Source: an uncultured bacterium
Lineage (GTDB): Bacteria > Cyanobacteriota > Vampirovibrionia > Gastranaerophilales > Gastranaerophilaceae
Assembly: GCA_902796925.1 (NCBI GenBank)
Contig: CADBQW010000097.1
Span: 1-41,804, forward strand
Reading direction: 5' to 3'
DNA length: 41,804 nucleotides
Notes under the pieces: model-generated
Seen by the model: only the letters and a program-made list of their open reading frames with translations
Told to the model about the DNA's origin: nothing
The model's database searches: none
In this document: positions 1 through 41,804 of the stretch, one piece after another
Layout of the letters: every line of letters begins with the position of its first letter
How positions within the stretch are numbered: position 1 is the stretch's first letter
Translations under genes and position numbers: made by a program

Positions 1-57
1 CATGAAATTATGAACGAAGAAGTTCAAAAGATTTTAAATTGCGGGATTTTAGACTAG
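1..57 (+). CDS. 3' end of an upstream gene (partial)
   Basis: An open frame runs from base 1 to a TAG at 55-57 and gives the last 18 residues of a protein ending in KILNCGILD. Composition and position fit the tail of a real gene on the plus strand, but too little is left to name a family. About 120 non-coding bases follow before the next start codon. The frame could also be open by chance, because it is so short. Confidence 0.5.
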   Translation, partial: HEIMNEEVQKILNCGILD

Positions 58-180
58 TGTTCTATATTTATAAACCGAAGTATTTTACATGCCTGCTTAA
101 TATATTATAACAAACTCTTTATAAGGAATTTTGTTTAGGGTAAAATTGGTTGCAATTGTGAAAATTAGTAAGAGGATATT

Positions 181-1560
181 ATGTACAATTACAATGTAGC
201 GATTATTGGTGCCGGACCTGCAGGAATTTTTGCGGCATTAGAGATAACAAAATTAAAACCTGAATGGAAAGTAATTTTAATAGAAAAAGGTGACAGAATA
301 GAAAATAGAAAATGCCTTCTGCGTGAGGGTTACGCAAAATGTCCTACTTGTAAAAAATGTGGTCTTTTATGCGGTTGGGGAGGTGCCGGAGCTTTTTCTG
401 ACGGCAAGCTGACGCTCACACCTGATGTAGGTGGGCATTTATCTGAATATATGTCAAGGGGAGAAGTTGAAGAATTAATTGATTATGCAGATAAGTATTA
501 TCTAAAATTCGGAGCAACGGAAGAAGTATTTGGCACTGACAGAAAAGTTTATGATGAGCTTGAACGTCAAGCAGCTTTAGCAGAACTACGACTCGTATAT
601 TCTCCGGTTAGACACCTTGGAACAGAAAGAAGTTTAGATGTTTTGAAAAACATGCAAGACTTTTTGGATGAGCATATTACGATACTCAACGGCGTTTCTG
701 CGGAAAGCTTGATTGTAGAATGTGAACAGGTTAAGGGAATAAAATTAAATAATGGTGATACTATTTGTGCACAATACACAATTATCGCGCCGGGTAGAGA
801 GGGTGCCGATTGGCTTACGCAGGAATTTGCCAAAAATAAAATCGGCATGGTCAACAATGCAGTTGATGTAGGCGTAAGGGTAGAATTACCTGCCCCTGTA
901 TTTGAACCGTTAACTTCTAAACTTTACGAATCTAAACTGATTTATCATGCACCAACTTTTGGGGATGAAGTAAGAACATTCTGTATGAACCCTAATGGCG
1001 AAGTTGTCCAAGAAAATTATAACGGAATTGCTACTGTAAACGGACATAGCTACGCAGAGATGAAAACAAAAAATACTAACTTTGCACTTTTGGTTAGCGA
1101 AAGATTTACAGAACCGTTTAAAGAACCGATTCGATATGGTCAACATATTGCCAGCTTAGCTAATATGTTGGGTGGCGGAATTCTTGTTCAAAGGTTTGGT
1201 GATTTGTTGGATGGGCGCAGGTCAACTCCTGATAGAATTAAGTCAAGTATAATTACTCCGACACTTTCTTGTGCAACTCCCGGGGATTTGAGTTTGGTAA
1301 TTCCTTATCGCCAAATGACAAGTATTATTGAAATGTTACAGGCCCTGGATAAACTTTGTCCGGGTACAGCTTCAAGGTATACATTATTGTATGGTATAGA
1401 AGTAAAATTCTATTCAGCACGCGTAAAGCTTACCGATAAACTTGAAACTGAAGGAGTGAAGAATTTATTTACAATAGGTGACGGCGCAGGTGTTACCCGC
1501 GGACTTATTCAGGCTTCGGCATCCGGTATTCACGTTGCACGCACAATTTGCTCCAGATAG
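181..1560 (+). CDS. FAD-dependent dehydrogenase (COG2509-like NAD(P)/FAD oxidoreductase)
   Basis: The protein has 459 residues. It opens with a dinucleotide-binding fold, GAGPAGIF at residues 10-17, followed by an acidic residue at the end of the second strand (LIEKGD, about 33-38), which is the usual FAD-binding pattern. A Cys-rich stretch (CPTCKKCGLLCGWGGAG, about 55-71) and the C-terminal FAD box TIGDGAGVTRGLIQA (about 435-449) are typical of the uncharacterised flavoprotein dehydrogenases of COG2509. It is probably soluble, as no signal peptide or membrane helix is seen. AGAGGATATT before the ATG supplies a ribosome site. The physiological substrate is unknown for the family. The next gene, a sensor kinase, starts 22 bases after the stop, but it has its own promoter inside the end of this gene. 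Confidence 0.85.
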   Translation: MYNYNVAIIGAGPAGIFAALEITKLKPEWKVILIEKGDRIENRKCLLREGYAKCPTCKKCGLLCGWGGAGAFSDGKLTLTPDVGGHLSEYMSRGEVEELIDYADKYYLKFGATEEVFGTDRKVYDELERQAALAELRLVYSPVRHLGTERSLDVLKNMQDFLDEHITILNGVSAESLIVECEQVKGIKLNNGDTICAQYTIIAPGREGADWLTQEFAKNKIGMVNNAVDVGVRVELPAPVFEPLTSKLYESKLIYHAPTFGDEVRTFCMNPNGEVVQENYNGIATVNGHSYAEMKTKNTNFALLVSERFTEPFKEPIRYGQHIASLANMLGGGILVQRFGDLLDGRRSTPDRIKSSIITPTLSCATPGDLSLVIPYRQMTSIIEMLQALDKLCPGTASRYTLLYGIEVKFYSARVKLTDKLETEGVKNLFTIGDGAGVTRGLIQASASGIHVARTICSR

Positions 1561-1576
1561 TTTATCATGGTATAAT
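1548..1576 (+). promoter_or_regulatory. Promoter of the sensor kinase at 1583, leaderless geometry
   Basis: A perfect TATAAT lies at 1571-1576, preceded by an extended TGG element. A weak -35, TTGCTC at 1548-1553, sits 17 bases upstream. The A of the kinase ATG is 7 bases after the last T of the -10, where transcription normally starts. No Shine-Dalgarno sequence precedes the ATG. The mRNA is therefore inferred to be leaderless. The promoter overlaps the last codons of the flavoprotein gene. Confidence 0.65.
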
Positions 1577-1582
1577 TTTTTT

Positions 1583-3343
1583 ATGAACGAGAAAAGAATA
1601 AGTTTAACTGCACAAAACAGACTCATAGTTTTAGGCCTGCTGTTGAGCACGGTATTAATAATATTTATAGCAATTTTTTCTATATTTAATATCCAAAATA
1701 AACTGGATGAAGGGTATCAGAGTTTTGGTAAAATTATATCAAAAGCTCTCGCAGTCGAAAGTTCCGAACTGTCAAAAAAAATGCCGTATAAGGAAACATT
1801 GAATACTGTTCAATCTCACGCCGATACAATTTTACGCGGCAATAGCGATATTTTATATATAAAAATATCGGATGAAAAAGGTAATGAAATTTACAACAGG
1901 CACAGTTCAAATACTGAGGAAAGCAAAAGAAATATTACCGTAAATTCACAAATTACAAGTCCTGAAAACGGTGACATTTTGGGTATTGTAACAGTTGGAT
2001 TCTCCGGTAAAGGCATTGAACAAATTTTCACTACAACGAGAGCATCAATGATATTCGTCTTTATGATTGCTTGGATTGTATTTGCATTTGTTGTCTTAAT
2101 CAATACCTACTTGATAACTCGCGAATTAAGAATATTGAAAGAAGGTGTTAAAAAGATATCCTCCGGCGAATTTGGATATACAATAGAGGGTAAAGAAGTT
2201 TCTGAAGAAGTTGAAGAACTTTTTAATTCCTTTAACAATATGTCCGCAAAATTAAGGGTATATGAAGAACAAAATATTGAACAGTTAACTTTGGAAAGGA
2301 ACAAACTGGAAGCGGTATTGATGAGCATCGCAAACGGTGTTGTAGTTTGCGACAACAACGACAATGTAGTTTTATTGAATAACCACGCAAAAAAACTCCT
2401 TGAAGTTAATGAAAATAAATTTCTGAATCAAAAAATTCAAGATTACAAAGATACCTCCGGGAGCCTTTGTTTTAAAGATAAAATTGAGCAATATAAGTCC
2501 ACAAAACCCGAAGATATCAAAGACAGTCAAATTGAATTCAGTATTAAAATTAATGAACGGACAATAAAATCTATTATCTCACCTATGTTTACACGCAATA
2601 ACGATTATGTAGGTTATATAATCGTTCTCATTGATATGACAAAGGAAGCTGAAATGGATTTGATGAGAGCGAATTTTATATCAAACGTTTCTCATGAATT
2701 AAGAACTCCTGTGACGGTTTTGCGTTCATATATTGATACCCTTTATACTATGGGTGATGAATTCGATGAATCCACAAAGAAAGAATTTATAGAAACCATT
2801 AACAAAGAAATTATCAGACTGAATAATATGGTCAATGATATTCTCGATTTTTCACGATTAGAATCCGGAGTTAAGGTAGAAAAAGAAGAAAATAATATTA
2901 TTGAACTCGTTGAATCCTGTGTTAATAGTGTTAATGTGCTTTTACAAGAACATAATATTAAACTTACTATTCACAAAGAGGGTGAAATTCCTCCAATTAA
3001 CTTTAATTATAATAGTATTGAACGAGCTTTTATAAACCTCATTTCCAATGCAATAAAGTATTCTCCGGATGGTTCCAATATTGACGTATATGTAAAGACA
3101 CTACCGGACATGAATGAAGTTGAAGTTTCGGTAAAAGATGAAGGTTGCGGTATTGCTCCGGAACACCAAAAGAAGGTTTTCGACAGGTTCTACCGCATTG
3201 AAAACAATGCCCATACAATTAAAGGCACAGGATTAGGATTAAATCTTGTTAAAACTACTATTGAACGCTACCACCAAGGTGAAGTTTTTGTATCCTCTCA
3301 AGTTGGAAAAGGTTCTACCTTTGGGTTTAGACTCCCTGTATAA
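1583..3343 (+). CDS. Membrane sensor histidine kinase (HAMP-PAS-HisKA-HATPase)
   Basis: The protein has 586 residues. Two membrane helices (about residues 14-36 and 155-178) bracket an extracytoplasmic sensor region of roughly 115 residues. HAMP follows (from TRELRILKEG), then a PAS-like domain from about 236, and a HisKA box ISNVSHELRTP with the phosphoacceptor His near 371. The ATPase shows N-box FINLISNAIKYSP, G1 DEGCGI, F-box FDRFYRI and G2 GTGLGL. This is the PhoR/WalK-like layout of an envelope or nutrient sensor. No response regulator is adjacent, so its partner is elsewhere. The frame stays open upstream to 1478 inside the flavoprotein gene. The ATG at 1583 is chosen because the resulting N-terminus begins just before the first membrane helix and because a promoter lies directly in front of it. 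Confidence 0.9.
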   Translation: MNEKRISLTAQNRLIVLGLLLSTVLIIFIAIFSIFNIQNKLDEGYQSFGKIISKALAVESSELSKKMPYKETLNTVQSHADTILRGNSDILYIKISDEKGNEIYNRHSSNTEESKRNITVNSQITSPENGDILGIVTVGFSGKGIEQIFTTTRASMIFVFMIAWIVFAFVVLINTYLITRELRILKEGVKKISSGEFGYTIEGKEVSEEVEELFNSFNNMSAKLRVYEEQNIEQLTLERNKLEAVLMSIANGVVVCDNNDNVVLLNNHAKKLLEVNENKFLNQKIQDYKDTSGSLCFKDKIEQYKSTKPEDIKDSQIEFSIKINERTIKSIISPMFTRNNDYVGYIIVLIDMTKEAEMDLMRANFISNVSHELRTPVTVLRSYIDTLYTMGDEFDESTKKEFIETINKEIIRLNNMVNDILDFSRLESGVKVEKEENNIIELVESCVNSVNVLLQEHNIKLTIHKEGEIPPINFNYNSIERAFINLISNAIKYSPDGSNIDVYVKTLPDMNEVEVSVKDEGCGIAPEHQKKVFDRFYRIENNAHTIKGTGLGLNLVKTTIERYHQGEVFVSSQVGKGSTFGFRLPV

Positions 3344-3366
3344 CTCATCAATTATTTACAAAACTA

Positions 3367-4227
3367 TTATTCCTGAAAATTATTTGTTACAGAATGAATA
3401 TATTCAAGAATTTGTGCAAAATATTTAAGGTCACAAGTCCCGTTAATAATAAAATCAGAAGTACTCCTAAACGGTGACACATATTTGTCGCCGGCATTTT
3501 TTAAATAATTCCAGTGCTTCAGAGCATTTTCTTCGCTTTGATTTCTTTCTTCAACAGCACGCTTTACAAAACGGTGTTTTCTGATACTATCTGGAGCTTC
3601 AATATATATTCTAATATCAAAGACATCTTGCACATCTTCATACATTGTAGCAATACCTTCTACAACAATAATTTTTTCTGAATATATGTGCAAAGCAGAT
3701 GGAATAGAAATTCCTGTTCCATTTGGCATATACATTGGGGCATCAATATCTATTCCCTGGGAAAGATCAATTAAATCTTCCTTTAGCCTATCAAGTTGGA
3801 AACTCGACGGAGCATCGATATCGTAACCACTATCTCTTACTTTATCAAATGAACCATATTTATTAATTAATGCGGAAATATCTTTAAAATAATTGTCGGT
3901 ACTTAAAACAGCAACAGGCATATCAAATTCTTCTATTACATTTTTAATTTCTCGGCATATAGTAGATTTACCCGAGGCAGAAGCTCCGGTAATACCAATC
4001 AATAAATGTTTTTGAGGGGTATTTATAAGCCGTTTTGTAAACTTTGGAATAAAATTTTCATCTACTTCAATAAATACTCTATTTTCATGTTTTTTATCGT
4101 TTGCCAAAATCTGCTTAAACTTTGTTTGCAAATAGAACGCAAGCAACTCTCTGCCAGTCTTTGAATTGAAGTCGGGTTTTAAAATTCTGTCATTAGAGTT
4201 TAAGTCTTTATCTATAAGTGATTGCAT
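3367..4227 (-). CDS. Uridine kinase-like P-loop kinase
   Basis: The 286-residue protein has a Walker A loop GASASGKST (residues 81-89) and the STDNYFKD motif typical of uridine kinase and phosphoribulokinase-type enzymes, with a later VVEGIATM strand and an RKHRFVKRAVEER lid-like segment. An N-terminal extension of about 75 residues, absent from short bacterial Udk proteins, suggests a diverged subfamily. The likely activity is phosphorylation of a nucleoside or a similar small substrate in the cytoplasm; uridine is inferred only from family resemblance. It is the last gene of a minus-strand group with dCMP deaminase and a PurH homologue, which supports a nucleotide-metabolism role. It converges with the sensor kinase, leaving 23 bases between stops and no clear terminator. 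Confidence 0.75.
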   Translation of the reverse strand: MQSLIDKDLNSNDRILKPDFNSKTGRELLAFYLQTKFKQILANDKKHENRVFIEVDENFIPKFTKRLINTPQKHLLIGITGASASGKSTICREIKNVIEEFDMPVAVLSTDNYFKDISALINKYGSFDKVRDSGYDIDAPSSFQLDRLKEDLIDLSQGIDIDAPMYMPNGTGISIPSALHIYSEKIIVVEGIATMYEDVQDVFDIRIYIEAPDSIRKHRFVKRAVEERNQSEENALKHWNYLKNAGDKYVSPFRSTSDFIINGTCDLKYFAQILEYIHSVTNNFQE

Positions 4228-4321
4228 CTATTAATTCCGCTAATATATTTTTATGTGATTAATATAATACATGAGAAAAAAAATTTTTGCCAGTGTTTTA
4301 TAGAAAAGTTAAAAAATATTT

Positions 4322-4771
4322 CTAAACTTGAGCCTCAAGCTCTTGTCTTATATCATCAACTGTCACATGCAAAACAGGGGAATTGTCATCTTTTTTCAGA
4401 ACAACGTCTTTTATACCTGCTTGAACGATAAATCTTTTACACAATATACAAATCATACTATGCCCGTATATATACATAGTTGAACCTTTACAACGATCTT
4501 GCCCGGCCTGAATTATGGCGTTTTGTTCGGCGTGTATGGAACGACAAGTTTCATAACGGGTACCTGATTGTATATTATTTTTAATCCTATAACATTGGCC
4601 GCGTTCGTAGCAAGATTCAACTTTTGATGGTGTTCCGTTGTACCCGGTTGCCTTAATTTTTTTATCTTCACCTACAATAACCGCACCCACCTGTGCTCTT
4701 AGGCAATTTGAGCGGCTTGCACAAGTTTTAGCTAAATCCAAAAAATATTCTTCCCAAGTTTTTATTTCCAT
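4322..4771 (-). CDS. dCMP deaminase family protein (ComEB-like)
   Basis: The 149-residue protein is a zinc-dependent deaminase. HAE at residues 80-82 gives a zinc ligand and the catalytic glutamate, and C108-x2-C111 (MICILC) gives the other two ligands. The usual PCxxC is varied at its first residue. N-terminal KTCASRSNCLRAQVGAV and ATGYNGTPS match deoxycytidylate deaminases, which turn dCMP into dUMP for dTTP synthesis. Further cysteines (54, 60, 76) and H80 may form the second, structural zinc site known in this family. The ribosome site GAGGG lies a few bases before the ATG. The gene starts 10 bases after the stop of the PurH homologue, so the two are very likely co-transcribed. Confidence 0.88.
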   Translation of the reverse strand: MEIKTWEEYFLDLAKTCASRSNCLRAQVGAVIVGEDKKIKATGYNGTPSKVESCYERGQCYRIKNNIQSGTRYETCRSIHAEQNAIIQAGQDRCKGSTMYIYGHSMICILCKRFIVQAGIKDVVLKKDDNSPVLHVTVDDIRQELEAQV

Positions 4772-4781
4772 AATACCCTCA

Positions 4782-6287
4782 TTAATGTGTATAGTTCTTA
4801 ATTCCGGTCATAATCATTGTTATACCATATTTATCAGCCATCTCAATTATCTGCGGATCTTTTGGAACCCCACCCGGCTGAATAATTAAACTAATTCTGT
4901 TTTGAATCGCAGCATATATACAATCCTCAGCCGGAATAGCACAATCTGAGACCAGTACAGCATCTTTTGCCATATCCGCTGCCTGATTGAGAACACTTTC
5001 GATTGCGGTTAAAGTATTGGTATAACCCTGTCCTATTGAAACGGCTTTTAAATTTTTCACTACAATAGCAGCATTAGTCTTGGCGTATTTTGCAACCTTC
5101 CACCCAAAAACCGCATCCTCAATTTGTTGAGCTGTAGGTTTTTCTTTTGTTACAACCTTAAACATGTCTTTTTTTAATTCGCTGTTATTTTTATCTTGGA
5201 TAAGAACCCCAAAAGGCGTAACGGTGAATTCTTCCATCTGAAGTTGACGATATTCCTTGAGAGGAGTTTTTAATGTTATTATTTTTAGACTCGAATCTTC
5301 CTTCAAAATTTCCATAGCATCTTCATCAAATTCCGGTGCTGCAATAACCTCAACTGCCATTGAACTCAAATGTTTTGCCGTATCGGAATCCACTTTCTGA
5401 GAAAACGCAACTGTTCCGAAATAAGTGCTCATAGGGTCACAATCAAATGCCTTTGTATATGCCTCATAAATAGATTTTCCGATTGCAACTCCGCAAGGTT
5501 TTGTGTGTCTTACAATTGCAACAGCAGGTACATCATAGAATTCAGAGGTTATATTTATTGCCTCCGTAAGATTCAAGATATCATTATATGAAAGCTCATT
5601 TTCATTTTCAATTTTATAATCAATCATAACCGAACTATTGTATACGGCAGCTTTTTGCCCATGGTTTTCACCATGCGGCAAATCATTTATCTTTTCAAGA
5701 GAAAAACTTTTATACGAATTCTCACCTGTCTCTGTAAGAACTGCCGAACATATAGCTCTGTCGTAATCTGATATCATATTGAAAACCTTAGCTGCAAGCT
5801 TTAACCTTCCAAAATCGTTTGCATTCATTGCTAAGTAATAATCCTGCTTGTCGCAAATTACGGTAACATTTTTATAATTCTTTGCCGCAGCACGTAACAG
5901 TGTCACTCCAACTATATCAATTTGGTTTATCATTTCGTTAATATCAGATGTTTTTCTCTCAATATCCTTAAATGGCCTCAAGTTTATAACAACAGTGTCA
6001 AACTCTTTGATAGCGAAGGATTCCAATTGATTAAGTTCTTTTGCATCATAACTATTTGCCAAGATACCTGCCAATACCCTCTCATTTAAAGAGTTATAAT
6101 CATTTGACAAAAGACTCGGTGCCGCAGTGAATTCAGCCACATTTATCACTTCAATTCCTGCGTTGGTAAGAGTGTTATAAGTATCCCCGGCAGCCACAAT
6201 TTCGTACCCAAATTTGTCTATAAGGTTTCTCACAAAATCTTCTATTCCATTTTTGTCATAAACACTTACAAATGCTCGTCTTTTCAT
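4782..6287 (-). CDS. Divergent PurH homologue (AICAR transformylase / IMP cyclohydrolase family)
   Basis: The 501-residue protein is collinear with PurH, which performs the last two steps of IMP synthesis. Conserved landmarks are the opening SVYDKNGI, LLRAAAKNYKNVTVI (130-144), GEN (206-208), HTKPCGVAIG (261-270), EVIAAPEFDEDA and IIQPGG. Many motif positions differ from classical PurH. KTLHP, which carries the cyclohydrolase lysine, is replaced by NSLNE (65-69). NLYPF reads NLRPF (102-106). The transformylase KH pair is RH (260-261), GxGxGQ-type glycines read GQGYTNT, and the C-terminal G(M/L)RHFxH reads GIKNYTH. The fold is surely PurH-like, but catalysis of both steps is doubtful. It may be a paralogue or a diverged functional version. 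AAGGAT provides the ribosome site, and it heads the operon with dCMP deaminase. Confidence 0.8.
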   Translation of the reverse strand: MKRRAFVSVYDKNGIEDFVRNLIDKFGYEIVAAGDTYNTLTNAGIEVINVAEFTAAPSLLSNDYNSLNERVLAGILANSYDAKELNQLESFAIKEFDTVVINLRPFKDIERKTSDINEMINQIDIVGVTLLRAAAKNYKNVTVICDKQDYYLAMNANDFGRLKLAAKVFNMISDYDRAICSAVLTETGENSYKSFSLEKINDLPHGENHGQKAAVYNSSVMIDYKIENENELSYNDILNLTEAINITSEFYDVPAVAIVRHTKPCGVAIGKSIYEAYTKAFDCDPMSTYFGTVAFSQKVDSDTAKHLSSMAVEVIAAPEFDEDAMEILKEDSSLKIITLKTPLKEYRQLQMEEFTVTPFGVLIQDKNNSELKKDMFKVVTKEKPTAQQIEDAVFGWKVAKYAKTNAAIVVKNLKAVSIGQGYTNTLTAIESVLNQAADMAKDAVLVSDCAIPAEDCIYAAIQNRISLIIQPGGVPKDPQIIEMADKYGITMIMTGIKNYTH

Positions 6288-6469
6288 AGCTCTATCCTTA
6301 ATTAATCTGATGCAAATATACTATACCATAATATCGGGATTTTGTGAATAGAAAAACAAGCCAAAGCAGACAGAAAATATTATGTTAAGAAATGTTAATT
6401 TGAGTTTTATTCTTACTGAAACCCTTGTATAGCTTAGTATACGGGCTATTTTTATGCTTAAAGCGTGCA

Positions 6470-6477
6470 GGGGGGGG
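6470..6477 (+). repeat. G8 homopolymer in the upstream region of the gene at 6550
   Basis: Eight consecutive G sit in an AT-rich intergenic region (6288-6549), between two GTGCAG copies that partly overlap the tract. Such tracts can change length by slippage. The tract lies about 75 bases before the start codon, so it would change promoter spacing or leader length rather than reading frame. The rest of this 262-base gap holds a weak hairpin followed by Ts (ATAGC / GCTAT, about 6428-6455) and a GCCGATAT box near 6498, with no confident promoter. Confidence 0.5.
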
Positions 6478-6549
6478 TGCAGAAATATTCAAACGTGCCG
6501 ATATAGCTAGTGGCGAACATAGTGTACATAAAAAAAAGGAGAATCAATT

Positions 6550-7209
6550 ATGGTAAACAAAGTTAACAATAACAATGGGCACGTTAAAGGAGCTTACGAG
6601 CAAAGGCAAAAACAAAATAGACCTGTTAGCAAAACGGAACAAGCAGAAGTAGATGCTATTTTTAAAAAGTTAGACAAAGCTGATGGTAATGAAGATGGAT
6701 TTATTTCTGCTAATATTTGGAACGAATACGCCGGTAAACATGGCGGTAAACACATTAAATCACGAATCGGTGTTAAAAATGCAAAGGCATCTATTGAAAT
6801 TTACAGAGAAAGAGCTCTTGATAGGTATGTTGGTGATAAAGATTCAAGTGTAAATAAAGTTACAGCAAACAACAAAAAGACTGCACAAAAAGGTGCGGAA
6901 GGACATTATTATCATACAGGAGATCAAGGCCTTATTAACGATTTGTTAGATATTCATAAAGAGCTACGTGGACAAATTGATCCAAAGAGAACGATAACAG
7001 TTACCAATCCAAAGGAAAACCAAACAAACACATACTATGATAAGAATGGTAAATTCTTATTTGCAAAAACTGAGAATTTTAGAACCAAAGAGGTTAAAAT
7101 AATTTTAGATAAAGAAGGCACTGTGGGTATGATTGGCAAATATAACCCAAAAACTAAGAAGATATATTGCCATACGTATTTTATGAAGGATACATATGTT
7201 GAACGATAA
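6550..7209 (+). CDS. Hypothetical protein with an EF-hand-like loop
   Basis: The 219-residue protein is soluble, Lys- and Asn-rich, with no signal peptide. Residues 42-60 (LDKADGNEDGFISANIWNE) resemble an EF-hand loop, with DGNEDGFI giving D-x-N-x-D-G-x-I. The usual bidentate Glu at position 12 is Ile, and a Glu occurs three residues later, so calcium binding is uncertain. The second half includes NTYYDKNGKFLFAKTE, reminiscent of short toxin-like or RHS-type beta repeats. The start is supported by AAGGAGA seven bases upstream. It is a single-gene unit, since a strong terminator follows at 7229-7258. I do not recognise a family with a known role. Confidence 0.75.
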   Translation: MVNKVNNNNGHVKGAYEQRQKQNRPVSKTEQAEVDAIFKKLDKADGNEDGFISANIWNEYAGKHGGKHIKSRIGVKNAKASIEIYRERALDRYVGDKDSSVNKVTANNKKTAQKGAEGHYYHTGDQGLINDLLDIHKELRGQIDPKRTITVTNPKENQTNTYYDKNGKFLFAKTENFRTKEVKIILDKEGTVGMIGKYNPKTKKIYCHTYFMKDTYVER

Positions 7210-7228
7210 ACTCATATCTGCACAATAG

Positions 7229-7258
7229 CAAAAAGCTAGCCTTGTAGGCTAGCTTTTT
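7229..7258. terminator. Strong bidirectional intrinsic terminator
   Basis: A 9-bp perfect stem AGCTAGCCT / AGGCTAGCT (34-42 and 46-54 of the 7200s) has a 3-base loop and is flanked by A5 and T5. It ends the gene at 6550 and, read in reverse, can stop transcripts coming from the pilin gene at 7343. Confidence 0.9.
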
Positions 7259-7342
7259 GTCGTATGTCTTTTTAAACAATTGACCTCTTAATTTGAATTT
7301 TTATGAATTCAAACAGTTTATAATAATTAGTAGTTGCTAGAA

Positions 7343-8422
7343 TTAATAATTCATTTCCCAATTGTCTTGGATTAATGCTCCTAAACATGCTAGTTCCGGT
7401 GGGTTTTTTTCATCAGATTTACCGGAGGCTGCAACACCCCCTCCTTTGCAGTAATCATATCTTCTTGATTGTTTATTAGCTATTTCATTTTTAGCATTTC
7501 TAATTTCGTCTTGTTTGTTAACTGCATCTTCTAATTCTGCAGCTCGTTCACTGTATAGATCGTTAAAAAAATCTTCAAACTTACTGTTTAGGAGGTTTTC
7601 CATACTGCCAGAGGCCTCAGTACTGTTATTTTGGCTATACTTTTCTATGTATTCCTTTATCCATTCCTCTCTTTTGTCTTTTGATTTGCTCCAAGAGAGT
7701 GTAGTTTCAAGTAAACTTTCTTGTCCTTTTTCAAATAATTGATATTCTTCTTCGCTAAAATGTGCATGGGCTGTTTCATGACAGGCTAAAAATAGTTCTT
7801 CACCATAAGCTTGTCTTTCTATTTCATCGCTGTCGGTATAAGTTTCTCCCGTAATCCTTTTGAATTCAATTTCAGAGGCAAGTAGGGTATTCCTATCAGA
7901 CGGAGAAACAATATCTATAGATCCGTCTGAGAATATGATTCCGGCAAACAAATCTCTGCCCACGATATTAGGTTCTTTTGTTGCGTTAGTATCGATATAA
8001 ATTTTACAAATTCCCGGTGTGCATGTGGAAGGTACACAAACACTGGCTCCGCCTGATAAAGTATAGTATTTTCCACAACTGTCAGAAGAAAAATCGGAGT
8101 CAGCTCCGCTTATTGTTCTATAGCCGGATGCGAAGGTTGAAGCATATGTGGAACCTTTTTTGGCCAATTTGAGATAATTTGTAAAAAATAAATCAGGATT
8201 TGAGGTGAAATTTGTAAAATTTAAATTATTAACATTGTTATCGGCAAGATATCCGGCAAAGCCGTTTTCAATATCAATAATGGTTTTTCTTACCGACGTA
8301 ACATAAGTTTTTTTCTGGTGATTGTTTATAAGTTGAGGTAAGCTTAATGAAGCGACAACTCCAATAACCCCCAATGCTATTAGAATTTCAGAAAGAGTAA
8401 ATCCTGATTTTTTGTTATTCAT
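7343..8422 (-). CDS. Type IV pilin-like protein with an inserted HETAH-containing region
   Basis: The 359-residue protein begins with a class III prepilin signal: KKSG|FTLSE at residues 4-12, with Glu at mature position 5, followed by a hydrophobic helix to about residue 30. Prepilin peptidase should cut after Gly7. The body has features of this lineage's secreted pilins: a Cys-rich pair region (116-139), an IYIDTNATKEPNIVGRDLF segment and IIFSDGSID (about 141-170). The normal C-terminal closing (YDYCKGGGV ... ACLGALIQDNWEMNY) comes only at 322-359. Between them is an extra segment of about 140 highly charged residues (about 184-322) carrying HETAH (215-219), a HExxH-like metalloprotease motif. 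Either the insertion is a zincin-like domain or the motif is chance. It stands alone, without other pilus genes. Confidence 0.85.
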   Translation of the reverse strand: MNNKKSGFTLSEILIALGVIGVVASLSLPQLINNHQKKTYVTSVRKTIIDIENGFAGYLADNNVNNLNFTNFTSNPDLFFTNYLKLAKKGSTYASTFASGYRTISGADSDFSSDSCGKYYTLSGGASVCVPSTCTPGICKIYIDTNATKEPNIVGRDLFAGIIFSDGSIDIVSPSDRNTLLASEIEFKRITGETYTDSDEIERQAYGEELFLACHETAHAHFSEEEYQLFEKGQESLLETTLSWSKSKDKREEWIKEYIEKYSQNNSTEASGSMENLLNSKFEDFFNDLYSERAAELEDAVNKQDEIRNAKNEIANKQSRRYDYCKGGGVAASGKSDEKNPPELACLGALIQDNWEMNY

Positions 8423-8486
8423 ATCCCAAACTCCTTTGTAATTTATATTAATTATTATACCATATTATTGCAATTTTGTAATGAAT

Positions 8487-8515
8487 TTGTCGAAAAAGTG
8501 AAAATATTTTAAGAT
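8487..8515 (+). promoter_or_regulatory. Promoter of the receiver-kinase gene at 8522, leaderless geometry
   Basis: TTGTCG (8487-8492) is followed after 17 bases by TAAGAT (8510-8515). The ATG begins 7 bases after the -10 box. No Shine-Dalgarno sequence is present in the six intervening bases or just upstream. The geometry is identical to that before 1583 and 29294. Each box matches the consensus at only four of six positions, so the call rests on spacing and recurrence. Confidence 0.5.
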
Positions 8516-8521
8516 AGTGGT

Positions 8522-10120
8522 ATGAGTAATGGCAAAATTGTAATAGTAGACGACGAAAAAATTGTAACTTCGGCATTCAAGATGCTTCTGCAAGTTGAGG
8601 GTTTTGGTGATGTGCATGATTTTAACAACCCTCTTGATGCCATAGAATACATTAAAAATGAAAAACCTGATTTGATAGTTTCAGATTTTATGATGCCTGA
8701 GATGAACGGTTTGGAATTTTTACGGGAGGCCAAGACCCATTACCCGGAAACCAGCATGATTCTTTTGACGGGATACGCTGATAAAGAAAATGCAATCAAG
8801 GCAATAAATGAAATAGGACTTTACAAATATATTGAAAAACCTTGGGATAACGATGACTTGATAATGAATATACGAAACGGTATTGAACGCAGTCATCTTT
8901 TAGAAAACTTAAGAAATAAAATATCAGAACTCGATCTTGCAAACAAAAAGTTAGAAGAATATTCTTCAAATTTAGAAAAACTGGTTCAAGAAAGAACAAA
9001 AGATTTAAGTGTCGCCAATGCAAAACTTTCAGGCATTATAACTTATTGTGCGGATGGTATTCTGATTATAAATTCAAAAGGGGAAATCGAACAGGTCAAT
9101 CCTGCTGTAGAAAATTTAACAGGGTTAGATGAAAAATCCTTAATCAAAAAGAAATTTCAAGAAATTGCATTTGTAAATTCCAAAGATTTAAATAGTTCAT
9201 TTGATAATAAAAATGGAAATATTCTTGGGCTTGGCGAAGACAAATCCGAAATATTATTGAGAGATTGCAACATTATTAACTCGTTAAGCGGGGAAAATAT
9301 TCCTGTAGAAGTTAGTTTTGCTTTGATATCAGATGATAATAAATCAAATGTAAAGTATGTTGGTGTTATAAGAAACATCACGGAACAAAAAGAAACGGAG
9401 AAATTGAGAGATGATTTTATTGCAACATTAACCCATGATATGAGAACTCCGTTATTAGCGGCAATTCAGGCTCTAAAGTTTTTTATTGAAGGTGAAATTG
9501 GAGAATTAAACGAAAAACAACGTGTCATTTTAACCACAATGTTACAGAGTAATGAGGATTTATTAGGATTAGTAAATGCATTGTTGGAGGTTTATCGTTT
9601 TGAAAGCGGCAAATTAACACTATGTAAGACTATATTTTCAATAAAAACTCTTGTACAACAGTGTTATGAAGAACTTAAACCTCTCGCCAGCGGAAAATCA
9701 CTGGAATTTAATTTGAATTTTGATTTTGGAGATGAAGCAGAAGATTATGAAATTGAGGCAGATAGGGCGGAGTTAAAAAGAGTTATAACTAATCTCTGTG
9801 GAAATGCTCTGAATTATACTAATGCAAATGGTACAATCAATGTACTTGTAAAAGTTCAAAATAACGACCTGATATTTTCTGTTGCAGATAACGGCAATGG
9901 AATACCAAAAAGTGATATCCCTAATTTATTCAAAAGATTTTCTCAAGGTACCAGCGTAAAACGTTCAACAGGTACCGGTTTGGGATTATACCTTTCCCGT
10001 CAAATAGTTGAAGCTCATGGCGGAAAGATTTGGGTAGAAAGTAAGGTTAACAAAGGTAGTGAATTCACATTCCTGCTTACAAATGTGGTAAAAGTTAAAG
10101 ACGAGGTTATAAATGGATAA
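8522..10120 (+). CDS. Receiver-PAS-histidine kinase (soluble hybrid sensor)
   Basis: The 532-residue protein has no membrane helix. An N-terminal receiver domain (about 1-120) has acidic residues D10/D11, phosphoacceptor D55 in SDFMMPEMNG and Lys106 in EKPW. A coiled coil follows (about 125-170), then PAS (about 171-290), HisKA with H305 in FIATLTHDMRTP, and a HATPase with NLCGNALNYT, DNGNGI and GTGLGLYLSRQ. The FIATLTHDMRTPLLAAIQ box is common in cyanobacterial kinases. A receiver in front of a kinase suggests control by another phosphodonor. Its 3' end overlaps the NarL-type regulator at 10113 by 8 bases, so the two form a pair expressed by coupled translation. The kinase half is visibly related to the orphan kinase at 37213. 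Confidence 0.92.
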   Translation: MSNGKIVIVDDEKIVTSAFKMLLQVEGFGDVHDFNNPLDAIEYIKNEKPDLIVSDFMMPEMNGLEFLREAKTHYPETSMILLTGYADKENAIKAINEIGLYKYIEKPWDNDDLIMNIRNGIERSHLLENLRNKISELDLANKKLEEYSSNLEKLVQERTKDLSVANAKLSGIITYCADGILIINSKGEIEQVNPAVENLTGLDEKSLIKKKFQEIAFVNSKDLNSSFDNKNGNILGLGEDKSEILLRDCNIINSLSGENIPVEVSFALISDDNKSNVKYVGVIRNITEQKETEKLRDDFIATLTHDMRTPLLAAIQALKFFIEGEIGELNEKQRVILTTMLQSNEDLLGLVNALLEVYRFESGKLTLCKTIFSIKTLVQQCYEELKPLASGKSLEFNLNFDFGDEAEDYEIEADRAELKRVITNLCGNALNYTNANGTINVLVKVQNNDLIFSVADNGNGIPKSDIPNLFKRFSQGTSVKRSTGTGLGLYLSRQIVEAHGGKIWVESKVNKGSEFTFLLTNVVKVKDEVING

Positions 10121-10784
10121 AAAGATACGTGCAGTCATAATAGAAGATCATGACATGGCAAGGATGGGGCTTTCCGTAATATTGGAATCTGCAAAAAATA
10201 TAGAAGTTGTAGGAATGTTTGCTGACGGACTTCAGGGTGCTCAAAAAACCATTGAACTTGCGCCGGATATTGTTATTATGGATATCGGACTCCCAACAAT
10301 TGATGGGATTGAGGCTACCGCAAAAATTAAGGGGGCGAATCCGGATATTAAAGTTTTGATGTATACATCTCGCGAAGATGAAGATGATGTTTTCGATTCA
10401 TTCAGGGCGGGAGCAGATGGTTATATTACAAAAGGTGCAACAAAGGAACAGACAGTATCGGCCGTTATTGCGGTGTCAGGTGGTGCAGGTTGGTTGGATC
10501 CGGCAATTGCAAAAATTGTTTTAACTAATCTTAAAAAATCAACTCCTATCGAAAGAAAAGGTGAAATAAATTACAAATTAGGAAAAGATTTATACGGTTT
10601 AACTGAAAGGGAAATGGAAGTATTGGCCCTCATCGTTGATGGTTTTTCAAACCCTCAAATTGCAGAAAAATTAGTTATTACAATTTCCACAACCAAAACT
10701 CATGTTCATAATATTCTTCAAAAACTTTATGTGGGTTCTCGTTCGAAGGCAATATCTATGGCTATGAAAGAAGGCTTGGTATAA
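10113..10784 (+). CDS. NarL/FixJ-family response regulator
   Basis: The 223-residue protein has a receiver domain (E11, D12 acidic pocket, phosphoacceptor D57 in VIMDIGLP, Thr/Ser region YTSRED, Lys in YITKGA) and a C-terminal LuxR-type helix-turn-helix (LTEREMEVLALIVDGFSNPQIAEK ... TTKTHVHNILQKL, about 166-215). Phosphorylation by the preceding kinase should control DNA binding. The start overlaps the kinase gene and has GAGG six bases upstream. The secreted coiled-coil gene begins 4 bases after its stop and may be in the same transcript. Target genes are not visible, but the downstream envelope-related genes are candidates. Confidence 0.92.
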   Translation: MDKKIRAVIIEDHDMARMGLSVILESAKNIEVVGMFADGLQGAQKTIELAPDIVIMDIGLPTIDGIEATAKIKGANPDIKVLMYTSREDEDDVFDSFRAGADGYITKGATKEQTVSAVIAVSGGAGWLDPAIAKIVLTNLKKSTPIERKGEINYKLGKDLYGLTEREMEVLALIVDGFSNPQIAEKLVITISTTKTHVHNILQKLYVGSRSKAISMAMKEGLV

Positions 10785-10788
10785 GGTT

Positions 10789-12180
10789 ATGAATCGTTTT
10801 TTGCCAGTATTGTTATTGATTTCATTGGCTTTGCCGGCATACAGTTTTGATTTTTCCAATATCAATGTTCCGAGCTTTAAAAAAGATGAAAACCAAAAAG
10901 ATGCAAAATATATTTTGGATGTTCAAAAGCGAGATGCAAAAATCAGGTACAAAAAAAAGCTATATAATCGTAACCCGAATGGGTTTATGACAGTTGAAGA
11001 ATATGAAAATATATCTGCACCGAAAGATTTGACCCAACAGAATCTTGAGCCTCCAAAGATTGTTTTGCCTTCAGATAAGTCTTATGTTCCGCAGCCTTCA
11101 TACAAAATTGTTAAATACAACAATCCCCAAGGTGCCATAGAAATTTCTATTCCAAGGGACATATACAAGTATCGTCAATTCAATGCCCAAGGTATAGTTT
11201 CGCCCGATTATACTAAAATGGTTTACCCTTCAATATATTACTATCCAAATAGTGCCTCGATGGCAAGTGATTTATTTGTAATTAATCTTGATACAGAAAA
11301 GTCGAACTTGGATAGAATACTATCTGCAAATATTTCAAGAAGAAATCCTAATCCTATAATGACAACGGATTCTGACAACTCAGTTTATGGAACGTTTAAG
11401 ACTTTAACTCCTATTGATTTTTCAAAAGACGGATTACAATTGCTGGCCAAAAAGAAAATTGGAAATTCAAATGATGGGATTTGGGAAACGAGACTTGTGG
11501 TGTATGATTTTCAAACCCATATGACATACGATCTTCAAGAAATTCGTGAGGCAATAATTTATCACTGGAAAAATCAAGGGTTAAATTTGGAGGAAAAGCG
11601 TTGGGATATTATACCAATGGGATTTAGTGAAGATTACCCCAATCTGATAATAGTAAAAGGATTGGCCTATACCGGTTCAACTCCTGTAAATCTTGGTATC
11701 TGGTGTGTTGATTCGCATGGCGGCCAGTCCAGATTTATTACAATGGAAGAAGGTGGTATCCCTATTGCCGCCAATGGTTATAAATTGGTGAAATCAGGTA
11801 TAGTCCCTCCGGTTGTTCTGGAAAATGAACAGAAACAAAATAGAATTATCGAAAAACAAAACGTTAAAAAAGCAAAGGCCCAAAAGAAAAAAGAATTGAA
11901 CGAATTAAAACAAGAGTACAAAAACGAAATTAAACAGTTAGAGGCCGAATATAATTTTAACCAAAATGAATACAAAATAAGACAAAAATATACAACTTCA
12001 ACAGGCGGATATAACGAAGGCTTAAACAAATACAGGGAAGAACGCGCAAAACAAATTGAAGCTGATATAGCAAAACGTGAAATAAAAATTCAAAAGCAAG
12101 AAGAAAAAATCAAAGAGATTCAAGCAAAAATTCAGGCTATTGATGAAAAGTTGTTAGAACTTGAAAATGAAAATTTGTAA
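10789..12180 (+). CDS. Secreted protein with C-terminal coiled coil, function unknown
   Basis: The 463-residue protein has a clear signal peptide (MNRFLPVLLLISLALPAYS, cut near residue 19). A middle region of about 300 residues follows with beta-rich, repeat-like stretches (for example ISPD-type SPDYTKMVYPS and SKDGLQLLAKKK, reminiscent of a TolB-like propeller). A Lys/Glu/Gln-rich coiled coil spans about 345-463. No catalytic motif is recognised. It lies 4 bases behind the response regulator and probably belongs to that operon. AAGG is only two bases from the ATG, so initiation may depend on coupling to the upstream stop. It may be a periplasmic or surface protein whose expression or function is tied to the two-component pair, but this is inference. 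Confidence 0.8.
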   Translation: MNRFLPVLLLISLALPAYSFDFSNINVPSFKKDENQKDAKYILDVQKRDAKIRYKKKLYNRNPNGFMTVEEYENISAPKDLTQQNLEPPKIVLPSDKSYVPQPSYKIVKYNNPQGAIEISIPRDIYKYRQFNAQGIVSPDYTKMVYPSIYYYPNSASMASDLFVINLDTEKSNLDRILSANISRRNPNPIMTTDSDNSVYGTFKTLTPIDFSKDGLQLLAKKKIGNSNDGIWETRLVVYDFQTHMTYDLQEIREAIIYHWKNQGLNLEEKRWDIIPMGFSEDYPNLIIVKGLAYTGSTPVNLGIWCVDSHGGQSRFITMEEGGIPIAANGYKLVKSGIVPPVVLENEQKQNRIIEKQNVKKAKAQKKKELNELKQEYKNEIKQLEAEYNFNQNEYKIRQKYTTSTGGYNEGLNKYREERAKQIEADIAKREIKIQKQEEKIKEIQAKIQAIDEKLLELENENL

Positions 12181-12248
12181 TGAAAGCCGGATTAAATATT
12201 TCAACGAATTTTGTTCGTTCACAAACTTGCCTTTTTATAAAATATTCA

Positions 12249-12277
12249 TTACAATTGTTGTTGTAAAGTAGGATAAT
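12249..12277 (+). promoter_or_regulatory. Possible promoter with inverted repeat before the TPR gene at 12287
   Basis: GATAAT at 12272-12277 is a good -10 box placed 10 bases before the ATG. Upstream is a perfect inverted repeat TTACAA-TTGTTG-TTGTAA (12249-12266), overlapping the poor -35 position. The repeat could be an operator. No ribosome site lies at normal distance, so the leader would be only about 3 bases. Confidence 0.35.
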
Positions 12278-12286
12278 TACAGTAAC

Positions 12287-13879
12287 ATGATTGATACAAA
12301 AGATTTAACAAAAAAAATACAAAAAGAATCTAATTCCGGTAATGTAAAAACCGCTATTGAACTTTGTCAATTGGGACTGCAGAAAGAACCAACAAACGCG
12401 GATTTGCATCTGCGTCTTGGTGATTTATATTTAAAGTGGCATTTGGATATTTTTAATTCTCATCAATATATTGACGAGGCTATTACGGAATATCAACGAG
12501 CCCTTGAAACATACATTGATTCAGCAGAAATATATTTTAAAATAGGCAGAGCACTTTTTTATAAAGGCGATTTAGATAAGTGTATAAATTATCTTATGAC
12601 AGCATTGGAAAAGGATAAAAAATATGATAAAGCCTATCTTTTGTTAGCAGAATCTTACACCAAAAAAACTCGTTTTACCGAAGCTATAGAATATGCTAAA
12701 AGTGCCATAAAATATAAGTCTTTTAGCAATTCTTGTGCACATTATCTTTTGGCAAATCTTTATGGCTTACGTGCAGAAAGAAGTTTTAGTTATAAATTGA
12801 AAAGTTATCTTGAGAGCCTATTATCAATTCTAACTTTACCGTTTGATAGTCTGGCCATATCTAATGTATTTAAAATGATTAAATATTTTCAGTTTATTCC
12901 TATTTTGATAAAGGGATTTTTGAAAGAACAGGCTTCCGATTATGTTGAAGCAATAGAGATATATTCGTCAGCATTAGAGAAAGCTCCGGGTTTCATTCCG
13001 TTGTATTATCTTTTGGGAGATGCCTATAGAAGTGTTGGGCAATATGATGAAGCCGTTATGGAATACAAAATGGCAATATGGCTTGATAGCTTAAATATTG
13101 CGGCATATAGACATCTGTGCCAGGTATATGAAGAACAGGGTGATTACGATAATGCTATTGAAATGTACAAAAAACTTATAGAAATTACTCCAAATATACC
13201 TGATGTACATTCAAATCTTGCAAATATTTTGTATGTAAAAGGTGATATTGAAGGTGCTATATCTCATTTTCAAACAGCCATAACACTAAATCCTAAAAAA
13301 CAATGGACAAGTGTTATCAATCAAACTTTGGGTTATGTATTTCAAATGTCAAAAAATGACATTAATTCCGCAATTTCTGCATACCAGGGTGCCTATCTTT
13401 TAACACCGGAAGACATTGATATTTATATAAATCTCGGAAGTGCATTTTATGACAAAGATGATGTGGAAAATGCCCTCGTTGTATATAGAAATGCCCTTGA
13501 ATTGAATCCTAAAAATTCACAGATTCACTGTAATTTAGGTTTTTTATACTGGGGTAAGGGTGATATTGATGAAGCTATAAAAGAATATAATTACGCAATT
13601 GAGTACAATCCAAACTATGATATAGCTTACAACAATCTTGGGGTTATTTACCTTGATGATTTGGGCAGAGTTTCAAAAGCAATAGATTTATTCAAAAAAT
13701 CTATTGAATGTAATCCAAATTACGCATTAGCATATTTCAATCTAGCTCGTGCAATAACGATTACCGGAGATAAAATTGAGGCTGCAAAGCTTTATCAAAC
13801 TGCCCAAGACATAAACAAAGTAACAAATGAAATGGATCCTCAAGAAATAATTGACAAAATAAACGATTTATTCGAATAA
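12287..13879 (+). CDS. Tetratricopeptide repeat protein
   Basis: The 530-residue protein is built of about twelve TPR units, recognisable as repeated A-x-x-x-Y-x-x-A-[IL]-x-x-x-P phrases (for example YIDEAITEYQRALE, YDEAVMEYKMAI, DIDEAIKEYNYAIEYNPN). A hydrophobic block (about residues 165-205, SYLESLLSILTLPF and FQFIPILIKGF) interrupts the array and may pack on or enter the membrane. There is no signal peptide. TPR proteins act as protein-binding scaffolds. The GT-C glycosyltransferase immediately downstream (about 30 bases after the stop) suggests a role in surface glycan or protein glycosylation, but this is inferred from position only. The protein is clearly distinct from the second TPR protein at 35198. 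Confidence 0.88.
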   Translation: MIDTKDLTKKIQKESNSGNVKTAIELCQLGLQKEPTNADLHLRLGDLYLKWHLDIFNSHQYIDEAITEYQRALETYIDSAEIYFKIGRALFYKGDLDKCINYLMTALEKDKKYDKAYLLLAESYTKKTRFTEAIEYAKSAIKYKSFSNSCAHYLLANLYGLRAERSFSYKLKSYLESLLSILTLPFDSLAISNVFKMIKYFQFIPILIKGFLKEQASDYVEAIEIYSSALEKAPGFIPLYYLLGDAYRSVGQYDEAVMEYKMAIWLDSLNIAAYRHLCQVYEEQGDYDNAIEMYKKLIEITPNIPDVHSNLANILYVKGDIEGAISHFQTAITLNPKKQWTSVINQTLGYVFQMSKNDINSAISAYQGAYLLTPEDIDIYINLGSAFYDKDDVENALVVYRNALELNPKNSQIHCNLGFLYWGKGDIDEAIKEYNYAIEYNPNYDIAYNNLGVIYLDDLGRVSKAIDLFKKSIECNPNYALAYFNLARAITITGDKIEAAKLYQTAQDINKVTNEMDPQEIIDKINDLFE

Positions 13880-13907
13880 TAAAATGATGTAAATATTGGA
13901 AAATACA

Positions 13908-15533
13908 GTGAAAAAACTTTATTTGTGTGTAATTTTATGCTTAGGAATCATATTAAGGTTTATTTTTTTGGATAAGCCTGAGGGATTATGGAACGATGAA
14001 TATGTAAGTTATATGATTTCGCAAAAACCTTTATTAGATGGTTTTTGGCAAGGGGTTATGTCACAGTGTCACATGCCTTTTTATTATTTGTATTTGAAAT
14101 TAAGTACAATTTTATTTGGTACAAATGATTATGTATTGAGACTTTCTTCCGTTCTCCCGGGTATTCTATCCATAACAGTTATGTATTACATAGGAAAAGA
14201 AAGTAACGGAAAAAATACGGGATTTATTTGTGCGTTATTTTGTGCATGTAGTTCTTTTTTGATATACTATTCTCAAGAGGTTAGATTATATTCTTTATTA
14301 TTTCTTATTTCTGCCTGTTCATTGCTTTATACCTTGAGAATTTTGAAAAATACTTGTCCAAAAAATGTAGTTGGATATGTTATATCAAATTTATTTATAT
14401 TATTTACTCATACAATAGGGTTTGTATACGTATTTTTCAATATGTTATATGTTAGTAAAAAGTTGTATAAGTCTTTCAAAAAACAAATTATTTTTATATG
14501 GGGATCAGTTGTTGTTGTAATTTTGGCAATATTGCCATTGGTTATAAAAATTTTAACGGAAAAAACTTTTTCTCAATGGTGGGGGCACTTTACGACATCA
14601 AAGGTTTTATTTGTATTCACGGATTATTTTTCACCGACACTGACGAATCTTACAAATTCTCCTGACAACTTTTTCTATAACCCAACACTTGAGTTTGTTA
14701 TTTTTTGTATAGTTCCGGCTTTGATTGCGTTTGGATTAATTATAAGAGCGTTATTCAGAAAGGAAAACCGCGAACTCTTTTATATTGCAATGCTCACTTT
14801 CACGGTGCTATGTGCTGCATCAATAAGCGGTAAATTGGTTCTGTTAACAAAATATTCTATAGAAATTTATCCTATTTTAATACTGTTGTTTGCACTGGGG
14901 GCAAGTTACACAAGAGTTAAAACATTAAAAATTGGGGTGCTAAGCATTTTCTTTATATTAAGTTTAGGCTTTATCGCAGGAAATCCCAAAGCCCCTCAAA
15001 GAATTCCACGATCAGAAGGTCACAAGATTGTGGGAGATATTTTAAAAAATTTAAATTTAAAATCCGGGGATTATATTTTATTTGAATATTATGCACAAGA
15101 TAGATTTGAAAAATACTTTGATTTTTCAAAATACAATGTTTTATCGATAAATAAAGGTAATTTTCCTGAATATTTGACCCAAAATGGAGATTATAAAAAA
15201 GCGTATTTATCAGGTCATGAGTTTTATAAATCAACCTTTAGTGAACAGAATAACCCTTATTTTGCAAATAAACTTTCAGATAAAATTACAACCAAGATAA
15301 TTCCGGGACAGAATTTAGCGGTTGTTATACTAGATAGCGTTTCATTTTTTGGTAATCAACAAATGCTATCTATTGTAAATTCTGAAAATTACACAAAAAT
15401 TCCACTATTTTATCTCGTTTTTTCTCATCTCAAGAATCAAACCGTGTTAAACCTGATGAAAACCCTTGAAGTAGAGGATTTTCAAACTTCCGGCAGTTGG
15501 ACAGTAATTAAATTTACAAAACTTTACAAATAG
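13908..15533 (+). CDS. GT-C family membrane glycosyltransferase (ArnT/PMT-like)
   Basis: The 541-residue protein has about 10-11 membrane helices over residues 1-350, then a soluble C-terminal part of about 180 residues. The first extracytoplasmic loop has WNDEYVSYMI, whose Asp-Glu pair is the expected catalytic and metal site of GT-C enzymes that use polyprenyl-phosphate sugars. YYSQEVRLYSLLFL is also typical of the dolichyl-phosphate-mannose-transferase-like group. It probably transfers a sugar to an envelope lipid or protein at the periplasmic face. The frame opens with TTG at 13896. GTG at 13908 is preferred because GGA sits seven bases before it and it yields MKKLYLCVIL, a normal membrane start. 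The TPR gene upstream is probably co-transcribed. Confidence 0.85.
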   Translation: MKKLYLCVILCLGIILRFIFLDKPEGLWNDEYVSYMISQKPLLDGFWQGVMSQCHMPFYYLYLKLSTILFGTNDYVLRLSSVLPGILSITVMYYIGKESNGKNTGFICALFCACSSFLIYYSQEVRLYSLLFLISACSLLYTLRILKNTCPKNVVGYVISNLFILFTHTIGFVYVFFNMLYVSKKLYKSFKKQIIFIWGSVVVVILAILPLVIKILTEKTFSQWWGHFTTSKVLFVFTDYFSPTLTNLTNSPDNFFYNPTLEFVIFCIVPALIAFGLIIRALFRKENRELFYIAMLTFTVLCAASISGKLVLLTKYSIEIYPILILLFALGASYTRVKTLKIGVLSIFFILSLGFIAGNPKAPQRIPRSEGHKIVGDILKNLNLKSGDYILFEYYAQDRFEKYFDFSKYNVLSINKGNFPEYLTQNGDYKKAYLSGHEFYKSTFSEQNNPYFANKLSDKITTKIIPGQNLAVVILDSVSFFGNQQMLSIVNSENYTKIPLFYLVFSHLKNQTVLNLMKTLEVEDFQTSGSWTVIKFTKLYK

Positions 15534-15608
15534 CTATTTTATAAGTAAATTTCCTTATTCAAAAAACGTTTATTAATATAGGTAAAGGTTATTTTGAAAG
15601 GTAGATGT

Positions 15609-17030
15609 ATGGCTGTCCTGAAGGTTCAAAATAGTGAGATAATAAGGAACAATCCCGTATTGAAATCGGTCACTCAAACTTCTGAAAGAATAGTTGATGC
15701 CGGATTGAAGGCCGATACAACATCATTTACGGGGAGAGCACCAAATGTGCAGGAAGTATCAGAGATGATTTCTGAATATACTCCTGGTTTTTTAAACGGG
15801 ATGAAAAAAATGAAGGATAATATAAGTGAATTTCAAAACATAATGATTAATTCATTAGGTACAGGGCTTATTGCCCCAATCTTTATAAAATGGAATCCCC
15901 TTTCTAAGACAGATGAAGATACCAGAACATATACAGCTTGGCGCCAGCCGGTTTCTGCAGCACTTGCAATTGGAACTCAAGCGGCAATAACTTTGCCGTT
16001 TGCGCATGCGATTAAAAATATGGCAAAAGAGGGAATGTTCTCTGAAAAATTAAATGAAACTCCATACAAAAATGCGGATGAGTTCCTAAAAAATTTAAGG
16101 GATAAAAATAAGATTGTTTATACAACCAAAAATCTGAAGGGTATAACATCAACATCTAATATGGATGAACAATCTTTGAATAATCTTATAAATCATACTT
16201 TTGATGACTTGATTGCAACAGAAGAAAAAGCAATTAAACATTATTCTGAATATATAAAACAAAGAGCCTCTCAAGGTGAATATTTTAGCAAAAATGCAGA
16301 TTCTGCAAAAGAATATTTTAGTAAAATTCAAACAGAATTGAAAGATATATCCAGCTCAAAAGATGCAAGATTGTATTTTAATAAACAGATCAAAGATTTA
16401 AAAAATTCAAATGCAGACAAAGAACTTGTTTCAATGGTAGAAAATTTGAGGGATATGGCAGCATATAATCCGAAAACAAAACCTTCCGTATGGGATAAAA
16501 TTTTCAGACGCAAACCAAATATAGAAAATGCAGAAGAAATCAATAAAACAATTATTGAATTGATAAATTCAGAGATTAATAAAATTACAAAAGAAAATGG
16601 GCTAATTGACAAATATAGAGGTAAAACAGCAGAAGAAATTCAGGAAATTGCTAAAAACAGCTTAAAACAAGAAGTTGATGAATGTACAAAGGCAAGAGAT
16701 TACTTAAAAACTTTGAAAGAAAATTTTGCGAAAAATAAACTTACAGTAAAAGATATTGAAAAAAATATTCTTGATAATATGAGTAGCAACAGTCGTTTTA
16801 AGAATAAGGAGTTTGCAAAAGAAATTCTCGCAACATTAAAGAAATATACAGGAAACAACATCTCTGTATTTAAACAGATATCAGGAATGGGAGTTTCTTT
16901 AGCAATGTTACCGGTAACCTGTGCATTATTAAACTGGGTTTACCCAAGATTTATGGATATATTTTTCCCGGGACTTTCCAGTCGAAATAAGGCGGCAAAG
17001 GCTAACGCTGAGAAAGGTGGTGATAAATAA
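15609..17030 (+). CDS. Hypothetical protein with terminal hydrophobic segments, lineage-specific
   Basis: The 473-residue protein is not assignable to a known family. Its N-terminal part carries the short SFTG motif (residues 39-42) after a disordered Ser/Thr-rich lead. Hydrophobic segments occur at about 108-130 (AALAIGTQAAITLPFAHAI) and about 430-455 (GMGVSLAMLPVTCALLNWVYP). Between them lies a long Lys/Glu-rich helical region, probably coiled coil. The ATG at 15609, with AAGG seven bases upstream, is preferred over the TTG at 15594. The stop overlaps the start of the gene at 17030 by one base, and both encode membrane-associated proteins, so they probably form a translationally coupled pair. 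Confidence 0.75.
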   Translation: MAVLKVQNSEIIRNNPVLKSVTQTSERIVDAGLKADTTSFTGRAPNVQEVSEMISEYTPGFLNGMKKMKDNISEFQNIMINSLGTGLIAPIFIKWNPLSKTDEDTRTYTAWRQPVSAALAIGTQAAITLPFAHAIKNMAKEGMFSEKLNETPYKNADEFLKNLRDKNKIVYTTKNLKGITSTSNMDEQSLNNLINHTFDDLIATEEKAIKHYSEYIKQRASQGEYFSKNADSAKEYFSKIQTELKDISSSKDARLYFNKQIKDLKNSNADKELVSMVENLRDMAAYNPKTKPSVWDKIFRRKPNIENAEEINKTIIELINSEINKITKENGLIDKYRGKTAEEIQEIAKNSLKQEVDECTKARDYLKTLKENFAKNKLTVKDIEKNILDNMSSNSRFKNKEFAKEILATLKKYTGNNISVFKQISGMGVSLAMLPVTCALLNWVYPRFMDIFFPGLSSRNKAAKANAEKGGDK

Positions 17031-17653
17031 TGAGCATTCTTATGAAAGGTATTAATAAAATAGGAAATACTTCATTTTTTAAGTATCCGCTTAAAGCTCT
17101 TGATCATCTCGGAGTCGTAAACAAATTTGATTCAAAAGCATGGAATTCAGATAAAACACAGGCCGTAATTACAGGTTTAGGTATTGCATCTTTGGTTTTG
17201 AAAGATGGTTTAGGTTGCTATTTATATGTTAATCAAAGTTTGCATAACAAAAAAATTCCGGAAGATAAGCGTAAATTTGTTGCTGCACTTGATTTAACAA
17301 ATGGCGGTTTGATGATAGCATTGCAACTTTTAGCTTATGCAACGATTTCTCATAAACTCGTACAAAGTAAGGCCTTTGCAAAACTTTTCGGGAAATACAT
17401 CTCTGCTCCGGCAAAAAAATGTTACAAAGCTATAATAGATAAAAAATTTATACAAAAAGGGATGAAACCATCTACAAACAAAGTGTTCAATGAATCTGTT
17501 GCCGAATATGAAAACTCTGCAAGAAAAGCTTTTGCTCATTTTTCATCCTTAATCGCCGCAACAATCATCGGTAAACGTGTTTTGGTACCTTTTATTGCAA
17601 CACCATTAGCCGATAAAGCAAAACAAATGATGGATAAGAATTCTGAAAAATAA
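17030..17653 (+). CDS. Hypothetical membrane-associated protein, coupled to the gene upstream
   Basis: The 207-residue protein has weakly hydrophobic helices at about residues 45-68 (VITGLGIASLVLKDGLGCYLYV), 86-103 and 168-192 (FSSLIAATIIGKRVLVPFIATPL), rich in Lys between them. Its start shares a base with the stop of the preceding gene (TAATG), the mark of coupled translation. Length, charge pattern and the terminal hydrophobic segment resemble the end of its neighbour, so the pair may form a complex at the membrane. No family with known function is recognised. A FliA-like promoter begins 44 bases after the stop, so the following gene is likely a separate unit. Confidence 0.72.
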   Translation: MSILMKGINKIGNTSFFKYPLKALDHLGVVNKFDSKAWNSDKTQAVITGLGIASLVLKDGLGCYLYVNQSLHNKKIPEDKRKFVAALDLTNGGLMIALQLLAYATISHKLVQSKAFAKLFGKYISAPAKKCYKAIIDKKFIQKGMKPSTNKVFNESVAEYENSARKAFAHFSSLIAATIIGKRVLVPFIATPLADKAKQMMDKNSEK

Positions 17654-17696
17654 TTAAAATATTTGTAACAGAATCTTAATATTAAATTATTATTCC

Positions 17697-17723
17697 TAAA
17701 GTTTTCCGGGGAAATTCCGATAA
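17697..17723 (+). promoter_or_regulatory. Sigma-28 (FliA/SigD)-like promoter
   Basis: TAAAGTTT (17697-17704), an 11-base spacer, then TCCGATAA (17716-17723). The enterobacterial sigma-28 consensus is TAAAGTTT-N11-GCCGATAA, so 15 of 16 consensus bases match with exact spacing. Transcription would begin near 17730, about 30 bases before the ATG at 17760, with AAGGAAAA as ribosome site. No sigma-70 promoter of comparable quality is seen here. Confidence 0.7.
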
Positions 17724-17759
17724 CTGCAGTATAGGAACTTCAGATAAGGAAAACAACCA

Positions 17760-19055
17760 ATGGGAATGTCCGCATCACAAGCCAGATTATTAAGCATAAC
17801 ATCAAGATTGACAGATAATGAGTTGCAGTCGCAACTTTTGACACAATCTAAAATGAGACTCGCTACAAAAACTCAAGCGGTAAGCGATGAATATATGGAT
17901 GCCCTTTCAAAATCCAAATTAAAGATTGCAACATACGATTCTACGGGAGTCCAAACTTACATTGAACCGACAGCAAATTATCTCTATACATATGGAGAGT
18001 TGAAGAATCAATATGGGCTTGTTGATAGTGCAGGCAATTTCCTTGTTTCCGGTGATATGGCAGATAAATTTAAACGCAGCAACAATTCTTTAAGCAAATT
18101 TTTGGAATTATGTGGTTGTCAAGTAAATATAAATCATAAAATTGTAAACGATATAGAAAATGAGGAAAATTTTCAAAGTGCAATGCAAATATTATTTGAT
18201 ACAACAAGTTGGACAAACAGTTTGGTTGATGTATCGGATAGTTTAACTGCAGATATTTTTGAAACAAATTTTGTATCAACATCCGATAATACTCAAGCCG
18301 CACAATTCAATTTGTCTGCGTCTTTAAACGGAGAAATTATCGGGACTCAAGGTGTAAAATGGGATATTTATAATTCTGTAAAAGAACAGGTAAATAACCA
18401 AACTATAACTGATACAAAAGTGCAGAATTATGTTGATAAATTACTGGAGATAAAAAATATCATAAGGGAACAATCCCCTCAACTTGATACTAATGGAAAT
18501 GTTGTAATTGATACAAATGGAGAAATCGTTTATTCCGATAAGCTCTCGGAAAATTGTAAGTCTGCAATAATGAATTGGTACAACGAAGTTTTAAGTGCCC
18601 GTTCTGAACTAAGTACTAAAAAAGGTGCAGATTATACTTGGTATGAAAATTTATACTATAGAATGAGTTCCGGATATAAAGTTATGGATTCGAGTAATTA
18701 TAACAATTCCGAGTGGTTATCATACGCTCTTACCCATGGCATCGTATCTATGGAACAAGTTAAAATAACAAATAAAAATTCTACAACATATCCAGAGTTG
18801 AAAAACAGAGATTGGATTTCTGTTCAATATACGGCGTGTCAGGATTTGAAAGAGTTTGACGATGATATAGACGTGGCAAAGGCAGAAGCCCAATACACAA
18901 AGGCAATGAATGAAATTCAGGCCAAAGATAAAGATTTTGATATAAAAATTAAAAATCTTGAAACTATTCATAATGCATTAATGCAAGAATATGATGCTGT
19001 TAAACAATTAATTTCAAAAAATGTAGAGCGCTCATATAAAACTTTTAGCTCTTAG
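17760..19055 (+). CDS. Lineage-specific protein with helical ends (possible exported/axial-type protein)
   Basis: The 431-residue protein has no signal peptide. It starts with a long helical stretch (MGMSASQARLLSITSRLTDN ... EYMDALSKSK, residues 1-50) and ends with another (about 378-431, DFDIKIKNLETIHNALMQEY then KQLISKNVERSYKTFSS). The centre (about 60-370) is beta-rich and Asn/Thr-rich. This long helix, variable middle, long helix layout and the absence of a Sec signal recall proteins of the flagellar or type III export route. The sigma-28-like promoter directly upstream fits that idea. I recall similar N-termini in other Gastranaerophilales but no assigned function. The ribosome site AAGGAAAA is eight bases before the ATG. 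Homology to flagellin is not claimed. Confidence 0.75.
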   Translation: MGMSASQARLLSITSRLTDNELQSQLLTQSKMRLATKTQAVSDEYMDALSKSKLKIATYDSTGVQTYIEPTANYLYTYGELKNQYGLVDSAGNFLVSGDMADKFKRSNNSLSKFLELCGCQVNINHKIVNDIENEENFQSAMQILFDTTSWTNSLVDVSDSLTADIFETNFVSTSDNTQAAQFNLSASLNGEIIGTQGVKWDIYNSVKEQVNNQTITDTKVQNYVDKLLEIKNIIREQSPQLDTNGNVVIDTNGEIVYSDKLSENCKSAIMNWYNEVLSARSELSTKKGADYTWYENLYYRMSSGYKVMDSSNYNNSEWLSYALTHGIVSMEQVKITNKNSTTYPELKNRDWISVQYTACQDLKEFDDDIDVAKAEAQYTKAMNEIQAKDKDFDIKIKNLETIHNALMQEYDAVKQLISKNVERSYKTFSS

Positions 19056-19199
19056 AATGAATAATTTAGTCATTTATAATTAATACTTTCTTCTGATTGG
19101 GATTACCTAACAAAGCAATGAAATTGATCACTGAAATTTCTAGAATGAAAATGTAAGTTTTGTCGGTAGATAATCTTAAAAAATAGGAGGTATATTTTT

Positions 19200-19529
19200 A
19201 TGAAAAAGATTTTATCATTATTTGCAGTTATGACAATCTTATCAATAGGACAAGGAGCTTTTGCTTGGACATTTGATGGATTAGGAAGTTTAAATCCATT
19301 CACAAACTTTGGCAGAGGTTTTGGAAACAGTGATTGCGGTTGTGAAAAACCTAAACTTTCTAAATGTGACAGAGTACGTATGAATTACGGCAAACCTACC
19401 GGTTATGCTGCACCGGTAATTATCCAGCAGCGATATATTCCTCAGCAATCTATGCCGGTTCTTTATGAAATGCCTTACTCAAGACAAATTCATATGAACC
19501 CTTGCACGAATTGTCATCGAGCATTTTAA
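19200..19529 (+). CDS. Small secreted Cys-rich protein
   Basis: The 109-residue precursor has a textbook signal peptide (MKKILSLFAVMTILSIGQGA, cut after AFA at about residue 22). The mature part has a Gly/Phe/Asn-rich segment (FDGLGSLNPFTNFGRGFGN), six cysteines in DCGCEKPKLSKCDR and NPCTNCHRA, and a Gln/Pro/Tyr-rich middle. Cysteine pairs suggest disulfides or metal binding in the envelope. No known family is recognised. AGGAGG seven to eight bases upstream is one of the best ribosome sites in the window, and a strong terminator follows, so it is probably an abundant single-gene product. The 144 bases before it hold only a weak GATAAT box. Confidence 0.8.
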   Translation: MKKILSLFAVMTILSIGQGAFAWTFDGLGSLNPFTNFGRGFGNSDCGCEKPKLSKCDRVRMNYGKPTGYAAPVIIQQRYIPQQSMPVLYEMPYSRQIHMNPCTNCHRAF

Positions 19530-19534
19530 CCTGG

Positions 19535-19575
19535 AAAACGGGGGCTATGGTGTTGTTATAACGGCCCCCGTTTTT
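19535..19575 (+). terminator. Intrinsic terminator after the small secreted protein
   Basis: The stem AACGGGGGC / GCCCCCGTT is extended by A-T pairs and followed by a T5 tract. The loop of about 18 bases contains a smaller imperfect fold. It lies directly after the stop at 19527-19529. Confidence 0.92.
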
Positions 19576-19658
19576 CTTTATTAATTTTTGTTAAAATAGT
19601 TTTTCCTTTTGTCAAATAAATTTTTTTTGATGTTTTAAGTTTGACACAAGGAGATTTG

Positions 19659-21374
19659 ATGCAAATTTCAAATTATCAATTCAATAGAGCAGATAAAAAC
19701 AGATATTCTAACCAACAACAAAACATCACTTTTGGCAAAGGGCGCTTTCAAATTTTAGCAATATCCGATTTACATGGAGGATTGCGTTCTCTTGCAAAAA
19801 CAATGAAAACAATTGAAAAACACTCTAATGAAATTTACCCAAACAGTGGAGAAAAATCTACTTTTAATTTATTTACTATGTCAGGAGATTGGTTTATAAA
19901 TCAAGCTCAAAATGGATATATAACTGACCATAACCTTACCAATGGAGATATACAGTTAAAATTTTTTAAAAAGTTTATTAACCGCTTAAAATCTTTGATA
20001 ATGCCTAATTCAAAATTCGATACGGTTATAACTCCGGGTAACCATGATTTTGACGGGGGCGATGAATTCTTGTTAAAAGCTGTTCACGACCTACCTTTAA
20101 AAATGGTTATTTCAAATCTGAAAAATTTTGAGGATTTTTCAGATTATGTCGGTAAAAAACTTGTCAAATCATTAGTTTTGGAAGTTCCTGACGATAAAAA
20201 CCCTAAGTTAAAACACAAACTCCTAATCCTTGGTTCAACCGTACATAATATGGAATATTATAACAAGGGCCTTACTAAAAAAATGACCTTCCTGGAAAAT
20301 CAAAATTGTACAGATGAAAAACTCGATGAAAGTGCATTTTTAAAAACTATAGAAGTTATAAATGAAGAAATTAATAAATTTAAATCCAAAAATCCAAATG
20401 GAGCTGTTGTTTTTCTTTCTCATCTGGGCAATAGATTTTCTGATTTAATTGCTAGTAGTACTAAAAATATTGACCTTATATTAAACGGTCATGACCACGT
20501 TCAAACTATAAATTTTGTCAACAAGATCCCAATTATCTCTCTTGGAAAGGATGGCGAGTTGCTGCGCGGAATAAAAATTAATTTTAATGATGATGGCAAA
20601 TTAGATAAAACTATTGTTAACACTTTCTTAACGAGCGACACAAGTGATTTTGAAGTTAAAATGCACGATTTTATGATTGATTTAAATAGGATGTTGCATG
20701 ATGATATCCGACCAATAATAAAAATAAATCAAAATCAATATGGTGTAGGTGAGTTGCATTATAACACTCAAATAAGGTATTCCAATAGTCCATATGCCAA
20801 TTTTTTAACGAGTGCAATAAGAGATTCTCTGCGTAATGCCAATATTGATGTGGACACAGTCGGAATTCAATCATCAGCTATTCGTGGCGGGATTGTTAAC
20901 GGTTCAACAAATTTGGATTTATTAAAAACTTTTGACGGAATAAAATTGCACATTTCGGGAATTGAGACGGCACAATTAAAAGGTTCAGATCTTGTTGATA
21001 TTATTACTGAAAATATACTTGAAAATCTAAAATTGCCGGAAAGAAATACCATAATGCATTGGTCAGATATTCAAGTGAACAGAACTCTTTTTGATGAAAT
21101 TTCTAAAGGTAAGTCAAAGAAAACCTTCGCAGATGCAATAAAAATCAGAAATCGTGAAACCGGCGAATTTGAACGAATTGATCCGGATAAAACTTATAAA
21201 ACAGCTCTTTCTCATAAATTTATAACAAAAGATAATTTAGAAAGTTCAAAAAGAGTTCTAGATAAATTCACCCCAACGGGAATAAAAATTCAAGAAGCTT
21301 TTCAGACCTATTTAAAAGATAACAATTATACAATTGATATAACCCCGGAAATTATGGAAAGTAGAATTTTATAA
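19659..21374 (+). CDS. Metallophosphoesterase / 5'-nucleotidase family protein without signal peptide
   Basis: The 571-residue protein has an N-terminal calcineurin-like phosphoesterase domain with all metal-site blocks: SDLHGG (D37, H39), SGDW (76-77), GNHDFD (127-132), a later SHLG and NGHDHV. The C-terminal part (about 340-560) matches the 5'-nucleotidase substrate domain (YANFLTSAIRD, DVDTVGIQSSAIRGGI, DGIKLHISG). The UshA/YfkN family hydrolyses nucleotides and sugar nucleotides and is normally exported. Here there is no signal peptide, and the N-terminus instead has a short polar lead and ITFGKG (23-28). It is therefore either cytoplasmic or exported by another route. The ATG at 19659 is chosen because AAGGAGA lies just upstream. 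It ends at a bidirectional terminator shared with the hydrogenase operon. Confidence 0.85.
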   Translation: MQISNYQFNRADKNRYSNQQQNITFGKGRFQILAISDLHGGLRSLAKTMKTIEKHSNEIYPNSGEKSTFNLFTMSGDWFINQAQNGYITDHNLTNGDIQLKFFKKFINRLKSLIMPNSKFDTVITPGNHDFDGGDEFLLKAVHDLPLKMVISNLKNFEDFSDYVGKKLVKSLVLEVPDDKNPKLKHKLLILGSTVHNMEYYNKGLTKKMTFLENQNCTDEKLDESAFLKTIEVINEEINKFKSKNPNGAVVFLSHLGNRFSDLIASSTKNIDLILNGHDHVQTINFVNKIPIISLGKDGELLRGIKINFNDDGKLDKTIVNTFLTSDTSDFEVKMHDFMIDLNRMLHDDIRPIIKINQNQYGVGELHYNTQIRYSNSPYANFLTSAIRDSLRNANIDVDTVGIQSSAIRGGIVNGSTNLDLLKTFDGIKLHISGIETAQLKGSDLVDIITENILENLKLPERNTIMHWSDIQVNRTLFDEISKGKSKKTFADAIKIRNRETGEFERIDPDKTYKTALSHKFITKDNLESSKRVLDKFTPTGIKIQEAFQTYLKDNNYTIDITPEIMESRIL

Positions 21375-21378
21375 CAAA

Positions 21379-21412
21379 AAAATCTCGGTCATTTAATTAT
21401 GACCGAGATTTT
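21379..21412. terminator. Bidirectional terminator between convergent units
   Basis: A perfect 14-bp stem AAAATCTCGGTCAT / ATGACCGAGATTTT encloses a 6-base loop, with A- and T-rich flanks on both sides. It ends the metallophosphoesterase gene on the plus strand and the hydrogenase operon (hydA stop at 21430) on the minus strand. Confidence 0.9.
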
Positions 21413-21429
21413 CTTTATTTGCATGTTTA

Positions 21430-23202
21430 TTACTTATTCATATTTTTATAAGAATAAGCGAATCTATCGGTATACGTTGTATGTAATAGTTCATGAGCTT
21501 TATGAGAACCCGGTTTTTCAAGATATTCATCATAAAGCTTTTTAAGGTCCTTGTTATCATGAGAATTTCTGTCTTTTAGTTCTGCATCTTCCTTGTATAG
21601 ACCTTGAGCACGTTCGCTCTTAATCTTAGAATTATCACAACTTATTGGTTGGCCGCCGCCATTAATACAACCACCAGGACAAGCCATAACCTCTAACAAT
21701 TGAAAGTTTGCTGTTCCGTTTTTAATTTCTTGAATGGCTTTTTCGGCTTCTTTCAAGGTAGAAATTACACGAACGACAACCTTTTTGCCCTTAATATCTA
21801 TTTCAACAGATTTTGATCTGTTAGAAGTTCCGCGCATTTCCTTGATGTTTACATCTGCAAGGTCTTCACCGGTTATATATTTATAAGCTGTTCTGACTGC
21901 AGCTTCCGCAACTCCGCCTGATGCCCCAAATATTGTACCGGCACCTGTGTATTCGGCATATGGACTATCCGGTTCCTCACCTTCAAGCTTATCAAAATCA
22001 ATGCCTGCGGATTTTATCATTCTGCCAAGTTCTTGAGTTGTTAAAACATAATCTGTCTTTGGATGACCATCCATAACGTGTTCTGAACGTTTGCATTCAA
22101 ATTTCTTTGCAGTACAAGGCATTATTGCAATAATGGAAATATCTTCACGACTACAACCTAATTGTTCCGGCAATAATTTGGCCAAAATAGGAGACTGCAT
22201 AGACATTGGAGAAGAACAAGTTGATAAATGTTTTAACATATCAGGGTGTTGATCTTCAAGATATTTTACCCATGCCGGACAGCAGGAAGTGAATAACGGA
22301 AGATTTTCACCCTTTGTAACACGCTCAACAAATTCGTGAGCTTCTTCAAGTATAGTCATATCAGCACCGAAATTTGTGTCATAAATGTAATCAAATCCAA
22401 TCTTTCTTAATGCGGCGTAAATCTTCTTTATAGTATTTTCACCGGGTTTTAGTCCAAACATCTCACCCAATGCAACACGTACGGAAGGGGCTATCTGAAC
22501 CGCAGTTTTCTTATTTGGATTGGTAACTTCATTCCAAACATCTTCAATATCAGATTTTATAACAATAGCTCCGGTAGGACAAACAGCCGCACACTGACCG
22601 CAATTTACGCAATCAACTTGACCTAAAGGGCGGCCTGCAAGTGGTTGAACCATTGTTTTGGAGCCACGGTTAGCAAACCCAAGAACTGAGTGCCCTTGGA
22701 ATTCTGTACAAGCTCTTACGCAAGCACCACATAATATACATTTGTTTGGATCTCTAACCAACGATGGCGATGATTCATCTATTTTTACGTAATCTTCCAG
22801 TTGCATCTGAGGGTAACGAATTTTCTTTATACCGTATTCCTCAGAATATTTTTGTAATTCACAAGAACCTGACTTGTCACAAGTTAAACATTCTTTATCG
22901 TGATTTGCAAGCAAAAGTTCAAGAACGGTTTTTCTGATTCGTCTGGTTCTTTCTGTATTAATTTTAACGTTGATACCTGCTTCCGGCGGCATTGTACAAG
23001 ATGAATTTATAACAGTTCTTCCGTTAGGGTATTCAACTTCTACAACACACATCCTGCATGCCCCAAATTGTGTTAAGTCAGGCCGATAACAGAATGTTGG
23101 GACATTCATGCCGGCTTTTCTGATAACCTCTAGAAGGTTAGGTTCATCCGTGAATTGAACCTCTTTTCCATCTATTTTTAATGTTTTTTTATCTTCTGTC
23201 AT
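21430..23202 (-). CDS. hydA: [FeFe] hydrogenase catalytic subunit HydA (electron-bifurcating type, group A3-like)
   Basis: The 590-residue protein makes or uses H2 at an H-cluster. Domains in order: N-terminal [2Fe-2S] (C38, C49, C52, C69); His-Cys [4Fe-4S] site (H101, C105, C108, C114); two ferredoxin clusters (C155-x2-C158-x2-C161-x3-C165 and C198-x2-C201-x2-C204-x3-C208); then the H-cluster signatures TSCCPAW (C307, and C308 as the proton-relay cysteine), MPCTAKKFE (C363) and MACPGGCINGGGQP (C508, C512). All active-site residues are present. With HydB and HydC it should form the cytoplasmic complex that couples ferredoxin and NAD(H) to H2. AAAGGA provides the ribosome site. It is separated from hydB by the inverted-repeat-flanked intervening gene. 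The maturases HydEFG are not in this window. Confidence 0.95.
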   Translation of the reverse strand: MTEDKKTLKIDGKEVQFTDEPNLLEVIRKAGMNVPTFCYRPDLTQFGACRMCVVEVEYPNGRTVINSSCTMPPEAGINVKINTERTRRIRKTVLELLLANHDKECLTCDKSGSCELQKYSEEYGIKKIRYPQMQLEDYVKIDESSPSLVRDPNKCILCGACVRACTEFQGHSVLGFANRGSKTMVQPLAGRPLGQVDCVNCGQCAAVCPTGAIVIKSDIEDVWNEVTNPNKKTAVQIAPSVRVALGEMFGLKPGENTIKKIYAALRKIGFDYIYDTNFGADMTILEEAHEFVERVTKGENLPLFTSCCPAWVKYLEDQHPDMLKHLSTCSSPMSMQSPILAKLLPEQLGCSREDISIIAIMPCTAKKFECKRSEHVMDGHPKTDYVLTTQELGRMIKSAGIDFDKLEGEEPDSPYAEYTGAGTIFGASGGVAEAAVRTAYKYITGEDLADVNIKEMRGTSNRSKSVEIDIKGKKVVVRVISTLKEAEKAIQEIKNGTANFQLLEVMACPGGCINGGGQPISCDNSKIKSERAQGLYKEDAELKDRNSHDNKDLKKLYDEYLEKPGSHKAHELLHTTYTDRFAYSYKNMNK

Positions 23203-23221
23203 TTCTAGTTCCTTTCTATTA

Positions 23222-23242
23222 AAGATAATAAGGCAATAGGGC
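23222..23242 (+). repeat. Left copy of a perfect 21-bp inverted repeat
   Basis: The sequence from AAGATAATAAGG to ATAGGGC is exactly the reverse complement of 23641-23661. It is made of degenerate octamers of the form AAGGCAAT and continues imperfectly into the 3' end of the enclosed gene (TCTAAGGCACTAAGGCA), whose stop codon lies in the repeat array. Confidence 0.95.
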
Positions 23243-23243
23243 T

Positions 23244-23618
23244 CTAAGGCACTAAGGCATTATTACCCTCAATTTGTTTATTGTAGTAGTTTATCAATCC
23301 ATTTAATAGGGCATTTACTTTTGATATCTGAATTTCAGCAGCCTCATAAGTTTCAATATAACCAAGATTTTGTGAAATTATCATTTGCGTATCCAGCTCA
23401 GCCAAAGAACCCAAAGCAATGTCTAAAAATCTGAGGGTTTCCTTATCCGAATGTTTCACTGCACCTTCAGATATATTTGAAGGTATTGATATAACACATC
23501 TTCTTATCTGGCTAACTATACCAAATTGTTCAGATTTTGGATAGTTTGCAGTTATCTGATAAACATATGTCACCAGTTTTATCGCTTCTTTCCAAACTTC
23601 TAACTCTTTGTAGTACAT
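23244..23618 (-). CDS. Four-helix-bundle protein, 23S rRNA intervening-sequence (S23/IVP) family
   Basis: The 124-residue protein matches the TIGR02436-type four-helix-bundle family: YKELEVWKEAIKLVTYVYQ at the start, then FGIVSQIRRCVISIPSNISEGA, where the IRRxxxSIPSNIAEG phrase is the family hallmark, and LGSLAELDTQMIISQNLGYI. Members were first found as ORFs in intervening sequences of 23S rRNA genes and form pentameric basic bundles related to the Avd protein of diversity-generating retroelements; a cellular role is not established. Here it lies inside hydC-hydB-hydA, same strand, between perfect 21-bp inverted repeats. Its ribosome site (AAGAGG) is inside the upstream repeat array, and its last residues (NALVP) and stop are encoded by the downstream array. 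No catalytic residues are expected. Confidence 0.93.
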   Translation of the reverse strand: MYYKELEVWKEAIKLVTYVYQITANYPKSEQFGIVSQIRRCVISIPSNISEGAVKHSDKETLRFLDIALGSLAELDTQMIISQNLGYIETYEAAEIQISKVNALLNGLINYYNKQIEGNNALVP

Positions 23619-23640
23619 TTAAACCTCTTATTGCCTTATT

Positions 23641-23661
23641 GCCCTATTGCCTTATTATCTT
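23641..23661 (-). repeat. Right copy of the 21-bp inverted repeat, within an octamer array
   Basis: This is the reverse complement of 23222-23242. It lies in a longer array of degenerate 8-base units (CTTATTGC, CTTATTGC, CCTATTGC, CTTATTAT, CTTAATGC, then shorter CTTATAT and CTTATTC) spanning about 23627-23680, in the gap between hydB and the four-helix-bundle gene. Confidence 0.95.
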
Positions 23662-23674
23662 AATGCCTTATATC

Positions 23675-25531
23675 TTATTCTTTACCAATAGCTTTGAACG
23701 GGCAACCATTCAAGCAAGCTTCACACTTGATACATTTGTCTTGATTAATCTTATGCACTTGTTTAAGCTCACCTTCGATTGCACCAACAGGACAGGTTCT
23801 TGCACATTTGGTACATCCGCGGCAAAGTTCAGGATTTATAACAATCTTCTTCATTGCCGTACAAACACCTGCCGGACATTTTTTGTCCTTTATATGTGAA
23901 ATGTATTCATCTTTAAAATATTTAAGAGTTGAAAGTACCGGATTCGGAGCTGTTTTACCAAGCCCGCAAAGGGAACCGTCTTTTACCGCAACGGCTAACT
24001 CTTCGAGTAAATCCAAATCTGACATTTCACCTTTACCTGCTACAATTTTTTCGAGAATTTTCAACATATTTTTTGTACCTTCACGACAAGGAACACATTT
24101 ACCGCAGGATTCATTCTGGGTAAAGTTCATAAAGAATCGTGCAACTTCAACAATACAGGTATCTTCAGCCATAACAACAAGTCCGCCTGAACCCACCATT
24201 GCTCCTGCTTTTGTCAAATTATCGTAGTCCATTGGAATATCAAGATGTTCTTCTGTTAAACAACCGCCTGACGGACCCCCGATTTGAACAGCTTTGAATT
24301 TTTTACCGCCACGGATTCCGCCACCTATATCGAATACAATTTCTCTCAAGGTTGTTCCCATCGGAACTTCAATTAAACCGGTATTATTAACTTCACCGGT
24401 AAGTGCAAAAGTCTTTGTACCCTTAGAAGTTTCTGTACCCATTGATGCAAACCAATCTGCACCTTTAAGCATTATAACAGGTACATTAGCCAAGGTCTCA
24501 ACGTTGTTAATCAAAGTTGGGCGGCCAAACAATCCCTTATTCGCCGGGAATGGTGGTTTTGGCCTTGGCATGCCGCGTTCACCCTCAATAGATGCCATAA
24601 GAGCAGTTTCTTCACCGCAAACAAAAGCGCCGGCACCCTCTTTTATATGGATTTCCAAATTAAACTCGGAACCCATTATATTCTTCCCTAAGAAATGGCG
24701 TTCCTCGGCATCTTTTATTGCCTTCCTTAAACGTTGAATTGCAAGCGGATATTCTGCTCTAACGTAGATATAAGCTTCATCCGCACCAATTGCAAATGCT
24801 GCTATAGCGATACCTTCCAACAATTTGTGAGGGTCACCTTCCATAACGGACCTATCCATGAATGCGCCGGGATCCCCTTCGTCGCCGTTACATACAACGT
24901 AAGATTTTCCGCCTCTGTTGGCAGCCGTAAATTTCCACTTTAAGCCGGTAGGGAACCCTCCGCCCCCTCTGCCGCGAAGACCTGATTTGACTATTGTATC
25001 TATAACCGCATCCGGATTATTTTCCTTTAAAACATTAGCTAACGCTTCATAACCTCTTACAGCAATTGCTTCATCAAGGCTTTCTGCATTGATGTGCCCA
25101 CAGTTTGCAAGAGCAGTACGAGTTTGTTTTGCGTAGAAATTAATATCTTCACTTTTTTGAACTTTTTGGTTTGTTTTAGGATCTGTGTAAAGTAATCTTT
25201 CTACGGGTTTACCGCCCTTTATGTGGCTTTCAACAATTTCTTCCACATCTTCCGGTTTTACTTTTACGTATGCTGTGTGAGTTTGCGGAATTATAACAAG
25301 AACCCCTTGTTCGCAAAAACCGTGACAACCGGTTGGTACTATAGTTAGTTTTTCGTAATCGCCAAGAATCGAAACATTTGCACCCAATTCTTCGAATTTT
25401 TTAATAACATTAAGTGAACCGTTAGCCATGCAACCGGTACCGCAACATACCAAAACTCGAAGTCCTTGTTTCTCCACTTCGGCTTGTGCTTTTCTTTGTT
25501 CTTCTTTTATATCAATATTTAGTGTTGTCAT
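23675..25531 (-). CDS. hydB: [FeFe] hydrogenase subunit HydB (NuoF-like, FMN/NAD-binding)
   Basis: The 618-residue protein has three parts. The N-terminal thioredoxin-like [2Fe-2S] domain has C30, C34, C69 and C73. The NuoF core has SGLRGRGGGGFPTGLKW (NADH/FMN loop), NGDEGDPGAFMDRS and the [4Fe-4S] site ESCGKCVPCREGT. A C-terminal ferredoxin domain has two clusters (CRGCTKCARTCP and CIKCEACLNGCP). This is the standard architecture of the diaphorase subunit of trimeric bifurcating hydrogenases, which takes or delivers electrons to NAD. It follows hydC with a gap of 2 bases, so they are co-transcribed and probably coupled. The last codons enter the octamer repeat region upstream of the intervening gene, but the C-terminus (FKAIGKE) looks complete. 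Confidence 0.95.
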   Translation of the reverse strand: MTTLNIDIKEEQRKAQAEVEKQGLRVLVCCGTGCMANGSLNVIKKFEELGANVSILGDYEKLTIVPTGCHGFCEQGVLVIIPQTHTAYVKVKPEDVEEIVESHIKGGKPVERLLYTDPKTNQKVQKSEDINFYAKQTRTALANCGHINAESLDEAIAVRGYEALANVLKENNPDAVIDTIVKSGLRGRGGGGFPTGLKWKFTAANRGGKSYVVCNGDEGDPGAFMDRSVMEGDPHKLLEGIAIAAFAIGADEAYIYVRAEYPLAIQRLRKAIKDAEERHFLGKNIMGSEFNLEIHIKEGAGAFVCGEETALMASIEGERGMPRPKPPFPANKGLFGRPTLINNVETLANVPVIMLKGADWFASMGTETSKGTKTFALTGEVNNTGLIEVPMGTTLREIVFDIGGGIRGGKKFKAVQIGGPSGGCLTEEHLDIPMDYDNLTKAGAMVGSGGLVVMAEDTCIVEVARFFMNFTQNESCGKCVPCREGTKNMLKILEKIVAGKGEMSDLDLLEELAVAVKDGSLCGLGKTAPNPVLSTLKYFKDEYISHIKDKKCPAGVCTAMKKIVINPELCRGCTKCARTCPVGAIEGELKQVHKINQDKCIKCEACLNGCPFKAIGKE

Positions 25532-25533
25532 AA

Positions 25534-26028
25534 TTATTTGCCCTCACTCATCAATGTATCAAGTACAATTTTTACCGCATCAGATGTCATTTGCGGGTAT
25601 ACCTTTTCATTAATAACCACAACCGGAGCAAGTCCGCATGCTCCCAAACAACTAACTGTTTCAACGGAAAACATACCATCATCAGTTGTCATCTGACCGT
25701 CTTTTAACTTTAATCTTGATTTTATGGCATTGAGCACAGGCATAGAGCCTCTTACGTGACAAGCTGTACCGTCGCAACATTTTATTTCATATTTCCCTTT
25801 TGGTTCCAATGAAAACTGTGCATAAAAGGTTGCTACCCCATAAACTGTTGCAGGTGATAAACCCTCTATTTTTGTTCCGATATAAATGATTGCATCTTCC
25901 GGCAAATATTTAAACTCCGCTTGAACTGCTTGCAAGATTGCAATCAAGTTTGCTTTGTCATAATTGTACTGAGCCATAATGCTATCTAACTTCATGGTAT
26001 CAATCTTTTGATGACTTTCCACACTCAT
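25534..26028 (-). CDS. hydC: [FeFe] hydrogenase subunit HydC (NuoE-like)
   Basis: The 164-residue protein is a thioredoxin-fold [2Fe-2S] subunit of the NuoE family, with ligands C85, C90, C127 and C131 (CDGTAC ... SCLGACG). Upstream are an all-helical domain and the conserved SPATVYGVATFYAQF phrase. It passes electrons within the HydABC complex. It is the first gene of the operon, with ribosome site AAGGAG eight to nine bases before the ATG at 26028. The 126 bases separating it from the divergent DUF486 gene should hold both promoters. On the minus strand I see only weak boxes (TTGCTT, then AATAAT 16 bases on, about 26060-26090). Confidence 0.94.
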   Translation of the reverse strand: MSVESHQKIDTMKLDSIMAQYNYDKANLIAILQAVQAEFKYLPEDAIIYIGTKIEGLSPATVYGVATFYAQFSLEPKGKYEIKCCDGTACHVRGSMPVLNAIKSRLKLKDGQMTTDDGMFSVETVSCLGACGLAPVVVINEKVYPQMTSDAVKIVLDTLMSEGK

Positions 26029-26135
26029 CTTCTCTACTCCTTTTTCTGTATTAACTTAAATTAATCCTTAACAAAATTATTACATAACAAACAAAAAAAG
26101 CAAGTCATTAAGATAAAATTTTTCTAATTTTGTTG

Positions 26136-26141
26136 TATAAT
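26136..26141 (+). promoter_or_regulatory. -10 box of the DUF486 gene
   Basis: A perfect TATAAT lies 14 bases before the ATG at 26155. No convincing -35 box is seen at 16-18 bases upstream. The predicted leader is about 7 bases with no Shine-Dalgarno sequence, so translation would start close to the 5' end of the mRNA. Confidence 0.4.
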
Positions 26142-26154
26142 AATGTCGTAAAAA

Positions 26155-26496
26155 ATGATAAAATATATTGCACCAATAATTTTACTTACAATATCAAACA
26201 TTTTTATGACATTTGCCTGGTACGGGCATCTGAAATTTAAAAGTGCAGCTTTGTGGATCGTAATCCTCGTAAGTTGGGGAATTGCATTTTTAGAGTACTG
26301 TTTTCAAGTTCCGGCCAACAGAATAGGTCATCAGGTTTATGATGCAGCTCATTTAAAAACTATTCAAGAAGTCATTACCCTATGTGTATTTTGTTTGTTT
26401 TCTGTTTTATACTTAAAAGAGGAACTCAAATGGAATTATATCGTGGGTTTCATATTGATTGTTTTGGCAGCATTTGTTATTTTCAAAAAGTGGTAG
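26155..26496 (+). CDS. DUF486 (DMT-like) small membrane protein
   Basis: The 113-residue protein has four membrane helices. The conserved FMTFAWYGHLKF near the start, ILVSWGIAFLEYCFQVPANRIG in the middle and LKEELKWNYIVGFILIVLAAF at the end are characteristic of DUF486 (COG3169). The family resembles half of a drug/metabolite transporter, and its substrate is unknown. It probably acts as a dimer in the inner membrane. The gene lies between the divergent hydrogenase operon and gltX, starting 126 bases from hydC and ending 84 bases before the gltX start. No ribosome site precedes the ATG. Confidence 0.88.
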   Translation: MIKYIAPIILLTISNIFMTFAWYGHLKFKSAALWIVILVSWGIAFLEYCFQVPANRIGHQVYDAAHLKTIQEVITLCVFCLFSVLYLKEELKWNYIVGFILIVLAAFVIFKKW

Positions 26497-26580
26497 TGTG
26501 TTTTGTTACCCCTCTTGAAATCACTTCTTGCTCGTGATATTCTTTTTATGCTTAAAAATGAGAGAAAGAAGGATAAATTT

Positions 26581-28053
26581 ATGACAGATGTAAGAGTAAG
26601 AATTGCCCCGTCACCTAGCGGAAATTTGCATGTAGGTACTGCAAGAACCGCCTTATTTAACTATCTTTTTGCAAAAAAGAATAACGGGAAATTTATTTTA
26701 AGAATTGAAGATACTGATGCTGAACGTACAAGTCAGGAATATATTGACAATATATTTGACAGTTTAAAAGCTCTAGGTCTTAATTGGGATGAAGGTCCTG
26801 ATATCGGCGGTGATTACGGACCATATACTCAATCTGAAAGGTTTGATATCTACCCTAAATATGCCCAAATCCTATTAGATAAAGGGTTTGCATATGAATG
26901 TTTCTGTACTCCGGAAGAACTTGAGGCTGAAAAACAAGAGGCCGCAAATAATAAAAAACCTTATGTTTATACAAAAAAATGTTTAAATCTCACAGAAGAA
27001 GAAAAAGCAAAACTGAGAGCACAGGGAAGAAAACCGGCAATCAGATTTAATATTGAAAAAGCTCAAAAGGCATTCCATGATACTTCAATGCTTTCATTTA
27101 ACGATATGGTTAAAGGTGAATTACACGTTGACACCAATCTTCTCGGTGACTTTGTTATTATGAAATCAAACGGCTCTCCTACCTACAACTTTGCGGTTGT
27201 AGTTGATGATATGTTGATGAAAATGACCCATATAATTCGCGGAGAAGATCATATTTCAAATACGTTTAAGCAAATATTAATCTTTGAAGCCTTGGGAGCA
27301 GAAATTCCTCAATTTGGTCATTTAGGGATGATATTGGCTCCGGACAGAAGCAAACTTTCCAAACGCCATGGTGCAACCGCAGTATCTGAATTCGTTGAAC
27401 ACGGTTACCTTACAGATGCTTTGGTAAATTTCGTTGCCCTTTTGGGTTGGGCACCATCAGACGGTGAAGAAATAAAATCTATTGATGAAATCGCAGCAGA
27501 TTTCAGAATTCACGAAATTTCATCGTCTAATTCAATCTTCGAGTACGACAAATTAAACTGGATGAACGGTCAATACATTAAAAAACTTTCTACTGAAGAA
27601 TTGAAAGAAAGATTAAAACCTTATTTAACCAAGTACGATCTGTCAGAACTCACTGATGAAAATTACACAAGAATGATTGAAATTACACGTGAACCTCTGA
27701 AATTACTTTCTGATATTACAGATGCCGTTCCATATTTCTTTGGTAAAGGTGTACATATAGATGAAGAAGCTCAAACCAAAGTCCTTGACACAGAAACGGC
27801 CCAAGACGTATTAAAATCATTTATGGAACAAGCTCCAGATTGGGAATGGACAGAAGAAAATCTTCATGAAAAACTGGAAAAATTCAGAGCTGATTATAAA
27901 GAAAAAGGCGTAAAACCAAAGGTCACAATGTGGGCAATAAGAGCCGCAGTAACAGGTAGAACCTGTGGTGCTGATATGACAGCTATTCTGGCAATCTTAG
28001 GCAAGGAAGAATCTTTATCAAGAGCTAAAGCTGCAATAAAAGCAACGGTTTAA
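26581..28053 (+). CDS. gltX: Glutamyl-tRNA synthetase
   Basis: The 490-residue enzyme charges tRNA with glutamate. The HIGH-type site is PSGNLHVG (12-19), and the KMSKS-type loop is KLSKR (258-262). A zinc site of the C-x-C-x20-Y-x3-C type (C107, C109, Y130, C134) is present, and GEDHISNTFKQ is the usual class Ib signature. The anticodon-binding helical domains run from about 330. The frame is open further upstream (to 26503), but AGAAGGA seven bases before the ATG at 26581 and the family's usual MxxVRVRIAPSPSG start fix this start. Whether it is discriminating or also charges tRNA-Gln cannot be read directly. A non-coding region of about 500 bases follows. Confidence 0.96.
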   Translation: MTDVRVRIAPSPSGNLHVGTARTALFNYLFAKKNNGKFILRIEDTDAERTSQEYIDNIFDSLKALGLNWDEGPDIGGDYGPYTQSERFDIYPKYAQILLDKGFAYECFCTPEELEAEKQEAANNKKPYVYTKKCLNLTEEEKAKLRAQGRKPAIRFNIEKAQKAFHDTSMLSFNDMVKGELHVDTNLLGDFVIMKSNGSPTYNFAVVVDDMLMKMTHIIRGEDHISNTFKQILIFEALGAEIPQFGHLGMILAPDRSKLSKRHGATAVSEFVEHGYLTDALVNFVALLGWAPSDGEEIKSIDEIAADFRIHEISSSNSIFEYDKLNWMNGQYIKKLSTEELKERLKPYLTKYDLSELTDENYTRMIEITREPLKLLSDITDAVPYFFGKGVHIDEEAQTKVLDTETAQDVLKSFMEQAPDWEWTEENLHEKLEKFRADYKEKGVKPKVTMWAIRAAVTGRTCGADMTAILAILGKEESLSRAKAAIKATV

Positions 28054-28153
28054 ATTCCAATCAATAATTTAAGGGGCTTTTTCTGTCGCTTGACCCTGCA
28101 GTCTATTTTCTTGTGTCGACAAGCAGTAGCGTACATTTTGTACGCAAATTGAA

Positions 28154-28222
28154 GGCAATAAAACCCTCGTGGCAAGGATAAGGGACATTCCCCTCTTATT
28201 GCCCTATGGCCTTATGGCCTTT
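28154..28222. repeat. Octamer repeat remnant related to the hydrogenase-operon element
   Basis: AAGGCAAT appears at 28152, and then CTTATTGC, CCTATGGC, CTTATGGC and CTTTTATT run as consecutive 8-base units from about 28196. The order and preceding CCTC match the array at about 23625-23660 (CCTCTTATTGCC...). The two outer copies are inverted relative to each other but enclose only about 35 bases and no gene, so this may be an empty or decayed version. Confidence 0.55.
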
Positions 28223-28491
28223 TATTAACTTATTCCAATCAATTATCCCGTCATTTACCCTCATTTTTCAACTGTCTTAAATCCTCGAATTCCCCACCCT
28301 GCGTGGTGGACCCACCCCCATTATATGCCCCCGGGGTCAAACCTTTATTAAGAAATTGTTACAATCCGTAACAGAATTCACCAAAAATTAGTTCAGTATT
28401 CGTTTGGATTAAAAATAAATCTTTTCACTTTTAATAAAAACACACTGCCTGACCGTATATTTATATAATTGTAAATTTTTCTTCATTAATA

Positions 28492-28519
28492 TTGAATTTA
28501 AATTTTTATATGTTACACT
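28492..28519 (+). promoter_or_regulatory. Promoter of the BlaI/MecI-type repressor gene
   Basis: TTGAAT (28492-28497), a 16-base spacer, then TACACT (28514-28519) with an extended TGT. The imperfect dyad TTACACTGTTAGCAGTTAGTAA over the -10 and start region contains ACTG-TTAG-CAGT and could be an autoregulatory operator of the repressor. Confidence 0.45.
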
Positions 28520-28551
28520 GTTAGCAGTTAGTAATGCAGAAGGTCGATTTT

Positions 28552-28896
28552 ATGACGTGTGGAAAACTGGAAATAGAAATTTTAAACACTTTTTGGTCGT
28601 TATCAAGTGTTGAGGGTGTTAATGACATTACCATTCAAGATGTTGTTGATAATATGGAACAACACGGTATTGTAAGGGCATACACTACGGTGAAAACTGT
28701 AATGGACAGGTTAGTCGCAAAATCAGTTCTTGTTCGTTACAAGAAAGGGAAGAAATTCCTTTATTCGACGACCATGTCAAAGGCAGAAATGGCCCAAGAA
28801 TCTTTAAATGAAGTGGCTTACCAATTCTTCGGCGGTAATTATAGTGAAATGCAAGAGTTTATAGAAAAGTATTGCCGTAAAGACTTAGTGTGTTAG
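28552..28896 (+). CDS. BlaI/MecI/CopY-family transcriptional repressor
   Basis: The 114-residue protein has the winged-helix pattern of this family: LEIEILNTFWSL at the start, ITIQDVVDNM, then AYTTVKTVMDRLVAKSVLVRYKKGKKFLYS (recognition helix and wing), with a C-terminal dimerisation helix (FGGNYSEMQEFIEKY). Family members repress their own operon and neighbours and are released by proteolysis or metal binding. No BlaR1-type sensor protease is nearby, and the metal-binding cysteines of CopY are not obvious, although CRKDLVC closes the protein. The ATG at 28552, with AGAAGG eight bases upstream, is preferred to the ATG at 28534, which has no ribosome site. The next gene starts 3 bases after the stop. 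Confidence 0.85.
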   Translation: MTCGKLEIEILNTFWSLSSVEGVNDITIQDVVDNMEQHGIVRAYTTVKTVMDRLVAKSVLVRYKKGKKFLYSTTMSKAEMAQESLNEVAYQFFGGNYSEMQEFIEKYCRKDLVC

Positions 28897-28899
28897 GAT

Positions 28900-29262
28900 A
28901 TGAGTTTAGAATCTGATAGGATGTCAGTTGCAAGCTTGATAAGATTTGTGCTGATCGGGGAGTTGTGTGTTAGGGAGGCAATAAAAAAGTTCCCTTGTGA
29001 TGTCGATGACGAAAGCATAGATTCGGCGTATCATGCGCTTGTACATTATGAGGCTGATGAAGATATCAGGAGGCGGGATCCTTTATATAAAGAAGAACAG
29101 GATTCTTATCTTGAAATGATAGCTGATACTTTGGAGAGAGGTGAAGTTTTACCTCAAAATATCATTGCGAATTATAAAAAATATTATAAAGAAACAAGCA
29201 TTCCTCATCGTCAAGATAAAGCCGGAATTTTAAAGAGCTTTTGGCGAAATTTAAATATTTGA
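28900..29262 (+). CDS. Hypothetical acidic protein, operon partner of the repressor
   Basis: The 120-residue protein is soluble, probably all-helical and acidic (VDDESIDSAYHALVHYEADED, then RRRDPLYKEEQDSYLEMIAD). I recognise no domain. It begins 3 bases after the repressor stop, so it is co-transcribed with it and may be its target or co-factor. The ribosome site (TAGGA) is only two bases from the ATG at 28900. A second ATG at 28921 gives a protein seven residues shorter, so the start is uncertain. Its stop codon is embedded in the -35 box of the radA promoter (TTGACA at 29259-29264). Confidence 0.7.
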   Translation: MSLESDRMSVASLIRFVLIGELCVREAIKKFPCDVDDESIDSAYHALVHYEADEDIRRRDPLYKEEQDSYLEMIADTLERGEVLPQNIIANYKKYYKETSIPHRQDKAGILKSFWRNLNI

Positions 29263-29287
29263 CAAAGAGTTTATGGCGTTATAAACT
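29259..29287 (+). promoter_or_regulatory. radA promoter, leaderless geometry
   Basis: A perfect TTGACA (29259-29264) is followed after exactly 17 bases by TAAACT (29282-29287). The radA ATG begins 7 bases after the -10 box, with no Shine-Dalgarno sequence. An alternative -10, TATAAA at 29280, has a 15-base spacer. Either way the leader is almost absent. Confidence 0.6.
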
Positions 29288-29293
29288 TGACGT

Positions 29294-30667
29294 ATGGCAA
29301 AAACGAAGTCAAAATGGATATGCAAAGAATGTGGTTATGAATCTGCTGGATACCTGGGTAAATGCCCATCTTGTTCAGCTTGGGGCAGTTTTGTTGAAGA
29401 AACAACATTTGTAGGAAATGATAAAAATTCGGCTGCAAATGAATTTTTAAACTTAGAGAAACCCCAACTTTTAAAAAACATAACTATTGATGAAACATTT
29501 AGAATCCCATCAGGAATTTCTGAATTTGATCGTGTATTGGGAGGGGGGTTCACTCAAGGCTCGCTTATTCTTTTAGCGGGAGATCCGGGTATTGGAAAAT
29601 CAACTTTAACTTTGCAAACATGCGGTGAACTTTCTAAATTCGGTAAAAAAATTCTGTACGTTTCGGCAGAAGAAAGTTCAAACCAAGTAAAATCACGAGC
29701 AGACAGATTGAAAATTAACACAGAAAATATTTATATATATCCGCAAACTAATTTGGAAAACATTAAAGTTCAAATTGAAGAACTAAATCCCGATTTCATA
29801 ATTGTTGACAGTATTCAAGCAATATACTCAAATAGCGTCGAAAGTACTGCCGGCAGTGTCTCTCAAATTCGCGAATGTTGTAATACTCTAATGCATATTG
29901 CCAAGTCAAGATGTATTACAACTATTGTTATAGGACATGTCACCAAAGAAGGAAACATTGCCGGACCAAAGGTTCTGGAACATATTGTTGATACGGTAAT
30001 TTATTTTGAAGGAGATAAATATAAATCTTATAGACTTTTAAGACCGATAAAAAATCGTTTTGGGAATACATCTGAAATTGGTATCTTTGAGATGATATCT
30101 GATGGTTTAAAGTGTATAACAAATCCTAACGAAATGTTTTTGGCGGAACGTTCAAAGGTTTCAACACCCGGAAGCGCTATTGTTGCAACAAACGAAGGGA
30201 CTAGGCCTTTGATTGTCGAAATTCAAGCATTAGTCGGAACAACACCTTACGCCACCCCAAGACGAGTAACGAATGGCGTTGATACAAGCAGGCTTTTACA
30301 AATTCTTGCCGTTCTGGAAAAACGAGTTGGTCTGAATTTATCAAAGCAAGATGTATATGTAAATGTAACCGGCGGGATGAATATTGATGAACCAGGAGCA
30401 GATCTTGCCGTTGCAATAGCGGTAGCGACAGGAGCTAGAGATGTAGTTGTTGATGATAATACAGTAATTATCGGGGAAATCGGCTTAACGGGAGAAATTC
30501 ATCCTGTTGACAACCTTGAAAAACGTATTTATGAGGCAGCAACAATTGGTTTTAAAAAGGCCATAATCCCATATGCAAATGAGGTTCCTAATATAGAAAA
30601 AGAGATTCAAATTATTCGTGTAAAACGTTTGATAGATGCAATATCAGCTTGTGTTTCAAGTAAATAA
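29294..30667 (+). CDS. radA: DNA repair protein RadA (Sms)
   Basis: The 457-residue protein helps process recombination intermediates as a hexameric helicase-like partner of RecA. It has an N-terminal C4 zinc finger (C10, C13, C24, C27), a RecA-like ATPase with Walker A GDPGIGKST (96-104) and Walker B FIIVDSIQ, the RadA-specific KNRFG motif (253-257), and a C-terminal Lon-like domain (from about 290, including GEIGLTGEIHPV). Length and all motifs are normal. It lies behind the repressor and hypothetical gene but has its own promoter with a perfect -35 and apparently no leader. No strong terminator is visible after it. Confidence 0.97.
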   Translation: MAKTKSKWICKECGYESAGYLGKCPSCSAWGSFVEETTFVGNDKNSAANEFLNLEKPQLLKNITIDETFRIPSGISEFDRVLGGGFTQGSLILLAGDPGIGKSTLTLQTCGELSKFGKKILYVSAEESSNQVKSRADRLKINTENIYIYPQTNLENIKVQIEELNPDFIIVDSIQAIYSNSVESTAGSVSQIRECCNTLMHIAKSRCITTIVIGHVTKEGNIAGPKVLEHIVDTVIYFEGDKYKSYRLLRPIKNRFGNTSEIGIFEMISDGLKCITNPNEMFLAERSKVSTPGSAIVATNEGTRPLIVEIQALVGTTPYATPRRVTNGVDTSRLLQILAVLEKRVGLNLSKQDVYVNVTGGMNIDEPGADLAVAIAVATGARDVVVDDNTVIIGEIGLTGEIHPVDNLEKRIYEAATIGFKKAIIPYANEVPNIEKEIQIIRVKRLIDAISACVSSK

Positions 30668-30711
30668 TTAATGTATTAATATTCTTATACGGCTTAGGAA
30701 TTGTTATGTTG

Positions 30712-30927
30712 CTATATTTTAAAAATATTCTTTCCCTTCATATCGGATTTGTTAACCACAAGTCCACACTTGGAGCATGCCAGAACCTCTCCCGAAGAAT
30801 CTATAGGCAAAAATACATGTTCACAAGATTCTTCTTCATTCTCAACAGATTCTTTTAGTGGATCGTATTTATTTTCCCGCTCATATTTTTTATTGACAAA
30901 TCGATATAGGAGTTCAAATATATACAT
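30712..30927 (-). CDS. Small zinc-binding protein, translationally coupled to cdd
   Basis: The 71-residue protein has an aromatic, basic N-terminus (MYIFELLYRFVNKKYERENK), an acidic linker and a putative zinc knuckle: C-x-H (CEH) and C-x2-C (CSKC) near residues 36-58. The start is taken as ATG at 30927, whose A is shared with the TGA of cdd (TGATG), instead of the upstream GTG at 30942. Initiation probably depends on ribosomes finishing cdd. The function is unknown; the C/H-C-x2-C layout resembles small transcription- or RNA-associated zinc ribbons. Confidence 0.65.
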   Translation of the reverse strand: MYIFELLYRFVNKKYERENKYDPLKESVENEEESCEHVFLPIDSSGEVLACSKCGLVVNKSDMKGKNIFKI

Positions 30928-31310
30928 CAGAGTCTGAAACACCCCGGCAAAAGTTCATCTAATGTTCTGATTTTTATACCTTCATCGGCTTTCGTAATTA
31001 TTTGGACTTCATTTTCTCCTGAAAATTCTGCAATAACTTGTCTGCATGCGCCGCATGGTAGGCAATCTTGCATGTTTGGAGAATAAATTGATATTGCTCG
31101 AATTTCTCTTGCGCCATCTGCTATTGCAGAACCGATAGCATTCCGTTCTGCACAAATGGAGAGTCCAAAACTGGCATTTTCAAAGTTGCAGCCTTTATAT
31201 TTTTTCCCATCCGAGGTTAAAACACACGCTCCTACTGCAAAATGTGAATATGGTGAATAAGAATTTTTTGATGCCTCAATTGCTTCATTCATTAATTCTT
31301 CATAGTTCAT
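30927..31310 (-). CDS. cdd: Cytidine deaminase
   Basis: The 127-residue enzyme deaminates cytidine and deoxycytidine in pyrimidine salvage. Zinc and catalytic residues are C53-A-E55 (CAERNAI) and C86-x2-C89 (PCGACRQ), the homotetrameric short form. YSPYSHFAVGA (19-28) and GCNFENASFG are the usual substrate-contact motifs. The ribosome site AAGGATT is nine bases before the ATG. It precedes and overlaps the small zinc-binding gene. Together with the dCMP deaminase at 4322 and the uridine-kinase-like protein at 3367, it indicates active pyrimidine salvage in this organism. Confidence 0.96.
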   Translation of the reverse strand: MNYEELMNEAIEASKNSYSPYSHFAVGACVLTSDGKKYKGCNFENASFGLSICAERNAIGSAIADGAREIRAISIYSPNMQDCLPCGACRQVIAEFSGENEVQIITKADEGIKIRTLDELLPGCFRL

Positions 31311-31539
31311 AATCTTAATCCTTATTATCCGCTCTTAAATTCTATTATATGTTTTACTTTTTAGAATCCGCTATTTGGTTTATTTATTTCTGAGAAATAT
31401 AAAGTGTAAAATAGTCAATAATAAGATTTGTATCATTTTTTAAACAATCATATTACATAGAAATTCAAAATGAGTTAAAATATAAGTGTTAAGACAGTTC
31501 AGAAATTCATTATGTAAATTATTAACATAGGAATATATT

Positions 31540-31737
31540 ATGAATAGGATTTTAACTTTTTTAGTTTTACTTGTCGTTATAGTGCCTACAGGGTTTTATA
31601 TTCTTGCAAACAGTGGTTTTTCTCCGCTGGTCTTTTGTCTTTTAATGTTTGTTTTTGCAACCGTAAGTTTTATTTTTTTACAAGATGACGACGTGAATTT
31701 TGACAACAATTTATATAACCGTTGGATTACTTATTAA
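31540..31737 (+). CDS. Small two-helix membrane protein
   Basis: The 65-residue protein consists almost entirely of two hydrophobic helices (about 4-24 and 30-49), followed by an acidic tail (QDDDVNFDNNLYNRWITY). AGGA lies eight to nine bases before the ATG, supporting real translation. Its stop overlaps the stop of the large membrane protein on the other strand, so the two genes converge with no space. The upstream 230 bases (31311-31539) contain no feature I can call. Function unknown. Confidence 0.6.
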   Translation: MNRILTFLVLLVVIVPTGFYILANSGFSPLVFCLLMFVFATVSFIFLQDDDVNFDNNLYNRWITY

Positions 31738-33893
31738 TCTTTCTGATAAATATACCCCCATTTTATATCTTTAACTTTTCCTTTGTCATCAACAAAAGGG
31801 GCTCCAAGTGTATATTCCAACTTATCTGAAAGAGAAAACCCTCTTTCAGTAAAATGTGAAGGAGTTATTTCACATCTGGTAGCTGTAGGATACAATTCTG
31901 TTTCATCATTAATTACAATATTTGTTAGATAATGGCAGTTTACACCTATCGGAACTTTATCATCTTTTTTATAGTTTTTAAAAACTTTTGCCATTTGTTT
32001 GTTATCAACAGTGATTAAAACATCATAATCTTCTATGTTGAATTCATTTATATGTTCTAACAATCCGGTATCAATTTTATAACCGTTGAAATCAAGTAGC
32101 TTCAACTCTAATAATTCATCTAAATCATTTGCAAATATTATAACCTTACTTTTTTGCGGAATTGTGTCAACGAGATTATTTATAAATTTGCATTTTCCTG
32201 TTTTGGCAAGTGTTTCATATTGTTCTTTCGTAAACTTTACTCGATTTGGCGGTAAAGAGGTACAAGATACAATATTCCTTATTTGATGGATTGAAACTCC
32301 GGCTTTCATTGTATGTGTTATTTTAGAAATATTCCTTGCCCAAAGGTTTGTTGAAACAAGCGTAAGGTAAAACATTGCAAAAAGTATTACAAAGAATTTT
32401 CCAATCCCTCTTTTTCTATACGAATACACTAATATTGGCGCCGATAAAATCGTTAAATACATAAGAAATCTTACACTAAATGTCATATACTGAATCATTC
32501 CCGACATTACAATAAGATTCAATACCCACATATACCCGAAGAAACCCAACACAAAAGATCTTTTATCCCATTTGAATATAGGTCTGATTAGCGATACAAT
32601 CCAACATGGGATTAGTACAAGAATACCAAGAACTCCCGGACCCATTAATGGTTCCAATAGGGTTTGATTTACAACATTTGCAGAGGTATATGCGCCATTA
32701 TCAGTTTTGAATATAGGAAGTATATTTATCAGAGTGTCCCTAAAATGCATTACGTATTTCGTTGTATATTCACCCCACCTGAATCCGGTAAAATCAATAT
32801 ATAAAAACAAGTGTTTGATAAAACTTGCAGGAATGGCTTTTATGCCGTCGTTATTTTGGTGGGGTAGTAAAAATTCTTTCGGGCCTGCAATATTTCCGCA
32901 TGCAAGAAAATTTAAGACATAATTATAGGCAGAAAAAATAATAAATCCTATTGCCCCATAACCCAAAAATCTCAATAAAGGTCTGTAAAATTCTCTTTTT
33001 CCGCGATAGTACAAACTAAGGAGTACCATGCCTATAGCAACTGATGGAATCGCAAAAAAGGCGGTTGTTTTTACTCCAATAGCTATTGCATAAGACAATG
33101 CCGACATTGCAATAGGAATTTCTTTCCGGTCCTTAATGCCTTGCCAAAACATTACAATAGATGATGCAACAAGTCCCGCCACAATGATATCGGTCTCTGT
33201 TCCTGAAGCTTGTACAATTACAAAGGCGAGGGAAGATAAAATAAAGATAACCCACAGTTTCTTACGCATAGAATACTTTAGAAGATCTAAAACCTTATAC
33301 ACAGATATTATTGATAATATATAGCCAAAGAAAGCCGGGAATGATAGGAATAACTCTTTTTTTAGAAACACGAGTATCCATGCATATAAAAGTTCTGAGT
33401 TTATTGGCATATATAAGTTTCTGTTATCTGCAATCGGAAAATGTAAAATATTATGGTTACTAATCCAATACATACTTCTTAAAACGTGGTATGCAGAAGC
33501 ATCGGGATTTGCAACAGGCATCGTTACGCACAAAAATAACGCGCTCAGTATAAATACCAAAAAACCGATTCCTAAAATTATTAAAGATTTATCTTTTTTT
33601 AACGCACCTAAAACTCTTTTAAAAAAAGGTCTGTAATTAAGTTTCCATAAAGGTTTGCCAAAATTTTTCCAAATAATCAGGCTTATAAGGAATAATATTA
33701 CATTCATTCCAAGTATTCCGACTTCTCCAATTGCAGAAAATAATGACAAAAATTCCATTGTGAAAATTATGTTCGCAAAAGACAAGACAAAAAGATAAAT
33801 CAATCCAAGGATATTGTTTTCTTTATTAAGAATTCCAACAAGCAAATATGATGTTAAAAATACCAAACAAAAAGATATAAAAAATAATCCCAT
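31734..33893 (-). CDS. Large polytopic membrane protein, GT-C glycosyltransferase-like
   Basis: The 719-residue protein has about 13 membrane helices across residues 1-540 and a soluble C-terminal region of about 170 residues. The first large extracytoplasmic loop (PVANPDASAYHVLRSMYWISN) carries an Asp followed by Tyr-His in the position of the GT-C catalytic loop, and further loops are typical of PMT-type enzymes. A role in transferring sugars from a lipid carrier to an envelope glycan is likely, but the substrate is unknown and the classical DE pair is not seen. AGGAGAGG before the ATG is a strong ribosome site. It starts 42 bases after the lysC stop, so it may be the last gene of the kdsC-TPR-lysC transcript. 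Confidence 0.75.
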   Translation of the reverse strand: MGLFFISFCLVFLTSYLLVGILNKENNILGLIYLFVLSFANIIFTMEFLSLFSAIGEVGILGMNVILFLISLIIWKNFGKPLWKLNYRPFFKRVLGALKKDKSLIILGIGFLVFILSALFLCVTMPVANPDASAYHVLRSMYWISNHNILHFPIADNRNLYMPINSELLYAWILVFLKKELFLSFPAFFGYILSIISVYKVLDLLKYSMRKKLWVIFILSSLAFVIVQASGTETDIIVAGLVASSIVMFWQGIKDRKEIPIAMSALSYAIAIGVKTTAFFAIPSVAIGMVLLSLYYRGKREFYRPLLRFLGYGAIGFIIFSAYNYVLNFLACGNIAGPKEFLLPHQNNDGIKAIPASFIKHLFLYIDFTGFRWGEYTTKYVMHFRDTLINILPIFKTDNGAYTSANVVNQTLLEPLMGPGVLGILVLIPCWIVSLIRPIFKWDKRSFVLGFFGYMWVLNLIVMSGMIQYMTFSVRFLMYLTILSAPILVYSYRKRGIGKFFVILFAMFYLTLVSTNLWARNISKITHTMKAGVSIHQIRNIVSCTSLPPNRVKFTKEQYETLAKTGKCKFINNLVDTIPQKSKVIIFANDLDELLELKLLDFNGYKIDTGLLEHINEFNIEDYDVLITVDNKQMAKVFKNYKKDDKVPIGVNCHYLTNIVINDETELYPTATRCEITPSHFTERGFSLSDKLEYTLGAPFVDDKGKVKDIKWGYIYQKD

Positions 33894-33935
33894 AACCTCT
33901 CCTCGTTAAATAATAGGCTGCGGACATAGTGTTAT

Positions 33936-35201
33936 CTATACATCCGGCAATGTGCCTTTTACGTCAGCAACAACATCGGAATTAAGTTCAAATACGTCAT
34001 GGAGAGCTTGAACAGCTCTTTTGGCATCTTCTTTGTTAACCAAACAGCTTATTTTAATTTCACTTGTAGAGATCATCTTGATATTAATTCCCTGCTTGGC
34101 GAATGTCTCGAACATTTTTGATGCGATACCCGGTCTGTCAATCATACCCGCACCAACAATTGAAACTTTTGCAATATCCGTATCAACCTCAACTTCGTCA
34201 CTGTTTAGCTCTGTCTTCAATTCATCAAGGGTTTCAAGAGTCTTATCTAAGTCACAACCATTGACAGTAAAAGCAATATCGTTGGTATTTGAAATTTTTC
34301 TTGCATATGATTGGATAATCATATCTACTGAAATCTTTTTATCAGCCAAGCAAGAAAATATCTTTGCGGCAACACCCGGTCTGTCCGGTACGTTACAAAC
34401 AACGATTCTGGCCTGTGATAGGTCTGCGGCAACACCTGTAACCGGTTTATAAATTTCCATTTTTTCAACTCCTGTGATTAAAGTACCTAAATTATTGAGA
34501 TTGAAACTACTTCTTACTCGCATTTGAACATTAGAATGTTTAGCTGTTTCAACACTTCTTGGATGAAGAACATTTGCTCCGGCATGTGCAAGTTCAAGCA
34601 TTTCATCATACGAAATTTCTTCAAGCCTTGAGGCTTTCGGAACAATTCTTGGATCAGTTGTATAAACACCCTCAACATCAGTATAAATATCACATCTTGT
34701 TGCATTTAGGGCTGCAGCAAGGGCAACGGCTGATGTATCCGAACCTCCTCTGCCGAGTGTCGTTATTTCGTAATCTTCTGTCATTCCCTGAAAGCCTGCA
34801 ACAACAACTATTTTTCCTTGTGCAAGTTGTGATTTTATTTTATCTGTTTTTATGTCTGTAATCCTTGCTTTAGAATGAATATTTTCTGTATAAATTCCAG
34901 CTTGGATGGCATTATAACTAATCGCATCGTAGCCTTGGGATTGGATTGCCATTGCAAGGAGAGCAATAGAGACGCCTTCCCCAGTTGATAAGAGCATATC
35001 CATTTCCCGTTCCGAAGGCGTTGTTGTTAAGTCTTTTGCCATTTTTACAAGGTAATCTGTCGTATGGCCCATTGCAGAAACTACAACAACTACATCATTT
35101 CCGTTTTCTTTTTCTCTGATTACGATTTTAGCAACATTCTTTATTTTATCTGTATCGGCAACTGATGTTCCGCCGAATTTTTGTACAATTATTCTATTCA
35201 A
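33936..35201 (-). CDS. lysC: Aspartate kinase
   Basis: The 421-residue enzyme performs the first step of the lysine, threonine and methionine pathway. The N-terminal kinase domain shows QKFGGTS (7-13), VVVVVSAMG, and TLGRGGSDTSAVALAAAL. Two ACT domains follow from about 265 (RPGVAAKIFSCLADKKISVD and RPGIASKMFETFAKQGINI), implying feedback inhibition. Length is that of the monofunctional LysC class. The start codon is TTG at 35201, required to place MNRIIVQKFGG as in homologues. It overlaps the TGA of the TPR gene (TTGA), so translation is coupled. This ties amino acid synthesis to a TPR/KdsC-like operon for no evident metabolic reason. Confidence 0.96.
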   Translation of the reverse strand: MNRIIVQKFGGTSVADTDKIKNVAKIVIREKENGNDVVVVVSAMGHTTDYLVKMAKDLTTTPSEREMDMLLSTGEGVSIALLAMAIQSQGYDAISYNAIQAGIYTENIHSKARITDIKTDKIKSQLAQGKIVVVAGFQGMTEDYEITTLGRGGSDTSAVALAAALNATRCDIYTDVEGVYTTDPRIVPKASRLEEISYDEMLELAHAGANVLHPRSVETAKHSNVQMRVRSSFNLNNLGTLITGVEKMEIYKPVTGVAADLSQARIVVCNVPDRPGVAAKIFSCLADKKISVDMIIQSYARKISNTNDIAFTVNGCDLDKTLETLDELKTELNSDEVEVDTDIAKVSIVGAGMIDRPGIASKMFETFAKQGINIKMISTSEIKISCLVNKEDAKRAVQALHDVFELNSDVVADVKGTLPDV

Positions 35202-36682
35202 TTTAAGTCTCTTTCAGAGTATATCTTTCTCAATTCTTCAAGTTCATTATACCATTTGAACTTTTCAGGGTCTGTAATTTTATTCGCAATTTCCATTGCT
35301 TCCTTTATATTATATTCACAAACATTATCTTTTACAAGTATATAACAAGTGTGAAACATTAGATTCAAAACATCAACGTTATCAGGAAAGATTTTTAATG
35401 CTTTTCTTAGTTTCCTCTGGGCATCTGACGGATCATTAATTGAAAGCAGATGATTTGCAAATTCAATATGTGTATTTAAAAACAGAGGATTGTCTTCAAT
35501 AGAAGATTCAAAATATTCTTTTGTCTTTAAAGGATTTGAGAGCTTTTCATAACATAATGCAATAAAGAAATCTATTATAAATTTTTGTTCAAAGTTTTCT
35601 TTTAATTTTCTAAAACTTTCAAGAGCTTGGTTAACGTTATCATTTTTGTAATTTTCAACTGCTGTTTTAAACCTTAAAGCCAAATTTTCTCTATTTAATG
35701 AAGTGAGTTTTTCCGTGAGCAGTGGTACATATTGTGAATTTTCCAATATCAAGTTTGCAATCAAAAGTTTTGATGTAATATTTTCACTGTTTAAATTATT
35801 TTCATAGGCTTTTAAAAGCGATAGTTTTGAATCCTTAAATTGTCCCATATTAAATAAAGCCAATCCGTAATTTTCATTCAAATTGTCTCCGGAAAGGTCG
35901 TTTTCAACAGCTTTTTCATAGTACATTTTACAATTTTTTATATCTCTTTGTATAGAATATATTTTTATTAATAAAATATATGCAGGCAATATTTTGGGAT
36001 TGAATTCTATTGATTTTTTAGCGTTGAAGATTGCATCGTTGTAATTCCCTTTTAAAAATTTAATATTTGCGTATTCATAGTAATTGATGTCGTTAGGTCC
36101 CATTGATACCAAAAATTTCAATTTAGATTCAGCAAGGTCCAACATTCCTATTTTAGATTCGCATATAGCAGAGAAAAACAGGGCGGAAGAATTATACCTG
36201 TTAAGTTTTATTGCCTCAACAAACTTGTTTCTTGCCTCTTGGTAATTCTTCATCTTCATATAACCCAAACCCCAGCCTGTATATATATCGGTATTTAAGG
36301 GGGTTATCTTATTTGCATTCTCATAAGCCTTGATTGATTTTTCAAAATTCCCTTCATTTAAAAATGCGGTACCTAAAAATTTCCAAATATCCTTATCTTC
36401 AGGGTTCAAATCAGCAGAATGCTGGTACATTTCTATAGACTTTTTAAATTGTTTTTTCCTGTCATAAATTATACCTAAGTATTTGTAGGCCAAAGATTCC
36501 TCTTTGGCTAATGAAAATGAAGCTTCAAGGATTTTTTCTGCTTCATCAAGCTTATTTTCTTCAATTAGTTTTTTTGCCCGATTTACTAACGCAATTGCCG
36601 GCATTGCCGTTATCCCTGAATCCTTTTTGTATTCAGTAACGTCATCGTCAAGTTTATTTATTTTTTTTAACCAATCAAACAA
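35198..36682 (-). CDS. TPR-repeat protein
   Basis: The 494-residue protein starts with a short basic segment (MFDWLKKINKLDDD) and then TPR units throughout: KLDEAEKILEASFS, KKSIEMYQHSADLNPED, EKSIKAYENANKITPLN, QEARNKFVEAIKLN and later weaker copies. It is soluble, with no signal peptide. The start is TTG at 36682, with AGAGAGG about eight to nine bases upstream; there is no in-frame ATG nearby. It overlaps the kdsC-like gene by 16 bases and the lysC gene by 4, so all three are translated as one unit. A scaffold or assembly role is probable, the partner unknown. Confidence 0.88.
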   Translation of the reverse strand: MFDWLKKINKLDDDVTEYKKDSGITAMPAIALVNRAKKLIEENKLDEAEKILEASFSLAKEESLAYKYLGIIYDRKKQFKKSIEMYQHSADLNPEDKDIWKFLGTAFLNEGNFEKSIKAYENANKITPLNTDIYTGWGLGYMKMKNYQEARNKFVEAIKLNRYNSSALFFSAICESKIGMLDLAESKLKFLVSMGPNDINYYEYANIKFLKGNYNDAIFNAKKSIEFNPKILPAYILLIKIYSIQRDIKNCKMYYEKAVENDLSGDNLNENYGLALFNMGQFKDSKLSLLKAYENNLNSENITSKLLIANLILENSQYVPLLTEKLTSLNRENLALRFKTAVENYKNDNVNQALESFRKLKENFEQKFIIDFFIALCYEKLSNPLKTKEYFESSIEDNPLFLNTHIEFANHLLSINDPSDAQRKLRKALKIFPDNVDVLNLMFHTCYILVKDNVCEYNIKEAMEIANKITDPEKFKWYNELEELRKIYSERDLN

Positions 36683-37146
36683 TCCGCTACCTCTCTAAAA
36701 GCCCCGTCGCCGCCACAATTTTTAGTTATTTGAATCCCGTAAACATTCTTTATTTTATCAACAGCTCCGGGAACTGTTAACTTGTATTTTGCGAAATCTA
36801 AGCATTCCAAGTCGTTAACATCATCTCCTATATAAAGATATTCTTCTTGAGTCAGATTATATTTTTTAATGATAGATTTTAGAACATCAATTTTTATCCT
36901 GACATTCTGGTGAATCTCAATAATATTAAAAGTTTTAGATAGTTTTTCAATTGCGGAATTCTTTTCTCCGGAAATGATGGCAATTTCGTAACCATTTTTT
37001 TTTAAAAGAGAAAATGCCATTATATCTTTGAAATTTAATTTGCGACTCATTGTGAAGTCTTCATTTATATAAACGCAATTATCTGTAATGACCCCGTCAA
37101 AGTCAGTTATAATCATTTTTATTGTTGATGGTAATGTTATTGCCAT
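36667..37146 (-). CDS. KdsC-like HAD phosphatase (Kdo-8-phosphate phosphatase family)
   Basis: The 159-residue protein is a cap-less type C0 HAD phosphatase. Motif I is DFDGVITDN (12-20 in this numbering), motif II is the SGEKN strand, and motif III/IV is GDDVNDLEC with the metal-binding aspartates. The family-typical C-terminal CGGDGAFREVADCLI closes it and contributes to neighbouring active sites in the tetramer. The usual reaction is release of phosphate from Kdo-8-phosphate for lipopolysaccharide synthesis; relatives act on other sugar acids such as CMP-sialate precursors, so the substrate is not certain. ATG at 37146 is chosen because GGAGAG lies seven bases upstream; a TTG at 37152 is too close to it. 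It is the first gene of the operon. Confidence 0.88.
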   Translation of the reverse strand: MAITLPSTIKMIITDFDGVITDNCVYINEDFTMSRKLNFKDIMAFSLLKKNGYEIAIISGEKNSAIEKLSKTFNIIEIHQNVRIKIDVLKSIIKKYNLTQEEYLYIGDDVNDLECLDFAKYKLTVPGAVDKIKNVYGIQITKNCGGDGAFREVADCLIG

Positions 37147-37162
37147 GTACAAATCTCTCCTG

Positions 37163-37184
37163 TTATGCTATGATTATAGCATAA
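37163..37184. promoter_or_regulatory. Perfect 9-bp inverted repeat in a divergent promoter region
   Basis: TTATGCTAT-GATT-ATAGCATAA lies in the 66-bp gap between the kdsC-like operon and the sensor kinase. On the minus strand its centre contains TATAAT (complement of 37173-37178), well placed for the kdsC-like start at 37146. It may be an operator controlling both directions. Confidence 0.55.
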
Positions 37185-37212
37185 TATAAAATTTAAGAAA
37201 AAAGGTTACAAT

Positions 37213-38487
37213 ATGTTATGGTATCTTGTTAATTTATCAATAATAGTTATATTTATATTGCTCTACATAATTTCGCGCCAAACAAATAAGCGTTGGTCAA
37301 AAATTAATGATTATTTAGGGCAAGTGACAAATACTATTAATTCAGTACGTTACGGAAATCTTACGGCACAAATCAACGAACTTGGACATCCCTCATATCA
37401 AAATGTAACAGAAAGCATTAACCGCATGGTTGAAACTTTAAAAGATAGGGAGCAAATGGTTGTAGAGTATCAGACGGAATTGATGAAACAAAATAAACTT
37501 TTGGAAAGTGTTATAAATTCACTTTCTGATGGAATTCTTATTGTAAACGATAAATTCAATATCCTGCGTGCAACTCCAAAAGTAATAGATTGGTTCGGAA
37601 CAAAAGGAAAAGATATTTTAGGTAAAAATGTCAATGAATTTATTCAATTACCGGATAATATTACCGTTGACAAAGCTGTTAATCAAGATATTTTTATTAT
37701 GTCAACCCCCACTAATAATTTTGTATTGAATTCAATCCGCCTTAATCTGGATGAGAAAAAACGCTATGTTCTGTTAATAAAAGACGTCACAAACGAGCGT
37801 GAAATAGAAACACTTAAAGAGGATTTTGTTGCAACACTCACCCATGATTTAAAGGTCCCTATTGTTGCCGAAGCAAATATGTTGGAGTTCTTCTTAAATG
37901 GTACTTTTGGAGCTATTAGTGAAAAACAATACACGGCTCTAACTAATATGAAAAAATCTAACAAAGAATTGGTTGAACTTGTTCAGATTATTCTTGATAC
38001 ATACAAAATTAATAAAGCGGGCATAACACTTGAAAAAGAAAGCTTTGAATTAAATAAATTTGTAAAAGATACAATTGACGAAGTGCAACCAATAGCAGAA
38101 AACTCGGGGCTTGTAATTAATTTTATTCCGAATATAGAAGAAATTTCTATAACTGCTGATATGATGCAGCTTGAACGGGTTGTTAAAAATTTGATTTCGA
38201 ATGCTATTTCTCATAGTAATACAAAGGAAAAAATTGATGTTGAAACTAATATTGACAAAAATAATATAAAGATTTCTGTAATTGATTATGGTCAAGGAAT
38301 TTCTAAAGATGAAATCAAACTTATTTTTAACAAATATTATTCTGCCGCAAATAAATTTCGTAAGATAGGAACAGGATTGGGATTATACCTTTCTCAACAA
38401 ATAGTTAAGGCCCACGGTGGAGAGATTACTGTTAACAGCAAAGAAAATGTAAGAACTGAATTTTGTGTAAAAATTCCAATAAATTGA
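37213..38487 (+). CDS. Membrane-anchored histidine kinase (PAS-HisKA-HATPase), orphan
   Basis: The 424-residue protein has one N-terminal membrane helix (about 3-21), a HAMP-like linker (RYGNLTAQINELGHPSYQNV), PAS from about 92, HisKA with H211 in FVATLTHDLKVP, and a HATPase with NLISNAISHS, DYGQGI and GTGLGLYLSQQIVKAHGGEI. The kinase half closely resembles that of the receiver-kinase at 8522 (same THD box, FFLNG..G.ISEKQ segment, and GLYLS(Q/R)QIV(K/E)AHGG), so the two are paralogues with different sensor ends. There is no periplasmic loop, so the signal is probably internal or from the membrane. AAAGG is seven bases before the ATG. No response regulator is adjacent, and rph follows 32 bases later. 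Confidence 0.92.
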   Translation: MLWYLVNLSIIVIFILLYIISRQTNKRWSKINDYLGQVTNTINSVRYGNLTAQINELGHPSYQNVTESINRMVETLKDREQMVVEYQTELMKQNKLLESVINSLSDGILIVNDKFNILRATPKVIDWFGTKGKDILGKNVNEFIQLPDNITVDKAVNQDIFIMSTPTNNFVLNSIRLNLDEKKRYVLLIKDVTNEREIETLKEDFVATLTHDLKVPIVAEANMLEFFLNGTFGAISEKQYTALTNMKKSNKELVELVQIILDTYKINKAGITLEKESFELNKFVKDTIDEVQPIAENSGLVINFIPNIEEISITADMMQLERVVKNLISNAISHSNTKEKIDVETNIDKNNIKISVIDYGQGISKDEIKLIFNKYYSAANKFRKIGTGLGLYLSQQIVKAHGGEITVNSKENVRTEFCVKIPIN

Positions 38488-38519
38488 TAAAGTATAAAAT
38501 ATAATTGGGAGGTAAGATC

Positions 38520-39224
38520 ATGACATACTTAAGAAACGACGGCAGAAAAGTTGATGAATTGAGACCTATAACTTTCACAAAAAATTTCACCAGAAATGCT
38601 CTTGGATCTGTGCTTGTGGAATTTGGAAATACAAAGGTTATTACCACTGCTTCCGTAGAACATTCAAAACCCAAATGGATGGAAAAAGAAGATACAAGAG
38701 GCTGGCTTACGGCGGAATATTCGCTTTTGCCATCTTCAACTTCGACCAGATGTACCAGAGAACGCGCAAAAGTTTCCGGCAGAACCCATGAGATACAACG
38801 ATTGATAGGCAGAAGCTTAAGGGCATGTTTAGACTTGACAAAAATGCCCGATTTAACCATAACGATAGATGCTGATGTAATTCAAGCAGATGGAGGAACA
38901 AGGACTGCGAGTATCTGCGGAGGTTTTGTGGCACTGCAAATCGCTGTAGAAAAACTCATAAAAGAAGGCACCCTTACAGAAAATCCCATTGTTGAACCCA
39001 TAGCTGCAATTTCTGCAGGGATTGTAGACGGACAAGTTATGGTAGATTTAAACTATCAGGAAGATTCTTCTGCTCAAGTCGATAGTAACGTTGTTTTAAC
39101 AAAGAGTGGAAAAATTATTGAATTTCAGACAACGGCAGAAGGTGCGCCTTACGAAGAAGAAAAATTGATTCAAATTTTTAAATTAACTAAACAAAGTATT
39201 GAAAAAATTATTAGGATGTATTAA
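38520..39224 (+). CDS. rph: Ribonuclease PH
   Basis: The 234-residue enzyme trims tRNA 3' ends by phosphorolysis. It opens with RNDGRKVDELRPI, has TRCTRERAKVSGRTHEIQRLIGRSLRA (phosphate and RNA contacts), DLTITIDADVIQADGGTRTASICGG and DLNYQEDSSAQVDSNVV. Length is that of a complete bacterial RNase PH. GGGAGG seven bases before ATG at 38520 fixes the start. The frame upstream to 38505 is not needed. It may be expressed with the preceding kinase. Its stop is followed at once by the promoter of the small coiled-coil protein. Confidence 0.96.
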   Translation: MTYLRNDGRKVDELRPITFTKNFTRNALGSVLVEFGNTKVITTASVEHSKPKWMEKEDTRGWLTAEYSLLPSSTSTRCTRERAKVSGRTHEIQRLIGRSLRACLDLTKMPDLTITIDADVIQADGGTRTASICGGFVALQIAVEKLIKEGTLTENPIVEPIAAISAGIVDGQVMVDLNYQEDSSAQVDSNVVLTKSGKIIEFQTTAEGAPYEEEKLIQIFKLTKQSIEKIIRMY

Positions 39225-39229
39225 TCTGC

Positions 39230-39238
39230 TGTTATACT
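39230..39238 (+). promoter_or_regulatory. Extended -10 promoter of the gene at 39277
   Basis: TGT followed by TATACT (39233-39238) gives an extended -10 element with only a poor -35 (TTAGGA, 16 bases upstream). Transcription would start near 39245, leaving a leader of about 32 bases that contains AAAAGGAGAAAG. Confidence 0.45.
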
Positions 39239-39276
39239 TAGTAAAGGTACAAGTATATATAAAAGGAGAAAGATTT

Positions 39277-39645
39277 ATGAAAAAATTAGTATTAGCCGTA
39301 ATGGTTTTAGCGTTGACAACATCAACATCATTAGCAGCATTTTCTCTTACTAATGCAGCTAATAAAGTTAATTCAAGTGTAACTAATGCAGCAAACAAAG
39401 TTAACAAAAGTGTCAATAATGCAACGTCAAGAGTTCAAAAAGCTCAAGATGATGCTAACGCTAAAATAGAAAAACAACAAAGAGAAGCTGCTAAAAAACA
39501 AAAAGCAAGAGAAGAAAAATTAGCAAAAGAAAGAGCAAAATTGGAAGCCCAAAAGAAAGCTCAACAAGATGCTATAAACAACACAAAAAACACAATTGAA
39601 CAAGAAAAAAGTTTCTGGAAAAGTTTATTTTCAAGAGCTGAATAG
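39277..39645 (+). CDS. Small secreted coiled-coil protein with 11-residue repeats
   Basis: The 122-residue precursor has a signal peptide (MKKLVLAVMVLALTTSTSLA, cut near residue 20). The mature protein begins with three copies of an 11-residue unit (TNAANKVNSSV, TNAANKVNKSV, NNATSRVQKAQ; residues 25-57). A highly charged coiled coil with many Ala, Lys, Gln and Glu follows (about 58-105), and the tail is FWKSLFSRAE. Spacing of small and hydrophobic residues suggests a helical rod, somewhat like Lpp or alanine-zipper envelope proteins, but there is no lipobox. A strong ribosome site, own promoter and terminator suggest an abundant envelope protein. The upstream frame to 39199 lies inside rph and is not used. 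Confidence 0.82.
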   Translation: MKKLVLAVMVLALTTSTSLAAFSLTNAANKVNSSVTNAANKVNKSVNNATSRVQKAQDDANAKIEKQQREAAKKQKAREEKLAKERAKLEAQKKAQQDAINNTKNTIEQEKSFWKSLFSRAE

Positions 39646-39667
39646 TTAAAGTTATATCGAAAGTAAG

Positions 39668-39707
39668 CAGCAAGGACATCGCACAGTGTGTGTTCTTGCT
39701 GTTTTTT
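39668..39707 (+). terminator. Intrinsic terminator after the coiled-coil protein
   Basis: The stem CAGCAAGGACA / TGTTCTTGCTG has one G-T pair and a T6 tract right after it. The loop contains a small CACA/TGTG fold. The T tract overlaps the stop of the minus-strand zinc-ribbon gene. Confidence 0.88.
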
Positions 39708-39921
39708 ATTCATAATCCCACATGTATATTTGTCCGCAATATCTGCAAACAGCATGTTCATTCATAAACTGCAAATCAGGTGTGAATGTATAACCGTCTA
39801 CTGATATTTCTATCTCACCCTTTTTGTTGTATCTTTGCTCAAAAACTTTTTCGCCTTTGTATTCAGGAGAAAACATTAATTCAAACTTATCTTTAGACTT
39901 ACAATTTTTACAAACAAACAT
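39706..39921 (-). CDS. Small zinc-ribbon protein
   Basis: The 71-residue protein has two CxxC knuckles, C4-x2-C7 (CKNC) and CRYC near residues 59-62, enclosing a short beta-rich middle. This is a classic zinc-ribbon frame, and the tail is acidic and aromatic (YMWDYE). Its ATG shares a base with the TAA of the preceding membrane-protein gene (TAATG), so translation is coupled. Function unknown. The membrane protein may be its partner. Confidence 0.72.
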   Translation of the reverse strand: MFVCKNCKSKDKFELMFSPEYKGEKVFEQRYNKKGEIEISVDGYTFTPDLQFMNEHAVCRYCGQIYMWDYE

Positions 39922-40976
39922 TAATATTCATCATCCTCCAGTCTTGCGCGTCTAATGATTTCCGGATCGATCTTTCTTGTTTCAATTTTAAATGAAGGAG
40001 TCTTTGTAATTTTTTTAGAAGGAGTTTTGGTGATACGTTTTTTCTTTTTTACGGGTTTTTGTTTTAAATCTTCAAATCCTCCGTTCAAGTTTTCGTATCT
40101 CAAAGTCCAACAAATACTTCTCAATGGCAAAGTGAATCCTATTGCCAAAAATGCTGCCACTTGTGAGGTGAGTATTTTTGCAATATCTACCGCTGTTATG
40201 GTATAGCCAAAACTGGTGGTTATCATGTTCATTTGTTCTAAAGGCAGATTAGAACTCCAAATCGCAAATATTTCGGTTAACAATTTTGTCAAATTGGAAA
40301 AATCAAATAATACAGTCACTCCTAAAGGCATTATATAAAAAGTTAATAGTCCGAGAATTAGCATCAAGATGAAGTTACCAACAAAGTGTCCTTTTGAAAG
40401 TTCAAAACTTTTTTGGAAAATCTCAGCAGGGGAAAGCCTACTTTCAAATGTAAAGACCTGAAAAATCATAACAAAATAAACTAAAAATATCCAAAGCAAG
40501 AAAAATATTGGTATTGCTGCCACAATAGTGTATATTCCAAACAAAATCCATAGGGCAATATATTTGGCAATTTTTGAATATGCTACATCGTTATGAGCCT
40601 TGAAATCGTAGACTTTTCCGGTAATAACCGCGGCTTGGGCCATAGAATTCAATGCTGAATACGCGATTATATAATCCCATAAAGCCTTGGTCACAATAAA
40701 CAATCCCGGTAAAGTTAAAATAACAATACTGAACGCAATAGTTGAAAAATTGTCCATTAAAGGGTACTTTTCTATTATATAAGGAAGATTTGAGCTAAAA
40801 CCAAAAACGAGCAAAAATGTTAAAAATAATCCAAGAATCTGCCCCAATACAGGAAATGCCATATACCCTATAAATTGCCTAAAATTCATAAGATAAATTC
40901 CAAACCCTTCGAAAAATATATTCAAAATATTCTTTTTAATTTTAACTTCTTTTTCCACGCGGACTCCGATTTTCAT
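39921..40976 (-). CDS. Polytopic membrane protein with Lys-rich cytoplasmic tail
   Basis: The 351-residue protein has about six membrane helices (about 38-62, 80-102, 140-175, 200-225 and 270-295, with a further segment near 105-118). LSPAEIFQKSFELSKGHFVGNF sits in a loop, recalling DUF975/YciC-like glycerophosphoryl or stress membrane proteins. The tail (about 305-351) is a basic repeat-rich segment (VKKKKRITKTPSKKITKTPSF) and probably cytoplasmic, suited to bind nucleic acid or acidic lipid. No ribosome site lies before the ATG at 40976. A GTG at 40958 has GGAG five bases upstream and may be the true start (six residues shorter). It is coupled to the zinc-ribbon gene. Function unknown. Confidence 0.72.
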   Translation of the reverse strand: MKIGVRVEKEVKIKKNILNIFFEGFGIYLMNFRQFIGYMAFPVLGQILGLFLTFLLVFGFSSNLPYIIEKYPLMDNFSTIAFSIVILTLPGLFIVTKALWDYIIAYSALNSMAQAAVITGKVYDFKAHNDVAYSKIAKYIALWILFGIYTIVAAIPIFFLLWIFLVYFVMIFQVFTFESRLSPAEIFQKSFELSKGHFVGNFILMLILGLLTFYIMPLGVTVLFDFSNLTKLLTEIFAIWSSNLPLEQMNMITTSFGYTITAVDIAKILTSQVAAFLAIGFTLPLRSICWTLRYENLNGGFEDLKQKPVKKKKRITKTPSKKITKTPSFKIETRKIDPEIIRRARLEDDEY

Positions 40977-41082
40977 AAATTCAAATTAATATTTCTTAAC
41001 AATACTAATTTTTACTAGCAATTTTTTTTATAAACGAGACTTATAATAAATATAAAGCTCTCTCTTCTTATTTAAACGGATA

Positions 41083-41112
41083 GGCCTTGAATACAAACAA
41101 GGTCTTTTTTTT
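41083..41112 (+). terminator. Terminator-like hairpin on the plus strand without an annotated gene
   Basis: The stem GGCCTTG / CAAGGTC (one G-T pair) has an 8-base loop and a following T8 tract. The T tract lies only on the plus-strand side, although both neighbouring genes are on the minus strand. A TATAAT at 41042-41047 lies just upstream, so a plus-strand transcript of about 60 bases is conceivable. Confidence 0.6.
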
Positions 41113-41115
41113 ATT

Positions 41116-41589
41116 CTATTTTGTTGGAGCTTTGTCCAACAGTTTTCTAATTCTAAGATACCTGTCCAGTTCATTTGACATATTAGATATATCTTGATAA
41201 GTAGCAGGATTAACAATCTGTCTGTTGTCGTACTTAGGGTCAATAATCATTACTGTCGGGAACCCCGTAAGCATTACAGAATCTACAAGGCCTTTATAGG
41301 CGGGGTCTTCAACGTCAATCATAACTATACTGTATCTTGTCGAATACAGCGTGTTTATTATTGCAAACTTTGGCATAAACTTTAGGCAATAACCGCACCA
41401 GTCTGCATAAAAGAGAACCAGCATCGGCTTGTCAGAAACTATTGCCTTATTAAAAGAAATTCCGATTTTGTAGTCAGAAGGCCTCACATGCTTTTTGGTT
41501 GTAATCCCGCCGGCAAACGAAAATCCTATAAATGATGTTATAATGAGTATTAAAAATATTCCAAAAGTTACAAATAATTTCTTTTTCAT
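41116..41589 (-). CDS. Exported or membrane-anchored thioredoxin-fold protein
   Basis: The 157-residue protein begins with a lysine-led hydrophobic segment (MKKKLFVTFGIFLILIITSF, to about residue 26), acting as signal peptide or anchor. A thioredoxin domain follows with the redox site WCGYC (about 65-69, in LVLFYADWCGYCLKFMP) and a cis-Pro loop GFPTVMIID. It is probably an envelope disulfide oxidoreductase or reductase; the C-G-Y-C pair lies between the thioredoxin (CGPC) and DsbA (CPHC) patterns, so its direction cannot be told. ATG at 41589 is preferred (AGGGGAA upstream, good signal sequence) over the longer frame to 41631. The cysteine-rich secreted protein at 19200 is a conceivable substrate. 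Confidence 0.85.
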   Translation of the reverse strand: MKKKLFVTFGIFLILIITSFIGFSFAGGITTKKHVRPSDYKIGISFNKAIVSDKPMLVLFYADWCGYCLKFMPKFAIINTLYSTRYSIVMIDVEDPAYKGLVDSVMLTGFPTVMIIDPKYDNRQIVNPATYQDISNMSNELDRYLRIRKLLDKAPTK

Positions 41590-41720
41590 AAATACATTCC
41601 CCTTTAGTTTAATCATACCTTCAAAATACATTTATTACAAGTAGGGTAACCGAAATTTATACAAGTATAAACAAAATGACCTGTCTGTTTCTTATTCCTA
41701 TTGCCTTTTTTCACAAGGGG

Positions 41721-41749
41721 TTGACAAAAATCGAAAAATAGTAAATAAT
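41721..41749 (+). promoter_or_regulatory. Sigma-70-type promoter of the gene at the right edge
   Basis: A perfect TTGACA (41721-41726), a 17-base spacer and AATAAT (41744-41749) are present. Transcription should start near 41756, giving a leader of about 33 bases with GGAGGA at 41775-41780. An octamer-like stretch (CTTATTCCTATTGCC) lies just upstream, near 41690-41705. Confidence 0.7.
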
Positions 41750-41788
41750 GAGGATGTTGTGAGCAAGAATATTCGGAGGATTGGAAGT

Positions 41789-41804
41789 ATGACAGAAGAT
41801 AGCA
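41789..41804 (+). CDS. Start of a gene cut by the window edge
   Basis: ATG at 41789 opens a frame (MTEDS) that runs off the window. It has a strong Shine-Dalgarno sequence, GGAGGA, eight bases upstream and a perfect TTGACA promoter. Five codons are too few to identify the product. Confidence 0.6.

Follow-up and report, generated by a model that had tools for sequence, protein, structure and literature searches.

The open reading frame (ORF) at 7343-8422 of the window, the whole 41,804-nucleotide stretch analysed here, is a type IV prepilin gene in which ~110-150 extra residues precede the closing disulfide and C-terminal segment. Both ends of a pilin, the prepilin N-terminus GFTLSE and the C-terminal closing CLGALIQDNWEMNY, are present in the same 359-residue frame. 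The features are as follows:

7343-8422, minus strand: modular prepilin gene; a 359-aa ORF with a PF07963 match, whose residues 1-189 are matched by pilins of its own genome and genus
7892-8422, minus strand: pilin module, residues 1-177; GFTLSE, alpha-1 helix (10-61), beta-strands and Cys 116, 129, 134 and 139
7451-7891, minus strand: inserted module, residues 178-324 (edges uncertain); missing from all 38 aligned relatives, helical in the model
7766-7780, minus strand: HETAH, residues 215-219; at the C-terminal end of modelled helix 199-221 and, with C214 and H221, forming CHETAHAH
7526-7552, minus strand: SERAAELED, residues 291-299; the candidate third zinc ligand of the earlier note, inside modelled helix 271-326
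7346-7450, minus strand: closing C-terminal segment of the pilin, residues 325-359; C325, C346 and ..NWEMNY, with a modelled helix at 342-352

The assignment of the pilin part draws on profile matches to PF07963 at residues 3-26 (E 5.7e-06; 26.1 bits against a cut-off of 21.2; Pfam) and to TIGR02532 (22.4 bits against 16.3; NCBIfam), and on the near invariance of C325 and C346 of the closing segment across aligned relatives. The window's own genome, a 1.57-Mb metagenome-assembled genome (MAG) that is 95% complete, yielded 13 protein matches including the pilin itself, the 12 others covering the pilin part only, and the named matches to that part were mostly Gastranaerophilales or Melainabacteria records. 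The same genome contains type IV filament genes, specifically a prepilin peptidase (PF01478, one match), a secretin (PF00263, one match) and T2SSE ATPases (PF00437, six matches, five above the cut-off), which are consistent with processing and assembly of the pilin. The gene is flanked on one side by a 219-aa ORF and on the other by a response regulator/kinase-like ORF, both on the opposite strand (identities read from the sequence). The 219-aa ORF (6550-7209, plus strand) is convergent with the pilin gene, and a weakly scoring EF-hand-like stretch (E 0.16) was all that the profile search gave for it.

Position and extent of the insert

The insert follows the last pilin strand and is itself followed by the closing disulfide and C-terminal segment. 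In all 38 aligned relatives, the chain runs, with some variation, from ..DGSID.. through a short loop to a Cys pair and the closing stretch ..CFGKILNDNWEM.Y. The proposal of the earlier note, that a separate and charged module splits an otherwise normal pilin, is thereby borne out: the stretch it had pointed to (7457-7873) corresponds to residues 184-322, and residues 178-324 hold 34 D/E and 18 K/R in 147 residues.

Alignment with other pilins, the route that the earlier note had suggested for defining the edges, places them in two ways. MAFFT pairs the first D-loop Cys of the relatives with C325, giving an insert of ~175-324, while local alignments to two pilins (L141 and L142) pair the same Cys with C214, giving ~215-325. 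If C214 is the canonical D-loop Cys, then the foreign part starts at HETAH itself, inside the disulfide-bounded loop. Of 146 pilin-like ORFs (closed frames with an early motif; the open-ended L026 and L027 were left out and scanned separately), 143 have at most 274 residues, and the longer three have 302, 458 and, for the window's pilin, 360 (a count that takes in the residue preceding the start). The GC content is 0.34 in the insert, 0.36 in the pilin part and 0.34 in the window.

Relatives and predicted fold of the insert

The insert appears to be an orphan across all samples searched, since no relative was found in genomes, GTDB or viral contigs, or phage records. Specifically, the window's own genome gave no relative by protein and only chance matches of 16-36 bases by DNA, the three genomes of the genus gave none, and overlapping sets of genomes from the family (383), the order (383) and the class (382) gave no convincing one. 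A peptide pattern search for the insert found 66 fitting stretches in GTDB contigs, and the search of viral contigs gave eight stretches; none of these was confirmed, and phage records contained no relative. The best non-self match among the family genomes (E 6.8e-4) occurred in one genome among hundreds, begins after HETAH and looks like a resemblance between charged helices. Further, in a full-length search of the 383 family genomes (E<=1e-25, five candidates scored per genome), the non-self matches listed all stop at or before residue 195.

Several candidate homologues were considered and rejected. When the weak family matches were realigned, the alignments inspected, about a dozen among 29 sequences, all proved to be charged-helix resemblances; most of these start past HETAH, and the one crossing it (L038) has no HExxH there. 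Three pilins (L126, L141 and L142) are reached by blastp as far as residues 212-218, but they are of ordinary length, with their D-loop Cys matched near or to C214. Pfam, NCBIfam, PHROGs and the PDB gave no convincing relative of the insert; the matches that surfaced (NCBIfam Bud32, E 0.12; PHROG 21341, E 0.16; PDB Uly1040, E 0.25; Pfam, E 0.11-1) were judged to be chance.

The predicted fold of the insert is all-helical. AlphaFold2, run on 39 alignment rows that are empty over the insert, modelled the pilin part with pLDDT mostly above 90 (helix 10-61 and strands 86-163) and the insert with pLDDT 46-82, as helices only (174-191, 199-221, 224-244, 248-265 and 271-326, the last of 56 residues). 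The model has no strand from residue 164 to the C-terminus, where its confidence is low, and the insert folded alone was unreliable (pLDDT 49). Helices 224-244 and 248-265 carry hydrophobic residues at heptad a/d positions. In VIA-align, the full model matched pilins at Z<=5.6, with PilA5 best (Z 5.6 over 106 residues at rmsd 4.3, which is middling) and no peptidase among the matches listed. Foldseek returned no match of the full model to the PDB at E<=0.001, and the insert-alone model produced three meaningless matches in the fold search, none of them a metallopeptidase. Such blank fold searches do not count as a sign of a new fold.

Function of the insert and the meaning of HETAH

The likely explanation, in our view, is a modular and probably minor type IV pilin whose added helical module, unrelated to pilins, would serve for display or for interactions at the tip. 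Prepilin peptidase would cut the pilin part, which would then be assembled into a type IV filament. The acidic, all-helical module of ~110-150 residues, which interrupts the pilin head in its C-terminal loop region, would project from the surface of the filament or, by analogy only, from its tip. Given the analogy with modular pilins, its most likely role would be binding, either as adhesion or as contact with partner minor pilins.

A fair rival is a non-catalytic metal site, because residues 178-324 contain three His and one Cys in total, and these four lie together in a stretch of eight residues (CHETAHAH). Here C214, H215, H219 and H221 would bind zinc or another metal, thereby stabilising the helical module or constituting its function. 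Clustering of this kind arose in 0.024% of shuffles, although the test is post hoc, and the helix at ~205-222 has just three charged residues (E208, E209 and E216) amid a highly charged insert. However, C214 may rather serve as the canonical D-loop Cys, engaged in a disulfide, and the searches gave no relative of the insert in which the four residues could recur. Overall, we regard such a site as unlikely, and a minimal helical zincin as less likely still.

It is also rather unlikely that the insert is non-functional or a spacer, with HExxH arising by chance, whether it entered the variable D-loop region recently in this lineage alone and was tolerated there or is an assembly artefact. The orphan status of the insert in all searches, the low AlphaFold2 confidence (above all for the insert alone) and its occurrence on a single MAG contig would fit such an origin, but the frame stays open over some 147 codons and leads into an intact closing segment, the GC content resembles that of the rest of the gene, and helix propensity persists throughout, together with the heptad hydrophobics at 224-244 and 248-265.

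The zincin interpretation of HETAH, put forward in the earlier note, is unsupported. The motif does lie at residues 215-219 of the translation, and a zincin-type metalloprotease on the pilin would have H215 and H219 binding zinc, E216 as the base and, as third ligand, a Glu or Asp of helix 271-326 (SERAAELED, or FEDFF at ~280-284). The resemblance to zincins consists of HExxH in a predicted helix, here one of low charge that is followed by a long Glu/Asp-rich helix. Known zincins, however, pair the active-site helix with a beta-sheet, whereas the modelled insert is helical with no strand (at moderate to low confidence). Further, the PS00142 zinc-protease signature needs a large hydrophobic residue at the position held here by T217, and the context of HETAH departs from it there. 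The polar residue that the earlier note had placed after the second His is in fact Ala (A220), the polar misfits being T217 and H221. The coiled-coil alternative that it had set against its own proposal stands in so far as the model contains helices only, with SERAAELED in the middle of helix 271-326, where the candidate third ligands lie.

No peptidase profile of Pfam, NCBIfam or PHROGs matched, the names of the three PDB sequence matches include no peptidase, and no orthologue of the insert was found. Shuffling the insert produces HExxH by chance in 0.75% of cases, and shuffling the whole protein in 0.3%, frequencies that would favour a zincin but concern a motif picked after the whole window had been read. 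HExxH occurs in two of the 146 pilin-like ORFs, the window's pilin and an ordinary pilin (L113), and in two of the 28 ORFs of the window that reach 150 aa, the second being presumably an iron-hydrogenase-like protein (a name read from its sequence). The L113 gene (2707-3387), of ordinary length, encodes an independent HExxH, HEAGH, in that same region, within the C-terminal disulfide loop. The motif was found in none of 20 stretches from relatives with long pilin frames (three frames run off the stretch, one of these three having only 94 aa), and the hydrophobic moment of the HETAH helix (0.10) is uninformative. HETAH most likely arose by chance or has a structural role, rather than forming the active site of a protease, and a zincin on this pilin is very improbable. 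Were HETAH to bind zinc catalytically, the pilus would display a protease with a new fold, which the evidence does not favour. Equally far-fetched, in our estimation, is a new and purely helical metallopeptidase or metal-binding domain, built from HETAH and a Glu or Asp of helix 271-326, that was born in one gut lineage and inserted in a pilin head. A surface protease on a pilin would not be the unheard-of kind of protein that the earlier note took it for, as PMC8179133 lists S74 and M26 among the peptidase modules predicted on pilins; these precedents lend the zincin reading some plausibility.

Modular pilins in the family and in known systems

The preferred reading, a pilin bearing a helical module for display, can be set beside other pilins of the family, in which modular forms are frequent (S74, InlB-repeat and Lcl_C). 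Among 10 long family pilins scanned, S74 was found in five and Lcl_C in one (above the cut-off), and InlB-like repeats (PF18998) scored above the cut-off in two of three further pilins (L017 and L027) and just under it in L026. Their positions are:

L017, 1492-2859; L027, 1345-3480; L026, 2-1858: InlB-like B-repeat pilins (PF18998)
L181, 51-1826; L183, 424-2553; L185, 267-1394; L186, 261-1784; L198, 51-2072: prepilin motif, long region and terminal Peptidase_S74 (endosialidase chaperone), with a coiled-coil-like tail

L017 additionally contains a linker of Ser/Thr/Pro repeats and, on its C-terminal side, a part with several Cys. L180, at the start of contig C70 of genome G000, resembles the S74 pilins, with no S74 part within its stretch. 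Three similar-looking long pilins (L182, L183 and L184) lie at ~13.5, 47.7 and 60.5 kb of contig C40 in genome G001, and are possibly a recombining family. The number of PF07963 matches varied among the 39 genomes searched, with large repertoires of 112 in G001, 112 in G005, 111 in G012 and 104 in G016 (family genomes of 1.7-2.2 Mb); the window's genome has 16, and several others have 6-17.

The S74 domain is an autocatalytic chaperone domain located on the C-terminal side of long fibre-like regions. The five S74 pilins of the family are like the window's pilin in joining a pilin to an added module, theirs with a peptidase family name, but they differ from it in that their modules lack HExxH and have no sequence relation to the insert.

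Beyond the family, the closest parallels are the modular type IV pilins, such as PilB of Streptococcus sanguinis, in which a pilin module bears an unrelated and bulky display module, a design that is widespread and diverse by the account in PMC8179133. That source counts 264 modular-pilin architectures, many of whose modules have no database signature. Unlike PilB, the window's protein has its module before the closing segment instead of after the pilin, and the module matched no known domain. Among the examples given in PMC8179133, modules inside the pilin are the beta-solenoid of ComZ and the alpha-domain of GspK. The latter, from type II secretion, resembles the window's pilin in having an all-helical domain within the pilin head, whereas the module of the window's pilin enters at the C-terminal loop region; further, no T2SSK profile of Pfam or NCBIfam matched the pilin at E up to 10, and no GspI or GspJ partner adjoins its gene. 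The modular-pilin design is therefore already in print, predicted peptidase modules included (PMC8179133), and the window's pilin is an unusual case of it. If its module is real, then the catalogue of modular pilins would gain a helical module of orphan status that lies within the pilin rather than being appended to it.

Follow-up and report, generated by a model that had tools for sequence, protein, structure and literature searches.

A probable mobile element between two hydrogenase genes, related to the intervening sequences of 23S rRNA

Why should a gene of the family found in 23S rRNA intervening sequences lie between two genes of a hydrogenase operon, enclosed in inverted repeats? The IVP (S23p) proteins became known in the 1990s, and we know of no function assigned to them. 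The block that raises the question was found in a stretch of 41,804 nt, called hereafter the window, whose relevant features are:

21430–23202, minus strand: hydA, [FeFe] hydrogenase, downstream gene of the operon (Fe_hyd_lg_C, 300 bits)
23222–23661, minus strand: whole element, arm to arm, with the hydB stop on one side and the hydA ribosome site on the other
23222–23256, minus strand: 3' arm, an inverted copy of the array, overlapping the last codons and stop of the IVP gene
23244–23618, minus strand: IVP-family four-helix-bundle gene, 124 aa (PF05635, 114.9 bits; PDB 2GSC, E 5.9e-24)
23624–23629, minus strand: ribosome binding site AAGAGG, read from the sequence, where the 5' array degenerates at its inner end
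23627–23661, minus strand: 5' arm (relative to the gene), 8-nt units AAGGCAAT/AAGATAAT, in an array that reaches 23671
23675–25531, minus strand: hydB, upstream gene of the operon (Complex1_51K, NADH_4Fe-4S)
25534–26028, minus strand: hydC, 2Fe-2S thioredoxin-like subunit, at the head of the visible part of the operon (PF01257)
28152–28226, no strand assigned: gene-less array copy of the same family as the window arms (one unit plus an inverted array)

Anatomy of the block

Genes on the minus strand follow the order hydC, hydB, IVP, hydA, and the IVP gene is the only one between the arms. Its score with the PF05635 profile (23S_rRNA_IVP) far exceeds the cut-off of 33.8 bits, as does its score with TIGR02436 (four helix bundle protein, 112.2 bits for a cut-off of 24), and a relative of solved structure is XCC0516 (2GSC). 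The arms, 35 nt each, are complementary over 91% of their length (23222–23256 versus 23627–23661). They include a perfect inverted core of 21 bp (23222–23242 and 23641–23661), which gives 21 unbroken pairs in the predicted RNA fold, and arrays of 8-nt units are present on both sides (23229–23259 and 23627–23671). Local alignment of the window arms scored 27.5, whereas shuffled flanks reached 13.0 at most.

The original prediction had placed an IVP-family gene in sense orientation within the operon, between hydB and hydA, with perfect 21-bp inverted repeats at the block ends and with the last codons, stop and ribosome site of the gene inside the repeat arrays. Each of these points is confirmed. 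Folding of the segment was likewise as anticipated: the predicted RNA of the block is at −122.7 kcal/mol (z = −4.97 versus shuffles), a predicted strength that only restates the inverted repeat.

Several simpler identities were considered. A classical transposon or insertion sequence was rejected, as there is no transposase gene between the arms, and the window IVP has Pfam matches to IVP and bAvd alone. The element gave no signal over shuffle level for a role as intrinsic terminator or internal promoter, PADLOC gave no match to a defence gene, and no family was matched in an Rfam search of the window.

Paired arms and their exchange between operons

A search of 383 genomes of the bacterial family of the window revealed 90 with an IVP match over the cut-off. 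There, 100 IVP loci were read, which correspond to 74 non-redundant elements. At 93 of the loci, the IVP gene lies between two co-directional genes and is read in the same direction; the other seven are at contig ends or at a miscalled groES (L040 duplicates the genome and site of L290, at which groES was located). This orientation result is limited to the window's family, because the gene caller was crude in other phyla. Median distances are 0 nt between the 5' arm and the preceding stop codon and 27 nt between the end of the 3' arm and the start codon that follows; from arm to arm the elements span a median of 444 nt. About 20 different junctions are used, with gene names taken from a reading of the neighbours, not from a family search: rimP-nusA (27), groES-groEL (25), tyrS-cysE (8), rfbC-rfbB (7), rfbB-rfbD (6), hldE-lpxD (6), porA-porB (4) and others.

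Paired arms are found in nearly all of these elements. For the 74 non-redundant elements, the inverted-pairing score of the flanks had a median of 24.5 (shuffles: mean 8.7, maximum 13.0), and 70 elements beat every shuffled control. A stricter control, in which arms were swapped between elements, had a 99th percentile of 24.0, which 38 of the 74 exceeded; this level is higher because similar units are common to many elements. The upstream flank matched itself strongly in 67 of 100 elements, with a period of 8 or 7 in 59, versus none after shuffling. The units themselves vary widely from one element to another (AAGGCAAT, AAGTGAAT, AAGACGTT, AAGTTTAT, AGTGAAT and others). In a wider sample, composed of 80 loci from Bacteroidota, candidate phyla, Chloroflexota, Cloacimonadota, Planctomycetota and others, plus 22 viral contigs, 61 of the 102 elements scored over the 99th percentile of arm swaps. 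The contigs classed as viral (L252–L273) also bear IVP genes with heptamer arrays, and are a possible vehicle of transfer.

To follow the arms through divergence, relatives at the same junction were compared, cross pairing being that of the 5' arm of one element with the 3' arm of the other. Below 30% protein divergence, pairing within and across elements was about equal. At 40–50% protein difference cross pairing was 10.8, whereas pairing within elements was about 26–27. The within value was the greater in 344 of 345 pairs, and in 29 of 37 untied disjoint pairs (p = 0.0008). Since pairing within elements is kept while pairing across them is lost, the arms are not simply an old inverted repeat in decay, and have been changed or replaced as pairs.

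Comparison of junctions revealed occupied and empty sites among relatives. In one genus, 14 of 30 groES-groEL gaps are occupied and the remainder measure 11–137 nt; in another, 6 of 29 rimP-nusA gaps are occupied. The short remnants of the two arms at L303 match those of L300 and have the appearance of a scar left by deletion. Inheritance along host lineages as the sole explanation was ruled out by the incongruence between IVP and host: IVP distances are uncorrelated with those of NusA or RimP (Mantel rho −0.01) and weakly correlated with those of GroEL (rho 0.37), and some pairs have identical GroEL fragments with IVPs 37% apart. The elements L027 and L050 are 97–100% identical from arm to arm, while the flanking rimP and nusA are 79% and 89% identical. 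Arms and gene therefore travel together, as expected from the proposal that gene and ends form one unit, and arm-gene-arm is shown to be the unit of inheritance and transfer. Presence or absence at the same junctions in relatives, a property of mobile genetic elements, is shown as well.

Movement to a new kind of junction appears to be rare. IVP lineages are faithful to their junction (22 changes, versus 64 expected by shuffling). A point against a mobile element is that exchange of the conserved genes on either side, by recombination, might transport the elements. By eye, no target-site duplication was evident, the empty gaps being short and variable. In the IVP tree, which is based on a short alignment and has many weak forks, the window IVP falls within the rimP-nusA clade, where its neighbours are a pair from a radical-SAM/acs junction and a single rimP-nusA element; its place at hydB-hydA thus looks like one of the rare moves to another junction.

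The hydB-hydA junction itself was inspected in 29 relatives, including G001 and G002 of the same genus. None has an IVP gene there, and the gap is mostly 2–50 nt; the element of the window is an addition to this junction. Relatives carrying the gene at this locus without inverted repeats, which would have spoken against the original prediction, were not found, and carriers at other junctions nearly all have the repeats. Two of the relatives have other insertions between hydB and hydA. G019 (locus L144) has a gene-less inverted array whose units are those of its own rimP-nusA IVP element. G013 (locus L165) has a DUF559 endonuclease-like gene within unrelated inverted palindromes (CCCTCCC...GGAGGGG), another case of an intercistronic gene in a palindrome. 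The gap thus tolerates several kinds of insertion. Because so many junctions are used, and because the 29 relatives lack the gene here, the hydrogenase context is incidental.

These distributions bear on the possibility that IVP is an ordinary operon gene, which would regulate its own translation or that of the host operon through the leader arrays, in the manner of TRAP. The ribosome site at the array end is consistent with it, as are the selection on the protein (see below) and the presence of about 4–5 units per array in a family that forms a pentameric ring (2GSC; PMC4990558). Against this stand the sporadic presence of the gene, its horizontal exchange, the empty sites in close relatives and the unrelated operons; moreover, the downstream inverted arm is left unexplained. 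We regard such a regulator as improbable.

Dispersed gene-less arrays and the IVP protein

A search for other genomic copies with the same ends, one of the checks proposed at the outset, revealed dispersed gene-less arrays. Counts rest on pattern searches genome-wide. The array type of the window has 45 matches in its own genome and 0–1 in its two congeners; that of L027 has 42 and 60 in its two carriers and 0–3 in three congeners. The groES-groEL type was found in all 12 junction carriers searched (4–71 matches), which are related and do not amount to 12 independent cases, and in none of six congeners lacking the element at that junction. Dispersed arrays thus mostly follow the resident IVP type. 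For the L104 type, G222 has 107 matches, whereas G365 and G068 hold just the two arms of their element. The arms are therefore transferred along with the gene; dispersal is host-dependent and is no automatic result of carrying the element.

The dispersed copies include several gene-less inverted pairs (L364, L353) as well as direct arrays in larger repeats near pilin-like genes. At L012, L014, L024 and 28152–28226 of the window, direct arrays of the octamer seen in the window, with a higher-order periodicity of about 75 nt, precede type-II pilin-like genes and also lie at many ends of contigs; in places they follow a long G run, and the assembly breaks there. At L353 (G019), two array types are nested, a gene-less inverted pair of the AAGACGTT type adjoining arrays of the AAGGGAAT type.

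The abundance of these copies raises the question of whether IVP is a mere passenger, captured by a host-specific dispersed repeat that another enzyme would spread in trans. Gene-less arrays indeed far outnumber the single IVP gene, no recombinase, nuclease or transferase motif is known in IVP, and the DUF559 gene of G013 is also held in an inverted palindrome at hydB-hydA. However, the IVP family is tied to paired arrays of unrelated sequence in many phyla, and the arms travel with it into genomes that have no dispersed repeat. Furthermore, dN/dS values of 0.04–0.22 (33 pairs) point to strong purifying selection on the gene, which argues that the protein is produced and is important to whatever agent keeps the element. 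A passenger IVP is in our view unlikely.

The reading that we prefer, with a probability of roughly 0.7, is that the block represents a single copy of an intercistronic element capable of horizontal movement, made of the IVP gene, which would be read along with the host operon, and two inverted arrays of 7–8-nt units that mark its ends. Elements of this kind occupy, in sense orientation, the gap between the stop codon of the preceding gene, which they directly follow, and the ribosome site of the gene downstream. Only occasionally do they settle at a new junction, of which hydB-hydA is an example. The IVP protein, whose solved relative 2GSC is a pentameric ring (PMC4990558), may bind the arrays as DNA or RNA; both its own element and the gene-less copies may require it in order to move or be maintained, in the way that a transposon depends on a protein bound to its ends.

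RNA stem or DNA, and relation to known elements

Arms selected as a stem in the sense RNA should contain more G-U than A-C mismatches. No such excess was found in the arms of the window's family (90 versus 87) or in those of other phyla (82 versus 155). The match between the arms consequently gives no evidence for a selected RNA stem, although folding or cutting of the transcript is not thereby disproved; the test is weaker if arms are renewed by copying. The asymmetry in the other phyla (L172–L251) is opposite to that of a sense-RNA stem, and would fit pairing of the complementary strand or a mutation bias.

These counts weigh on the proposal that the block is an mRNA intervening sequence, whose paired arms would let RNase III excise it or split the operon mRNA and so set the HydB:HydA ratio. 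The predicted 35-bp stem and its strong fold are what this proposal requires, the elements are in sense and inside operons, and the homologous rRNA element of Coxiella is excised by RNase III (PMC4990558). The mismatches, however, show no G-U excess in one sample and run the wrong way in the other, and the many unrelated operons, together with the 29 relatives without the element at hydB-hydA, argue against a conserved dosage role. We therefore hold this proposal to be rather unlikely. Within the mobile-element reading, RNase III might still cut the paired arms of the transcript, by analogy with 23S rRNA; this would part the hydB from the hydA mRNA and leave translation of both unstopped.

The 23S rRNA intervening sequences of Coxiella, Leptospira and others share with the block an IVP/S23p gene within a stem of terminal inverted repeats, heptamer tandem repeats before the start, a sporadic distribution and a length of about 430–440 nt (PMC4990558). 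In Coxiella, the stem has 28 bp, heptamers precede the IVP start, RNase III excises the sequence and the ORF is reported to be decaying; mobility of the rRNA elements is a hypothesis only (PMC4990558). The kinship and common anatomy suggested by the original prediction are supported by the PF05635 match and the paired arms, since the block has terminal inverted repeats able to pair around an ORF. Unlike the rRNA elements, those described here lie in intercistronic gaps of protein operons and not inside an rRNA gene, their arms consist of repeat arrays differing from one element to the next, gene-less relatives are dispersed in the genome, and the IVP gene, unlike what is reported for Coxiella, is under purifying selection. 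The block is accordingly best described as a probable intercistronic mobile relative of the 23S rRNA intervening sequences.

Two other systems resemble it. In REPIN/RAYT systems, as here, gene-less inverted repeats are dispersed in genomes that have one gene with matching ends; they differ in having REP hairpins in place of tandem 7–8-nt units, no RAYT (tyrosine transposase) gene was found at the element, and here the IVP gene is itself horizontally mobile. Foldback (FB) transposons of Drosophila likewise have inverted arms of short tandem repeats around a gene, and gene-less derivatives, whereas the present element is bacterial, about 440 nt long, intercistronic, sense-oriented and has no known transposase.

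The Avd protein of diversity-generating retroelements is a homologous four-helix bundle (PMC10053308). The window IVP is not an Avd: it scores under the cut-offs of bAvd (31.1 versus 40 bits) and DivGenRetAVD (34.9 versus 80), no reverse transcriptase was seen beside it, and its neighbours are hydrogenase genes. IVP genes have also been reported in cas operons, for instance between cmr3 and cmr2, and regarded as CRISPR-associated (PMC3936711). Being of the same family and between adjacent operon genes, these may, by analogy, be intercistronic elements of the present kind. No earlier account of IVP elements outside rRNA genes was found in the literature searched, which consisted mostly of open-access papers.

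More generally, but only tentatively and at a little short of even odds, IVPs may constitute an undescribed, phylum-spanning class of minimal mobile elements. These would consist of one gene of about 120 codons and a pair of tandem-unit arms, settle at the stop codons of operon genes and spread copies without the gene in trans; the rRNA intervening sequences would be a special case, and the function of IVP would be array binding for mobility.

The operon elements provide what has been missing so far, namely junctions with and without the element, its transfer as one unit, selection on the protein, and gene-less copies that match it. IVP function thereby becomes testable in cultured bacteria such as Flavobacterium. 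The elements make up a small class found between housekeeping pairs such as groES-groEL and rimP-nusA, and may account for the IVP genes reported within cas operons.
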